The position numbers were made by a program, and so were the translations under genes. From positions 1 to 39,632 of the forward strand of contig JANYDK010000143.1 in the NCBI GenBank assembly GCA_025363655.1: 39,632 bases of DNA, read 5' to 3'. Origin of the DNA: Deltaproteobacteria bacterium (GTDB taxonomy: Bacteria > Myxococcota_A > Polyangia > Polyangiales > JADJMO01). Under the pieces are notes generated by a model. It worked only from the letters and a program-made list of their open reading frames with translations, searched no databases and had not been told where the DNA came from. Shown here piece after piece: positions 1 through 39,632 of the stretch (the stretch's first letter is position 1; each line of letters opens with the position of its first letter).

Positions 1-188
1 CAGACCTCGGCCGGTGGCGCGTGGAGCGGTGAGCATTTGCTCGCGGCGCCGACCAACAAAGGGAAGCGCATCGCTATCGCATCGGACGCCGATGGGCGAC
101 TCGAACTCTTCTACGCTGGTACCAACGACGTCCTTTATCACGCTTGGCAACAGGCGCCGAATGGCTCGTGGAGTGGAGAGAGCGAGCT

Positions 189-192
<4 letters not shown>
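1..192 (+). CDS. C-terminal part of a lectin-like beta-propeller protein (partial)
   Basis: The reading frame is open from the first base to TAA at 190-192 and gives 63 residues; the 5' part lies outside the window. The translation contains a blade-like repeat (DGRLELFYAGTNDVLYHAWQ, then a W-S-G-E ending) and an earlier W-S-G-E. Asp-Gly-Arg-x-Glu-x-Phe, Leu-Tyr-His-x-Trp-Gln and Gly-x-Trp-Ser-Gly are typical of PLL/tectonin-like propeller lectins, which bacteria often attach to secreted enzymes. The enzyme part, if any, cannot be seen. The stop is followed directly by a stop-rich tandem repeat. Family assignment is by motif only. Confidence 0.65.
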
Positions 193-240
<48 letters not shown>

Positions 241-737
241 TCGCGCCCGTGACGGAGAAGAGTGACGAGCCTGGGCGGCGGCGTGAGCGCCGAGTGCACG
301 GACATGACCGTGCGCTCGGCGCGTTCGATCGCGCAATCAAAACGGCGCGAGCCCAACGGCTGGCCAGCACCCTTTGCGGGGCGCGTCAGAGGTAGGTGTA
401 AGCGCATTTCGCAGCCGAATCCGCGAAGCGCGCCGTGCCCCGACGCCGATGTCCGACCGGCGGACGTTGCCCATCAACGCCGCGCTCCGCCTGAACCAAG
501 CAGTTCGCGCGCCCTCTCTGCTCTCTGCATCGCCTATCCTCCTTCGGCCTGACGCCGGGGTTCACAGCGGCGCTCGCGCTCTCCGTGGGCGGAGACTCAG
601 CGCGGGCGAAAGAAGCATTGGCCACTTGGCTGGCCCACCCGGAGAACCGGAACCTCGGCGGCACCGGTTCACCTGGTGTCAGAGCGCCGATGGGTGCGCC
701 GAGGCGACCGCGCTCGGAGGAGCGTCGACGACGCCCG
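241..737. other. non-coding or decayed stretch, nothing recognised
   Basis: About 500 bases between the tandem repeat and the next lipoprotein gene. Short open frames exist on both strands, but none has a recognisable motif, a good ribosome binding site or a plausible product. No RNA gene, inverted repeat or mobile-element end was recognised. Confidence 0.5.
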
Positions 738-1337
738 TCAGTGAACGTCGATCTTCTTCTTCTCCATGAGAATTCCCAGCGACAGCATGAGCAGCACCCC
801 GGTGCGACGTGCCTTGCCCTTGGGCGCCGGCGCGAGGAAGTAGACGTCGTCGCTCTTGCGCTCGACCCCGTTTTGGATCTCCACCAAGCGACCGTCGGCG
901 GCGATCGAGACCTTGTCGGTGGTCTTCCCCTCGACGACGGTCAGCGCGTCGTCGTCGTCGAACGCGCCTTCGACCTTGGGCTCGTTCTTCCCCTCGTTCC
1001 CGATGCCGACCAACTTCCCGCCGTCGGTCACGCCGATCACCAGCGCGCCATCGGCGTCGACGACGCGCGCGCCGTCGATCCGCGCGACGACCTTGCCGTC
1101 GAGGGTGATCTTCCCGTCGTCTTGGAGCTCGAGGTAATCGACCACCGCCTTCTCGTGATCCATGTGTCCGACGAGCTTCATCGCCGTCACCGGCAGCGTG
1201 GCGCCGGCGGCAGCGGGTGCCGCGCCGATCGACGGCGGGACGACGGGCGCTGGAGGAGCGCCGCCACAGCCGACGAGGGTCGACGCCAAGAGCGGCAGGA
1301 GCGGCAAGAGCCAACGACCGAGCGGCGCGGAGGGCAT
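738..1337 (-). CDS. hypothetical lipoprotein
   Basis: The product is 199 residues from the chosen start (Met followed by PSAPLGRW). That start gives a short positive n-region, a Leu/Pro-rich hydrophobic core and a lipobox ending LVGC near residue 24; an ATG 10 codons upstream is also open. After the Cys comes an Ala/Pro linker, then a soluble part with repeated short beta-like segments of the form D-G-K-x-x-x-D-G-K-x-V, an Asp run (DDDD), and a basic EKKKI near the end. It probably sits on the outer membrane. No known domain was recognised and there is no operon partner; the next gene on this strand is 240 bases upstream. Confidence 0.7.
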   Translation of the reverse strand: MPSAPLGRWLLPLLPLLASTLVGCGGAPPAPVVPPSIGAAPAAAGATLPVTAMKLVGHMDHEKAVVDYLELQDDGKITLDGKVVARIDGARVVDADGALVIGVTDGGKLVGIGNEGKNEPKVEGAFDDDDALTVVEGKTTDKVSIAADGRLVEIQNGVERKSDDVYFLAPAPKGKARRTGVLLMLSLGILMEKKKIDVH

Positions 1338-1576
1338 ACGCGAAACCCTATCACCACCGAGCGACATGCCTCCCTGATGATGGGCGGGACTTTTTCTCGC
1401 ACACGCGAAGCGTCTCCTGCTCCTCTAGGAGCGACCCCTTCGTCCGCCAAGCGGCCTTCGAGCGCCGGCGCCAACACCCAGATGGCTCACGACGCCATCA
1501 TCCAGCCGGCGTGGGGACACACGTGCTCGCGCTCGACGGCCTCTTCATGCGCAGCGGACGCGACTGGGAGCACGCC

Positions 1577-4396
1577 TCATGATTGCATCATCGCGATGCG
1601 ATCGATCAGCCAGTCGAGCTGACGGAGCGCCACGTCCCACGCGTGGGGCGGCACCCGATCGAGATCGGCTGCCATCGTGCGTCGAACGTGCGCATGCCTC
1701 TCCTTCGCCGAGCCGCCGGCATGCACGTCGAAGAGGGCGCGACCGACGAGGTCACAACCGCGGAGGATGAGCCCGGCGCGTTGCTCTTCGGCCGGACGGC
1801 GAAGCAATTCGCGCGCGCGAGAGAGGTCCGCGGCCGCGTCGATGTCTCGTCCCATCGCGTACGAGGCGATCGCTCGATCGGTCAGGCTCGACGCCTCGAG
1901 GGCCGACGAGCCGCGCGCGCGGTTCTTCTGGGTGGCGAGATCGAAGTCGTCCCACGCGAGCTGCACGTTGCCGCGCGCCAGCCGAAGGAGACCGCGCTTG
2001 CCGAGCAGCGTGCACTCCGAGCGCGTGGTGCCGTTTCCACGCGCGGCGGCGAGGCCCATTTCGATCGAGTGTTCGGCCTCGTCGAGCTCGCCACGCAAGA
2101 GCTCGATGCAGCCGATCGCCTCATGAAGAGTCGAGCGCCCGACGTCCGACGGATCGGGCAGCGCGGCGAGGGCGGCGCGGGCCTCGGCGAGCGCGCGATC
2201 GAGGTCGCCGATTCCGACCAACGTCTCGGCGACGTGAAGATGGAGGAAGGCGCGATCGCGCGCGAAGCCGACGCGGGCGTAGAGCGCTGCTGCCTCGTCG
2301 AGCGCAGCGCGCGCGCCCGCTTGATCGCCAGTGCGAGTGAGATGCTGGCCGAGATCCATCTGCGCCCTCGCGCGGACGATGGGCTCGCCGAGCTCGATCG
2401 CCGCGCTCGACGCTTGGCGAAGGAAGGACAGCGCCTCGCTGCCATCGGCGTCGACGCGATCGACGTGCGCCAGCGTCGCCGAAACACGTGCGATCGAGCG
2501 ACGATCGCCGGCCTCGACGTGGAGAGAGAGTGCCCATCGCAGTCGCGCGCTCGCCTCCGCGACGAGGCCCGCTTGCCAAAGTACCTCTCCGAGGGCGCCG
2601 AGCACGCGCCCACGGAGCGCGGAGTCGCGCGAACGATCGGCGAGGATGAGCGCACGTTCGAGCTCGTTTTGAGCCTCGGCGAGCTCGGTCGGCGCTTTTC
2701 GTTCGGCGAGCGAAAGGCGCACCTCGGCCTCGTCGCGCGGCTCGGTCGCGAGCGGGAGGGCCTCGACGAGGAGCCCGATCGGCGCCCCCTCGACACGACC
2801 CTCGGCGAGGAGCAGCGCGAAGACGAGCCCCCGGTCGGCGATGGCCAAACGCGTGGAGGCGACGAGCTCGGCGCGGCTTCGCGAGAGCACGTCGCGTCGC
2901 GCCGAGGCCTTCTCTGCCTGCAATCCGAGGGCGCGATCGAGCGAAAGCGCGAGACGAGCCGCGAGCGGACCGTCCTTCCCGAGCGAGCGCTTCCACGCGG
3001 CGCGGATCTCCATCATCTCGGCGACGAGGGTGGCGCGGCCTTCGGCGTGGGCAGACCCTTCGAGGAGCGCGCACGCCGCCTGCCCCACGCTCGCGAAGTG
3101 GAGCGCATGTCTTCGCTCGGCGGTCTCCGCGTCGACGGTGCGTTCGGCCGCGAGCTCGCGCACGGCCGCGTAGAGCACGAAACGTTCGCGTTCGCGCCGC
3201 AGCTGAGAGCGTCGGCAGAGGCTGGCGATCACCGCGGGGACGTCGTCACCCGTCGCCACGGCCCGTGCGGCGTGCATCGTGAAGGAGCGGGCGAAGGCGC
3301 AGAGAAGGCCGAGCACTTCGCGTTCGCGCGGATCGAGCGCGGTCCATGACCACTCGACCGCAGCGCGCAACGTCGCGTGCCGCAGGGGAGCATCGCGAGC
3401 TCCCGCCACCAAGGTCGCGAGCTGGGCGTCGAGGCCCTCGAGGAGACCGCGCGCGGTGAGGTGCGGCAATTGCGCTGCCGCGAGCTCGATCGCGAGCGGG
3501 AGTCGGTCGACGCGCTCGACGATTTGCGCGTCCAGCGTCGCGTCCTCGGAGTGTCCGCCGTGCGCAGCGACCCGGTCGGCGAGCATCGCGATCGCATCGG
3601 CTTCGGCGAGCGGACCGATGGGCACGACGCGCTCTCCCTTCACGCGCAGCGGCTCGCGCGAGGTGCAGAGAATCGGAGCGAGGACCGCGGCCCATCCGGC
3701 GACGATTCGGGCGACGATTTCGATGGCTTGCTCGGCGTTGTCGAGGACGACGATTCGGTCGGGCACCGCGGCGATCGCGAGGCCGAGGCTCTTCGACCAA
3801 GCCGGGGGCGCCGTCCCCTCGAGCGGGATTTCCAGCGCCGCGGCGATGGCGACGAGCACCGTGGTCGCGCTGGTCGCGCTCGAGAGATCGCAGAAGACGT
3901 GCGTTCGACCTTCGACGTGCTCTTCGGCGCAGCGAGTTTTACCGACCCCGCCGGGGCCCACCAACGTCACCAGCCCTGCGCCGGCGGCGAACGCCTCGTC
4001 GATCGCGCGTAGCTCCGCGCTGCGTCCGAAGAAGCCACGTCTCGGCACGTGAATCGTCGTCATGGTCGTCGGCGCCGGCACCTTCGGGGCAGCGTCGAGA
4101 AAGGGCTCCCAGCGATATCCGTCGCCGTGGACGCCGACGACGTGCTTGTGCGATCCGAGGTCGAGCTTCGCGCGCAGGCGCTTGATCACGCTGTAGACGG
4201 GATCCTCCGAGGCGCGCGCCGAGCTGCCCCACACCGCGGTCATCAGCTCCCGGCGGGTCACGGTACGGCCCGGGCGCGCGGCGAGGTACGCGAGGAGATC
4301 GCGTTCTTTCGTCGTCAGTCGGACACGCAGCTCTCCGCGAATGACGATTTGTTGCGAGAGGTCGGCACCCCCGCCCTGGAGCGGGACCCAGTCCAT
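1577..4396 (-). CDS. winged-helix transcriptional regulator with STAND-type ATPase and TPR repeats
   Basis: The product is 939 residues from the ATG at 4396; an in-frame ATG at 4501 would add 35 residues with no conserved look, and neither start has a strong ribosome binding site. Residues about 15-100 form an OmpR/PhoB-type winged helix (LTTKERDLLAYLAARPGRTV, then a VIKRLRAKL recognition helix and a V-x-G-x-GYRW wing). Next comes a nucleotide-binding domain with Walker A GPGGVGKT and Walker B IVVLDNAEQ, followed by a helical region with R-E-P-L and G-L-P-L-A-like motifs of AfsR/STAND regulators. The last 400 residues are Ala/Leu/Glu/Arg-rich helical repeats of TPR type. Such proteins use ATP and ligand sensing to control transcription. 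It diverges from the vWA lipoprotein gene, a possible target. The signal is unknown. Confidence 0.85.
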   Translation of the reverse strand: MDWVPLQGGGADLSQQIVIRGELRVRLTTKERDLLAYLAARPGRTVTRRELMTAVWGSSARASEDPVYSVIKRLRAKLDLGSHKHVVGVHGDGYRWEPFLDAAPKVPAPTTMTTIHVPRRGFFGRSAELRAIDEAFAAGAGLVTLVGPGGVGKTRCAEEHVEGRTHVFCDLSSATSATTVLVAIAAALEIPLEGTAPPAWSKSLGLAIAAVPDRIVVLDNAEQAIEIVARIVAGWAAVLAPILCTSREPLRVKGERVVPIGPLAEADAIAMLADRVAAHGGHSEDATLDAQIVERVDRLPLAIELAAAQLPHLTARGLLEGLDAQLATLVAGARDAPLRHATLRAAVEWSWTALDPREREVLGLLCAFARSFTMHAARAVATGDDVPAVIASLCRRSQLRRERERFVLYAAVRELAAERTVDAETAERRHALHFASVGQAACALLEGSAHAEGRATLVAEMMEIRAAWKRSLGKDGPLAARLALSLDRALGLQAEKASARRDVLSRSRAELVASTRLAIADRGLVFALLLAEGRVEGAPIGLLVEALPLATEPRDEAEVRLSLAERKAPTELAEAQNELERALILADRSRDSALRGRVLGALGEVLWQAGLVAEASARLRWALSLHVEAGDRRSIARVSATLAHVDRVDADGSEALSFLRQASSAAIELGEPIVRARAQMDLGQHLTRTGDQAGARAALDEAAALYARVGFARDRAFLHLHVAETLVGIGDLDRALAEARAALAALPDPSDVGRSTLHEAIGCIELLRGELDEAEHSIEMGLAAARGNGTTRSECTLLGKRGLLRLARGNVQLAWDDFDLATQKNRARGSSALEASSLTDRAIASYAMGRDIDAAADLSRARELLRRPAEEQRAGLILRGCDLVGRALFDVHAGGSAKERHAHVRRTMAADLDRVPPHAWDVALRQLDWLIDRIAMMQS

Positions 4397-4520
4397 GGAA
4401 TCGAGGATACGCAGGTTCCAGGCAGCGTGCGCGAGGCGCTGCCCGGCTCTGCCCGAACTTGCCCAGAACTGCCAAAGACCGGGGTGACCGACGCGTGTCA
4501 TCTAGCCGGAGGAGGCCAAC

Positions 4521-5666
4521 ATGAAGCTCACTCGTCCGTCGCGTCGCGCTCACGTCCTCGTCGTCGCGGCGCTTGGAATGCTCGGGGTCACGACATCGGG
4601 CTGCGCGGTCGGGCGCGACGATCCGAACGACTCGAAGCCCGCCGACGCACTGGAGGACGCGAGCGCATCGCGCGACGTCGAATACCTCGACGGAGGCTCC
4701 GAGGTGACCTTCGACGTCGGCGGCATGGATGGCGCCGCGGACGTCGGCTCGGACGGGGGAGCTGCGTGCGTCGCGACGGCGGTGAGCGCCGAGCAAGTCC
4801 CCCTCGACATGCTGATTCTCCTCGACGCGTCGGCCAGCATGCTCGACAGCGTCGTTCCACAGAAGTGGCCCACCGTCGTCGACGCGCTCACCACGTTCTT
4901 CGGCGATCCGGCGTCCAAAGGAATCTCGGCCGCGCTCACCATCTTTCCCGCCGGCGACGCGAAGGCGAAGTGCACCGCGACGACCTACCAGACGCCGCAG
5001 ATCGACTATGGAGTTCTTCCCGCACGCAAAGGGGCACTGGTCACGGCGATGGGGGGCACCGACCCGAAGCTCAACGACATCACGCCACTCCACTCGGTCG
5101 CCGAGGGCGCGCTCGCGGGCGCGGTCGATTGGAAGAAGGCGCACGCCGGCCACGTCGTCGTCGCGGTCCTCGCCACCGACGGAAAGTCGACGTGCGTCAC
5201 CACCGTCGAGCCCACGACCTCCGCCGCGAGCGCGCTCGCACACGGCGTGCAGACCTTCACCGTCGGGATGAAGGGCGCCGATCTCGCGCAGCTCGATGCC
5301 ATCGCCGCCGCGGGGGGAACGAAGAAGGCCTACGACGCGACCGACATCGCGCTCTTCGAGAAGCAGCTGAACGCCATTCGCGCGAGCGTCCTGCCATGTG
5401 AGGTGATGATCCCGGCGGCACCGCCTGGCCAGACCTTCGATCGCGGCAAGGTCAACGTGCAGTACACGCCGAGCGGTGGTGGCGCGGTCGAGACCCTACC
5501 CTACGTGGCGAGCGCGGCCTCGTGCGGACCGGGGAAGGGCTGGTACTACGACGACGACGCTGCGCCGACGAAGGTCGTCTACTGCCCGGCGACGTGCAAA
5601 GAGATTCAGGCCGACGCGAGGGCGACGGTCGACGTCGCCTTCGGATGCAAGACGGTCATCAGGTAG
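4521..5666 (+). CDS. von Willebrand factor A domain lipoprotein
   Basis: The product is 381 residues. The ATG is preceded by GGAGGAGG with good spacing. A signal peptide ends in the lipobox TSGC near residue 28, followed by an Asp/Gly/Ala linker typical of myxobacterial surface proteins. A vWA domain starts near residue 95: ILLDASASM carries the MIDAS motif D102-x-S104-x-S106, and a later VLATDGKST gives the Asp-Gly site. Several Cys lie in the C-terminal third. vWA proteins bind partners through a metal ion, so this is likely a surface adhesion or binding protein. It is divergent from the STAND regulator gene. Confidence 0.85.
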   Translation: MKLTRPSRRAHVLVVAALGMLGVTTSGCAVGRDDPNDSKPADALEDASASRDVEYLDGGSEVTFDVGGMDGAADVGSDGGAACVATAVSAEQVPLDMLILLDASASMLDSVVPQKWPTVVDALTTFFGDPASKGISAALTIFPAGDAKAKCTATTYQTPQIDYGVLPARKGALVTAMGGTDPKLNDITPLHSVAEGALAGAVDWKKAHAGHVVVAVLATDGKSTCVTTVEPTTSAASALAHGVQTFTVGMKGADLAQLDAIAAAGGTKKAYDATDIALFEKQLNAIRASVLPCEVMIPAAPPGQTFDRGKVNVQYTPSGGGAVETLPYVASAASCGPGKGWYYDDDAAPTKVVYCPATCKEIQADARATVDVAFGCKTVIR

Positions 5667-5704
5667 TCAATCGCGTCGTCAAGGCTTGAGCAAGAACTGC
5701 TGCA

Positions 5705-5723
5705 CCGTGCCGTCGAGGCACGG
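5705..5723. other. perfect inverted repeat downstream of the vWA gene
   Basis: CCGTGCC and GGCACGG pair as a 7-bp stem with a 5-base loop about 40 bases after the vWA stop codon. There is no T run after it on either strand, so it is not a classical intrinsic terminator. It could be a weak terminator or an mRNA 3' end stabiliser. Confidence 0.35.
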
Positions 5724-5871
5724 AGCGATCTCGTGTCGCGGCAAGTTCCGCCCTTGCGAGAGACGACGTGCAGACGCTGCGTCGTCGCCGCACTCCTTGC
5801 GGCGCCGTAGTTCTCGCGCGCGATTGCGCCGCGCGACGTGGTGATGCCGAAGTGAGCAGCTCGCCTCGTAC

Positions 5872-5885
5872 ATGATGAATGTCAG
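5872..5885. promoter_or_regulatory. Crp/Fnr-type operator upstream of ric
   Basis: ATGAT-GAAT-GTCAG contains the TGA-N6-TCA core of Crp/Fnr/Dnr sites. Read on the other strand it is CTGAC-ATTC-ATCAT, close to the box in front of nosZ (CTGAC-CGAT-GTCAT). It is centred 58 bases before the ric start codon. The core alone is expected by chance about ten times in a window this long, so support comes from the extended match and the gene it precedes. Confidence 0.55.
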
Positions 5886-5936
5886 TGCCCCAGCGGACGG
5901 CGTCGCTACCTTGCGCCAAAACACCTGGAGGATGAC

Positions 5937-6653
5937 ATGGAGATCGACGAAAACCTGACCATCGGAGCCATCGCCGCCGCCCGCCCGGAGGCGACGCGAG
6001 TCTTCGAACGACTGGGAATCGACTACTGCTGCGGGGGCCAGAAGAAGCTCGGCGAGGTGGTCGCAGCCAAGGGACTCTCGCTCCAGCAGGTGCTCGAGGC
6101 ACTCGGAACCGAGCAGGGGACCGCCGAAGTCGTCGACTGGACGATCGCGCCGCTCCGCATGCTGACCAGCTACATCGTCGGCAAGCACCACGCTTTCGAG
6201 AGCGAGGAGCTGGGCCGATTGACCAAGCTGCTGGCGAAGGTGACGGGCGTGCATGGCGCGCGACATCCCGAGCTCGAGAAGCTCTCGGCGATTTTCGCCG
6301 TGTTCCGCGAGGAGCTGCTCGCGCACATGGCGAAGGAGGAGCGAATCCTCTTTCCGGCGATCGAGCGCCTCGACGTGCTCGGAGTCGGCGCGCCGCCGGC
6401 GCCCTTCGGGGAGATGTCCAATCCGGTGCGAATGATGAACGCCGACCACGAGTCCGCCGGCGCGCAGGTGGCCGAAATGCGCCGCCTCACCGATGGGTTC
6501 CGTGCGCCCGCCGACAGCTGCGTCAGCTATCGCACCCTCTTCGACGCGCTCGCGACCTTCGAGCTCGACCTGCACCAACACATGCACCTCGAGTCGAACG
6601 TGCTCTTTCCCCGCGCGGTCGAGCTCGACACGTGTGCACGCGCCGGCGGCTGA
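5937..6653 (+). CDS. ric: iron-sulfur cluster repair di-iron protein (RIC / YtfE / ScdA family)
   Basis: The product is 238 residues; GGAGG lies upstream of the ATG. The N-terminal 60 residues are the ScdA_N (DUF542) domain with the signature DYCCGG (Cys31-Cys32). The remainder is a hemerythrin-like four-helix domain with di-iron ligand motifs: His84-His85 in KHHAFESEE, the HMAKEE region, NADHESAG, and the final HQHMHLESNVLFP. The family restores Fe-S and di-iron centres after nitric oxide or peroxide damage and acts in the cytoplasm. It lies 12 bases from, and converges with, a Crp/Fnr regulator gene, and has a matching operator upstream, so NO-responsive expression is likely. Length is normal for the family. 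Confidence 0.95.
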   Translation: MEIDENLTIGAIAAARPEATRVFERLGIDYCCGGQKKLGEVVAAKGLSLQQVLEALGTEQGTAEVVDWTIAPLRMLTSYIVGKHHAFESEELGRLTKLLAKVTGVHGARHPELEKLSAIFAVFREELLAHMAKEERILFPAIERLDVLGVGAPPAPFGEMSNPVRMMNADHESAGAQVAEMRRLTDGFRAPADSCVSYRTLFDALATFELDLHQHMHLESNVLFPRAVELDTCARAGG

Positions 6654-6665
6654 CGGGCGCCCACG

Positions 6666-7418
6666 CTACGACGCGTCGACCGATTTCGTGTGCTCGACCA
6701 ACGCGTTGACGTCACGGACGAAGAAACCGGACGCTTCGGTGACGAGGACGCCCGCCTTCTCCCACCCACGAATCACCCGGATCGTCGTCTCGACGCGCGC
6801 ACCGATGAGGCAGGCCAGCTCGCCGCGCGAGACGACGAGCGGGATCATCACCTCGCCGCCCTCGAGCTCGTCTCCGAATCGCTCGGCCAAGCACAGAAGG
6901 AGCGTCGCCAAGCGCTTGGGCACGGCACCCGCGCTCATCACACGGATTTTCTCGTGCAACGTGCGCGTGTGCCCGAGGAGAGCGCGGTTCATCGCCAAGG
7001 CAATCGACGCGTCTGCCTGCATCGCCGCGAGCACGCATCGGGCCTCGATGCGGATGACCTCGGCGACGTCGCTCATGACCACCGCGGCGAAGGGATAGGC
7101 GCCGGCCTCGACGACGGCCGCGTCGCCCGCGCTCTCGCGTGGGCCGAAGATCGCGACGATCGCGTCGGTGCCATCGGGGAGCGCACGGACGATTTTGAGC
7201 AGCCCTGACTGGACGAGGGTGAAGTGCGTCGCCCGATCGCCCGGTCGCCAGAGGTACTCGCCGCGCGTGAGCGTGCGCAGCGCGGCCGAACGCGCGAGTT
7301 CACCGAGGAGCGGCGCGGGGAGACCGCCGAGGAGCTTGGAGCTGCTGAGTACACGCTCGGCCCGCGGAGGGCTCGGCGCGTGGGCACCGAACGGGGCAGT
7401 CACGGAGGAGCTCGACAT
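6666..7418 (-). CDS. Crp/Fnr-family transcriptional regulator (Dnr/NnrR-like)
   Basis: The product is 250 residues from the ATG at 7418; the open frame extends 62 codons further upstream but without a credible N-terminus. Residues 25-140 form a cyclic-nucleotide-binding-like jelly roll (RGEYLWRPGD, then VQSGLLKIVR and a G-x-x-x-G-D-A motif). The C-terminal winged helix contains SRGELACLIGARVETTIRVI. The recognition helix keeps Glu and Arg, which read G and C in TGA/TCA, but has Thr-Ile where Fnr has Ile-Ser. There is no N-terminal Cys cluster, so it is not an Fe-S Fnr; a Dnr/NnrR-type NO or heme sensor is more likely. It is divergent from nosZ, and matching operators lie upstream of nosZ, ric and a fasciclin gene. 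Confidence 0.88.
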   Translation of the reverse strand: MSSSSVTAPFGAHAPSPPRAERVLSSSKLLGGLPAPLLGELARSAALRTLTRGEYLWRPGDRATHFTLVQSGLLKIVRALPDGTDAIVAIFGPRESAGDAAVVEAGAYPFAAVVMSDVAEVIRIEARCVLAAMQADASIALAMNRALLGHTRTLHEKIRVMSAGAVPKRLATLLLCLAERFGDELEGGEVMIPLVVSRGELACLIGARVETTIRVIRGWEKAGVLVTEASGFFVRDVNALVEHTKSVDAS

Positions 7419-7511
7419 GTGTGCCCAATCAGCAAATTCGGAGCCACGCCAGAGGCGGCGCACGCGCGGCGCCTCGACGCAGCGTTTGCGCACCAGGCTC
7501 GCGCGATCGAA

Positions 7512-7525
7512 CTGACCGATGTCAT
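7512..7525. promoter_or_regulatory. Crp/Fnr-type operator between the regulator gene and nosZ
   Basis: CTGAC-CGAT-GTCAT has the TGA-N6-TCA core. It lies 84 bases (centre) before the nosZ ATG and about 94 bases before the divergent regulator start, so it could control both. Its inner 13 bases are identical to the box before the fasciclin lipoprotein gene at 15477-15490. Confidence 0.65.
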
Positions 7526-7602
7526 CGCACGACGCGACGTTCGACCACATCTTCGCCCCGAAGCCAGCGAGGCAGGTCCCTCGCACCGTCGGAGAACCAA
7601 CC

Positions 7603-9606
7603 ATGCAGTCTCGTACGTTCGCGCTCCTCGCCGTCGCCTCGACGCTCGCCCTCGCCGCAGGCGTCGTCGCCTGTCAGAAACCCACCCCGAAAGGCAACGC
7701 CGTCCTCGGCGCGTCGCAGTCGATCAAAGACCTGATGCAGAAGCGCGGGCTTACCGACGGTGATGTCGAAGCGGCGCTGCGTACCTACGTCCCATCGGGC
7801 AAGCTCGACGACTACATGATCTTCGCGTCGGGCGGGCAGTCCGGCCAGATCATCACCATCGGCGTTCCGTCGATGCGCATCCTCAAGGTGATCGGCGTCT
7901 TCACGCCGGAGCCGTGGCAGGGCTACGGCTACGGCGACGAGGGCAGCATGGCGGTTCTCGCCGGCGGCAAGCAGGGCACGCACGAGATCAAGTGGGCCGA
8001 CGTCCATCACCCGAACCTCTCGGAGACGAAGGGCGACTACGACGGCCAGTTCATCTTCGTCAACGACAAGGCCAATGCGCGCGTCGCGGTCGTCGATCTC
8101 TCGGACTTCATGACGAAACAGATCGTCCCGAACCCGCTGGTCTCGAGCGATCACGGCGGCGCCTTCGTCACGCCGGACACCGACTACATCGTCGAGACCT
8201 CGCAGTATCCGGCACCGCTCGGCCGTGAGTACGTGCCGATCACCGAGTACAAGGACAAGTACCGCGGCCTCGCGATGTTCTGGAAATTCGATCGCCAGAA
8301 GGGCCGCATCGACGTGGCCAACTCGTGGGCCGTCGAGCTCCCGCCCTACACGCAGGATCTCGCCGACGCCGGCAAGCTGGTGAGCGACGGGTTCGTCTTC
8401 ATCAACTCGTTCAACACCGAGATGGCGATCGGCGGCACCCTCGAGGGTAAACCGCCGATCGAGTCGGGCGCCTCGCAGAACGACATGGACTATCTCCACG
8501 TCATCGACTGGCGCAAAGCCGAGAAGCTGGTGGCGGCGGGCAAGGCGACGACGATCAAAGGCATTCGCGTCCTCCCGATGTCGGTCACCGCCGAAGAAGG
8601 AGTGCTCTCGCTGATCGGCGAGCCGAAGAGCCCGCACGGCTGCGACGTCTCGCCCGACGGCAAGGACATCGTCGTCGGCGGCAAGCTCGACACCCACGGC
8701 ACCGTCTACAGCTTCGAGAAGGTCAAAGCGCTGATCGACGCCAAGAAGTACGAAGGCAAAGATGCCTATGGGGTGCCGATCCTCCCCTTCAAGGAGGCGA
8801 TTCGCGGTCAGGTCGAAATCGGGCTCGGACCGCTCCACACGGTCTTCGACGACAAGGGGAATGCCTATACCTCGGTCTTCCTCGAGAGCGTGGTGGCCAA
8901 ATGGTCACTAAAGGATCTCACTCTGATCGAGAAGCTCCCGGTGCAATACAACATTGGCCACATCCTTTCCGCCGAGGGCGACACGGTGAGCCCCGACGGC
9001 AAGTACGTGGTGGCGATGAACAAGATGTCGATCGACCGCTTCACCGGCGTCGGCCCGCTCTATCCGCAGAACTTCCAGTTGGTCGACATCGAAGGCGAGA
9101 AGATGCGCCTCCTCACCGACATGCCAATCGGCCTCGGCGAGCCGCACTACTCGCAGATGATCAAGACCGACAAGCTGAAGCCGCTGAAGATCTATCCGGT
9201 CGGCACCAACCCCTATACCGGCGGCATCGATCCGTCGGCGACTCTGAGTGGCAAAGAGCGAATCGAGCGCAAAGGCACCACCGTCGACGTCTACATGACG
9301 GCGATTCGCAGCCACTTCGTCCCCGACCGCATCGAGGTCGACGAGGGCGACACGGTGAACATCCACCTGACGAGCCTCGAACAGTCCGAGGACCAGACGC
9401 ACGGCTTCACCATCAACATGTACAACATCGACATCAGCCTCGAGCCGGGCAAGCACCAGAACCTCTCGTTCGTCGCCGACATGCCGGGTGTGTATCCGAT
9501 GTACTGCACCGAGTTCTGCTCGGCATTGCACCTCGAGATGGCTGGCTACGTCCTCATCAAGCCGAAGGGCGACGCCACGAAGGACAAGCCTGTCGACAAG
9601 AAGTGA
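7603..9606 (+). CDS. nosZ: nitrous oxide reductase, clade II (atypical) type
   Basis: The product is 667 residues and reduces N2O to N2 in the periplasm. The ATG at 7603 is preceded by GGAG at about 8 bases; an earlier in-frame ATG at 7519 would overlap the operator and lacks a signal. The N-terminus is a Sec-type lipoprotein signal ending GVVAC, with no twin-arginine motif, as in clade II enzymes. The propeller holds CuZ ligand candidates including His135-His136 in DVHHP and later conserved His (SSDHGG, GPLHT, YNIGH, GEPHYS). The C-terminal cupredoxin has the CuA motif C635-x3-C639-x3-H643-x2-M646. It is the first gene of a nos operon; the next gene is a cytochrome c. Confidence 0.97.
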   Translation: MQSRTFALLAVASTLALAAGVVACQKPTPKGNAVLGASQSIKDLMQKRGLTDGDVEAALRTYVPSGKLDDYMIFASGGQSGQIITIGVPSMRILKVIGVFTPEPWQGYGYGDEGSMAVLAGGKQGTHEIKWADVHHPNLSETKGDYDGQFIFVNDKANARVAVVDLSDFMTKQIVPNPLVSSDHGGAFVTPDTDYIVETSQYPAPLGREYVPITEYKDKYRGLAMFWKFDRQKGRIDVANSWAVELPPYTQDLADAGKLVSDGFVFINSFNTEMAIGGTLEGKPPIESGASQNDMDYLHVIDWRKAEKLVAAGKATTIKGIRVLPMSVTAEEGVLSLIGEPKSPHGCDVSPDGKDIVVGGKLDTHGTVYSFEKVKALIDAKKYEGKDAYGVPILPFKEAIRGQVEIGLGPLHTVFDDKGNAYTSVFLESVVAKWSLKDLTLIEKLPVQYNIGHILSAEGDTVSPDGKYVVAMNKMSIDRFTGVGPLYPQNFQLVDIEGEKMRLLTDMPIGLGEPHYSQMIKTDKLKPLKIYPVGTNPYTGGIDPSATLSGKERIERKGTTVDVYMTAIRSHFVPDRIEVDEGDTVNIHLTSLEQSEDQTHGFTINMYNIDISLEPGKHQNLSFVADMPGVYPMYCTEFCSALHLEMAGYVLIKPKGDATKDKPVDKK

Positions 9607-9697
9607 GTCGGACGAGCGAGCGGAGCGAGATCGTTCGGCTCGGCAAAGGTGCCGAAGGCATCCTTTGCAAAAAACTCGAGTGAGTCGGACGACCGAG
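9604..9697. repeat. short direct repeat flanking the nosZ-cytochrome intercistronic hairpin
   Basis: GTGAGTCGGACGA occurs at 9603-9615, overlapping the nosZ stop codon, and again at 9680-9692, followed in both by a similar CGAG-rich run. The two copies bracket the stem-loop region at 9634-9668. It could be the relic of a small duplication. Confidence 0.6.
9634..9668 (+). other. intercistronic stem-loop or pseudoknot between nosZ and the cytochrome gene
   Basis: TTCGGC (9634-9639) can pair with GCCGAA (9651-9656), and GCAAAGG (9643-9649) with CCTTTGC (9662-9668). The two pairings cross, giving either alternative hairpins or an H-type pseudoknot. A run of six A residues follows; there is no T run in the sense direction, so it is not an intrinsic terminator. 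It may set the ratio of NosZ to downstream products by mRNA processing or stability. Confidence 0.45.
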
Positions 9698-9729
9698 TAG
9701 CGAGAGCGTCCGCCGAAAGAGAGAACCCC

Positions 9730-10212
9730 ATGAAGAAGCAATCGCACGCGAAGTGGATCGGGACGGCTGCCAGCGTCGCAGCGCTGTTCGTCGCGGTGGC
9801 CGGTTGTGGCAAGAACGATCAGACGCCGGCGCCGACGCCGTCGCCGGCGCCCGTGGTAGCACCGGCAGGGGGCGGCGAGTCGATCGACAAGGTCGTCGTG
9901 CCCGAGCTCACCTACAGCACCGTTGCCGGCGACGTCGACAAAGGCAAAGCGACGTTCATCGCCAAGGGCTGCAACGCCTGTCACAAGGTCGGCGAGGGCA
10001 AGCTGGTCGGCCCCGACCTCAAGGGCGTCACCGCGCGCCGGGAAATCAAGTGGATCGAAAAGATGATCCTCAAGCCCGAGCTGATGATCAAACAGGACGA
10101 CGCCGCGAAGGAGCTCTTCAAGACGTACATGACGCCGATGGCGAACCAGAACGTCGATCCGGTGAACGAGCTGCCGTTCCTCCTCGCGTACCTCAAAGCC
10201 AACGAGGTCTGA
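9730..10212 (+). CDS. monoheme cytochrome c lipoprotein of the nos operon
   Basis: The product is 160 residues. The signal ends in the lipobox VAGC near residue 21, followed by an Ala/Pro/Thr linker (about residues 27-45) that would tether the domain to the membrane. One heme site, CNACH, lies near residue 80, followed by GPDLKGV. Met residues in the second half (MTPM) are candidates for the sixth ligand. Clade II nos clusters carry c-type cytochromes that deliver electrons to NosZ CuA, so this is the likely donor. It follows nosZ after 123 bases and ends one base before the next gene. Confidence 0.92.
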   Translation: MKKQSHAKWIGTAASVAALFVAVAGCGKNDQTPAPTPSPAPVVAPAGGGESIDKVVVPELTYSTVAGDVDKGKATFIAKGCNACHKVGEGKLVGPDLKGVTARREIKWIEKMILKPELMIKQDDAAKELFKTYMTPMANQNVDPVNELPFLLAYLKANEV

Positions 10213-10213
10213 G

Positions 10214-10930
10214 ATGGCCCAAGGAGCGGATGGTCATCGGCACTTGCCGGTCTTGGCTACGGCCGAGCCGCAGAAAGCGCGCAGGATGACGGCGGCCCGT
10301 TGGGTCGTCGTCGGGCTCGCGGCCACCGCCGTCGTCCTCTATGTCGTTGCGCTGACGCAGCCGTGGTGGCGCTTCTGGCTCTTCGCGCCGCAATACCCGA
10401 AGGGGCTCGAGCTGATCATCTCGCTCAAAGGCGTCGCCGGCGACGTCCGCGAAATCGACACCATCAACCACTACATCGGAATGGGGCACCTCGAGACAGC
10501 AGCGACGTTCGAGCGTCGGATGGCGGCCTACGGCGTCGGCGCGATCGGCGTCCTCGTCGTCGGCCTCACGTTGCTCTCCGGGCGCAAGCTCGGCTGGCTG
10601 GCGGCGACGATCGGCCTGCTCTTCCCCGCGGTCTTCGTCGCCGACTCGATGTATTGGCTCCATCGCTTCGGTCACGATCTCGATCCGAAGGCGCCGCTTC
10701 ACATCAAGGCCTTCACGCCGCAGATGTTCGGCACCGGCATCATCGGTCAATTCGAGACCTACGCCGCTCCGTACACGGGATTCTGGCTCGCGCTCGCCGC
10801 CTTCGGGCTCTTGGCGATCGGCACGTTCGTCCGTAGCCGCGTCTGCGCGAGCTGTGGCCTGGCGAGCAACTGCGGCGTCGTGTGCCCGTCGGCCTTCGTC
10901 GGTCCCGGCGCGGGCGGGGGCGCAGTGTGA
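10214..10930 (+). CDS. NosB-like integral membrane protein of the nos operon
   Basis: The product is 238 residues. GAGG lies six bases before the ATG at 10214; an internal ATG at 10286 just before the first helix is an alternative. About four hydrophobic segments are visible (near residues 26-47, 105-122, 128-150 and 185-207). The loop after the first contains QYPKGLELII and a conserved-looking INHYIGMGHLE, which recurs in membrane proteins of clade II nos clusters (NosB). The C-terminus is Cys-rich and Gly-rich (four Cys in about 20 residues) and could bind metal. The stop overlaps the nosD start by one base. The exact role of NosB in N2O respiration is not settled. Confidence 0.7.
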   Translation: MAQGADGHRHLPVLATAEPQKARRMTAARWVVVGLAATAVVLYVVALTQPWWRFWLFAPQYPKGLELIISLKGVAGDVREIDTINHYIGMGHLETAATFERRMAAYGVGAIGVLVVGLTLLSGRKLGWLAATIGLLFPAVFVADSMYWLHRFGHDLDPKAPLHIKAFTPQMFGTGIIGQFETYAAPYTGFWLALAAFGLLAIGTFVRSRVCASCGLASNCGVVCPSAFVGPGAGGGAV

Positions 10931-12261
10931 TGCGTGTCACCTGGTCTAGCGCGGCGGCGCTCGTGCTCGGCGCGTCGTTGGCGGTTGGCACCTGCGTCGC
11001 CGCCCGTCATGCGAAGAGTCAGGCAAAGAGCACAGGCACCTATGGTCCGCGAACGGCCACCGCGCCGGCGGGCGCAATCGTCGTCGGGGACGGGGCCGCT
11101 CTCCGCGCCATCCTCGGCGACAAGTCGGGACCGACCGACGTCTGGCTCGAGGGAACGAGCTTTCGAGGCGATTTCGTGATCGCGCGCCCGATCGCACTCC
11201 ATGGCCTTCCGGGCGCGACCTTCGACGGCAGCGGCACCGGCACCGTGCTCCGGATCGAGAGCGACGACGTCACCCTCGAGGACGTCGTCGTCCGGGGCGC
11301 CGGTCAGCGTCACACCACCGAGGACGGCGCCGTGCGCGCTGAGGGCCAGCGCATCACGTTGCGGCGAATCTTCGTCGATCGAACGCTCTTCGGCATCGCG
11401 CTCCAGCAATGTCACCACTGCCTCGTCGAGGGGGCGCACGTGGTCGGGACCGACGTCGATCCTTCCTTCCGCGGCGACGCGATCAAGCTCTGGGAATCCG
11501 ACGACTCGACCGTTCGCGGCAACCTGGTCGAGCGTGGGCGTGATCTGGTGGTCTGGTACTCGCGACGCGTCGTCCTAGAAGACAACGTGGTTCGCGACTG
11601 CCGCTACGGGACGCACTTCATGTACGCCCACGACGTGGTCGTCCGGCGCAGCCACGTGGTGAACGACATCGTCGGCATCTTCGTCATGTACAGCTCACAT
11701 GTCCGCGTCGAAGACAACGTGCTCGCCGGGGCCCACGGCGCCGCTGGAGTCGGGATCGGCTTCAAAGAGAGCGACGACGTCACGCTCGATCGCAACGCGT
11801 TCGTCGGCAACACCACCGGCGTCTACCTCGATCGGACGCCTCGCTCGCCTGCTCAGCCGGTGAAGTTCCACGCCAACCTCTTCGGCGCGAACGACATCGC
11901 GCTGCGCCTTCTCGGCCCGGAGCGGGGCGCGATCTTCGAGGGCAACGACTTTCGCGGCAATGGCGATCTCATCCTCGTCGAGGGCGGCAGCGACGCGCTC
12001 GCCGCGACCTTCGTCGGCAACTGCTGGGCCGAATACGACGGCTACGATCTCGACGGCGATGGCACCGGAGACGTCCCTTTCGAACATCGACGGCTCTCGA
12101 CGTCGATGACCGAGACCACCCCCTCGCTCCGCTTTCTCCAAGGCACCGTCGCGCTCGGCTTGGTCGACACGGTCGCGGACGCGTTTCCCCTCTTCGATCG
12201 CAAGCTCCTCTTGCGCGACGAGAAGCCGTCGATGCGGCCATGCACCCCGGAGATCTCATGA
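10930..12261 (+). CDS. nosD: NosD, periplasmic copper-site maturation protein
   Basis: The product is 443 residues from the ATG at 10930, which overlaps the previous stop as TGATG. An N-terminal signal peptide is followed from about residue 50 by a right-handed parallel beta-helix. The turns repeat every 22-24 residues with the pattern D-D-V-T-L-E-x-N-x-V/F (for example SSHVRVEDNVL and SDDVTLDRNAF). This is the carbohydrate-binding/sugar-hydrolysis-like fold of NosD. NosD works with the NosF/NosY ABC transporter to supply what is needed to build the CuZ centre. The stop overlaps the nosF start (ATGA). Confidence 0.95.
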   Translation: MRVTWSSAAALVLGASLAVGTCVAARHAKSQAKSTGTYGPRTATAPAGAIVVGDGAALRAILGDKSGPTDVWLEGTSFRGDFVIARPIALHGLPGATFDGSGTGTVLRIESDDVTLEDVVVRGAGQRHTTEDGAVRAEGQRITLRRIFVDRTLFGIALQQCHHCLVEGAHVVGTDVDPSFRGDAIKLWESDDSTVRGNLVERGRDLVVWYSRRVVLEDNVVRDCRYGTHFMYAHDVVVRRSHVVNDIVGIFVMYSSHVRVEDNVLAGAHGAAGVGIGFKESDDVTLDRNAFVGNTTGVYLDRTPRSPAQPVKFHANLFGANDIALRLLGPERGAIFEGNDFRGNGDLILVEGGSDALAATFVGNCWAEYDGYDLDGDGTGDVPFEHRRLSTSMTETTPSLRFLQGTVALGLVDTVADAFPLFDRKLLLRDEKPSMRPCTPEIS

Positions 12262-13019
12262 GCGAGCGCGGCACTCGAGGCATCCACGTCGGCGGCGCGA
12301 AGAAGCGCTTCGGCGCGGTCGTCGCGCTCGACGGCGTCGACCTCACGATCGCTCCCGGCGAACGAGTGGCGCTGGTCGGCACCAACGGCTCCGGAAAAAC
12401 CACGCTCCTGCGCGCCCTCGCCGGGCTCGTGCGGATCGACGGCAAGGTGACAATCGACGGCGTCGACGTCGCCATCGAACCCGAGAAGGCCCTCGCACAC
12501 GTCGCCTACGTTCCGCAGATCGCACCGCCGCTCGAGGCTTCGGTCGGCGACGTGGTGCGCGTCTTCGTCGGACTGCGAGGACGCACCTTCGACGACGTCG
12601 CCGCGACGGCGAAGCAGTTCGGTCTCGAGCTGTCGGCGCTGAAGAAGACACGAATGCGCGATCTCTCGGGCGGGATGAAGCAGAAGCTCCTCGCGGCGAT
12701 GGCGCTCGCGGCCAAGGCGAAGATCCTCCTCTGCGACGAGCCGACCGCGAACCTCGACGTCGGCGCCCGCGCTGCGTTCGTCGAGGCGGTGCGACAGATG
12801 CCGAAGGAGACGACGCTGGTCCTCTGCAGCCATCGCGTCGACGAGGTGAGCGTGCTCGTCGGGCGCATCGTCGAGCTGCGCGACGGCAAGGTGGTGCGCG
12901 ACGACGTCCGCGAGCTGCGCGAGCCGCGCGCCTTCGAGGGTGACGAGCTACACGAGCCGCCACCGCGAGCCGCGCGCACCGCCACGCCCCTTCAGTTGCT
13001 CGATCCGGAGGTCGCATGA
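12258..13019 (+). CDS. nosF: NosF, ABC transporter ATP-binding protein
   Basis: The product is 253 residues. The ATG at 12258 overlaps the nosD stop as ATGA and has GGAG just upstream; an ATG six codons earlier is less well placed. Walker A is GTNGSGKTT (about residue 42), the signature is LSGGM, Walker B is ILLCDEPTANLD, and the switch His is in CSHR. It is the cytoplasmic ATPase that pairs with the membrane subunit NosY and with periplasmic NosD in nitrous oxide reductase maturation. The C-terminal 30 residues are Pro/Ala/Arg-rich and variable. It overlaps nosL by four bases. Confidence 0.95.
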   Translation: MSERGTRGIHVGGAKKRFGAVVALDGVDLTIAPGERVALVGTNGSGKTTLLRALAGLVRIDGKVTIDGVDVAIEPEKALAHVAYVPQIAPPLEASVGDVVRVFVGLRGRTFDDVAATAKQFGLELSALKKTRMRDLSGGMKQKLLAAMALAAKAKILLCDEPTANLDVGARAAFVEAVRQMPKETTLVLCSHRVDEVSVLVGRIVELRDGKVVRDDVRELREPRAFEGDELHEPPPRAARTATPLQLLDPEVA

Positions 13020-13447
13020 GCCGCTCGAACGCGGCCATCGCGATCGCGGCCGCCGCCGTCGTTCTTGTCGCATGCACCACCGGCACGGACGTCGCCATCG
13101 ATCCGGCGTGGGGCAAGGACCCGTGCGCGCACTGCGGGATGATCGTCGGCGATCGCGCGGCCGCCGCCGAGGCGATCGACCCGCGCGGCGAGCGCCTCTT
13201 CTTCGACGATGTCGGCTGCATGGTCACCTACGAGGCTGAGCGACACCTCACCTTCACCCGCGCGTGGGTGCGCGCTCCCGATCGCGCCGCTTGGATCGAC
13301 GCCAAGGGCGCACGCTACGTCGGCGGCCACGCCACACCGATGGACTACGGTTTCGTCCCCACCGCAGCCCCTTCCGGGCTCGCCTTCGGCGAACTTCGCG
13401 AATGCGTCCTCGCCCGCAAAGTTTCCGAACAGGAGCCACCTCGATGA
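13016..13447 (+). CDS. nosL: NosL, copper-binding lipoprotein
   Basis: The product is 143 residues. The signal peptide ends in the lipobox LVAC near residue 20. The mature protein has the NosL signature CAHCGMIV (about residues 37-44) and DDVGCMV further on, with Cys and Met residues that bind Cu(I). NosL is a lipid-anchored copper chaperone for NosZ in the periplasm. Both ends overlap neighbours as ATGA (nosF and nosY), so translation is probably coupled. Confidence 0.95.
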   Translation: MSRSNAAIAIAAAAVVLVACTTGTDVAIDPAWGKDPCAHCGMIVGDRAAAAEAIDPRGERLFFDDVGCMVTYEAERHLTFTRAWVRAPDRAAWIDAKGARYVGGHATPMDYGFVPTAAPSGLAFGELRECVLARKVSEQEPPR

Positions 13448-14283
13448 TCCGCGCCGCCACCTTCTATCGACTCGAGCTGGTCGAGTCGCTACGCAGCCGT
13501 TGGCTCTCGATCACGGCCGCGATCTATGCGCTGGTCGTCTTCGCCTTCATCTGGCTCGGCATGCGCGAGTCCTCGGTGCTCGGCTTCACCGGACTCTCGC
13601 GCGTGGTGCTCCACGTCGCCACCGCGATCGTGGTCGCGCTCCCGCTCCTCGTGCTCGTCTCGACCTCGTCGATCATCGTCCGCGCACGCACCAGCGGACT
13701 CTTCGAGCTCCTCCTCGCACAGCCTTGTCGTCGGAACGACTGGTTCGCCGGCATGCTCGGTGCGCGCCTGACGACGCTCCTCGGCCCGCTCGTCGGCGTT
13801 TTCCTCGCGATCGGCCTTGCCACCGTGTTTCTCGGCGGCGAAGGCGAGTTCTCGCTCGTCTCGACGATCGTCCGCTGCCTCGCCGTGTCGGCGGCGCTGC
13901 TCTGGGCCTTCCTCGGGATCGGACTCCTTATCTCGGCGACGGCGCGCACCGCAGAGCGTGCGCTCGCAATCTCGCTCCTCGTATGGATCAGTTGCTCGGC
14001 GCTGCACGACTTCGCGCTGATGGGCCTCTTGCTCCACACACGCCTCCCGCCGTCGACCGTCTTCACGCTCGCCGCGCTCAACCCGATCGAGGCCGCGCGG
14101 GTCGGCATCCTCACGAGCGTCGATCCCGAGCTTTCGGTGCTCGGCCCAGTCGGCTTCTGGCTCGCGAACCACCTCGGTGCCGGTAAGGCATTGTTCATCG
14201 CGATCGCCTGGCCATTCACGCTAGGGACGATGTCGATGATGTGGGCGTCGCGGAAGCTGCGACGTAGTGATTTGGTGGCGTGA
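13444..14283 (+). CDS. nosY: NosY, ABC transporter permease
   Basis: The product is 279 residues from the ATG at 13444, overlapping the nosL stop as ATGA. Six hydrophobic segments are visible, starting with TFYRLELVESLRSRWL before the first helix, as in ABC-2 permeases. It is the membrane subunit paired with NosF. It is the last gene of the operon; no nosR, nosX or nosG/H follows. A zone of decayed gene fragments begins about 50 bases after the stop. Confidence 0.93.
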   Translation: MIRAATFYRLELVESLRSRWLSITAAIYALVVFAFIWLGMRESSVLGFTGLSRVVLHVATAIVVALPLLVLVSTSSIIVRARTSGLFELLLAQPCRRNDWFAGMLGARLTTLLGPLVGVFLAIGLATVFLGGEGEFSLVSTIVRCLAVSAALLWAFLGIGLLISATARTAERALAISLLVWISCSALHDFALMGLLLHTRLPPSTVFTLAALNPIEAARVGILTSVDPELSVLGPVGFWLANHLGAGKALFIAIAWPFTLGTMSMMWASRKLRRSDLVA

Positions 14284-14331
14284 GAAGCCCGCACGCGCAT
14301 TTTCGGTTGTGGCGTTCATGGCACGCACGTC

Positions 14332-14443
14332 CTGACGAAGATCACGCCGCCCTCTCTGCGATCACGCGCTCTGATGCGCGCCGTGGTCGTCAGCGTCGGG
14401 CTCGCGGCGCTCATCGTCCTCGGCTCACGCAACCTCGCGCACC
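14332..14443 (+). pseudogene. N-terminal fragment of a small membrane protein gene
   Basis: The frame reads TKITPPSLRSRALMRAVVVS and then LAALIVLGSRNLAH, a basic start and one hydrophobic helix ending in Ser-Arg-Asn-Leu-Ala-His. This resembles the N-terminus of small membrane proteins found near anaerobic respiration genes in proteobacteria; that is from memory and uncertain. The likeness stops abruptly and the frame ends at TGA 14467-14469. No ATG with a good ribosome binding site is present at the front. It is read as a broken remnant. Confidence 0.35.
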
Positions 14444-14445
14444 CG

Positions 14446-14550
14446 AGGTCTACGTCGAGCAGCAATTGATGATGAAGTGCGACAGTTGTTACGACCGCTC
14501 GAGCGTCGGCCGGCACGCACGAAGAGATGGCCGCGCTCCGGCCTCAGTCG
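14446..14550 (+). pseudogene. fragment of a 4Fe-4S electron-transfer subunit gene
   Basis: In a different frame from the previous fragment, the sequence reads VEQQLMMKCDSCYDRSSVGR. C-x2-C-Y-D-R followed by T/S-S-V-G is typical of ferredoxin-like subunits of molybdenum oxidoreductases (formate dehydrogenase beta or NrfC type). The Cys cluster that should follow is absent or scrambled, so this is a remnant of perhaps 35 codons. The match rests on one short motif. Confidence 0.4.
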
Positions 14551-14872
14551 CGATCTTTTATCGCTATACCTTCTTACCCTCGCGCCATCCGATCTCGCAC
14601 CACCCTATCGGATCAACATGGGCGCGGCTGCGATCAGCACCTTGGCCGGCTGCGTGCCGATCACCGAAAGCGCGTCGTCACCGGTGCTCGCGTCGATGCT
14701 GCCCTTTCTCCGCGGCTTTACCCTGATGTGGTGGGCGACTGCCACCGGGTGGATTCCGATGTTGGTCGTGCTCGGCGTTTGGCGCCACGTCGTCCGCAAA
14801 TTTCCGCTCCGTTACGACCCGCTCTTCTGGGGGGCGGTCTTTCCCCCTCGGCATGTACACAGCCGTTGCTGC
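14551..14872 (+). pseudogene. C-terminal remnant of a TDT-family (tellurite resistance/dicarboxylate) transporter gene
   Basis: A frame starting near 14551 reads LYLLTLAPSDLAPPYRINMG, then AAAISTLAG, later LPFLRGFTLMWWATATGWIP and LRYDPLFWGAVFP, all characteristic of C-terminal helices of TDT transporters. At 14841-14848 a run of five C (one too many) shifts the frame; the +1-shifted reading continues the expected LGMYT. The N-terminal two thirds is missing. The fragment runs into the stop of the opposite-strand fasciclin gene. Confidence 0.65.
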
Positions 14873-15442
14873 TCACTTCACGACCGGGGCCGGAACGAGC
14901 ACCGCATCGACCACGTGAATGACGCCGTTGGAAGCCTGGATGCTGGCGATGATGTTGGCGTCGTTGACCATCACCTTGCCGTCCTTGACGTGGAAGGTGA
15001 CCTTCGAGCCGTCGGACATCGAGAGTGTCTGACCGTCCTTGAAGTCACCGAGCTGCATGCTCGGGACGGCAGCGTGGTGCTGGAGGATGCGCTTCAGCTC
15101 GCCCTTATTTTCGGGCTTCAGCAGCGTCTCGACAGTTCCCTTGGGAAGCTTGTCGAAGGCGGCGTTGGTGGGCGCGAACACCGTGTAGACGCCACCCGGG
15201 CTGGCGAGCACGTAGACGAGATCGGCAGCCTTGAGCGCCGCGACCAAGGTCGTGTGATCGGGTGACGCCGAGGCGACGTCGACGATCGTCTTGGCGTTGG
15301 TCTTGGCGATGGTGGGCGCGACGACCGAGCTGGTGCCGGCGGCAATCGACGCGCTCCCAGCGGCACCGGGGGCGGACTCGTCACCTTTGGCGCAGCCGAA
15401 CGCCAGGGTCGTGAGCAAGAGGGAGAAGATTCGGGCTTTCAT
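14873..15442 (-). CDS. fasciclin (FAS1) domain lipoprotein
   Basis: The product is 189 residues from the ATG at 15442. That start gives KARIFSLLLTTLAFGC, a compact signal with lipobox AFGC at about residue 17; an in-frame ATG at 15490 lies inside the operator and has no signal character. A Ser/Ala linker precedes one FAS1 domain (about residues 50-189) with the H1 box YTVFAPTNAAFDKLP and the H2 end GVIHVVDAVLVP. FAS1 proteins mediate adhesion or bind small molecules and partners. A perfect-arm Crp/Fnr-type box lies 35 bases upstream and matches the nosZ box, so it is likely co-regulated with N2O respiration. The physiological role is unknown. Confidence 0.9.
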   Translation of the reverse strand: MKARIFSLLLTTLAFGCAKGDESAPGAAGSASIAAGTSSVVAPTIAKTNAKTIVDVASASPDHTTLVAALKAADLVYVLASPGGVYTVFAPTNAAFDKLPKGTVETLLKPENKGELKRILQHHAAVPSMQLGDFKDGQTLSMSDGSKVTFHVKDGKVMVNDANIIASIQASNGVIHVVDAVLVPAPVVK

Positions 15443-15476
15443 GCGGGCTTCATGCACACGAACCCGACCCGGGCCC

Positions 15477-15490
15477 ATGACCGATGTCAT
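15477..15490. promoter_or_regulatory. Crp/Fnr-type operator upstream of the fasciclin lipoprotein gene
   Basis: ATGAC-CGAT-GTCAT has perfect 5-base inverted arms around the TGA-N6-TCA core. Thirteen bases (TGACCGATGTCAT) are identical to the nosZ box. The centre is about 41 bases before the ATG, so a site at -41.5 would imply a very short or absent leader. Confidence 0.62.
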
Positions 15491-15697
15491 GCGTGCGTCT
15501 CACGCGGGAAGCGGTGACCATGCGCGGACGCGAGTCGACGTCTCCGCGATCTTGGGTCAGCTCCCAGACGGCGATCGAAAGGTGCGCGCGGGGTCGCGAC
15601 GAGGAACGGGCCGGCGGTCGGCGGGGTGCATTTGCGCGGGCAAGCAGCCATCGTGCCCGCTCACGCGCGGGTTCGATCTCCAGGGGTAGAGAGGTCC

Positions 15698-16540
15698 TCA
15701 TCGCCCTCGCTCGAGGACGATCAGCAACGACGCGGTGATCGCGCTCGCGGCGACGAGCAGCCATCCGACGGTTCGAAGTCTACGCGGGGAAGGCGGCGCG
15801 AAGTAGAGACCGATCGAGAGGAGGCCGAGAGGCGCGAGGCCGATCGGCAGCGCGGGCGCGACCACGCCTGCGATCGCGAGGGCGTAGGCGGCCGCGAGGA
15901 CATACCCGGTGACGAAGGCGACGTGGGCAGCGGTTTCGGATCGACCCTCTGCGCGCGCGCGCGCGATGACTTCGCGCACCGCGAGGGTCGAGAGCGAGAG
16001 GCCCATCGCCCATGTCGTCCAGACGGTGAGCGCATGCGCGAGGGAGGCCCCGCCCGCGATGGCGATCGGCACGCCGCTCGACGAGAGCATCGTCGCTGCG
16101 AGCGTCTCACCAATCGCGGTGCGCTCACGTCGAAGGATCAAGAGCGGCGCGAACGCGAGCACGAGGAAGACCGGAAGCCCGAGGGCGGCGCGCGCGAGCG
16201 GCGAGATCGCTCCGAGCGCGTAGCCGAGGGCGAGCGCAACGAGCGCGCCGAGAGCGAGGAGCCACCGCCACGCGCGCGTGCCCTCGGTGCGCAAGATCGC
16301 GCTTCCGCGATGACCGAGGAGCACGAGGAGCGGCTCGTGCGCGAAGAACCCGGCGATCACCGCGGCTGCGAGAACGAATGCCGCCGCGCTCCCGTGACCG
16401 ACGGCGAGTGCCGTGAGCACTGGCAGAGCGAGCTCCCCGTACGCTCCGTGCTCGCGTGGAAGCATTGAACGAGGACGTGAGCGAGAAGTGGGACGAACGA
16501 CGCGTGCGTCTTCGGCGTGCGCGGTCATGGTCCCATCCAT
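15698..16540 (-). CDS. YwiC-like membrane protein
   Basis: The product is 280 residues; an internal ATG at 16528 is an alternative start. After a polar N-terminus, residues about 26-40 read SMLPREHGAYGELALPVL, the hallmark of the YwiC-like family (P-R-E-H-G-A-Y/W). Eight or so hydrophobic segments follow. The family's function is unknown; in Bacillus subtilis ywiC lies beside fnr and the nitrate respiration genes, which fits its place here after the nos genes. It is nearly back to back with a protoporphyrinogen oxidase remnant (17 bases between starts). Confidence 0.85.
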   Translation of the reverse strand: MDGTMTAHAEDARVVRPTSRSRPRSMLPREHGAYGELALPVLTALAVGHGSAAAFVLAAAVIAGFFAHEPLLVLLGHRGSAILRTEGTRAWRWLLALGALVALALGYALGAISPLARAALGLPVFLVLAFAPLLILRRERTAIGETLAATMLSSSGVPIAIAGGASLAHALTVWTTWAMGLSLSTLAVREVIARARAEGRSETAAHVAFVTGYVLAAAYALAIAGVVAPALPIGLAPLGLLSIGLYFAPPSPRRLRTVGWLLVAASAITASLLIVLERGR

Positions 16541-16557
16541 GTTGCAGGACGCGTGCT

Positions 16558-16850
16558 ATGGCCCACGAGCGCATCATCGTCGTCGGAGGTGGAATCAGCA
16601 GGCTCGCGACCGCGCATGCTCTGCGTTGTGCCGGCGAATCTCGCGTCGAGGTCTACGAGGCCGCCTCGTGGGTCGGCGGCAACCTCCAAACGAAGCGGAG
16701 CGCCGGCTTCGTCCTCGACGAAGGACCCGATGCGTGGCTCGCCTCGAAGACGGCAGCGACGCAGTTGGCGCACGAGCTCGGCCTCGGCGAGAGCATCGAG
16801 CGCGCGCCGCACCGCCAGAATCGACCGCGGCTCGGGCGCCCTGAACTCAA
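16558..16850 (+). pseudogene. truncated protoporphyrinogen oxidase gene
   Basis: The frame from ATG 16558 reads ERIIVVGGGISRLATAHALR, then VEVYEAASWVGGNLQTKRSA and FVLDEGPDAWLASK, clearly the FAD-binding N-terminus of a HemG/HemY-type protoporphyrinogen oxidase. Only about 95 of some 460 residues remain; similarity is lost near 16840, before the end of the opposite-strand hydrolase gene. The dinucleotide motif is also damaged: G-G-G-I-S-G has become G-G-G-I-S-R. It is a remnant of a heme synthesis gene, possibly one of two copies in the genome. Confidence 0.75.
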
Positions 16851-16884
16851 CACTTGTCGTGCGCCGGAGAGGGGCCTGGGGGCC

Positions 16885-18024
16885 TCACTCCCCCCCCAAC
16901 AACACATGCGTCACATCCCTCCACAACACCTCGAACTGATCCACACTGAAATGCGCCCCCGAAACCAACCAATCCGCCCCATCCTTCTTCTCCAACGGCC
17001 CCCGCAAATAGTGCCCAATCACGTCCAAATGGTCGGCCTTCAAGAACCCACGAAACTCCCCATGCACCTGCGACAGACTCGGCACCACCCCATCGCTACT
17101 CTCATGATCGAGCTCGAACTCCAGCGGCTCCCCCGTGGCTAGATTCTTCGCGTTGAACGGCGGATGGTACGAATACCCAGCCGGGGCATCGCTCGCGAGG
17201 GTCCATAGCGTCGTGTAGAGCACGGTGCCGAGAGGCGTCAGCAGATCGCTCAGCTTCGCCCGCTTGAGCGTCAGCAGCGGCTTCGGCGCAACAGTGCCGT
17301 ACGACACGATGCGCACGCCGGGTCGCGGCTCGATGGAAGCGTGCAGCACGTCCATCGACTCCGGCGTCAGTTGAATCATCAAGCTGACGTCGGTGAGGAC
17401 GCTGTTGAGGAATTCGCGCACCTCGCCTTCGCGCTCTTTGGTGAAGTCTTTCAAGAGCTGGTTGGTGAGCTGCTTCATCATCGTCTCGTTGAGACCGACG
17501 AAGTCGGCGACGCGATAGCCGAGCCCGAGAAGACCCGCCGCCGCGGAAATAGGGCGGCGCCAGAGGCCGACGAAGACGAGCAGGGTGATGAAGTAGAGGA
17601 GCTGCTTGCCGTAGATGGTGGTGAAGAAGTTCGCCAGCGGGGTGCCGTGGTGGGGCGAGGCGACGCAGACGACGGTGCGCAGTTTGGCGTCGAGCTTCTT
17701 GCGGAGCTCGTCGTTGCCGAGCTCGCGGGTGGTCGAGGCGACGAGGCGCGCGTCGATGCCGCCGGTGGAGTGGCCGACGAGGTGGATGGCGGCGACGTCG
17801 GGATCGTCGACGAGTCGGTGTTCGGCGATCGCTTCGAGGATGCGTCGGGCGCGGCGACGAAGGCTTCCGGTCGGAAGGGTGCTCACGCCGTGGACGACGA
17901 CCTTTTCGCCGCGGGCTTCGAAGGTGCGCGTCAGCGTCTCGCGCACCGCGCGGAAATAGAGAACGTCGCCGAGGTTGGAGAAGCCGAAGAACCCAGGAAT
18001 GAGAAAGACGTGATGCACACTCAT
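16885..18024 (-). CDS. alpha/beta hydrolase, lipase/esterase-like
   Basis: The product is 379 residues from the ATG at 18024, which overlaps the stop of the upstream lipoprotein gene as ATGA. The start HHVFLIPGFFGF resembles the oxyanion region of lipases (H/F-x-x-P-G-F-x-G). The nucleophile elbow is GHSTGG with Ser86, followed by SPHHGTPLANFF, a motif of class I-like lipases. A hydrophobic stretch (LLYFITLLVFVGLW) near residue 150 may be a membrane or lid segment. An Asp and His late in the protein (DHESSDG, DHLDVIGH) are candidates for the triad. No signal peptide is visible. The substrate is unknown. Confidence 0.85.
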   Translation of the reverse strand: MSVHHVFLIPGFFGFSNLGDVLYFRAVRETLTRTFEARGEKVVVHGVSTLPTGSLRRRARRILEAIAEHRLVDDPDVAAIHLVGHSTGGIDARLVASTTRELGNDELRKKLDAKLRTVVCVASPHHGTPLANFFTTIYGKQLLYFITLLVFVGLWRRPISAAAGLLGLGYRVADFVGLNETMMKQLTNQLLKDFTKEREGEVREFLNSVLTDVSLMIQLTPESMDVLHASIEPRPGVRIVSYGTVAPKPLLTLKRAKLSDLLTPLGTVLYTTLWTLASDAPAGYSYHPPFNAKNLATGEPLEFELDHESSDGVVPSLSQVHGEFRGFLKADHLDVIGHYLRGPLEKKDGADWLVSGAHFSVDQFEVLWRDVTHVLLGGE

Positions 18025-18491
18025 TGGTCGGTTTTTCCTGTCGATTCCGCTTTTTTTGGCGCCTTCCAGCTGGTGCCGTCTTGGTACTCGACCTCGCGCA
18101 CCTCGGCGGTGACCTTGGTGCACTCGTCGGGGATGAACGCGCTGGCGGTGATGTCCTCCCAATCTTTCCCATCGGGGAGCCGGCCGATCTGCGTCTGGGG
18201 GAAGTCTTTGATCTCCTTCGCACCCTCGAAGTAGTGGAGCAGGAAGTAGGCCTGTCGCACCGGCTTCTGCGTGAAGTTGAAGACGCGGAGGTTGGCGCGC
18301 GGCCCGCTGTTCGTCTTGTCCATCGACTGGAACTCCACCACCAGCGGCACATCGCCCTTGGGAGCGTCGGGCCACTTCACGGCTTCTTTTTCCGTCTTTC
18401 CACCCTTCTTGCCGCAGGCCGACGTCGCCGCCAAAGGCAGCGCGGCGAACGCGAGCAAGAGGAGAGGCAAGGAACGCAGCGATCGCTTCAT
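18021..18491 (-). CDS. hypothetical lipoprotein, first gene of a pair with the hydrolase
   Basis: The product is 156 residues. The signal peptide KRSLRSLPLLLLAFAALPLA is followed by a Cys near residue 26 (TSAC). The mature part has a single beta-rich domain (VEFQSMDKTNSGPRANLRVF then VRQAYFLLHYFE) and a Lys-rich end. No family was recognised. It is translationally coupled to the downstream hydrolase and could be its surface partner or chaperone. The gene is divergent from the amidase gene across 142 bases. Confidence 0.75.
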   Translation of the reverse strand: MKRSLRSLPLLLLAFAALPLAATSACGKKGGKTEKEAVKWPDAPKGDVPLVVEFQSMDKTNSGPRANLRVFNFTQKPVRQAYFLLHYFEGAKEIKDFPQTQIGRLPDGKDWEDITASAFIPDECTKVTAEVREVEYQDGTSWKAPKKAESTGKTDQ

Positions 18492-18633
18492 GGAATGACT
18501 CTACCAAGCCTTGGCATATGAGCGTCATCGCGATGTGACGTCGCGATCGTGCAGATCGTCCCTCGCGTCCGTCTCGCTCATGTGACGCCGTCGATCGTGT
18601 CGCGCATCGCGCATTTCATGTCAGGATCGGCGC

Positions 18634-20316
18634 ATGTGGCGCGCATCCTTCCTCGGCTTCTTCGGCTCCGCACTCATCGTGACGACGTGCCTCGGTCTCG
18701 GCTGCTCTTCGCGTGCAGACGAGACGAAGTCGATCGCGACGGGAAAATCGCAGGGAGCGCTGGCGCGTACGTTCGATCGCGTGGCGCACGAGCAAGGCGT
18801 GCCGCAGGCGCTCCTCGTCGCCATCGCGCATGTCGAAGGCGGGCTCGGGCTCGCACCGACGCGCGAGATCGAGCTCGACAACCACGTCCCGGCTGCCGGT
18901 CCGCTGCAACTTCGACACGGCAAGCTCGACACGCTCGCGCTCGGGGCGACGTTGATGGGCACCACCGAAGAAGCGTTGCGACGCGATCGCGATCTCGCGC
19001 TCGAAGCCGGCGCACGCGTGCTCGCCGAGCTCTTCCGACGCACGGGCGCCGTGGCCGACGATGCGCGCACGTGGACCGCTGCGCTCGAAGAGCTCTCGGG
19101 CTTCGCCGACGCCTTCCACCGTCGTGACTACGCGCGCCGCGTGCTTCGAGCCTACGCCGACGGAGGCGCGCTACCCGCACACGGGGGCGAGACCATCACC
19201 ATCGTCGCCCGTCCGTTCGACGTCGACATCTGGGCACCGGGCAACGTCGATGTGCCGCTCAAGGGCGAGGCCGACTACGCGCCCGCCGATTGGTTTCCCA
19301 CCGACTGCTCCGGAAAGTGCGACGCCGGACGCGGGGGCAACACGGTCGGGTACATCGTCATCCACGACACCGAAGGCGGGTGGGACGCGAGCGTCGCCAC
19401 GCTGCAGAACGATGCCGGCAAGAGCGTGCAGTACATCGTCGGCGAAGACGGACGCGTCGGACAGTTCGTCCACGAGACGGTGACCGCGTGGCACGCCGGC
19501 AACTATTGGTACAACCAACGCTCCATCGGCATCGAGCACGTCGGCACCACCAAAGGCCCTTTTCCCGAGGCTGAATACGCCGCCAGCGCCAAGCTCGTGA
19601 GCTACCTCACCGGCAAGTACCCAGTGCCGAAAGATCGCGTGCACATCATCGGGCACGATCAAGTCCCCAACGGCACCAAGATCGCCCAGTCGGCGGCGGC
19701 GTGCAGCGACTCTCCGAAAGACTGCGAGGCCTCCCCCAACTACGGCGGCTCGGGACGACACACCGATCCCGGTACATGGGAGTGGTGCCAATACATGCCT
19801 CGCTTCGGCGGCGCCTGTAAGTGCAATGACATCTGGGCGCTTTGGAACTGCACCAGCGATCACACGAAGGCGTATCGCTGCACCGGCGGCAAGGTCGAGC
19901 TCTTGGTGTGCGACGGCCCCGGCGCGTGCGAGTCGAAGCCGATCGGCACCGAAGACATCTGCCATGTCGCGCCCGCCGGCGACGCGGGCGGCGTCGATGC
20001 GGGTCGCGACGCAGGCAGTGGCGCCGACGCGCATGAGGATGTCGGAACGGATACGGCTGTCAGCGACGCTGCGAGCGACACACCGGCGAGCGCGGATGCT
20101 GGCGTCGACGATGCGGGCGAGGCCGGTCCTGCGTCCCAAGAAGACATGAGCGGCGGCTGCTCGATCGCGCGCGCTGGCGAGCGAGACGACGAGCCTATCT
20201 TTGGCTTTGGGATCGCCGTCGGGCTCGGTCTCGGCCTCGGCCTCGCGCGGTCACGGAAGCGCCGCGCAGGTCGGGCATCGTCACGGTCAGATGTCGGTCC
20301 GGCAGTACCCCGCTGA
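18634..20316 (+). CDS. N-acetylmuramoyl-L-alanine amidase with MYXO-CTERM-like anchor
   Basis: The product is 560 residues. The signal ends in the lipobox GLGC near residue 24. Residues about 35-150 include VPQALLVAIAHVEGGL, similar to lytic transglycosylase-like helices. Residues about 230-390 form an Amidase_2 (T4 lysozyme-type) domain: YIVIHDTEGGWD carries the first zinc His, later WHAGNYWYNQRSIGIEHVG and HIIGHDQVP give further His residues. A Cys-rich segment and a long Asp/Ala/Gly linker follow. The end, GGCSIARAG then a Gly/Leu-rich helix and SRKRR, looks like a MYXO-CTERM. It likely cleaves peptidoglycan and stays surface-bound. The last 30 bases overlap the convergent gene. Confidence 0.88.
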   Translation: MWRASFLGFFGSALIVTTCLGLGCSSRADETKSIATGKSQGALARTFDRVAHEQGVPQALLVAIAHVEGGLGLAPTREIELDNHVPAAGPLQLRHGKLDTLALGATLMGTTEEALRRDRDLALEAGARVLAELFRRTGAVADDARTWTAALEELSGFADAFHRRDYARRVLRAYADGGALPAHGGETITIVARPFDVDIWAPGNVDVPLKGEADYAPADWFPTDCSGKCDAGRGGNTVGYIVIHDTEGGWDASVATLQNDAGKSVQYIVGEDGRVGQFVHETVTAWHAGNYWYNQRSIGIEHVGTTKGPFPEAEYAASAKLVSYLTGKYPVPKDRVHIIGHDQVPNGTKIAQSAAACSDSPKDCEASPNYGGSGRHTDPGTWEWCQYMPRFGGACKCNDIWALWNCTSDHTKAYRCTGGKVELLVCDGPGACESKPIGTEDICHVAPAGDAGGVDAGRDAGSGADAHEDVGTDTAVSDAASDTPASADAGVDDAGEAGPASQEDMSGGCSIARAGERDDEPIFGFGIAVGLGLGLGLARSRKRRAGRASSRSDVGPAVPR

Positions 20317-21081
20317 GCAGAGTCCCGTGCCGTTGGTCTGGTCGGGCGATTCATCAAAGCCGCAGAAGGTCTCGTCTGCGGCTTTCCCGCACGAGGCCGT
20401 CTGGCACGCGCAGACCCTCGGCTCCTTGCCCTGGCAGTGGGTGCAGTACTCCCGACCGGAATAGAAGCAGAGGCTCGACGCCGAGCAGCGGGTCTCGTTC
20501 GCGGCGCACGGCGTGGCGCACGGAGCGACCACCTCGGCGATCGGGCCCACGCCACCGGGATGATGATCTTCGAGGATGGTGCGGAACCGAAGCACGACCC
20601 CCGCTTCGACGTGAAGGACTGCGCACGTCGGCGCGTGGGCTCCACCGGTGGCGCCGGCGGTCGCGCATGTGACCCCGACGATCGGCGTGTGAAGACGAAA
20701 GGCCGTCTTTTCACAGTGAAAGACGGTCGACGGACAGAGCGTCAACGACGACGCGTCGAGGTCCATCGCCTTGCCGAAGCGCAAGTCCGTGGTCGCGTGG
20801 AGGAGGGTCGGAGTGTCGGCGGAGACGGTGTCCCAACGTGCCGATTGCAGCTGCGTCAGCACTGCGCTCGGCTCGGCGAGGTCGATCGCAGCCGCACACG
20901 TCTCGGGTGCGGTGGGGTTGGCTGTGCCACAACCAAGAACGGGTTCGGTCGTCGTGGCGGGATCGGCGACCGACGCACCGCAGGCGAGGAGTTGTGTGCC
21001 GAAGTAGAGGACGGCAGCGATGGAGGTGAACGAGGTGAACGACTTGATCGAGGTGGAAGCGGAAGCGAGAGGGCGGGCCAT
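20287..21081 (-). CDS. Cys-rich hypothetical lipoprotein
   Basis: The product is 264 residues. The N-terminus has a Ser/Thr-rich start and a hydrophobic run ending QLLAC near residue 34, a good lipobox. The middle has short beta-like segments. The last 80 residues hold about 14 Cys (CATPCAANETRCSASSLCFY and similar), probably disulfide-bonded as in small EGF-like or Cys-knot modules of myxobacterial surface proteins. The 3' end overlaps the amidase gene by 30 bases on the opposite strand. No family was recognised. Confidence 0.75.
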   Translation of the reverse strand: MARPLASASTSIKSFTSFTSIAAVLYFGTQLLACGASVADPATTTEPVLGCGTANPTAPETCAAAIDLAEPSAVLTQLQSARWDTVSADTPTLLHATTDLRFGKAMDLDASSLTLCPSTVFHCEKTAFRLHTPIVGVTCATAGATGGAHAPTCAVLHVEAGVVLRFRTILEDHHPGGVGPIAEVVAPCATPCAANETRCSASSLCFYSGREYCTHCQGKEPRVCACQTASCGKAADETFCGFDESPDQTNGTGLCSAGYCRTDI

Positions 21082-21178
21082 GGTGTGTCAGCTCCGTGAG
21101 TGAGAAGGTCTGCCCACCCGATAGAGCAACGCGCATGCCGCAATGCGCCTCCCTGCGCCTTGATGCGCCGCAAAGAAT

Positions 21179-21829
21179 CTACTTCGGCTTCACCGGCGTG
21201 AAGGTCCACGCGCCGCCGTTGCTCGCGCTCGCGCCGTTGCCCCACGAGCCGGTAAGCACGCCGCTGGTGGCGATGCGCGTGAGGAACGCGCGACCGGTGG
21301 AGGCGCCTTCGACCCAACCGCACGCCAGGTTCACGTCTTTGTAGACCGTGCAGTTGAGGATGCCGAGCGGGTACTTGCCGGTGACCTTCTGGTCCGTCTG
21401 CGTGAAGACCGTGGTGCCCCAGTTCGAGCTGTAGGTGCCGCCGAAGAGCGCGGCGGTCTCTGCGACCGGTGGCGGCGTCTTTCCGGCGCTGTCGTCGTCG
21501 TCGTCGACGGCCTTCTTCTTCTTCTTCACGCTGTCGTCGTCGTCCGACGTCTTCTTCTTGGCGCTGTCGTCATCGTCGTCGGACGTCTTCTTCTTTTTCT
21601 TGGCGCTGTCGTCGTCGTCATCGTCCGACGTCTTCTTCTTTTTCTTCGCGCTGTCGTCATCGTCGTCCGACTTCTTCTTTTTCTTCTTCTCGCCGTCGTC
21701 GTCATCGTCGGACTTCTTCTTCGAATCTTTCGACTCCTTCGAGCTACTGGAAGAGTCGTCCTTCTTCGGACAGCCGCCGACGGCGAACGAGAGGGCGAGG
21801 AGCAGGCTGAGGACGTGACGCTGGCGCAT
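21179..21829 (-). CDS. lipoprotein with alternating Asp-block/Lys-block linker
   Basis: The product is 216 residues. The signal ends in AVGGC near residue 20. Residues about 35-115 consist of repeating blocks of the type SDDDDDSAKKKKKT, about five or six imperfect copies, a strongly polyampholytic low-complexity linker. The C-terminal 95 residues are a compact domain (FGGTYSSNWGTTVFTQ, then GSWGNGASASNGGAWTF) that looks like a small beta barrel seen in myxobacterial proteins. Function unknown. The gene is divergent from the next lipoprotein gene across 69 bases. Confidence 0.78.
   Translation of the reverse strand: MRQRHVLSLLLALSFAVGGCPKKDDSSSSSKESKDSKKKSDDDDDGEKKKKKKSDDDDDSAKKKKKTSDDDDDDSAKKKKKTSDDDDDSAKKKTSDDDDSVKKKKKAVDDDDDSAGKTPPPVAETAALFGGTYSSNWGTTVFTQTDQKVTGKYPLGILNCTVYKDVNLACGWVEGASTGRAFLTRIATSGVLTGSWGNGASASNGGAWTFTPVKPK
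21487..21745. repeat. minisatellite coding the Asp/Lys blocks
   Basis: On the plus strand, runs of GTC/ATC triplets alternate with runs of TTC/TTT triplets in units of about 36-45 bases, five to six copies, within the lipoprotein gene at 21179-21829. All length changes between copies are multiples of three, so the frame is kept. Copy number is likely to vary between strains. Confidence 0.85.
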
Positions 21830-21898
21830 GTGTGACCCCCGAGGTGAACGCGAGACATGCCGCTGTAAGGCCCGTCGACGAGGCGCGTTGCTGCTGTC

Positions 21899-22783
21899 AT
21901 GAATACCATCGCTTCGCCCCGGTCGATCGGTTCGCGCTTCACGTCTGCCGCCGTCCTCGCCCTCGCCGTCGCCGGTTGTGCTTCCACGCACCCGCCGCCC
22001 TCGACGATGCAGGGTGTCGCTGCACAAGGCCCGATGCCGGTGCCGGTGCTCACCACCTCGCTCTACGGCAAGGACGCCACCGGAGGGCTGAGCGAGGCTG
22101 ATTTGCAGCGTATTCTCGAGTCGCCGATCGATCTCGAGCTCCCCGCGCGCGTCGGGGTCGTGCCCTTGGCGACGCCGTTCGATCCGAAAGAGAACGCGTC
22201 CCTCGCCACGCGCGCGATCGCTTCGCACGATCTCGCCGCGGGGCTCGTCGGCGCGCCGTACTTCGTCCAGGTGAGCGACATTTCGACCGATCTGCCGAAC
22301 GTCGGCGGCATCGAAGGTCTTCGCATCCTCGCCGCGCGCTATCGCATTCGCTACCTGGTGCTCTATTCGGAGCGCTACGAGGACGACACCCACCTCAACG
22401 GTTGGGCGTGGCTCTACCCGACCGTCGTCGGCATGTTCTTCGTGCCCGGCGTCACCGTCGAGAGCCATGGCATCGCGCAGGCCGACCTCCTCGACGTGCG
22501 CACCGGCACCATCCTCTTCTCGGTCATGCAGCCGGTGCACGTGAAGTCCAAGGAGCTGATGATCGGCTCGGGGATCGCCCACAAAGAAGGGCGCGCAGAG
22601 GCGACGTCGGCCGCAGCGAAGGTGCTGGCGAAGCTGGTCATCGAGCGCACGCACGACATCGTCGTCGCCGCCGAGCAGGGTCAGAAGAAGAAGACGCTGA
22701 TCGTCCCGGCGCCGATCACCAACAACACGACGACGACGACGACGAACACTCCGAACGCGAACACGGCCGCCAACGGCAATTGA
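21899..22783 (+). CDS. hypothetical lipoprotein (possibly rhombotarget-like)
   Basis: The product is 294 residues. The signal ends in AVAGC near residue 27. The domain includes RVGVVPLATPF, RYRIRYLVLYSERYED, WLYPTVVGMFFVPGVTVES and DLLDVRTGTILFSV, an arrangement like that of rhombotarget-type lipoproteins (a TolB-N-like alpha/beta fold), but no GlyGly-type tail is present. The end is a Thr/Asn low-complexity tail (a run of about eight Thr). The similarity is from memory and tentative. It converges with the next gene, 18 bases apart. Confidence 0.7.
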   Translation: MNTIASPRSIGSRFTSAAVLALAVAGCASTHPPPSTMQGVAAQGPMPVPVLTTSLYGKDATGGLSEADLQRILESPIDLELPARVGVVPLATPFDPKENASLATRAIASHDLAAGLVGAPYFVQVSDISTDLPNVGGIEGLRILAARYRIRYLVLYSERYEDDTHLNGWAWLYPTVVGMFFVPGVTVESHGIAQADLLDVRTGTILFSVMQPVHVKSKELMIGSGIAHKEGRAEATSAAAKVLAKLVIERTHDIVVAAEQGQKKKTLIVPAPITNNTTTTTTNTPNANTAANGN

Positions 22784-22801
22784 TGAATCGAAACTGGGCG
22801 C

Positions 22802-23743
22802 TCAGGCCGTCGAGCCTCCGACCGAGATGGCGGCGGTCTCCCACTTTCCCTCGAAGCCGGTGAACACGTAGCCGAGCATCGCGTCGCCAAAACCATCGCC
22901 GTAGTCGTAGTGAAGGAAGATCTCCGGCACGCCATCCGCGTCGGCGTCGAAGACCGCGCGCGGTTGATACGTACGCAGCGCGCAACTGCTCGATCCGAAC
23001 GTATCGACGTAGCGCGTGATCCACTTCCCGTCGCCTTGCAGCCGCGCGACCACGAGCAATGGTCCACCGACGACGGCCCACTTCTCACGCACCGAATCGT
23101 TGGAATTTCCCTTGTCGAAATAGAGCACGCGCTCGGCGAAGGGCCGCGCCGCTTCGCACTCCGTGTATTCGCTCTTCGGCACCATCTGCTTCTCGAGCTG
23201 GACGATGCTCTCGGCCAGCGCCGCCCGCTCGGTCGCCTTCGGGGCCCAGATGACGCTCTTCGGCGGGGTGTAATCGCCCTGCAAGTAGAGCCCGACGCCC
23301 TTCTGGCCCTGGGTCTTCGTCAGCTCGAGCTCGTAGCACTGCGAGACGTCGTATCCCTCGCCGCCCGTGACTTCCATTTCGCCGACGACCGCGCCGTACG
23401 CATCGACGCTCTTCCAATGACTCCCCGCGCGTGCCCATTGTGCGCAGCACTCGATGCCTGCCTCGGTGAGCTTTCCCTTCTTCACGTAGGCGAAGGGCGT
23501 GACTGGATCGTCGCCGAGAATGCGCAGCGCACCTTGATCGGCGCACGCCGGATTGGTCACCATCTTCTTCGGAAGAGGATCGCCCGTCTCGATCGGCTTC
23601 GGCTTCTTCTGCACCGACGCCGTTTTTTCGGCCTTCGGCGCCTTGACGACCTTCGCGGCCTTCTTCGTCTTCGCGTCCGCGTTCGGGACGTTCGGGACCA
23701 CGAGGAGGACGCTCGCGAGCAGGGTGAGGGCGATCTTCCGCAT
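22802..23743 (-). CDS. secreted hypothetical protein
   Basis: The product is 313 residues from ATG 23743. The N-terminus is RKIALTLLASVLLVVPNVPN followed by ADA, a Sec signal peptide with a likely cleavage after Ala-Asp-Ala and no lipobox Cys. A Lys/Ala/Pro-rich linker (about residues 25-55) follows, then a globular region with Cys pairs (IECCAQW, SQCYELEL, SSSCALRTY). Near the end FDADADGVPEIFLHYDYGDG has the Asp pattern of a calcium-binding FG-GAP-like repeat. No enzyme signature is visible. Confidence 0.72.
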   Translation of the reverse strand: MRKIALTLLASVLLVVPNVPNADAKTKKAAKVVKAPKAEKTASVQKKPKPIETGDPLPKKMVTNPACADQGALRILGDDPVTPFAYVKKGKLTEAGIECCAQWARAGSHWKSVDAYGAVVGEMEVTGGEGYDVSQCYELELTKTQGQKGVGLYLQGDYTPPKSVIWAPKATERAALAESIVQLEKQMVPKSEYTECEAARPFAERVLYFDKGNSNDSVREKWAVVGGPLLVVARLQGDGKWITRYVDTFGSSSCALRTYQPRAVFDADADGVPEIFLHYDYGDGFGDAMLGYVFTGFEGKWETAAISVGGSTA

Positions 23744-23805
23744 GCTCACGGAGCTACCGCCTTCGTCGCCGGTCGCAAAGAAAACGGCTGTTTTCCCGTG
23801 CGCGC

Positions 23806-25749
<1,944 letters not shown>

Positions 25750-25845
25750 GACGGGGCCGAGATAGATCGAATCGGCGGGGGAGACGAGAGACCGATTTTC
25801 TCGCGCCCAATTTTCGCGCGCACGGAACGCGGCTACGCGCCTGGC

Positions 25846-26205
25846 ATGTCGGAAGCGAATCGGGCCATCGGGCGGGCGTGGCTGGCGGCGTTCAATGCGC
25901 ACGACGTGGCGACGTTGGTCGAGCTCTACGACGCGCAGGCGACGCACACCTCCCCGAAGATTCGCGTGCTCCATCCCGACACGGGCGGGAAAATCGTCGG
26001 GCACGCCGCGCTCACGACCTGGTGGCGCGACGCCATCACGCGCCTGCCCGACTTGCGCTACGTCGAGACGACGATCACCGCCGACGCGTCACGCGTCTTT
26101 CTCGAATACGTGCGCCACGCCGGCACCGACGCGCCGATGCCGGTCGCCGAGGTGTTCGACGTCGCGGGCGGGAAGATCGTCGCCTCCCGCGTCTATCACG
26201 GCTGA
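25846..26205 (+). CDS. SnoaL/NTF2-like protein
   Basis: The product is 119 residues. It has the single-domain cone fold pattern of the SnoaL-like superfamily: helix WLAAFNAHDVATLVELYDAQ, then THTSP, GHAALTTWWRDAITRLPDLR, and beta strands ending EVFDVAGGKIVASRVYHG. Members are small hydrolase- or isomerase-like proteins or ligand carriers; the substrate here cannot be told. Length is typical. It converges with the next gene, 24 bases apart. Confidence 0.85.
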   Translation: MSEANRAIGRAWLAAFNAHDVATLVELYDAQATHTSPKIRVLHPDTGGKIVGHAALTTWWRDAITRLPDLRYVETTITADASRVFLEYVRHAGTDAPMPVAEVFDVAGGKIVASRVYHG

Positions 26206-26235
26206 GTTTCGCTGAGATTCGCGGGAAAATCAGCC
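26200..26235. terminator. possible bidirectional terminator hairpin between convergent genes
   Basis: GGCTGA (26200-26205) and TCAGCC (26230-26235) pair as a 6-bp stem that contains the stop codons of both convergent genes; inside, TTTC and GAAA can extend the stem. No T run follows on either strand, so activity as an intrinsic terminator is doubtful. Confidence 0.3.
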
Positions 26236-26649
26236 CATCGCGCTGTTGCGCTCGAACTCGGCGATGCGCTTCTGCGACATCCAGTCCTTCACGTCGTCGC
26301 GGCCGAGGCCCCAAATCATCATCACGCACGAGACGATGCCGAAGCCGAGCGCGCCCATCGTGACGACGCCGAGGCTGCCGAGCATGCCGAGGTTCGAGAG
26401 GACGTCGGCGGCCATGGCGACGGCGATGGCGCTGATGATGAGCCCGAGGAAGGCGAGCCCGCGCAGCAACGCACGCGCACCTTCACGCCCGCGAATGAGC
26501 CCCACCATGAGGGCGATGGTCAGCACCGGACGCACCCAAGGCTTGATGCCGCCTTCGCCCATGAGCGCGAGGGTGATGTCGAGGGCTACCGAGAGGCCCA
26601 TGAAGACGAGGACGACGACGAGCGCGGTGGGCATCGAGGGCTTGGACAT
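26230..26649 (-). CDS. small integral membrane protein
   Basis: The product is 139 residues; GGAG precedes the ATG at 26649. Four hydrophobic segments are visible (near residues 8-28, 40-55, 62-83 and 90-112), with a Gly-Arg-Glu-Gly loop between the second and third. The C-terminal 25 residues are polar (DDVKDWMSQKRIAEFERN). No family was recognised. Confidence 0.75.
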   Translation of the reverse strand: MSKPSMPTALVVVLVFMGLSVALDITLALMGEGGIKPWVRPVLTIALMVGLIRGREGARALLRGLAFLGLIISAIAVAMAADVLSNLGMLGSLGVVTMGALGFGIVSCVMMIWGLGRDDVKDWMSQKRIAEFERNSAMG

Positions 26650-26738
26650 GCGGTTCTCCGGAGAATCGAAGCGGATTCGCGTGCATTCCGTGAAATCGAA
26701 ACGTTCGCGCAGCTTCGACGCCGGGCCGCCCGGTTGAT

Positions 26739-27809
26739 TCACTCGCCGAGGACGATTTCCCCGGGAGCGCCGAGAAGGCGAATCTTCTCCATCACTTCGT
26801 CGAGGTCGACGACCTGATCGATCATCCGCAGGCCGAGGCCGTGGAGGGTCTTGGTGACGAGGACCGCGGCGATGGCGGCGATGGCGACCCCACCTGCGCG
26901 CATGCCGTCTTCGGCGACGAGCGTCCGCTTCTTCGTCACGCCATCTGCGCCACGCGCGAGGGCGACCATCTCCACGCGGGTGATCGTCCGTGCAAGGAGC
27001 ACGCGCCGAAGCACCGTGAACGAGAACCGCGTGACGAAGGCGAAGAAGGCGCTGCGCACGAGGAAGTTGGGAAGGGCGAGGAAGACGGCGCACAGCAGGC
27101 CTGGACGCAGCGCGAGGAAGACGGAGATGTCGGGCACGCCGAGGCTCTCGTGCAGCATGTCGGGCTCGGCCAAGGCTGCACGCAACGAGGGCCGTTTTCC
27201 GCACGGAAATGGCAATTTTTGACCGGGTCCAATCGGCGCCGAGAGGACGCGCCGACCGAACGCCCAGCTACGCGCCGGAACGCCGAGGAGCGCGCCCATG
27301 AGACGCACCGTGCTCCCTCCAGCAGCAGAGAAAGGACTGGTGGAGATGCCGAGGACGAGCTCGGTCACTGGAGCTGCGTTAGTCGCCGAAGCCGCCGGAG
27401 CTTCTGCGTTTGCGACATCACGCACGGCGCGGCTCGCGAGCAAGTTGGAGAGCCCCGTGAAGATGCCCGCGCCGAGGATGACGGCCCCCTCGCCGGAGGC
27501 GCCGCGAAGGCTCTCGGTCAATCGATCGACCACGACCGCGTCGGAGCTCGCTTCGAGAAAGGTGATGCCGTGATCGAGGCAGTACCTCGCGAGCGCGTCG
27601 GGCGCGACGCCGGTGCTGTCGGCGACGTCGATGACCAGATCTCCCGCAGCGAGCGCGTCGAACGTCGACGGTTCTGCGAGATCGATGCGCAGCGGACCAC
27701 GGCGGCCGGCGACGATGATCTCGCGAGAATCACCGCCAGGGAGCCTTCTCAACGCGGCAACGGCTCGGGCTCCGAGATGACCGCGACCGCCGACGACGAT
27801 GACCCGCAT
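26739..27809 (-). CDS. saccharopine dehydrogenase-like NAD(P)-binding protein
   Basis: The product is 356 residues. The N-terminus RVIVVGGRGHLGARAV is a Rossmann G-x-x-G-x-x-G motif, followed by IVAGRRGPLRIDL and DLVIDVADSTG, the order seen in saccharopine dehydrogenase-like proteins. The middle contains GAGIFTGLSNLLA. The C-terminal half is rich in hydrophobic residues (LRPGLLCAVFLALPNFLVRS). The substrate is unknown; many members are not true saccharopine dehydrogenases. The aminotransferase gene lies 70 bases upstream on the same strand, so the two may be co-transcribed. Confidence 0.82.
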   Translation of the reverse strand: MRVIVVGGRGHLGARAVAALRRLPGGDSREIIVAGRRGPLRIDLAEPSTFDALAAGDLVIDVADSTGVAPDALARYCLDHGITFLEASSDAVVVDRLTESLRGASGEGAVILGAGIFTGLSNLLASRAVRDVANAEAPAASATNAAPVTELVLGISTSPFSAAGGSTVRLMGALLGVPARSWAFGRRVLSAPIGPGQKLPFPCGKRPSLRAALAEPDMLHESLGVPDISVFLALRPGLLCAVFLALPNFLVRSAFFAFVTRFSFTVLRRVLLARTITRVEMVALARGADGVTKKRTLVAEDGMRAGGVAIAAIAAVLVTKTLHGLGLRMIDQVVDLDEVMEKIRLLGAPGEIVLGE

Positions 27810-27879
27810 CGGCGCAGTTCTGGGGCTACGACGCTTGGCGGCAAGGCCTCACGCCTTCAACCGCGCACTTGACGCGGCT

Positions 27880-29169
27880 TCAACGCGCGCGAGCGACCAT
27901 CGCTTCGAGCCGATCGAGCGCGCGGGACACCACCTCTTCGCTCGGCCCGAAGGAGAAGCGCACGTGGTTGCGGAAGCGGCTCGGGCGCCCTGCTCGGCGC
28001 TTGCCCGGGTTGACGTCGAAGAACTCGCCAGGCACGCAAATCACCTTCTCTTGGAGGGCCGCGCGGAAGAAGGCGTGGCCGTCGGAGAGGGTTCCCGGGA
28101 GCTCGGCGGTGCTGCCCCAGACGTAGAACGTACCCTCGGGCTCGACGTCGATGACGATGCCCATCTTGCGCAGGCGATCGATCATCAGGCGGCGCTTCTT
28201 CGAGAACACCTTCTGAATGGCGGCGGTCTCGGCGCGGACGTGATCGGCGCTCATCAGCCCGACGGCCGCGCGCTGCATCGGCTTGCTGCCACCGCCGTCG
28301 AGGAAGCTGCCGGCGCTGGCGACCGCTTCGATGACGCTCTTCGGTCCGACCGTCCAAGTGACGCGCCAACCGGGATAACGCCAGTTCTTCGTCAGGCCGT
28401 CGAAGATGAGGATCGGATCGCGATCGACGTCTTCGACGTAGCGCGCGGCGCTCTCCATCGGAGCGGCCTCGTTGCCGTCTTCATAGACGTAGTGCGAATA
28501 GAACTCGTCGACGAGCAGCGCGCAGTCGAGCTCGTCGCAGCTACGCACCCACGCCGCCAGCTCCTCGCCACGAACGTGCTTGCCCGTCGGGTTGCAGGGG
28601 TTGGAAAGAAGAAGCGCCGAGAGCCCGCGTCCGAGGATTTCACGGCGCAAATCTCCGACCGAAAATCCATAACCTCGATCTCCTTCGAGGAGGATGGGGA
28701 TCGCTTGGAAGTTGCCGAAGACGTCGAGCAGCTCTTCGTAGGCGGTGTAGTCGGGGAGGAAGTGGCCGAGGTTGATTTGCCCGAGCGAGGCTGCGGCGCG
28801 CGTCAGGGCTGCGCGTCCGCCGCCACTGACGCTGACGTTCTCGGCGCTGTAGCGCGAGCTCATGCCGCGTCGGTAGAGGCGGTTGTAGAGATCGGCGATC
28901 GCTTCACGGAGCTCGAAGAGGCCGGCGACGGGCGCGTATTCTTGATCGTCGCCGTGAATGGTGACCGACTCGATGCGCGGGGGTGCGCCGGGGAGTGCGC
29001 CCGTCTCCGGCTGCCCTTGCCCGAGGTTGCACCACTCGGCGTCGCCGTAATGGAACCCGAGCTTGGCGGCCTCGGTGGTGACGTAGATGACGCCAGTGCG
29101 CGGGACGGGGCGAAACGCGGAGATCGAGCGGTCGTGACCGCGGTCGTGGGGGGGGGACGGAGGCGACAT
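27880..29169 (-). CDS. class I/II PLP-dependent aminotransferase
   Basis: The product is 429 residues. PLP signatures are present: LGQGQPETG near the start, LLLSNPCNPTGK, the Asp-Glu of LLVDEFYSHYVY, the Schiff-base Lys261 in FDGLTKNWRYPGW, and a C-terminal Arg in NHVRFSFG. This is fold-type I, aspartate aminotransferase-like; the amino acid substrate cannot be set from motifs. It diverges from the double-module surface protein gene across 153 bases that hold a candidate operator. Confidence 0.92.
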   Translation of the reverse strand: MSPPSPPHDRGHDRSISAFRPVPRTGVIYVTTEAAKLGFHYGDAEWCNLGQGQPETGALPGAPPRIESVTIHGDDQEYAPVAGLFELREAIADLYNRLYRRGMSSRYSAENVSVSGGGRAALTRAAASLGQINLGHFLPDYTAYEELLDVFGNFQAIPILLEGDRGYGFSVGDLRREILGRGLSALLLSNPCNPTGKHVRGEELAAWVRSCDELDCALLVDEFYSHYVYEDGNEAAPMESAARYVEDVDRDPILIFDGLTKNWRYPGWRVTWTVGPKSVIEAVASAGSFLDGGGSKPMQRAAVGLMSADHVRAETAAIQKVFSKKRRLMIDRLRKMGIVIDVEPEGTFYVWGSTAELPGTLSDGHAFFRAALQEKVICVPGEFFDVNPGKRRAGRPSRFRNHVRFSFGPSEEVVSRALDRLEAMVARAR

Positions 29170-29215
29170 CGTGGACGCTGGGTATCACGGCCATGGGCGC
29201 GGGCGCAGGCCCTGT

Positions 29216-29261
29216 GCGCTGCACCCCCAGTTGCATGCAACCCTCGGCGAGCGTTGCACCC
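29216..29261. promoter_or_regulatory. candidate operator: palindrome flanked by direct repeats
   Basis: GTTGCATGCAAC at 29230-29241 is a perfect 12-base palindrome. It is flanked by GCGCTGCACCC (29216-29226) and GCGTTGCACCC (29251-29261), an 11-base direct repeat with one mismatch, 35 bases apart. The cluster lies between the divergent starts of the aminotransferase and the large surface protein. The binding protein is unknown. Confidence 0.45.
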
Positions 29262-29322
29262 AGCGTGATTGGGGTGGGATTTCGCAGGCTCTGCGGGGCA
29301 CGGCCAGTGCTAGAGGGGCCGC

Positions 29323-32300
29323 ATGGTTCTCTGCGCCCGCTTCGCCAGTTTCTCCACCGTGCTCGTTCTGGGTGGCCTCGTCAGCTTCGCCAGCTTCGGT
29401 TTCGGGTGTTCCGGAGGGCGGGCGCCCGCATCCGACGAGCTCGACGCGGCCGTGCCGAAGCCCGCCGAGACCCCCGTCGAGCGCGCGGAATCCACACTCG
29501 CGGTGCTTCGCGCCCAGCCCGTCTTCGCCTCGGCATTGCGTGCGCGGAGTGAGTTCCGCATCGAGGCCGGCCAGCCGGTCTTCCCCGACGCCCGACTGCG
29601 CGTGAAGGCGCCGACGAAGGCGAACGGCGCGCTCCGCCTCGAAGCACGCGGGGACGACGATGCTTGGATCGAAGTGCGCGCGCTCGATGCGAGCGACGTC
29701 GCGGCGACCTTGCGCGACGGCGTCCTCACGTATCCGGCCAGCGTCGGCGGCGGAGATTTGGTCTTTGTCGGCAGCGCCACCAGCCTCGAGGAAGCCCGGG
29801 TGCTCCGCGAGCCGGTCGCCGAGTATCACGCGCGCTATTCGATTCGCCTCGGCGCACGCATCGTCAGCGTCCGCGCGCGCGAGCATCGCATCGAGTGCGT
29901 CGACGCGAACGGCTACGTCGTCATCGGCACCGCGCCGCTCTACGCTCTCGACGCGAAGGGTGTTCGCCGCGAGCTCGACGTCGCCGTCACGATGAGCAAT
30001 TCGGGCGAAGCGACCGTCGACGTCAGCGGCTCCTTTGCCGAGCTTTCGGCGCCGATCGTCGTCGATCCGGTGTGGAGCACGGTCTCGCCGATGTCGGTCG
30101 CGCGCCTCGGACACGCCGGCATCGCGCTCAAGGACGGGACCATTCTCGTCACCGGTGGCCAAAGCGCCGGCGTGTTCTTCACCTCGAGCGAGGTCTACGA
30201 CCCGAAGACGAACACCTGGACCACGGTCGGCTCGATGAACCGCGCGCGCGGCGGCAATTCGCTGGCGCTGACGCCGAGCGGGAAGGTGATGATCGCCAGC
30301 TCGTACGTCTACGACATGCCCGTCGAGTCCTACGACCCGGCGACGAAGACATGGTCCCCGGTCACCGTCGGCTCCGGCGTCGGCGTCGGCGACCACGTCT
30401 TCACGTTCTCGACGGGGAAGATCGCGATGGTCGGCGGGGAATCGATCTCGCTCTACGACGAGACCACCGCCAAGTGGACCCTCGGCACCAGCGGACCTGC
30501 GCCGCGTGGCTCCGCCGGAATCGGTTTGCTCGCCGACGGACGTCTGATGTTCGCGGGCGGGCTCGATTTTCCGGGCAAATGGTACAGCCAGGTCGACATC
30601 TACGACCCCAAGACCGACAGCTGGACGACGACCGGGCCGCTCTCCGCGCACCGCACCGATGCCGCCGTCATCGGCCTCGCCGACGGCGGCGCGTTGGCGG
30701 TCGGCGGCAACGTCGCCGGAGTGAGCGGCGTCACCATCGTCGAACGCTACGACGTCGTCGCCAAGACCTGGTCGATCGTCGCGCCGTTGCCGGCGTCCAC
30801 CGCCTCCATCGGCGGCACACCGACGCTGACGATGCTCGCCGGGGGTCGCGTGATGATCCCCGAGCTCGGCTACGGCGGCAAAGGCGCGGCGATCTTCGAT
30901 CCGGCAGCGAACGAGTGGCGCAGCACCACCCCCTCCACGTCTTCGCACGGCTCCTCCCCACCGCTCATCGTCAGCGGCACGGCCGTGTACGTCATCGGTG
31001 GCAACGACGACAAAGGCGCGGCCGGTGCCGACGTCGAGAAGTTCGTGCCCATGGCCAACGGAAGCGCCTGCGTCGCCACGGCGCCTGGGGACTGCGTCTC
31101 CGGCTTCTGCACCGACGGCGTCTGCTGCAACCGCTCCTGCACCGGTCCGTGCGAACGCTGTGACGCCAGCGGATCGGCCGGCACCTGCAGCGGTCTCACC
31201 GGCGCTCCGCACGCGACGCGCACGTGTGATCCCTACGCCGCTTGCAGCGCCGGCTCGTGCGCGAGCTCGTGCACCGTCGACGGCGATTGCACGGCGACGA
31301 GCTGGTGCTCGAGCGGCAAGTGCGCGCCGAGGGTCGGGTCGGGAAAGGCCTGCACCAGCGGACGTGGTTGCAACTCCGGCAACTGCGTCGACGGCGTATG
31401 CTGCGACACCGCCTGCAGCGGCCAGTGTGAAGCCTGCAACGTCGGCGGCAAAGAGGGCGTCTGCACGCCGGTGACCGGCACTCCGAAGGGCGCCCGTCCT
31501 GCGTGCACCGACGGCAGCAGCGAGTGCGGCGCCGTCTGCAACGGCACCAAGCGTGACGCGTGCGTCTATCTCGCCGCGGGGAGCCGGCCGTGCGGAAAGG
31601 CGAGCTGCCTCACCGGCGTCGAGACCCATCCGAGCACCTGCGACGGCAAGGGCGCGTGCTCCGACAAACCGTCGTCGTGCGGCAACTACGCGTGCGGCGT
31701 CGACATCTGCAAGAGCGCGTGCGGCACCAAGGCCGACTGCACGCCGGGCAACCTCTGCGTCTCCAACGCCTGCGTCCCCGCGCCGGGCCTCGGCGATCCT
31801 TGCAAGGACGCGATCGAGTGCTCGACCGGCTATTGCGTCGACGGCGTCTGCTGTGGCGTCCCCTCCTGCGGCGCCGGAAGCACCTGCGCAGCGCCTTCGA
31901 AGGCCGGTCACTGCACGCACGACCTCGGGCTCGCGTGCTCGGTCGACGACCAGTGCGCGTCGGGGAAGTGCGTCGACGGCGTCTGCTGCGAGAGCGCGTG
32001 CAACGGCAACTGCGAAGCGTGCGACGTGCCCGGCAACAACGGTCACTGCACGGCCGTGAAGGGCGCGCCGCGCGGAGCCAGGCCGGCCTGCGCCAGCGAC
32101 ACCAAGAACGTCTGCGCGCAGATGCTCTGCGATGGCGTCGATCACACGGCATGCAAGTCGTACGTCGCCGCGGCCGTCACTTGCCACCCGCGTGCATGTA
32201 CCGACGGCACGCTCGTCGAGGCCGTCGCCTGCGATGGCAAGGGCGCCTGTCCGGCGACCGCGCCGAAATCATGCGGTGGTTATGCATGTGACCCCAAAGG

Positions 32301-35300
32301 GCAGGAATGCCTGCGTATTTGTCACTCGGCCGCCGAGTGCACGGCCGGCTACGTCTGCGACAAGGGAGAGTGCCGCGTGGCCACTGCCGCCTGTTCGATC
32401 GACGGCGCGTCTGCGGTCGCCGCCGACGGGACCGTGACCTCGTGCGAGAGCTATCGTTGCCGTGGCGACCACTGCTTGACGACCTGCACGGCCTCCGACG
32501 ATTGCGCGGCCGGCAAGACCTGCGGCGCCGATGGGACCTGCAGCGACGTCGCGCCGTCCGATGGCGGCGGTGGATGCAGCGTCGGCGCGGGCCCGAGTGC
32601 GCTCCCCAGCCGAGGCGGACCTCTCGCCGCGTTGTTCGGGCTCCTGGCGATGGGCGGCGTGTTCCTCCGACGTCGTCGGGCGATCGCGAGCGCGGCCGTC
32701 GCGACGCTCGGCTGCGTCGCCTGCTCGTCGCCGACGATCAGCACCGAAGGCAAAGAGTCGAACGGCTCGAACGAGAGCCACACCTCGTCAGCGCAGCCGG
32801 CGAAGACGCCGGTGATCGCCATGACACCGACCCGTCCCGAAGGCGTGATCGATGCGCTCGGGGCGATCGCTCCCATCGGCGGACGGCTCCACGGCAGCGG
32901 AACGCTCGTCTCGTCGTCGCACGGCTTGCGGCTCGCCGAGGTGACGAAGCCCTCCGGTTGGACGCCGGTCGGAGGCGACCGATTGCTCGCGACGCTCCCC
33001 TCGAGCGCCGACGCGAACCTGCACCTCGAGATCGTCGGCGCCCACGGAATGGCCGTCGATCTGCGCGCCGAAGACGTCGGCAGCGTGGCACCGACCTTGG
33101 TCGGCAACGTCGCCGTCTATCGCAATGTCGACGAAGAGACCGACCTCGTCCACCTCGCCGACGTGCACGGTGCCGAGGAGCTGCGCCTGCTCCGCGTCGC
33201 GCGAGATCGGACCTTCACCTATCGACTGCACCTCGGCGCCGGCGCGGCGTCGGCCCGCGTGATCGGCGATCACCTGGAAATTCTCGACGAAAATGGGATC
33301 GCGCGACTCCGCACCGCGCCGCTCGTCGCCTGGGATGCCCGGGGAGAAACGCGCTCGCTGCACGTCGAGCTCGCCCCCGACGCCGACGGCTATCGAATGA
33401 CCATCCACCTCGACGCGACGGGACTCACGGCGCCGATCGCCGTGGATCCGGCGTGGTCGAGCACCGCCGACACCCACTGGGGACACGCGCCGGGCATCGC
33501 GGTCCGCACCACCAAGGGCACCGTCTTCGCGTTCGACGCGGTCAGCGGTGACCACCGCGACCTCTACGATCCGACGACGTCGACGTGGAAAGACGTCGAC
33601 GACGGCATGCTCTACCAGCGCCACAACTCGGGCTTCGCGGTGCCGCTCGCATCCGGGAAAATCCTCATCGGCGGCGGCTTCGACTCGGCGACCGCGCGGG
33701 TCTCGGAGCTGTGGGATCCGACGACGGGTGCGTACACGCTCGGTGGCTCGCAGGCCTTCTCGCGCGCCAACGTCGGCACGGCGTTCGTACCCGCGCCCTA
33801 CAACGTCTCGCTCGTCATCGGCGGCAACAACAGTGCGACCTGCGACCCCAACGTCTACCGCTACGACGAAGCGACCTCGAAATACGTGGCCGTCGCGTCG
33901 ATGTCGATCGGCCGTGTGGCGTTCACCACCGTCGTCCTATCGACTGGCAAGGTGCTCGTCGTCGGCGGCGCCGCCGGCACAGTCAGTGATTTGGTCGCTA
34001 CCGGAGAAATCTACGATCCGGCCACCAACACCTGGAAAGCGTCCGCGCCGATGTCGGTCGCGCGCAGCGCCCACTCGGCCATTCGTCTGACGAGCGGCAA
34101 GGTGCTGGTCGTCGGCAACTCCCACTACGGCAGCGGCGACGGCACGACCGCCGAAATCTACGATCCGACGACCGACAAATGGACGAGCCTCCCCAAGATG
34201 GCGTTCGCCCGTGAAACGCCGGTGCTCGCGCTCCTCCCGAGTGGGCGCGTCCTCATCGCTGGCGGCAACGACGCCACCACCACCACCGAGGTCTTCGATC
34301 CGGCGACGAACACCTTCGTCCTCGCCGGCGCGATGGCCGACGCGCGCGCCGAGCCCGCAGGCACCGCTCTCGCCGACGGCTCGGTCCTCGTCTTCGGCGG
34401 AAACAAGAAATCCGAGGTGCTCTTCTCCGCCGAACGTTTCGTCGAACAGGCGACCGGCAACGCATGCACCGGCGATGGCGACTGCACGAGCGGCCACTGC
34501 GCCGACGGCGTGTGCTGCGCGACCACTTGCACCGGCGCTTGCTCCTCGTGCGGCCTCGCCGCATCGAAGGGCACCTGCTCGCCGACGACGGGCGCGCCAC
34601 TTCCTGGACATGGGAGCTGCGCGCCCTACCTGGTCTGCGTGGCCGGCGCCTGCGGGAGCACCTGCACCGCCGACACCGAATGCACCACCGGCAACTACTG
34701 CAACAGCGGCAAGTGCGTCCCGAAGAAGACCAACGGCCTGGCCTGCGCCGCTGCCCGCGAGTGCGGTTCCGCTGCCTGCGCCGATGGCGTCTGCTGCAAC
34801 GTCGCCTGCGACGGTCAGTGCGAAGCCTGCGCCGAGACCGGCACTGTCGGCACCTGCACGGCGGTCAGCGGGCTCCCGCGCACGACCCACGTGGCGTGCG
34901 ACGGCATCACCATCGGCGGCGCGTGCGGCTCCCACTGCAACGGCGTCGAACGAAAGACGTGCGTCTACCCCGCGGCGGCCGCGAGCCCTTGCTCTGGTGA
35001 TTCGTGCGGCGGCGGCATCGAGACGCACGCCAGCTCGTGCGATGGCGTCGGACGCTGCAACGACGCCCCCAAGCACTGCGGCGCGTATGCCTGCGGCGGG
35101 ACCAAGTGCAAAACGGCCTGCGCGGTGAGCAGCGATTGCGTCCTCGGCTTCGTCTGCAAGGGCGTCGTCTGCGTCCCGGCCCCGAGCCTCGGTCAGCCCT
35201 GCTCGTCGACGGTGCCTTGCGATGGTGGCCTCTTCTGCACCGACGGCGTCTGCTGCGGAGAAGCTTCCTGCGGCTCCAGCAAGTCGTGCGCGCTTCCCGC

Positions 35301-36114
35301 AACGAAGGGGACGTGCGCGAAGGTGAACGCCGAAGCGTGCGTCAGCGACGGCGAGTGCGGCTCTGGCGCTTGCGTCGACGGCGTCTGCTGCTCGAGCACC
35401 TGCGACGGACAGTGCCAGGCCTGCGACGAGCCCGGCAACGTCGGCAAGTGCGTGCCGGTCAAAGGCAAGCCGCACGGCAAGCGCATCGCCTGCGAATCGA
35501 GCAAAGATCACCCCTGCGAATCGACGGTCTGCGACGGCAGCGACGGCAGCCGTTGCGTGGCCTTCGTCGGCTCCGAGGTAAGTTGCGCCGCGTCGACGTG
35601 CGTCGATGGCGTCGTCAGCGACCCGGCCACCTGCGTCGCCGGAGCGTGCAGCACGCCGGTCACCCACTCGTGCGCACCTTACCGTTGCACGAGCACCGGC
35701 GCCTGCGGCCTGACCTGCGCCAAGAGCGAAGAGTGCGCAGCGGGCTTCGTCTGCAACCTCGCCGACAAGAAGTGCGTCGCCTCGAAGCGTCGATGCTCCG
35801 ACGACGGCGCCTCGGTCCTCGATCCGGAAGGGAGCTCGTTCACCTGCGCACCGTTCCTCTGCCGCGCCGACGACTGCCTCGTCGAGTGCAAAGGCGCCGA
35901 CGATTGCGCCCCTGGCCTCGTCTGCGACGGCACCGCACACTGCTCGCTCCCGCGAACCGAGACGGGCACCGACGGTGGCAGCGGTGGTTGCTCGACCAGC
36001 GGCAACGGCACGAGCGGCACCAACGGCCGTGGCACGGGCAACACGGGCACTCTCGTCTTCACGATGGTGACGGCTGGCTTGGCCTTGGCCGGGTTGCGAC
36101 GCCGTCGCCGCTGA
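29323..36114 (+). CDS. two-module Kelch/Cys-rich surface protein with internal and terminal MYXO-CTERM
   Basis: The product is 2263 residues in one uninterrupted frame, built from two paralogous modules. Module 1: a signal with a Cys near residue 29 (GFGC); a beta-rich region to about residue 250 ending IVVDPVWS; Kelch propeller blades (about 256-580, for example SSEVYDPKTNTWTTVGSM); a Cys-rich zone (about 583-1080) with repeated G-x-C-x-D-G-V-C-C and C-x-G-x-C-x-x-C; then GGGGCSVG, a hydrophobic helix and RRRR (about 1082-1117), a MYXO-CTERM. Module 2 repeats this order: signal-like stretch ending GCVAC, domain ending IAVDPAWS (about 1378), Kelch, Cys-rich zone from about 1713, and a final GGCSTSG, helix and RRRRR. 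Likely a cell-surface adhesin. The last 56 bases overlap the convergent gene. Confidence 0.88.
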   Translation: MVLCARFASFSTVLVLGGLVSFASFGFGCSGGRAPASDELDAAVPKPAETPVERAESTLAVLRAQPVFASALRARSEFRIEAGQPVFPDARLRVKAPTKANGALRLEARGDDDAWIEVRALDASDVAATLRDGVLTYPASVGGGDLVFVGSATSLEEARVLREPVAEYHARYSIRLGARIVSVRAREHRIECVDANGYVVIGTAPLYALDAKGVRRELDVAVTMSNSGEATVDVSGSFAELSAPIVVDPVWSTVSPMSVARLGHAGIALKDGTILVTGGQSAGVFFTSSEVYDPKTNTWTTVGSMNRARGGNSLALTPSGKVMIASSYVYDMPVESYDPATKTWSPVTVGSGVGVGDHVFTFSTGKIAMVGGESISLYDETTAKWTLGTSGPAPRGSAGIGLLADGRLMFAGGLDFPGKWYSQVDIYDPKTDSWTTTGPLSAHRTDAAVIGLADGGALAVGGNVAGVSGVTIVERYDVVAKTWSIVAPLPASTASIGGTPTLTMLAGGRVMIPELGYGGKGAAIFDPAANEWRSTTPSTSSHGSSPPLIVSGTAVYVIGGNDDKGAAGADVEKFVPMANGSACVATAPGDCVSGFCTDGVCCNRSCTGPCERCDASGSAGTCSGLTGAPHATRTCDPYAACSAGSCASSCTVDGDCTATSWCSSGKCAPRVGSGKACTSGRGCNSGNCVDGVCCDTACSGQCEACNVGGKEGVCTPVTGTPKGARPACTDGSSECGAVCNGTKRDACVYLAAGSRPCGKASCLTGVETHPSTCDGKGACSDKPSSCGNYACGVDICKSACGTKADCTPGNLCVSNACVPAPGLGDPCKDAIECSTGYCVDGVCCGVPSCGAGSTCAAPSKAGHCTHDLGLACSVDDQCASGKCVDGVCCESACNGNCEACDVPGNNGHCTAVKGAPRGARPACASDTKNVCAQMLCDGVDHTACKSYVAAAVTCHPRACTDGTLVEAVACDGKGACPATAPKSCGGYACDPKGQECLRICHSAAECTAGYVCDKGECRVATAACSIDGASAVAADGTVTSCESYRCRGDHCLTTCTASDDCAAGKTCGADGTCSDVAPSDGGGGCSVGAGPSALPSRGGPLAALFGLLAMGGVFLRRRRAIASAAVATLGCVACSSPTISTEGKESNGSNESHTSSAQPAKTPVIAMTPTRPEGVIDALGAIAPIGGRLHGSGTLVSSSHGLRLAEVTKPSGWTPVGGDRLLATLPSSADANLHLEIVGAHGMAVDLRAEDVGSVAPTLVGNVAVYRNVDEETDLVHLADVHGAEELRLLRVARDRTFTYRLHLGAGAASARVIGDHLEILDENGIARLRTAPLVAWDARGETRSLHVELAPDADGYRMTIHLDATGLTAPIAVDPAWSSTADTHWGHAPGIAVRTTKGTVFAFDAVSGDHRDLYDPTTSTWKDVDDGMLYQRHNSGFAVPLASGKILIGGGFDSATARVSELWDPTTGAYTLGGSQAFSRANVGTAFVPAPYNVSLVIGGNNSATCDPNVYRYDEATSKYVAVASMSIGRVAFTTVVLSTGKVLVVGGAAGTVSDLVATGEIYDPATNTWKASAPMSVARSAHSAIRLTSGKVLVVGNSHYGSGDGTTAEIYDPTTDKWTSLPKMAFARETPVLALLPSGRVLIAGGNDATTTTEVFDPATNTFVLAGAMADARAEPAGTALADGSVLVFGGNKKSEVLFSAERFVEQATGNACTGDGDCTSGHCADGVCCATTCTGACSSCGLAASKGTCSPTTGAPLPGHGSCAPYLVCVAGACGSTCTADTECTTGNYCNSGKCVPKKTNGLACAAARECGSAACADGVCCNVACDGQCEACAETGTVGTCTAVSGLPRTTHVACDGITIGGACGSHCNGVERKTCVYPAAAASPCSGDSCGGGIETHASSCDGVGRCNDAPKHCGAYACGGTKCKTACAVSSDCVLGFVCKGVVCVPAPSLGQPCSSTVPCDGGLFCTDGVCCGEASCGSSKSCALPATKGTCAKVNAEACVSDGECGSGACVDGVCCSSTCDGQCQACDEPGNVGKCVPVKGKPHGKRIACESSKDHPCESTVCDGSDGSRCVAFVGSEVSCAASTCVDGVVSDPATCVAGACSTPVTHSCAPYRCTSTGACGLTCAKSEECAAGFVCNLADKKCVASKRRCSDDGASVLDPEGSSFTCAPFLCRADDCLVECKGADDCAPGLVCDGTAHCSLPRTETGTDGGSGGCSTSGNGTSGTNGRGTGNTGTLVFTMVTAGLALAGLRRRRR
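32569..32736 (+). other. internal MYXO-CTERM that doubles as a lipoprotein-type signal sequence
   Basis: Within the 2263-codon gene, GGGGCSVG is followed by LAALFGLLAMGGVF and RRRR. Directly after comes a second hydrophobic run ending LGCVAC and a Ser/Asn/Thr linker. The in-frame ATG at 32650 (Met1110) would give an n-region MGGVFLRRRR for the second signal. No stop codon separates the modules. A strong ribosome binding site before 32650 is not seen. Confidence 0.7.
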
Positions 36115-36841
36115 GCCCGCGACTCTCGTAAGGCCCCTCGGCTCTTCCCGCGAGCATTTCGCTTCTCACGGCGAAACAGCGCTGGAAGAGCTCGACGGGT
36201 GAAACGCCCATCGCCCGGAAAAAGGCGCGCTGATCGATCGCCAAGGTGGTCACCGCGCCGGCGAGGATGAGCGAGACGCCGATTTCGATGCGCACCTTTT
36301 CCCAGCGAGGCGACGTCGACAGCGCCCTCGTGCGCGCGAAGAAATCGCCGAGGAATTCCAGGTGCATCTCTTCGTCGCGGACCAGCGTCTTCGCCAATTC
36401 GGAGAGCGCCTCGCACGGCACCTCGTCACGGAGCATGCGATAGAAGACGATACCGACGATCTCGGCGACGGCGATGGCGAGGAGCTTGTTGGGCAATCCG
36501 AAGAGGCGACGCGCTTTCTTGAAGAGCGATTGCGAATAGTGGCGTCTCAATGGCTGAGAGCCGAGCGCACGCAAGACGTCGGCGAGCTCGGCCGCGTGAC
36601 GTCCTTCTTCGCGCACCCAGAGGGCGATGGTTCCTTGGGTCGCGGCGTCGAAGACGGGATCGCGGCTCGATTCGGCTTGATGGACGATCGTTCCTTCGCC
36701 GGTTTCGCCGAGTTGGAAGCGTTGGAGCGAGTGGAGGAGGGCGACGTGGAGGTGGGGCGGAAGGCCGAGGATGGCGGGAATGTCGGGACGCGGGCGGGAG
36801 GCGTTGAGGAGGAAACGACGGAGCCAGGCAGGAGAGTCCAT
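36059..36841 (-). CDS. ferritin-like di-iron domain protein
   Basis: The product is 260 residues. Helices carry the ligand pattern of ferritin-like di-iron proteins: Glu57, Glu79-x-x-His82 (REEGRHAAEL), Glu127 in IAVAEIVGIVFY, and Glu157-x-x-His160 (RDEEMHLEFL). A hydrophobic segment (VSLILAGAVTTLAI, about residue 190) may be membrane-associated. The enzymatic role (oxidase, hydroxylase or other) is not evident. The C-terminal 18 codons overlap the end of the large surface protein gene on the other strand. Confidence 0.82.
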   Translation of the reverse strand: MDSPAWLRRFLLNASRPRPDIPAILGLPPHLHVALLHSLQRFQLGETGEGTIVHQAESSRDPVFDAATQGTIALWVREEGRHAAELADVLRALGSQPLRRHYSQSLFKKARRLFGLPNKLLAIAVAEIVGIVFYRMLRDEVPCEALSELAKTLVRDEEMHLEFLGDFFARTRALSTSPRWEKVRIEIGVSLILAGAVTTLAIDQRAFFRAMGVSPVELFQRCFAVRSEMLAGRAEGPYESRGLSGDGVATRPRPSQPSPS

Positions 36842-36925
36842 GCGGGGGGAACGCGTGGGGGCCGTGCGGGTATTCGGGGGGCGCGCTCGCGTCGCTCACG
36901 AGTCTCGCCTGCTACGATCGCTGGC

Positions 36926-37021
36926 ATGCTCGAGTTAAAGGCGCCGCTGCGTACCCTGTTCTCGACCCTCGCGACGCTCGCGATCTCTTCTCCGAAGGTG
37001 CCATGACGTTCCGCGACGAGC
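36926..37021 (+). pseudogene. possible truncated gene start
   Basis: A 26-codon frame from ATG 36926 ends at TGA 37004-37006 and overlaps, as ATGA, an ATG at 37003. That second frame begins TFRDELIARGSQG after an AAGGTG-like site, which looks like a normal protein start, but within 20 codons it runs into sequence antisense to the lipoprotein gene and becomes Arg/Ser-rich. It could be a remnant or chance. Confidence 0.2.
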
Positions 37022-37276
37022 TCATTGCGCGGGGCTCGCAGGGAACACTTCGACCGCCGTCCAGACGCCGCCCGAGCAGACAGCGCCATGACACATCTCG
37101 TTCGGACCGCAGATACACGCCGGGCCTTTGGGATCGCACTTCGCTCCGATGGGCCCGCAAAGGCTGCTCGCCGCAGGTGCAGCCGCAGCCGGCGCGGGCG
37201 GGGCCTTCGCACCTGTGCAGGCATCGCAAACGAAGAGAAGCAGACCCAGTGCCAGCAGCGCTCGACCCTCACTCAT
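37022..37276 (-). CDS. small Cys-rich lipoprotein
   Basis: The product is 84 residues. The signal SEGRALLALGLLLFVCDAC offers a lipobox Cys near residue 20. A Pro/Ala linker is followed by six Cys (SLCGPIGAKCD, ACICGPNEMCHGAVC), spaced like a small disulfide-bonded knot. No family was recognised; the short length and intact frame with a good signal support a real gene. Confidence 0.65.
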   Translation of the reverse strand: MSEGRALLALGLLLFVCDACTGAKAPPAPAAAAPAASSLCGPIGAKCDPKGPACICGPNEMCHGAVCSGGVWTAVEVFPASPAQ

Positions 37277-37454
37277 GCGCCCATCCTACGATGTCGAGCA
37301 CCGACATCCACGTAGTCACTGAATCTTGACCTCCGGTCGCGTCTCGTCCTCGAGCCAATACGCCGATACCATCGGTCGCGAGCTTCGCAGCCTCGTACTT
37401 CGCGCGGCGAGCGGCGCCCTTGCCACGTCCGCCGCTCTCCGCTCCGATGCACCC

Positions 37455-39410
37455 ATGCACCGAAGTTGGTCGCTCGTCTTCCTCGGCTCTCTGTGCGCGG
37501 TGGCTGCTTGCAGTCACCACACCGATTCGACCGACACCCCACCCGCGACCGACCCCACCGTCTACGCAGCCTACGGCCCCGCAGCGACGACCCAACTCAC
37601 CCCCTACCCTTCCAACCGCTACACGCGCCCCGACACCACCGCCGCCACCGGCCTCCGCGTCGACATCTCTCCAACGACCACCGGCGACTCCCTCATCAAC
37701 AAGTATGCCGGCACCGTCGCCGAGCTCGACGAAATCGACGGCTTTTCCACGCTCGGCGGCGTCTGCGCCAACTTCACGAGCGACGTCGACGACGCCACGC
37801 TCGTCCGCCCCATCGACGGCTACACGGGTGACGCGTCACCGATGGCGCTCGTCGACGTCGACGACACGAGCCCGGAAAAGGGAAAGGTCTTCGGTCTTCT
37901 CCCGCGTTACTACACGACCGCGGACGGCGAATACGACTACACGAGTGAAGAGCACGTCGTCGTCGCGCAACCGTCGACGCCATTGCGGCCGAAGACGCGC
38001 TACCTCTTCGTGGTCACCGATCGCGTGAAGACACGCAAAGGCGTTGCCATCGGCGCGACCGCCGAAACCGTCGCGCTCGTCACCGGAAATGGCGGCGGCG
38101 ACTACGGCGCGTCCCTCCGAAGCGCGCTCCCGACGCTCGAATCCAAGGCCAAAATCACCCGCTCCCACGTCGTCCTGGCGACGCTCTTCACCACGCGCTC
38201 GGTGCACGACGAGCTGCTCGTGCAAGCGAAAGCTCGCCGCCTCGCGCCCGCGCCGAAGCTGACGACGACCTGGAGCGTCGAGTCGAAAGACCCTGACGGG
38301 CGCGTGCGCTTCGTCGCCAAGTTCGAATCACCCGAGCTACGAAGGCCGAAGCCGAACGGCAAATGGGAAGTCACGGACGGCACGCCGAAGACGCAGTCGA
38401 TCGCGCAGCTCGAGCTCTTCGTCGTCATGTACGACAGGCCCGACGCGAAGAAGCGTCCCATCGCCTATTTCGCGCACGGTCTCGGGGGGACGAAAGATGG
38501 CACCTGGGGCACGGCCGATCGTTTGAAAGACTTGAACCCCGCCGTCTTCGGCATCGACGCACCGGAGCACGGCAGTCGCACGTCACGTCCTCCGAGCTCC
38601 GGTGCCTCGGCCGGCTTCACCGCGGCGCTCGATTTCTTCGGCGTCGACCAAGACAGCAAGTCCTTCGACATCGGCGTCGCACGCGACAATTTCCGACAAA
38701 TGGCGATCGATCAGCTCGAGCTGGTGCGCCTCGTGGCGTCGCTCGACACGCTCGATCTGCTCCCGCTCGGCGCCCCCGATGGCGTGCCTGATCTCGACAC
38801 CTCGCAGATGATCTACCTCGGTCACTCCTTCGGCTCGGTGATGGGTGCGACCATCGCGGCCATCGCTCCCGAAATTCGTGCAGCGACATGGAACGTCGGC
38901 GGCGCGGGCTTGATGGCGCTCCTCCGCGACTCCAACACCTTCAAGATCCTCGTCGACACCCTTCGCCCCATCGGCACACCGACCGGCACGCTCGCGCGCT
39001 TCTTCGCCGCGACCCAGGCGATCGTCGATCCTGGCGATCCCCTCAACTACGCCCCGTACGTCGCCCTCGCCGCGCTCCCTGGCGTCCCTGGCCCGCGCGC
39101 ACGCGACGTGCTCCTCCAAGAAGTCGTCGGCGACACCATCGTCCCCAACAGCACGAGCGAAATGCTCGCCCGCGCCCTCGGCGCCGCCCAACTGACGCCG
39201 ACCGCGAACCCCGTCCCCGGTCTCCCCCAACTCCCCTCACCGCTCACCACCAACACCGCTGGCGCCACCGTCGCGTTCTTCTCCTACGACCACGCCGACG
39301 GCGCCCCCATCGAGCACGGCTCCCTCATCTTCACCGACGACGCCCGCCGCCAGTACGTCTCCTTCTTCCGAAGCTCTCTCGCAGGCCACGCCATCGTCGC
39401 GGCCCCATGA
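37455..39410 (+). CDS. lipase-like alpha/beta hydrolase lipoprotein
   Basis: The product is 651 residues from ATG 37455; the open frame begins 43 codons earlier without signal character. The signal ends AVAAC near residue 18, followed by a Thr/Asp/Pro linker. Residues about 40-230 form a beta-rich N-terminal domain (PYPSNRYTRPD; DGFSTLGG) like that of large bacterial extracellular lipases of the VolA/Pla-1 type. The catalytic domain has YFAHGLGGTKDG (oxyanion) and the elbow GHSFGS with Ser458. HGSLIF near the end may hold the catalytic His. It likely cleaves esters or lipids at the cell surface. Substrate unknown. Confidence 0.85.
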   Translation: MHRSWSLVFLGSLCAVAACSHHTDSTDTPPATDPTVYAAYGPAATTQLTPYPSNRYTRPDTTAATGLRVDISPTTTGDSLINKYAGTVAELDEIDGFSTLGGVCANFTSDVDDATLVRPIDGYTGDASPMALVDVDDTSPEKGKVFGLLPRYYTTADGEYDYTSEEHVVVAQPSTPLRPKTRYLFVVTDRVKTRKGVAIGATAETVALVTGNGGGDYGASLRSALPTLESKAKITRSHVVLATLFTTRSVHDELLVQAKARRLAPAPKLTTTWSVESKDPDGRVRFVAKFESPELRRPKPNGKWEVTDGTPKTQSIAQLELFVVMYDRPDAKKRPIAYFAHGLGGTKDGTWGTADRLKDLNPAVFGIDAPEHGSRTSRPPSSGASAGFTAALDFFGVDQDSKSFDIGVARDNFRQMAIDQLELVRLVASLDTLDLLPLGAPDGVPDLDTSQMIYLGHSFGSVMGATIAAIAPEIRAATWNVGGAGLMALLRDSNTFKILVDTLRPIGTPTGTLARFFAATQAIVDPGDPLNYAPYVALAALPGVPGPRARDVLLQEVVGDTIVPNSTSEMLARALGAAQLTPTANPVPGLPQLPSPLTTNTAGATVAFFSYDHADGAPIEHGSLIFTDDARRQYVSFFRSSLAGHAIVAAP

Positions 39411-39507
39411 ACCTCGTGCGTGTCGAGGACGCGCCTGCCCGCGGGCTGAACAGCGAGTGTAGCGGCTACGACAAGACGCACTGGCTCGCATCGATGGTGA
39501 ATCCAGC

Positions 39508-39632
39508 TGGAGATCCCCCGGTTTCGTGGACACTTCGTGAGGCGTGATACGCCAGAGGAAGTGATCCATGACCAAACGTAAGCGACGGAAGTTCACGGCG
39601 CAGTTCAAAGCCGATGCGGTGCGCCTTTGCGG
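39508..39632 (+). mobile_element. left end of an IS3-family insertion sequence (partial)
   Basis: TGGAGATCCCCCGGTTTCGT at 39508-39527, followed by GGACACT, resembles the terminal inverted repeat of IS3-family elements (TG start, then a C/G run and GTGGACA). A transposase start codon follows 60 bases later. The right end and target duplication are outside the window, so the exact boundary is uncertain. Confidence 0.6.
39568..39632 (+). CDS. IS3-family transposase OrfA, N-terminus (partial)
   Basis: From ATG 39568 the sequence reads TKRKRRKFTAQFKADAVRLC, the typical start of the helix-turn-helix OrfA protein of IS3-type elements (R-x-K-F-T-x-E/Q-F-K-x-x-A-V-R-L). The gene runs off the window. 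GAGGAAG precedes the ATG by about ten bases. Confidence 0.85.
   Translation, partial: MTKRKRRKFTAQFKADAVRLC

Follow-up and report, generated by a model that had tools for sequence, protein, structure and literature searches.

A single open reading frame in the 39,632-nucleotide stretch of DNA analysed here (the window) spans positions 29323 to 36114 on the forward strand, where all features of this gene described below also lie, and encodes two full modules in 2263 codons. This raises the question of whether the gene yields one protein anchored twice or two separate surface proteins. We consider it likely that it encodes a polyprotein that is cut by a myxosortase and a signal peptidase into two surface proteins, a cleavage predicted here from sequence. 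Such a polyprotein, cut at the joint between the modules, is better supported than an uncut, double-anchored protein.

Module layout of the window gene

The initial annotation had described two complete Kelch/Cys-rich modules within this one gene, and this was confirmed. The frame is open throughout, fused same-frame genes are found in relatives, and the two halves share one order of elements: the export signal comes first, then a beta-rich domain with I[VA]VDP[VA]WS at its end, and the Kelch propeller and Cys-rich zone that follow lead into a tail made of a Cys, a membrane segment and an Arg run. Module 1 begins with a lipoprotein-like N-terminal export signal (29323 to 29409), identified in the sequence, which ends in FGFGC (Cys29); the N-terminal signals of paralogous or related fused ORFs contain LLACSS, LVGCAS, LVACAP and VLGCEA. 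The signal is followed by the beta-rich domain ending in IVVDPVWS (29470 to 30078), which was delimited by its sequence and by the alignment of the halves and is modelled by AlphaFold mainly as strands, by the Kelch beta-propeller (30079 to 31050) and by the Cys-rich zone (31057 to 32565), with its repeats and invariant Cys columns. In module 2, the beta-rich domain, recognised from sequence and the same alignment and ending in IAVDPAWS, extends from 32725 to 33459, the Kelch beta-propeller from 33460 to 34455 and the Cys-rich zone, again with repeats and invariant Cys columns, from 34459 to 35982. The gene ends with a terminal MYXO-CTERM-like tag (35983 to 36111) composed of Cys2223, a transmembrane segment, five Arg and the stop, a layout like that of other terminal tails.

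Alignment of the halves, suggested as a check when the gene was first annotated, showed them to be homologous, with 39.1% identity across 1022 aligned residues and a match over the whole length that is strongest in the Cys-rich zone. Kelch repeats were detected in both halves with Pfam. Module 1 as modelled by AlphaFold (mean pLDDT 82) contains the propeller, whose closest PDB folds are galactose-oxidase-type and other propellers (Z 27, rmsd 3.1, 318 aligned residues). A radical copper oxidase or galactose oxidase function was considered and rejected, as the GlxA family score was 84.6 bits against a cut-off of 800 and the common feature is the propeller fold only. A likely role of the Kelch propellers is the binding of ligands or partners at the surface of the cell. 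Elsewhere in the window, a 694-amino-acid ORF (37326 to 39410) has a weak match to Lipase_bact_N, with a score of 20.3, just below the Pfam cut-off of 22.3.

The joint and its recurrence

The sequence that connects the modules reads ...GGGC(1085)SVGAGPSALPSRGGPLAALFGLLAMGGVFLRRRR(1116-1119)AIASAAVATLGCVAC(1134)SSP..., or, divided into its parts, GGGC-SVGAGPSALPSRGGPLAALFGLLAMGGVFL-RRRR-AIASAAVATLGCVAC-SS. It comprises an internal MYXO-CTERM-like sorting tag (32566 to 32679), defined by alignments of 10 and 13 joints, with Cys1085 (32575-32577), a transmembrane segment and Arg1116-1119 (32668-32679), and an internal export signal (32668 to 32724), in which the Arg run is followed by AIASAAVATLGCVA and Cys1134 (32722-32724) and which is stop-free up to this Cys. 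The Arg run of the module 1 tail doubles as the n-region of the lipoprotein-type signal of module 2. The order of Cys, membrane segment and Arg cluster is found both in the internal joint and in the terminal tail; the second copy lies at the C-terminus, and 1144 in-frame residues come after the internal one. We call the window tags MYXO-CTERM-like because their scores fall under the curated cut-off: the internal tag reached 15.2 bits with TIGR03901, below the 20-bit cut-off, and the terminal tag gave no match to this curated model. The paralogous joint of C63 passes TIGR03382 (18.0 against a cut-off of 15.85). The internal lipobox of the window gene is read as CVAC or TLGC and departs from the canonical [LVI][ASTVI][GAS]C; relatives have LVGC, LGGC, LAGC and LAAC. 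Both the Arg run and the h-region are present in the window gene. AlphaFold modelled the joint hairpin with low confidence (pLDDT 59) and as a single helix instead of a hairpin. The NCBIfam model invert_tail (NF058595) was dismissed as an identity for the joint, as it matches one joint weakly and also matches 11 of 14 control genomes, and is thus unspecific.

In the joint region, no stop was found in frame +1 from 32477 to 32813 or in frame +2 from 32289 to 33549. Because the other two frames are stop-free there, no single insertion or deletion could bring a stop into place directly behind the Arg run. A junction error hiding a stop or a frameshift, which the initial annotation had named as what could undo its reading, was therefore rejected; the joint itself also recurs elsewhere.

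Fused double-module ORFs, 13 in all, were found across all five family genomes examined. Four are in the source genome, the window gene being accompanied by C63, C25 and C127 (2184, 2158 and 2112 codons), and nine more are in the four other genomes (G001:C229 and C60; G002:C1286 and C1119; G003:C64, C35, C45 and C50; and G004:C31, which is truncated at its 5' side). Fused versions are thus present in relatives, which do not always carry two separate genes. Three of the 13 (C60, C45 and C50) were detected by a joint model trained without them. All 13 joints keep the tag Cys, one Arg and the second Cys at a mean column identity of 37%, and their alignment has an invariant G, C and R in the tag. 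Two ORFs of G003 have particular features of their own. In C35, the internal signal peptide (L073:4773-4952) has a hydrophobic core of GLA repeats (GLAGLAGLAGLAGLAGLGC) that probably grew by slippage, and in C50 (L131:2081-6511) module 2 lacks the beta-rich domain and the frame is broken in the Cys-rich zone, possibly by assembly error or decay.

In order to avoid picking joints by their signal, a terminal-tail model was built from 25 terminal tails only, ending at the Arg run, and the five family genomes were searched with it. The 83 matches consisted of 75 terminal tails, with the stop 0-32 codons (median 2) past the Arg run, and eight internal ones. All eight internal tails lead directly into a hydrophobic signal that carries [GAS]C, according to an in-house hydrophobicity and motif rule, not SignalP, against 2 of 74 controls, which were terminal tails translated in frame beyond their own stop (Fisher p = 1.3e-9). 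At least one of the two signal-like controls is the next gene's own signal, in the tandem pair C125. Neither tag of the window gene, internal or terminal, reached the threshold of the model; the gene thus lies outside the 83-tail sample and is placed in the class on the basis of its homology and layout. TIGR03382 was discarded as a census tool, as it recovered five tails only in the genome and is too insensitive for this clade.

The joint also occurs between unrelated domains. The joint model was run against 183 genomes from the order and 377 from the phylum; as only 36 or 17 candidates were scored in each genome, the resulting counts are lower bounds. Joints were found between Amidase_3 plus CarboxypepD_reg and a PD40 propeller, between GH15 and an alpha-amylase with CBM, between a cadherin/Big_9 adhesin and OmpA, and between a part without domain assignment and an SMP30/NHL propeller. 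The window gene is one of at least about 35 ORFs with the same kind of joint. In the second of these pairs, L302:2815-7437 (G017:C50:21814-26436) carries GH15-type glucoamylase and alpha-amylase/CBM regions in one frame around a MYXO-CTERM-plus-lipoprotein-signal joint, that is, two starch enzymes in one precursor.

The combination of amidase and propeller is encoded in one frame in at least 13 genomes, namely at least 11 of the order, with identity as low as 38%, and at least two more of the phylum, and these include G015 (one contig) and G030 (two contigs). Its joints retain the Cys, the Arg run and the signal, the letters of which vary; most of these joints have a lipobox as cleavage site, and two have an AxA-like one (TARA-H and GHA-D). 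A signal that is retained while its letters change would be expected if selection acts on a cleavable signal and not on a specific sequence. Between G030 and G015, codon differences across the joint are few, too few to gauge selection on it. The Amidase_3-joint-PD40-type arrangement is seen in L297:2038-4344, L298:2544-4832 and the orthologues L312-L320, from several families, with a lipobox or an AxA-like signal.

A quick tree built from 40 modules was used to examine the history of the fusion. In it, the first halves of C63, C25 and C127 form one clade (support 100), their second halves another (100), and both clades are sisters (100), a topology that points to one tandem duplication, fusion and subsequent copying as a fused gene. 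Half 1 of the window gene groups with half 1 of G002:C1119 (99, together with half 1 of G003:C50) and half 2 with half 2 (99). Because each half pairs with its matching half, the window fusion probably predates the split of the genera concerned, and the simple story of a recent, local duplication giving rise to the window halves was rejected at the level of this quick tree. The halves of G003:C45 are mutual sisters (100), which speaks for a separate duplication. The source genome also contains an unfused tandem pair, G000:C125 (L051:2474-9040), whose 1077- and 1090-amino-acid products are encoded by genes that share a frame and are separated by one stop and about 20 codons, and which likely represents the pre-fusion state. 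The tandem duplication followed by merging into one reading frame that the initial annotation had proposed is supported by the homologous halves and by this in-frame pair, with two refinements: the duplication is old, and the case is recurrent rather than singular.

Predicted processing of the precursor

In the polyprotein that we favour, module 1 would be exported via its N-terminal signal until the membrane segment of the tag stopped the transfer, with the Arg run staying in the cytoplasm. As the n-region of the next signal, this Arg run would bring the chain back into the translocon, and module 2 would be exported in turn. A myxosortase cut beside the tag Cys would free module 1, whereas module 2 would be freed by Lgt and LspA, which would lipidate and cut at the second Cys, or, in some relatives, by a signal peptidase I cut at an AxA-type site instead. 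The terminal tag of module 2 would be processed afterwards. The expected products are two surface-anchored Kelch/Cys-rich proteins, co-exported in a 1:1 ratio, the short hairpin between them being discarded. The source genome encodes the myxosortase MrtC (246 bits against a cut-off of 195) as well as LspA and Lgt. Experiments in Myxococcus xanthus have shown that MrtX cleaves the MYXO-CTERM of TraA, a reaction that needs the Cys and also works in E. coli (PMC11980579).

If the protein were left uncut, the joint would be an inner-membrane hairpin and the modules a tethered pair. The continuous frame agrees with this reading, and the succession of a membrane segment, the Arg run and another hydrophobic segment would suit a stable hairpin. 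However, a structural hairpin needs neither the tag Cys nor a Cys or AxA at the cleavage site, yet nearly every joint keeps both amid letter changes, and lipobox and AxA-type sites are swapped among orthologous joints. Moreover, MYXO-CTERM is cut in a known pathway (PMC11980579), and a myxosortase is encoded here, all of which makes an uncut product unlikely.

Alternatively, ribosomes could start module 2 within the module 1 tag, as in overlapping genes. In the window joint and in most others, an ATG, GTG or TTG lies ahead of the Arg run, and a start there would yield a fair signal peptide. In the window these codons are an in-frame ATG and GTG, 10 and 7 codons ahead of the end of the Arg run, which may serve as additional internal starts, with no Shine-Dalgarno match upstream of either. 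Against this stands the finding that 7 of the 31 parsed joints have no nearby ATG, GTG or TTG, that 19 have no ATG and that a Shine-Dalgarno-like site is found in one, while G003:C64 has none of the three start codons anywhere between the two Cys. The long product would, besides, still be made. We hold this explanation to be very improbable, and as a general route internal initiation appears unlikely on these counts. A sequencing or assembly artefact fusing two tandem genes, which the draft state of the window's contig, in a genome of 150 contigs, might suggest, is scarcely credible, given that no stop is within reach in any frame, that there are at least about 35 similar cases, including those in the one-contig G015 and the two-contig G030, and that a fused orthologue is present in another genus.

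Cleavage at the joint thus remains our preferred reading of the window gene. Beyond it, we lean towards a Myxococcota-wide polyprotein strategy, in which a hairpin of sorting tag and signal peptide with a shared Arg cluster would allow a precursor to be matured by myxosortase and signal peptidase I or II, with coupled, equimolar display of functionally paired proteins. Glucoamylase and alpha-amylase, an amidase and a propeller, or twin Kelch modules would be examples of pairs displayed in this way. The back-to-back arrangement of tag and signal, the unrelated partners and the persistence across bacterial families suggest that the joint is a reusable device. Should the cuts prove real, annotation tools that expect sorting tags at C-termini only and signal peptides at N-termini only would miss the class, and the joints would allow two questions to be tested cleanly, namely what the translocon does with a stop-transfer segment when a cleavable signal comes after it, and whether myxosortase requires a free C-terminus.

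Relation to known systems

Bacteria rarely make polyproteins, which are common in viruses. In the FbcH cytochrome bc1 precursor of Bradyrhizobium, an internal signal sequence is cut to give two envelope proteins; its upstream product is an integral membrane protein that is not known to carry a sorting tag, and a single signal peptidase cut is involved. Viral polyproteins that are cut by the host signal peptidase, such as those of the Flaviviridae (PMC7601889), resemble the window gene in that several exported domains of one chain are threaded by stop-transfer segments and signal segments in turn, but they are viral and eukaryotic and have no sortase-like enzyme acting on the stop-transfer segment.

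A close likeness is to MYXO-CTERM sorting by the myxosortases MrtX, MrtC and MrtP, with which the window gene shares the tripartite tag of Cys, membrane segment and Arg run and, in its source genome, MrtC. The known tag is C-terminal, whereas the window gene has a copy in mid-protein with an Arg run that leads into a second export signal. TraA and TraB are similar in that a MYXO-CTERM protein is translated just before its partner, but they are encoded by two overlapping ORFs (PMC11980579) and not in one frame as here. Guo, Haft and Wall regarded internal MYXO-CTERM motifs as rare and MXAN_5598 of Myxococcus xanthus as atypical, and suggested a fusion of two genes with processing of the N-terminal part (PMC11980579). 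MXAN_5598 has an internal MYXO-CTERM between an N-terminal adhesin and a C-terminal OmpA, and G426:C17, identified in this analysis, is similarly laid out, its tag being followed by an AxA-type signal; the window gene has Kelch/Cys-rich modules on either side of the joint instead of this domain pair. The passages of PMC11980579 consulted contain no description of an export signal directly after the tag, of homologous double modules or of recurrence across unrelated domain pairs. A recurrent class of sorting-tag/signal-peptide hairpins was not found in the literature searched, and an earlier mention in companion bioinformatic work is possible. On the sequence comparisons made here, the present data extend the single published case of an internal tag to a recurrent class, the added element, which would let it function as a polyprotein, being a predicted export signal of either signal-peptidase type directly behind the tag.

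Follow-up and report, generated by a model that had tools for sequence, protein, structure and literature searches.

The open reading frame at 29323..36114 of the window (the whole 39,632-nucleotide stretch analyzed here, contig C71 of a 9.0 Mb genome in 150 contigs; all window coordinates refer to the plus strand) probably encodes a bacterial polyprotein, in which two surface proteins would be made as one chain, pass the membrane out, in and out again as a hairpin, and be cut apart by a myxosortase and by lipoprotein signal peptidase. Bacteria seldom make polyproteins, and a C-terminal sorting tag is assumed to mark the end of its protein. The frame remains open over all 2263 residues, and the coordinates and letters given for the joint between the two halves in the initial annotation proved correct.

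Each half of the protein carries kelch repeats (Pfam) followed by Cys-rich repeats. The halves are paralogous, with 36% identity over about 1080 residues, and are about as similar to each other as to the halves of G003:C64. As read from the sequence, module 1 opens with a lipoprotein-type signal (..SFASFGFGC29; 29323..29409). Module 2 (32716..36111) consists of an acidic/Ser linker, kelch repeats and Cys-rich repeats, and closes with a putative MYXO-CTERM-like tag (GGCSTSGN...TLVFTMVTAGLALAGLRRRRR; 35983..36111), for which no match was reported when this half was scanned with TIGR03901. L061, L062 and L276 share this layout, in which every module opens with a lipoprotein-like signal and closes with a MYXO-CTERM-like tail, so that in these chains and the window protein each mature half could have an anchor at either end.

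The first half ends in GGGGCSV..PLAALFGLLAMGGVFLRRRR, and the frame over this segment (32563..32679) reads GGGGCSVGAGPSALPSRGGPLAALFGLLAMGGVFLRRRR. It shows the MYXO-CTERM signature of an invariant Cys (Cys1085, 32575-32577), a hydrophobic helix (32620-32667) and an Arg cluster (RRRR, 32668-32679), and it aligns with 25 other joints. Its TIGR03901 scores, 16.5 bits (E 0.008) with half 1 alone and 15.8 bits when the whole genome is scanned, fall below the curated cut-off of 20 bits. The tag is internal, with 1144 residues downstream, and AIASAAVATLGCVACSS (32680-32730) follows it directly, without a stop. The segment RRRR-AIASAAVATLGC has the positive n-region, the hydrophobic h-region and the lipobox ending in Cys of a lipoprotein signal; it too lies inside the protein, with no supported start near. 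We regard AIASAAVATLGC (32680..32715) as the export signal of the second half, with Cys1131 (32713-32715) as the probable site of lipidation and Cys1134 (32722-32724) as an alternative. In the alignment of the 26 joints the column of Cys1131 (C52) is invariant and the preceding Gly (G51) is present in at least 90%. The lipobox of the window, TLGC, is imperfect, with T at -3 in place of the usual L and a second candidate Cys nearby, and the hydrophobic run before it is short (11 residues). The GC content at third codon positions stays high across the joint (0.82-0.88), so that nothing points to a frameshift. AlphaFold2 predicted one continuous helix for the joint, with low confidence, a model that speaks neither for nor against a hairpin.

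The initial proposal, made from this sequence, that one stretch serves both for C-terminal sorting and as a second export signal is borne out by six ORFs in the window genome and by dozens of genomes. A scan of the window genome with TIGR03901 returned about 57 plausible tags, rows without the Cys or on the wrong strand being left out; 52 were terminal, defined by a stop within 28 residues, and five were internal. Each of the five internal tags continues into a hydrophobic stretch with a Cys at its end: RRRR-AIASAAVATLGC in the window, RRRR-AALVVAAAATLGGC in C25, RRRRR-SRSATKTVSIVSMLVTVLALHALGC in C127, RRRRR-TRAQRVAGGLAASSLMVLSAGASGC in C58 and RRKR-DRTSAKAGAALLLASSLSWSIGC in C49. The tag of C58, at 35.7 bits, is above the cut-off and has the best score in the genome. 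A sixth joint, in C63, was found with a joint profile. Among the best 30 TIGR03901 matches in the two-contig genome G030, 27 were terminal and three internal, and each of these three likewise leads into a stretch with a Cys at its end. In these two unselected scans, then, a hydrophobic run closing with a lipobox-like Cys came directly after 8/8 internal tags. A strict signal rule passed 58 of 4098 random stop-free segments of 55 residues from the window (1.4%); it was applied to five of the eight internal tags, four of which passed, and the remaining three were read by eye. L317 fails the rule, with an Arg within the 13-mer. The pairing of the two signals at the joint exceeds chance (8/8 against 1.4% of random segments). 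C25, C127 and C63 are paralogous fusions, with identities of 38-41% between their N-terminal and 42-46% between their C-terminal parts, and the fusion must therefore predate their divergence.

The search for internal joints was extended to other myxobacteria. With a profile built from five joints, many genomes of the order gave matches that were full-length and stop-free, and a profile of 24 joints gave such matches across the phylum. In all, 66 distinct joints from many unrelated families were read. The second Cys is preceded by Gly in 61 and by Ala in five, and lies 13 to 41 residues from the Arg cluster. The loop between the helices has on average 5.85 K+R and 0.24 D+E, as against 0.77 and 0.64 K+R in the outer flanks. 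A K+R-rich loop between poor flanks is what the positive-inside rule predicts for an out-in-out hairpin, and this charge pattern supports the initially proposed Arg-rich turn, which would lie in the cytoplasm. Since the joints were partly picked by a rule that demands these features, the unselected scans and the alignment of family I, described below, are the fairer tests. Two further sequences were noted: in L116 (208-369) an internal tag precedes a signal that ends in AHA-AGF and resembles a joint of a signal peptidase I type, and in L101 (1501-1683) a stop falls eight codons past the profile match to an in-frame joint. A search of phage sequences gave no similar sequence, and a loose Gly-Cys pattern at the DNA level was of no use for finding joints.

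Family I, the type found in C58 (about 1430 residues), had matches with E <= 1e-10 in 109 of the 379 genomes of the phylum. It is conserved as one ORF, almost all of the matches listed being stop-free. An alignment of 58 fused proteins from 56 distinct loci shows the MYXO Cys conserved in 97% and the lipobox Cys in 100%, which makes them the most conserved of all Cys columns. One member is L072 (2101-6492, minus strand), with relatives L126-L140; in one contig scan, the single named relative came from a Deltaproteobacteria MAG. A Pfam scan of two members gave no match. The C-terminal module is predicted to form an independent propeller behind a disordered tether that follows the Cys, and Foldseek matched this model to lectins and sialidases. 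Joints also occur in family II (MopE-type proteins with a CDVDPFC module), in M23 peptidase/FG-GAP and cadherin-like proteins, and in the C49 ORF (L071 1887-6587, minus strand), where a GH15 glucoamylase-like module is joined to a CBM and alpha-amylase module.

Natural two-gene versions of these proteins exist. In G017 the modules of family I are encoded by two genes with a TGATG overlap, the first ending in ..GWRRRSSRRDARTKAVK and a stop, and the second beginning MNARTCLVGALALTLAGVANPGC. Within the window genome, one kelch pair (C116) has a 4-bp ATGA overlap, its second gene beginning MKRALVGAMLLVGC, and another (C125) has a 60-nt gap between the genes. Such versions yield a MYXO-CTERM protein and a separate lipoprotein with a fresh signal. 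Thus, either module can exist without the other, and the fusions may well have formed where a stop and a start were coupled. The initial annotation had held that no stop could stand at the joint without destroying a second, in-frame protein, which spoke against a simple missing stop. That argument is neither needed nor general, since a stop is accommodated in the TGATG and ATGA overlaps; it is the recurrence of the joints that rules out a simple missing stop as the general cause. In L045 and L047 a terminal tag and a stop are followed, just downstream in the same frame, by a lipoprotein-like reading, possibly a state prior to fusion. A cytoplasmic location of module 2 was considered and rejected: the module is Cys-rich, has a C-terminal tag of its own, and in relatives such a module is a separate lipoprotein.

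Under the polyprotein reading, module 1 would be exported by its own N-terminal signal, and its MYXO-CTERM helix would act as a stop-transfer sequence, leaving RRRR on the cytoplasmic side. These Arg residues would double as the n-region for the hydrophobic run that follows, and this run, a lipoprotein signal, would restart export with module 2. A myxosortase would cut after the MYXO Cys; a gene for MrtC is present in the genome (NF040594, 246 bits; cut-off 195) and, together with the MYXO-CTERM tags, points to a myxobacterial host. Lgt and LspA would lipidate and cut the chain at Cys1131. The products would be two separately anchored surface proteins in a 1:1 ratio, plus a membrane hairpin of about 45 residues.

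It is unlikely that the chain instead stays uncut, with the modules tied together as one protein by a two-helix membrane anchor. The weak TIGR03901 match of the window tag would be in keeping with such an anchor, but both cut-site Cys residues are conserved in family I whereas the spacing from the Arg cluster to the second Cys is variable, and the two-gene versions show that the modules need not be joined. Very unlikely, too, is the production of module 2, also or mainly, as a separate lipoprotein from an internal start at Met1110 (ATG, 32650..32652), as the initial annotation had proposed. This in-frame ATG, six codons ahead of RRRR, would indeed supply a plausible n-region. However, no Shine-Dalgarno-like sequence was found upstream of it, whereas the purine-rich AGAGGGG precedes the ATG at 29323. 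In the region searched, an in-frame ATG was present in 24 of 46 joints, five had no ATG, GTG or TTG at all, and a Shine-Dalgarno-like match was found in only two. Moreover, comparison of five pairs of relatives showed at least as much synonymous change at the joint as elsewhere. Lacking a Shine-Dalgarno sequence, a conserved start codon and synonymous constraint, initiation at Met1110 is not supported, and internal initiation is not the general route to module 2. Highly improbable, finally, is an artefact or recent fusion, in which a stop and a start were lost by sequencing or assembly error or by a new mutation, the signals being remnants of two genes: the assembly is a draft, unfused tandem kelch pairs occur in the genome and the ATGA overlap could be fused by one indel, so that this could hold for the window locus alone, but the joint recurs at six loci, three of them paralogous fusions older than their divergence, and family I is fused across the phylum, also in genomes of one or two contigs.

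We therefore return to the polyprotein reading. On balance, we favor the view that the window ORF represents a class of myxobacterial polyproteins with a myxosortase tag and a lipoprotein signal back to back, in which two different membrane peptidases would cut one chain into two surface proteins at a fixed ratio and release the hairpin, and which would have had several independent origins through loss of the stop between coupled genes. A recurrent tag with a new export signal would give myxobacteria pairs of surface proteins in fixed ratio, such as the glucoamylase-like and alpha-amylase modules of C49. Automated annotation would count two mature proteins as one, and the joints allow the action of myxosortase on internal tags to be tested directly.

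At the joints of the flavivirus structural polyprotein an anchor helix is directly followed by a signal helix, and the chain is re-exported and cut by the ER signal peptidase. The joint in the window would work in a similar manner, although the flavivirus system is viral, uses the ER signal peptidase and involves no lipids, and no relation is implied. Searches of titles and abstracts of open-licence papers found no relevant literature on bacterial polyproteins with internal signal peptides, which is weak evidence of novelty, and no open-licence paper was found for "lipo-invert", the C-terminal anchoring domain NF058595. This model matched the joints of C58, C127 and C49 weakly (about 16-20 bits; cut-off 37), did not match the window protein, and gave no match over the cut-off anywhere in the genome; it weakly matches more than 100 other places there, apparently ordinary lipoprotein signals. 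Like Sec-exported lipoproteins (Lgt/LspA), the second half of the window ORF has a positive n-region, a hydrophobic run and Gly-Cys, but its signal is internal and the n-region is borrowed from the upstream tag. Like myxosortase-sorted MYXO-CTERM proteins (TIGR03901; MrtX/MrtC), the first half has the Cys, the helix and the Arg cluster, and the genome has the MrtC gene, but the tag is internal instead of C-terminal. MrtX cleaves MYXO-CTERM, and internal MYXO-CTERM tags have been called rare, the one named being in MXAN_5598 of Myxococcus xanthus, for which the authors suggest a gene fusion with processing of the N-terminal part (PMC11980579). As in the published description of MXAN_5598, the window ORF has a MYXO-CTERM tag in mid-ORF and a second envelope module behind it. 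The C-terminal part of MXAN_5598, however, is an outer membrane beta-barrel/OmpA module, whereas that of the window protein is kelch/Cys-rich, and while the account of MXAN_5598 (PMC11980579) does not discuss a second export signal behind the tag, the window ORF has one.
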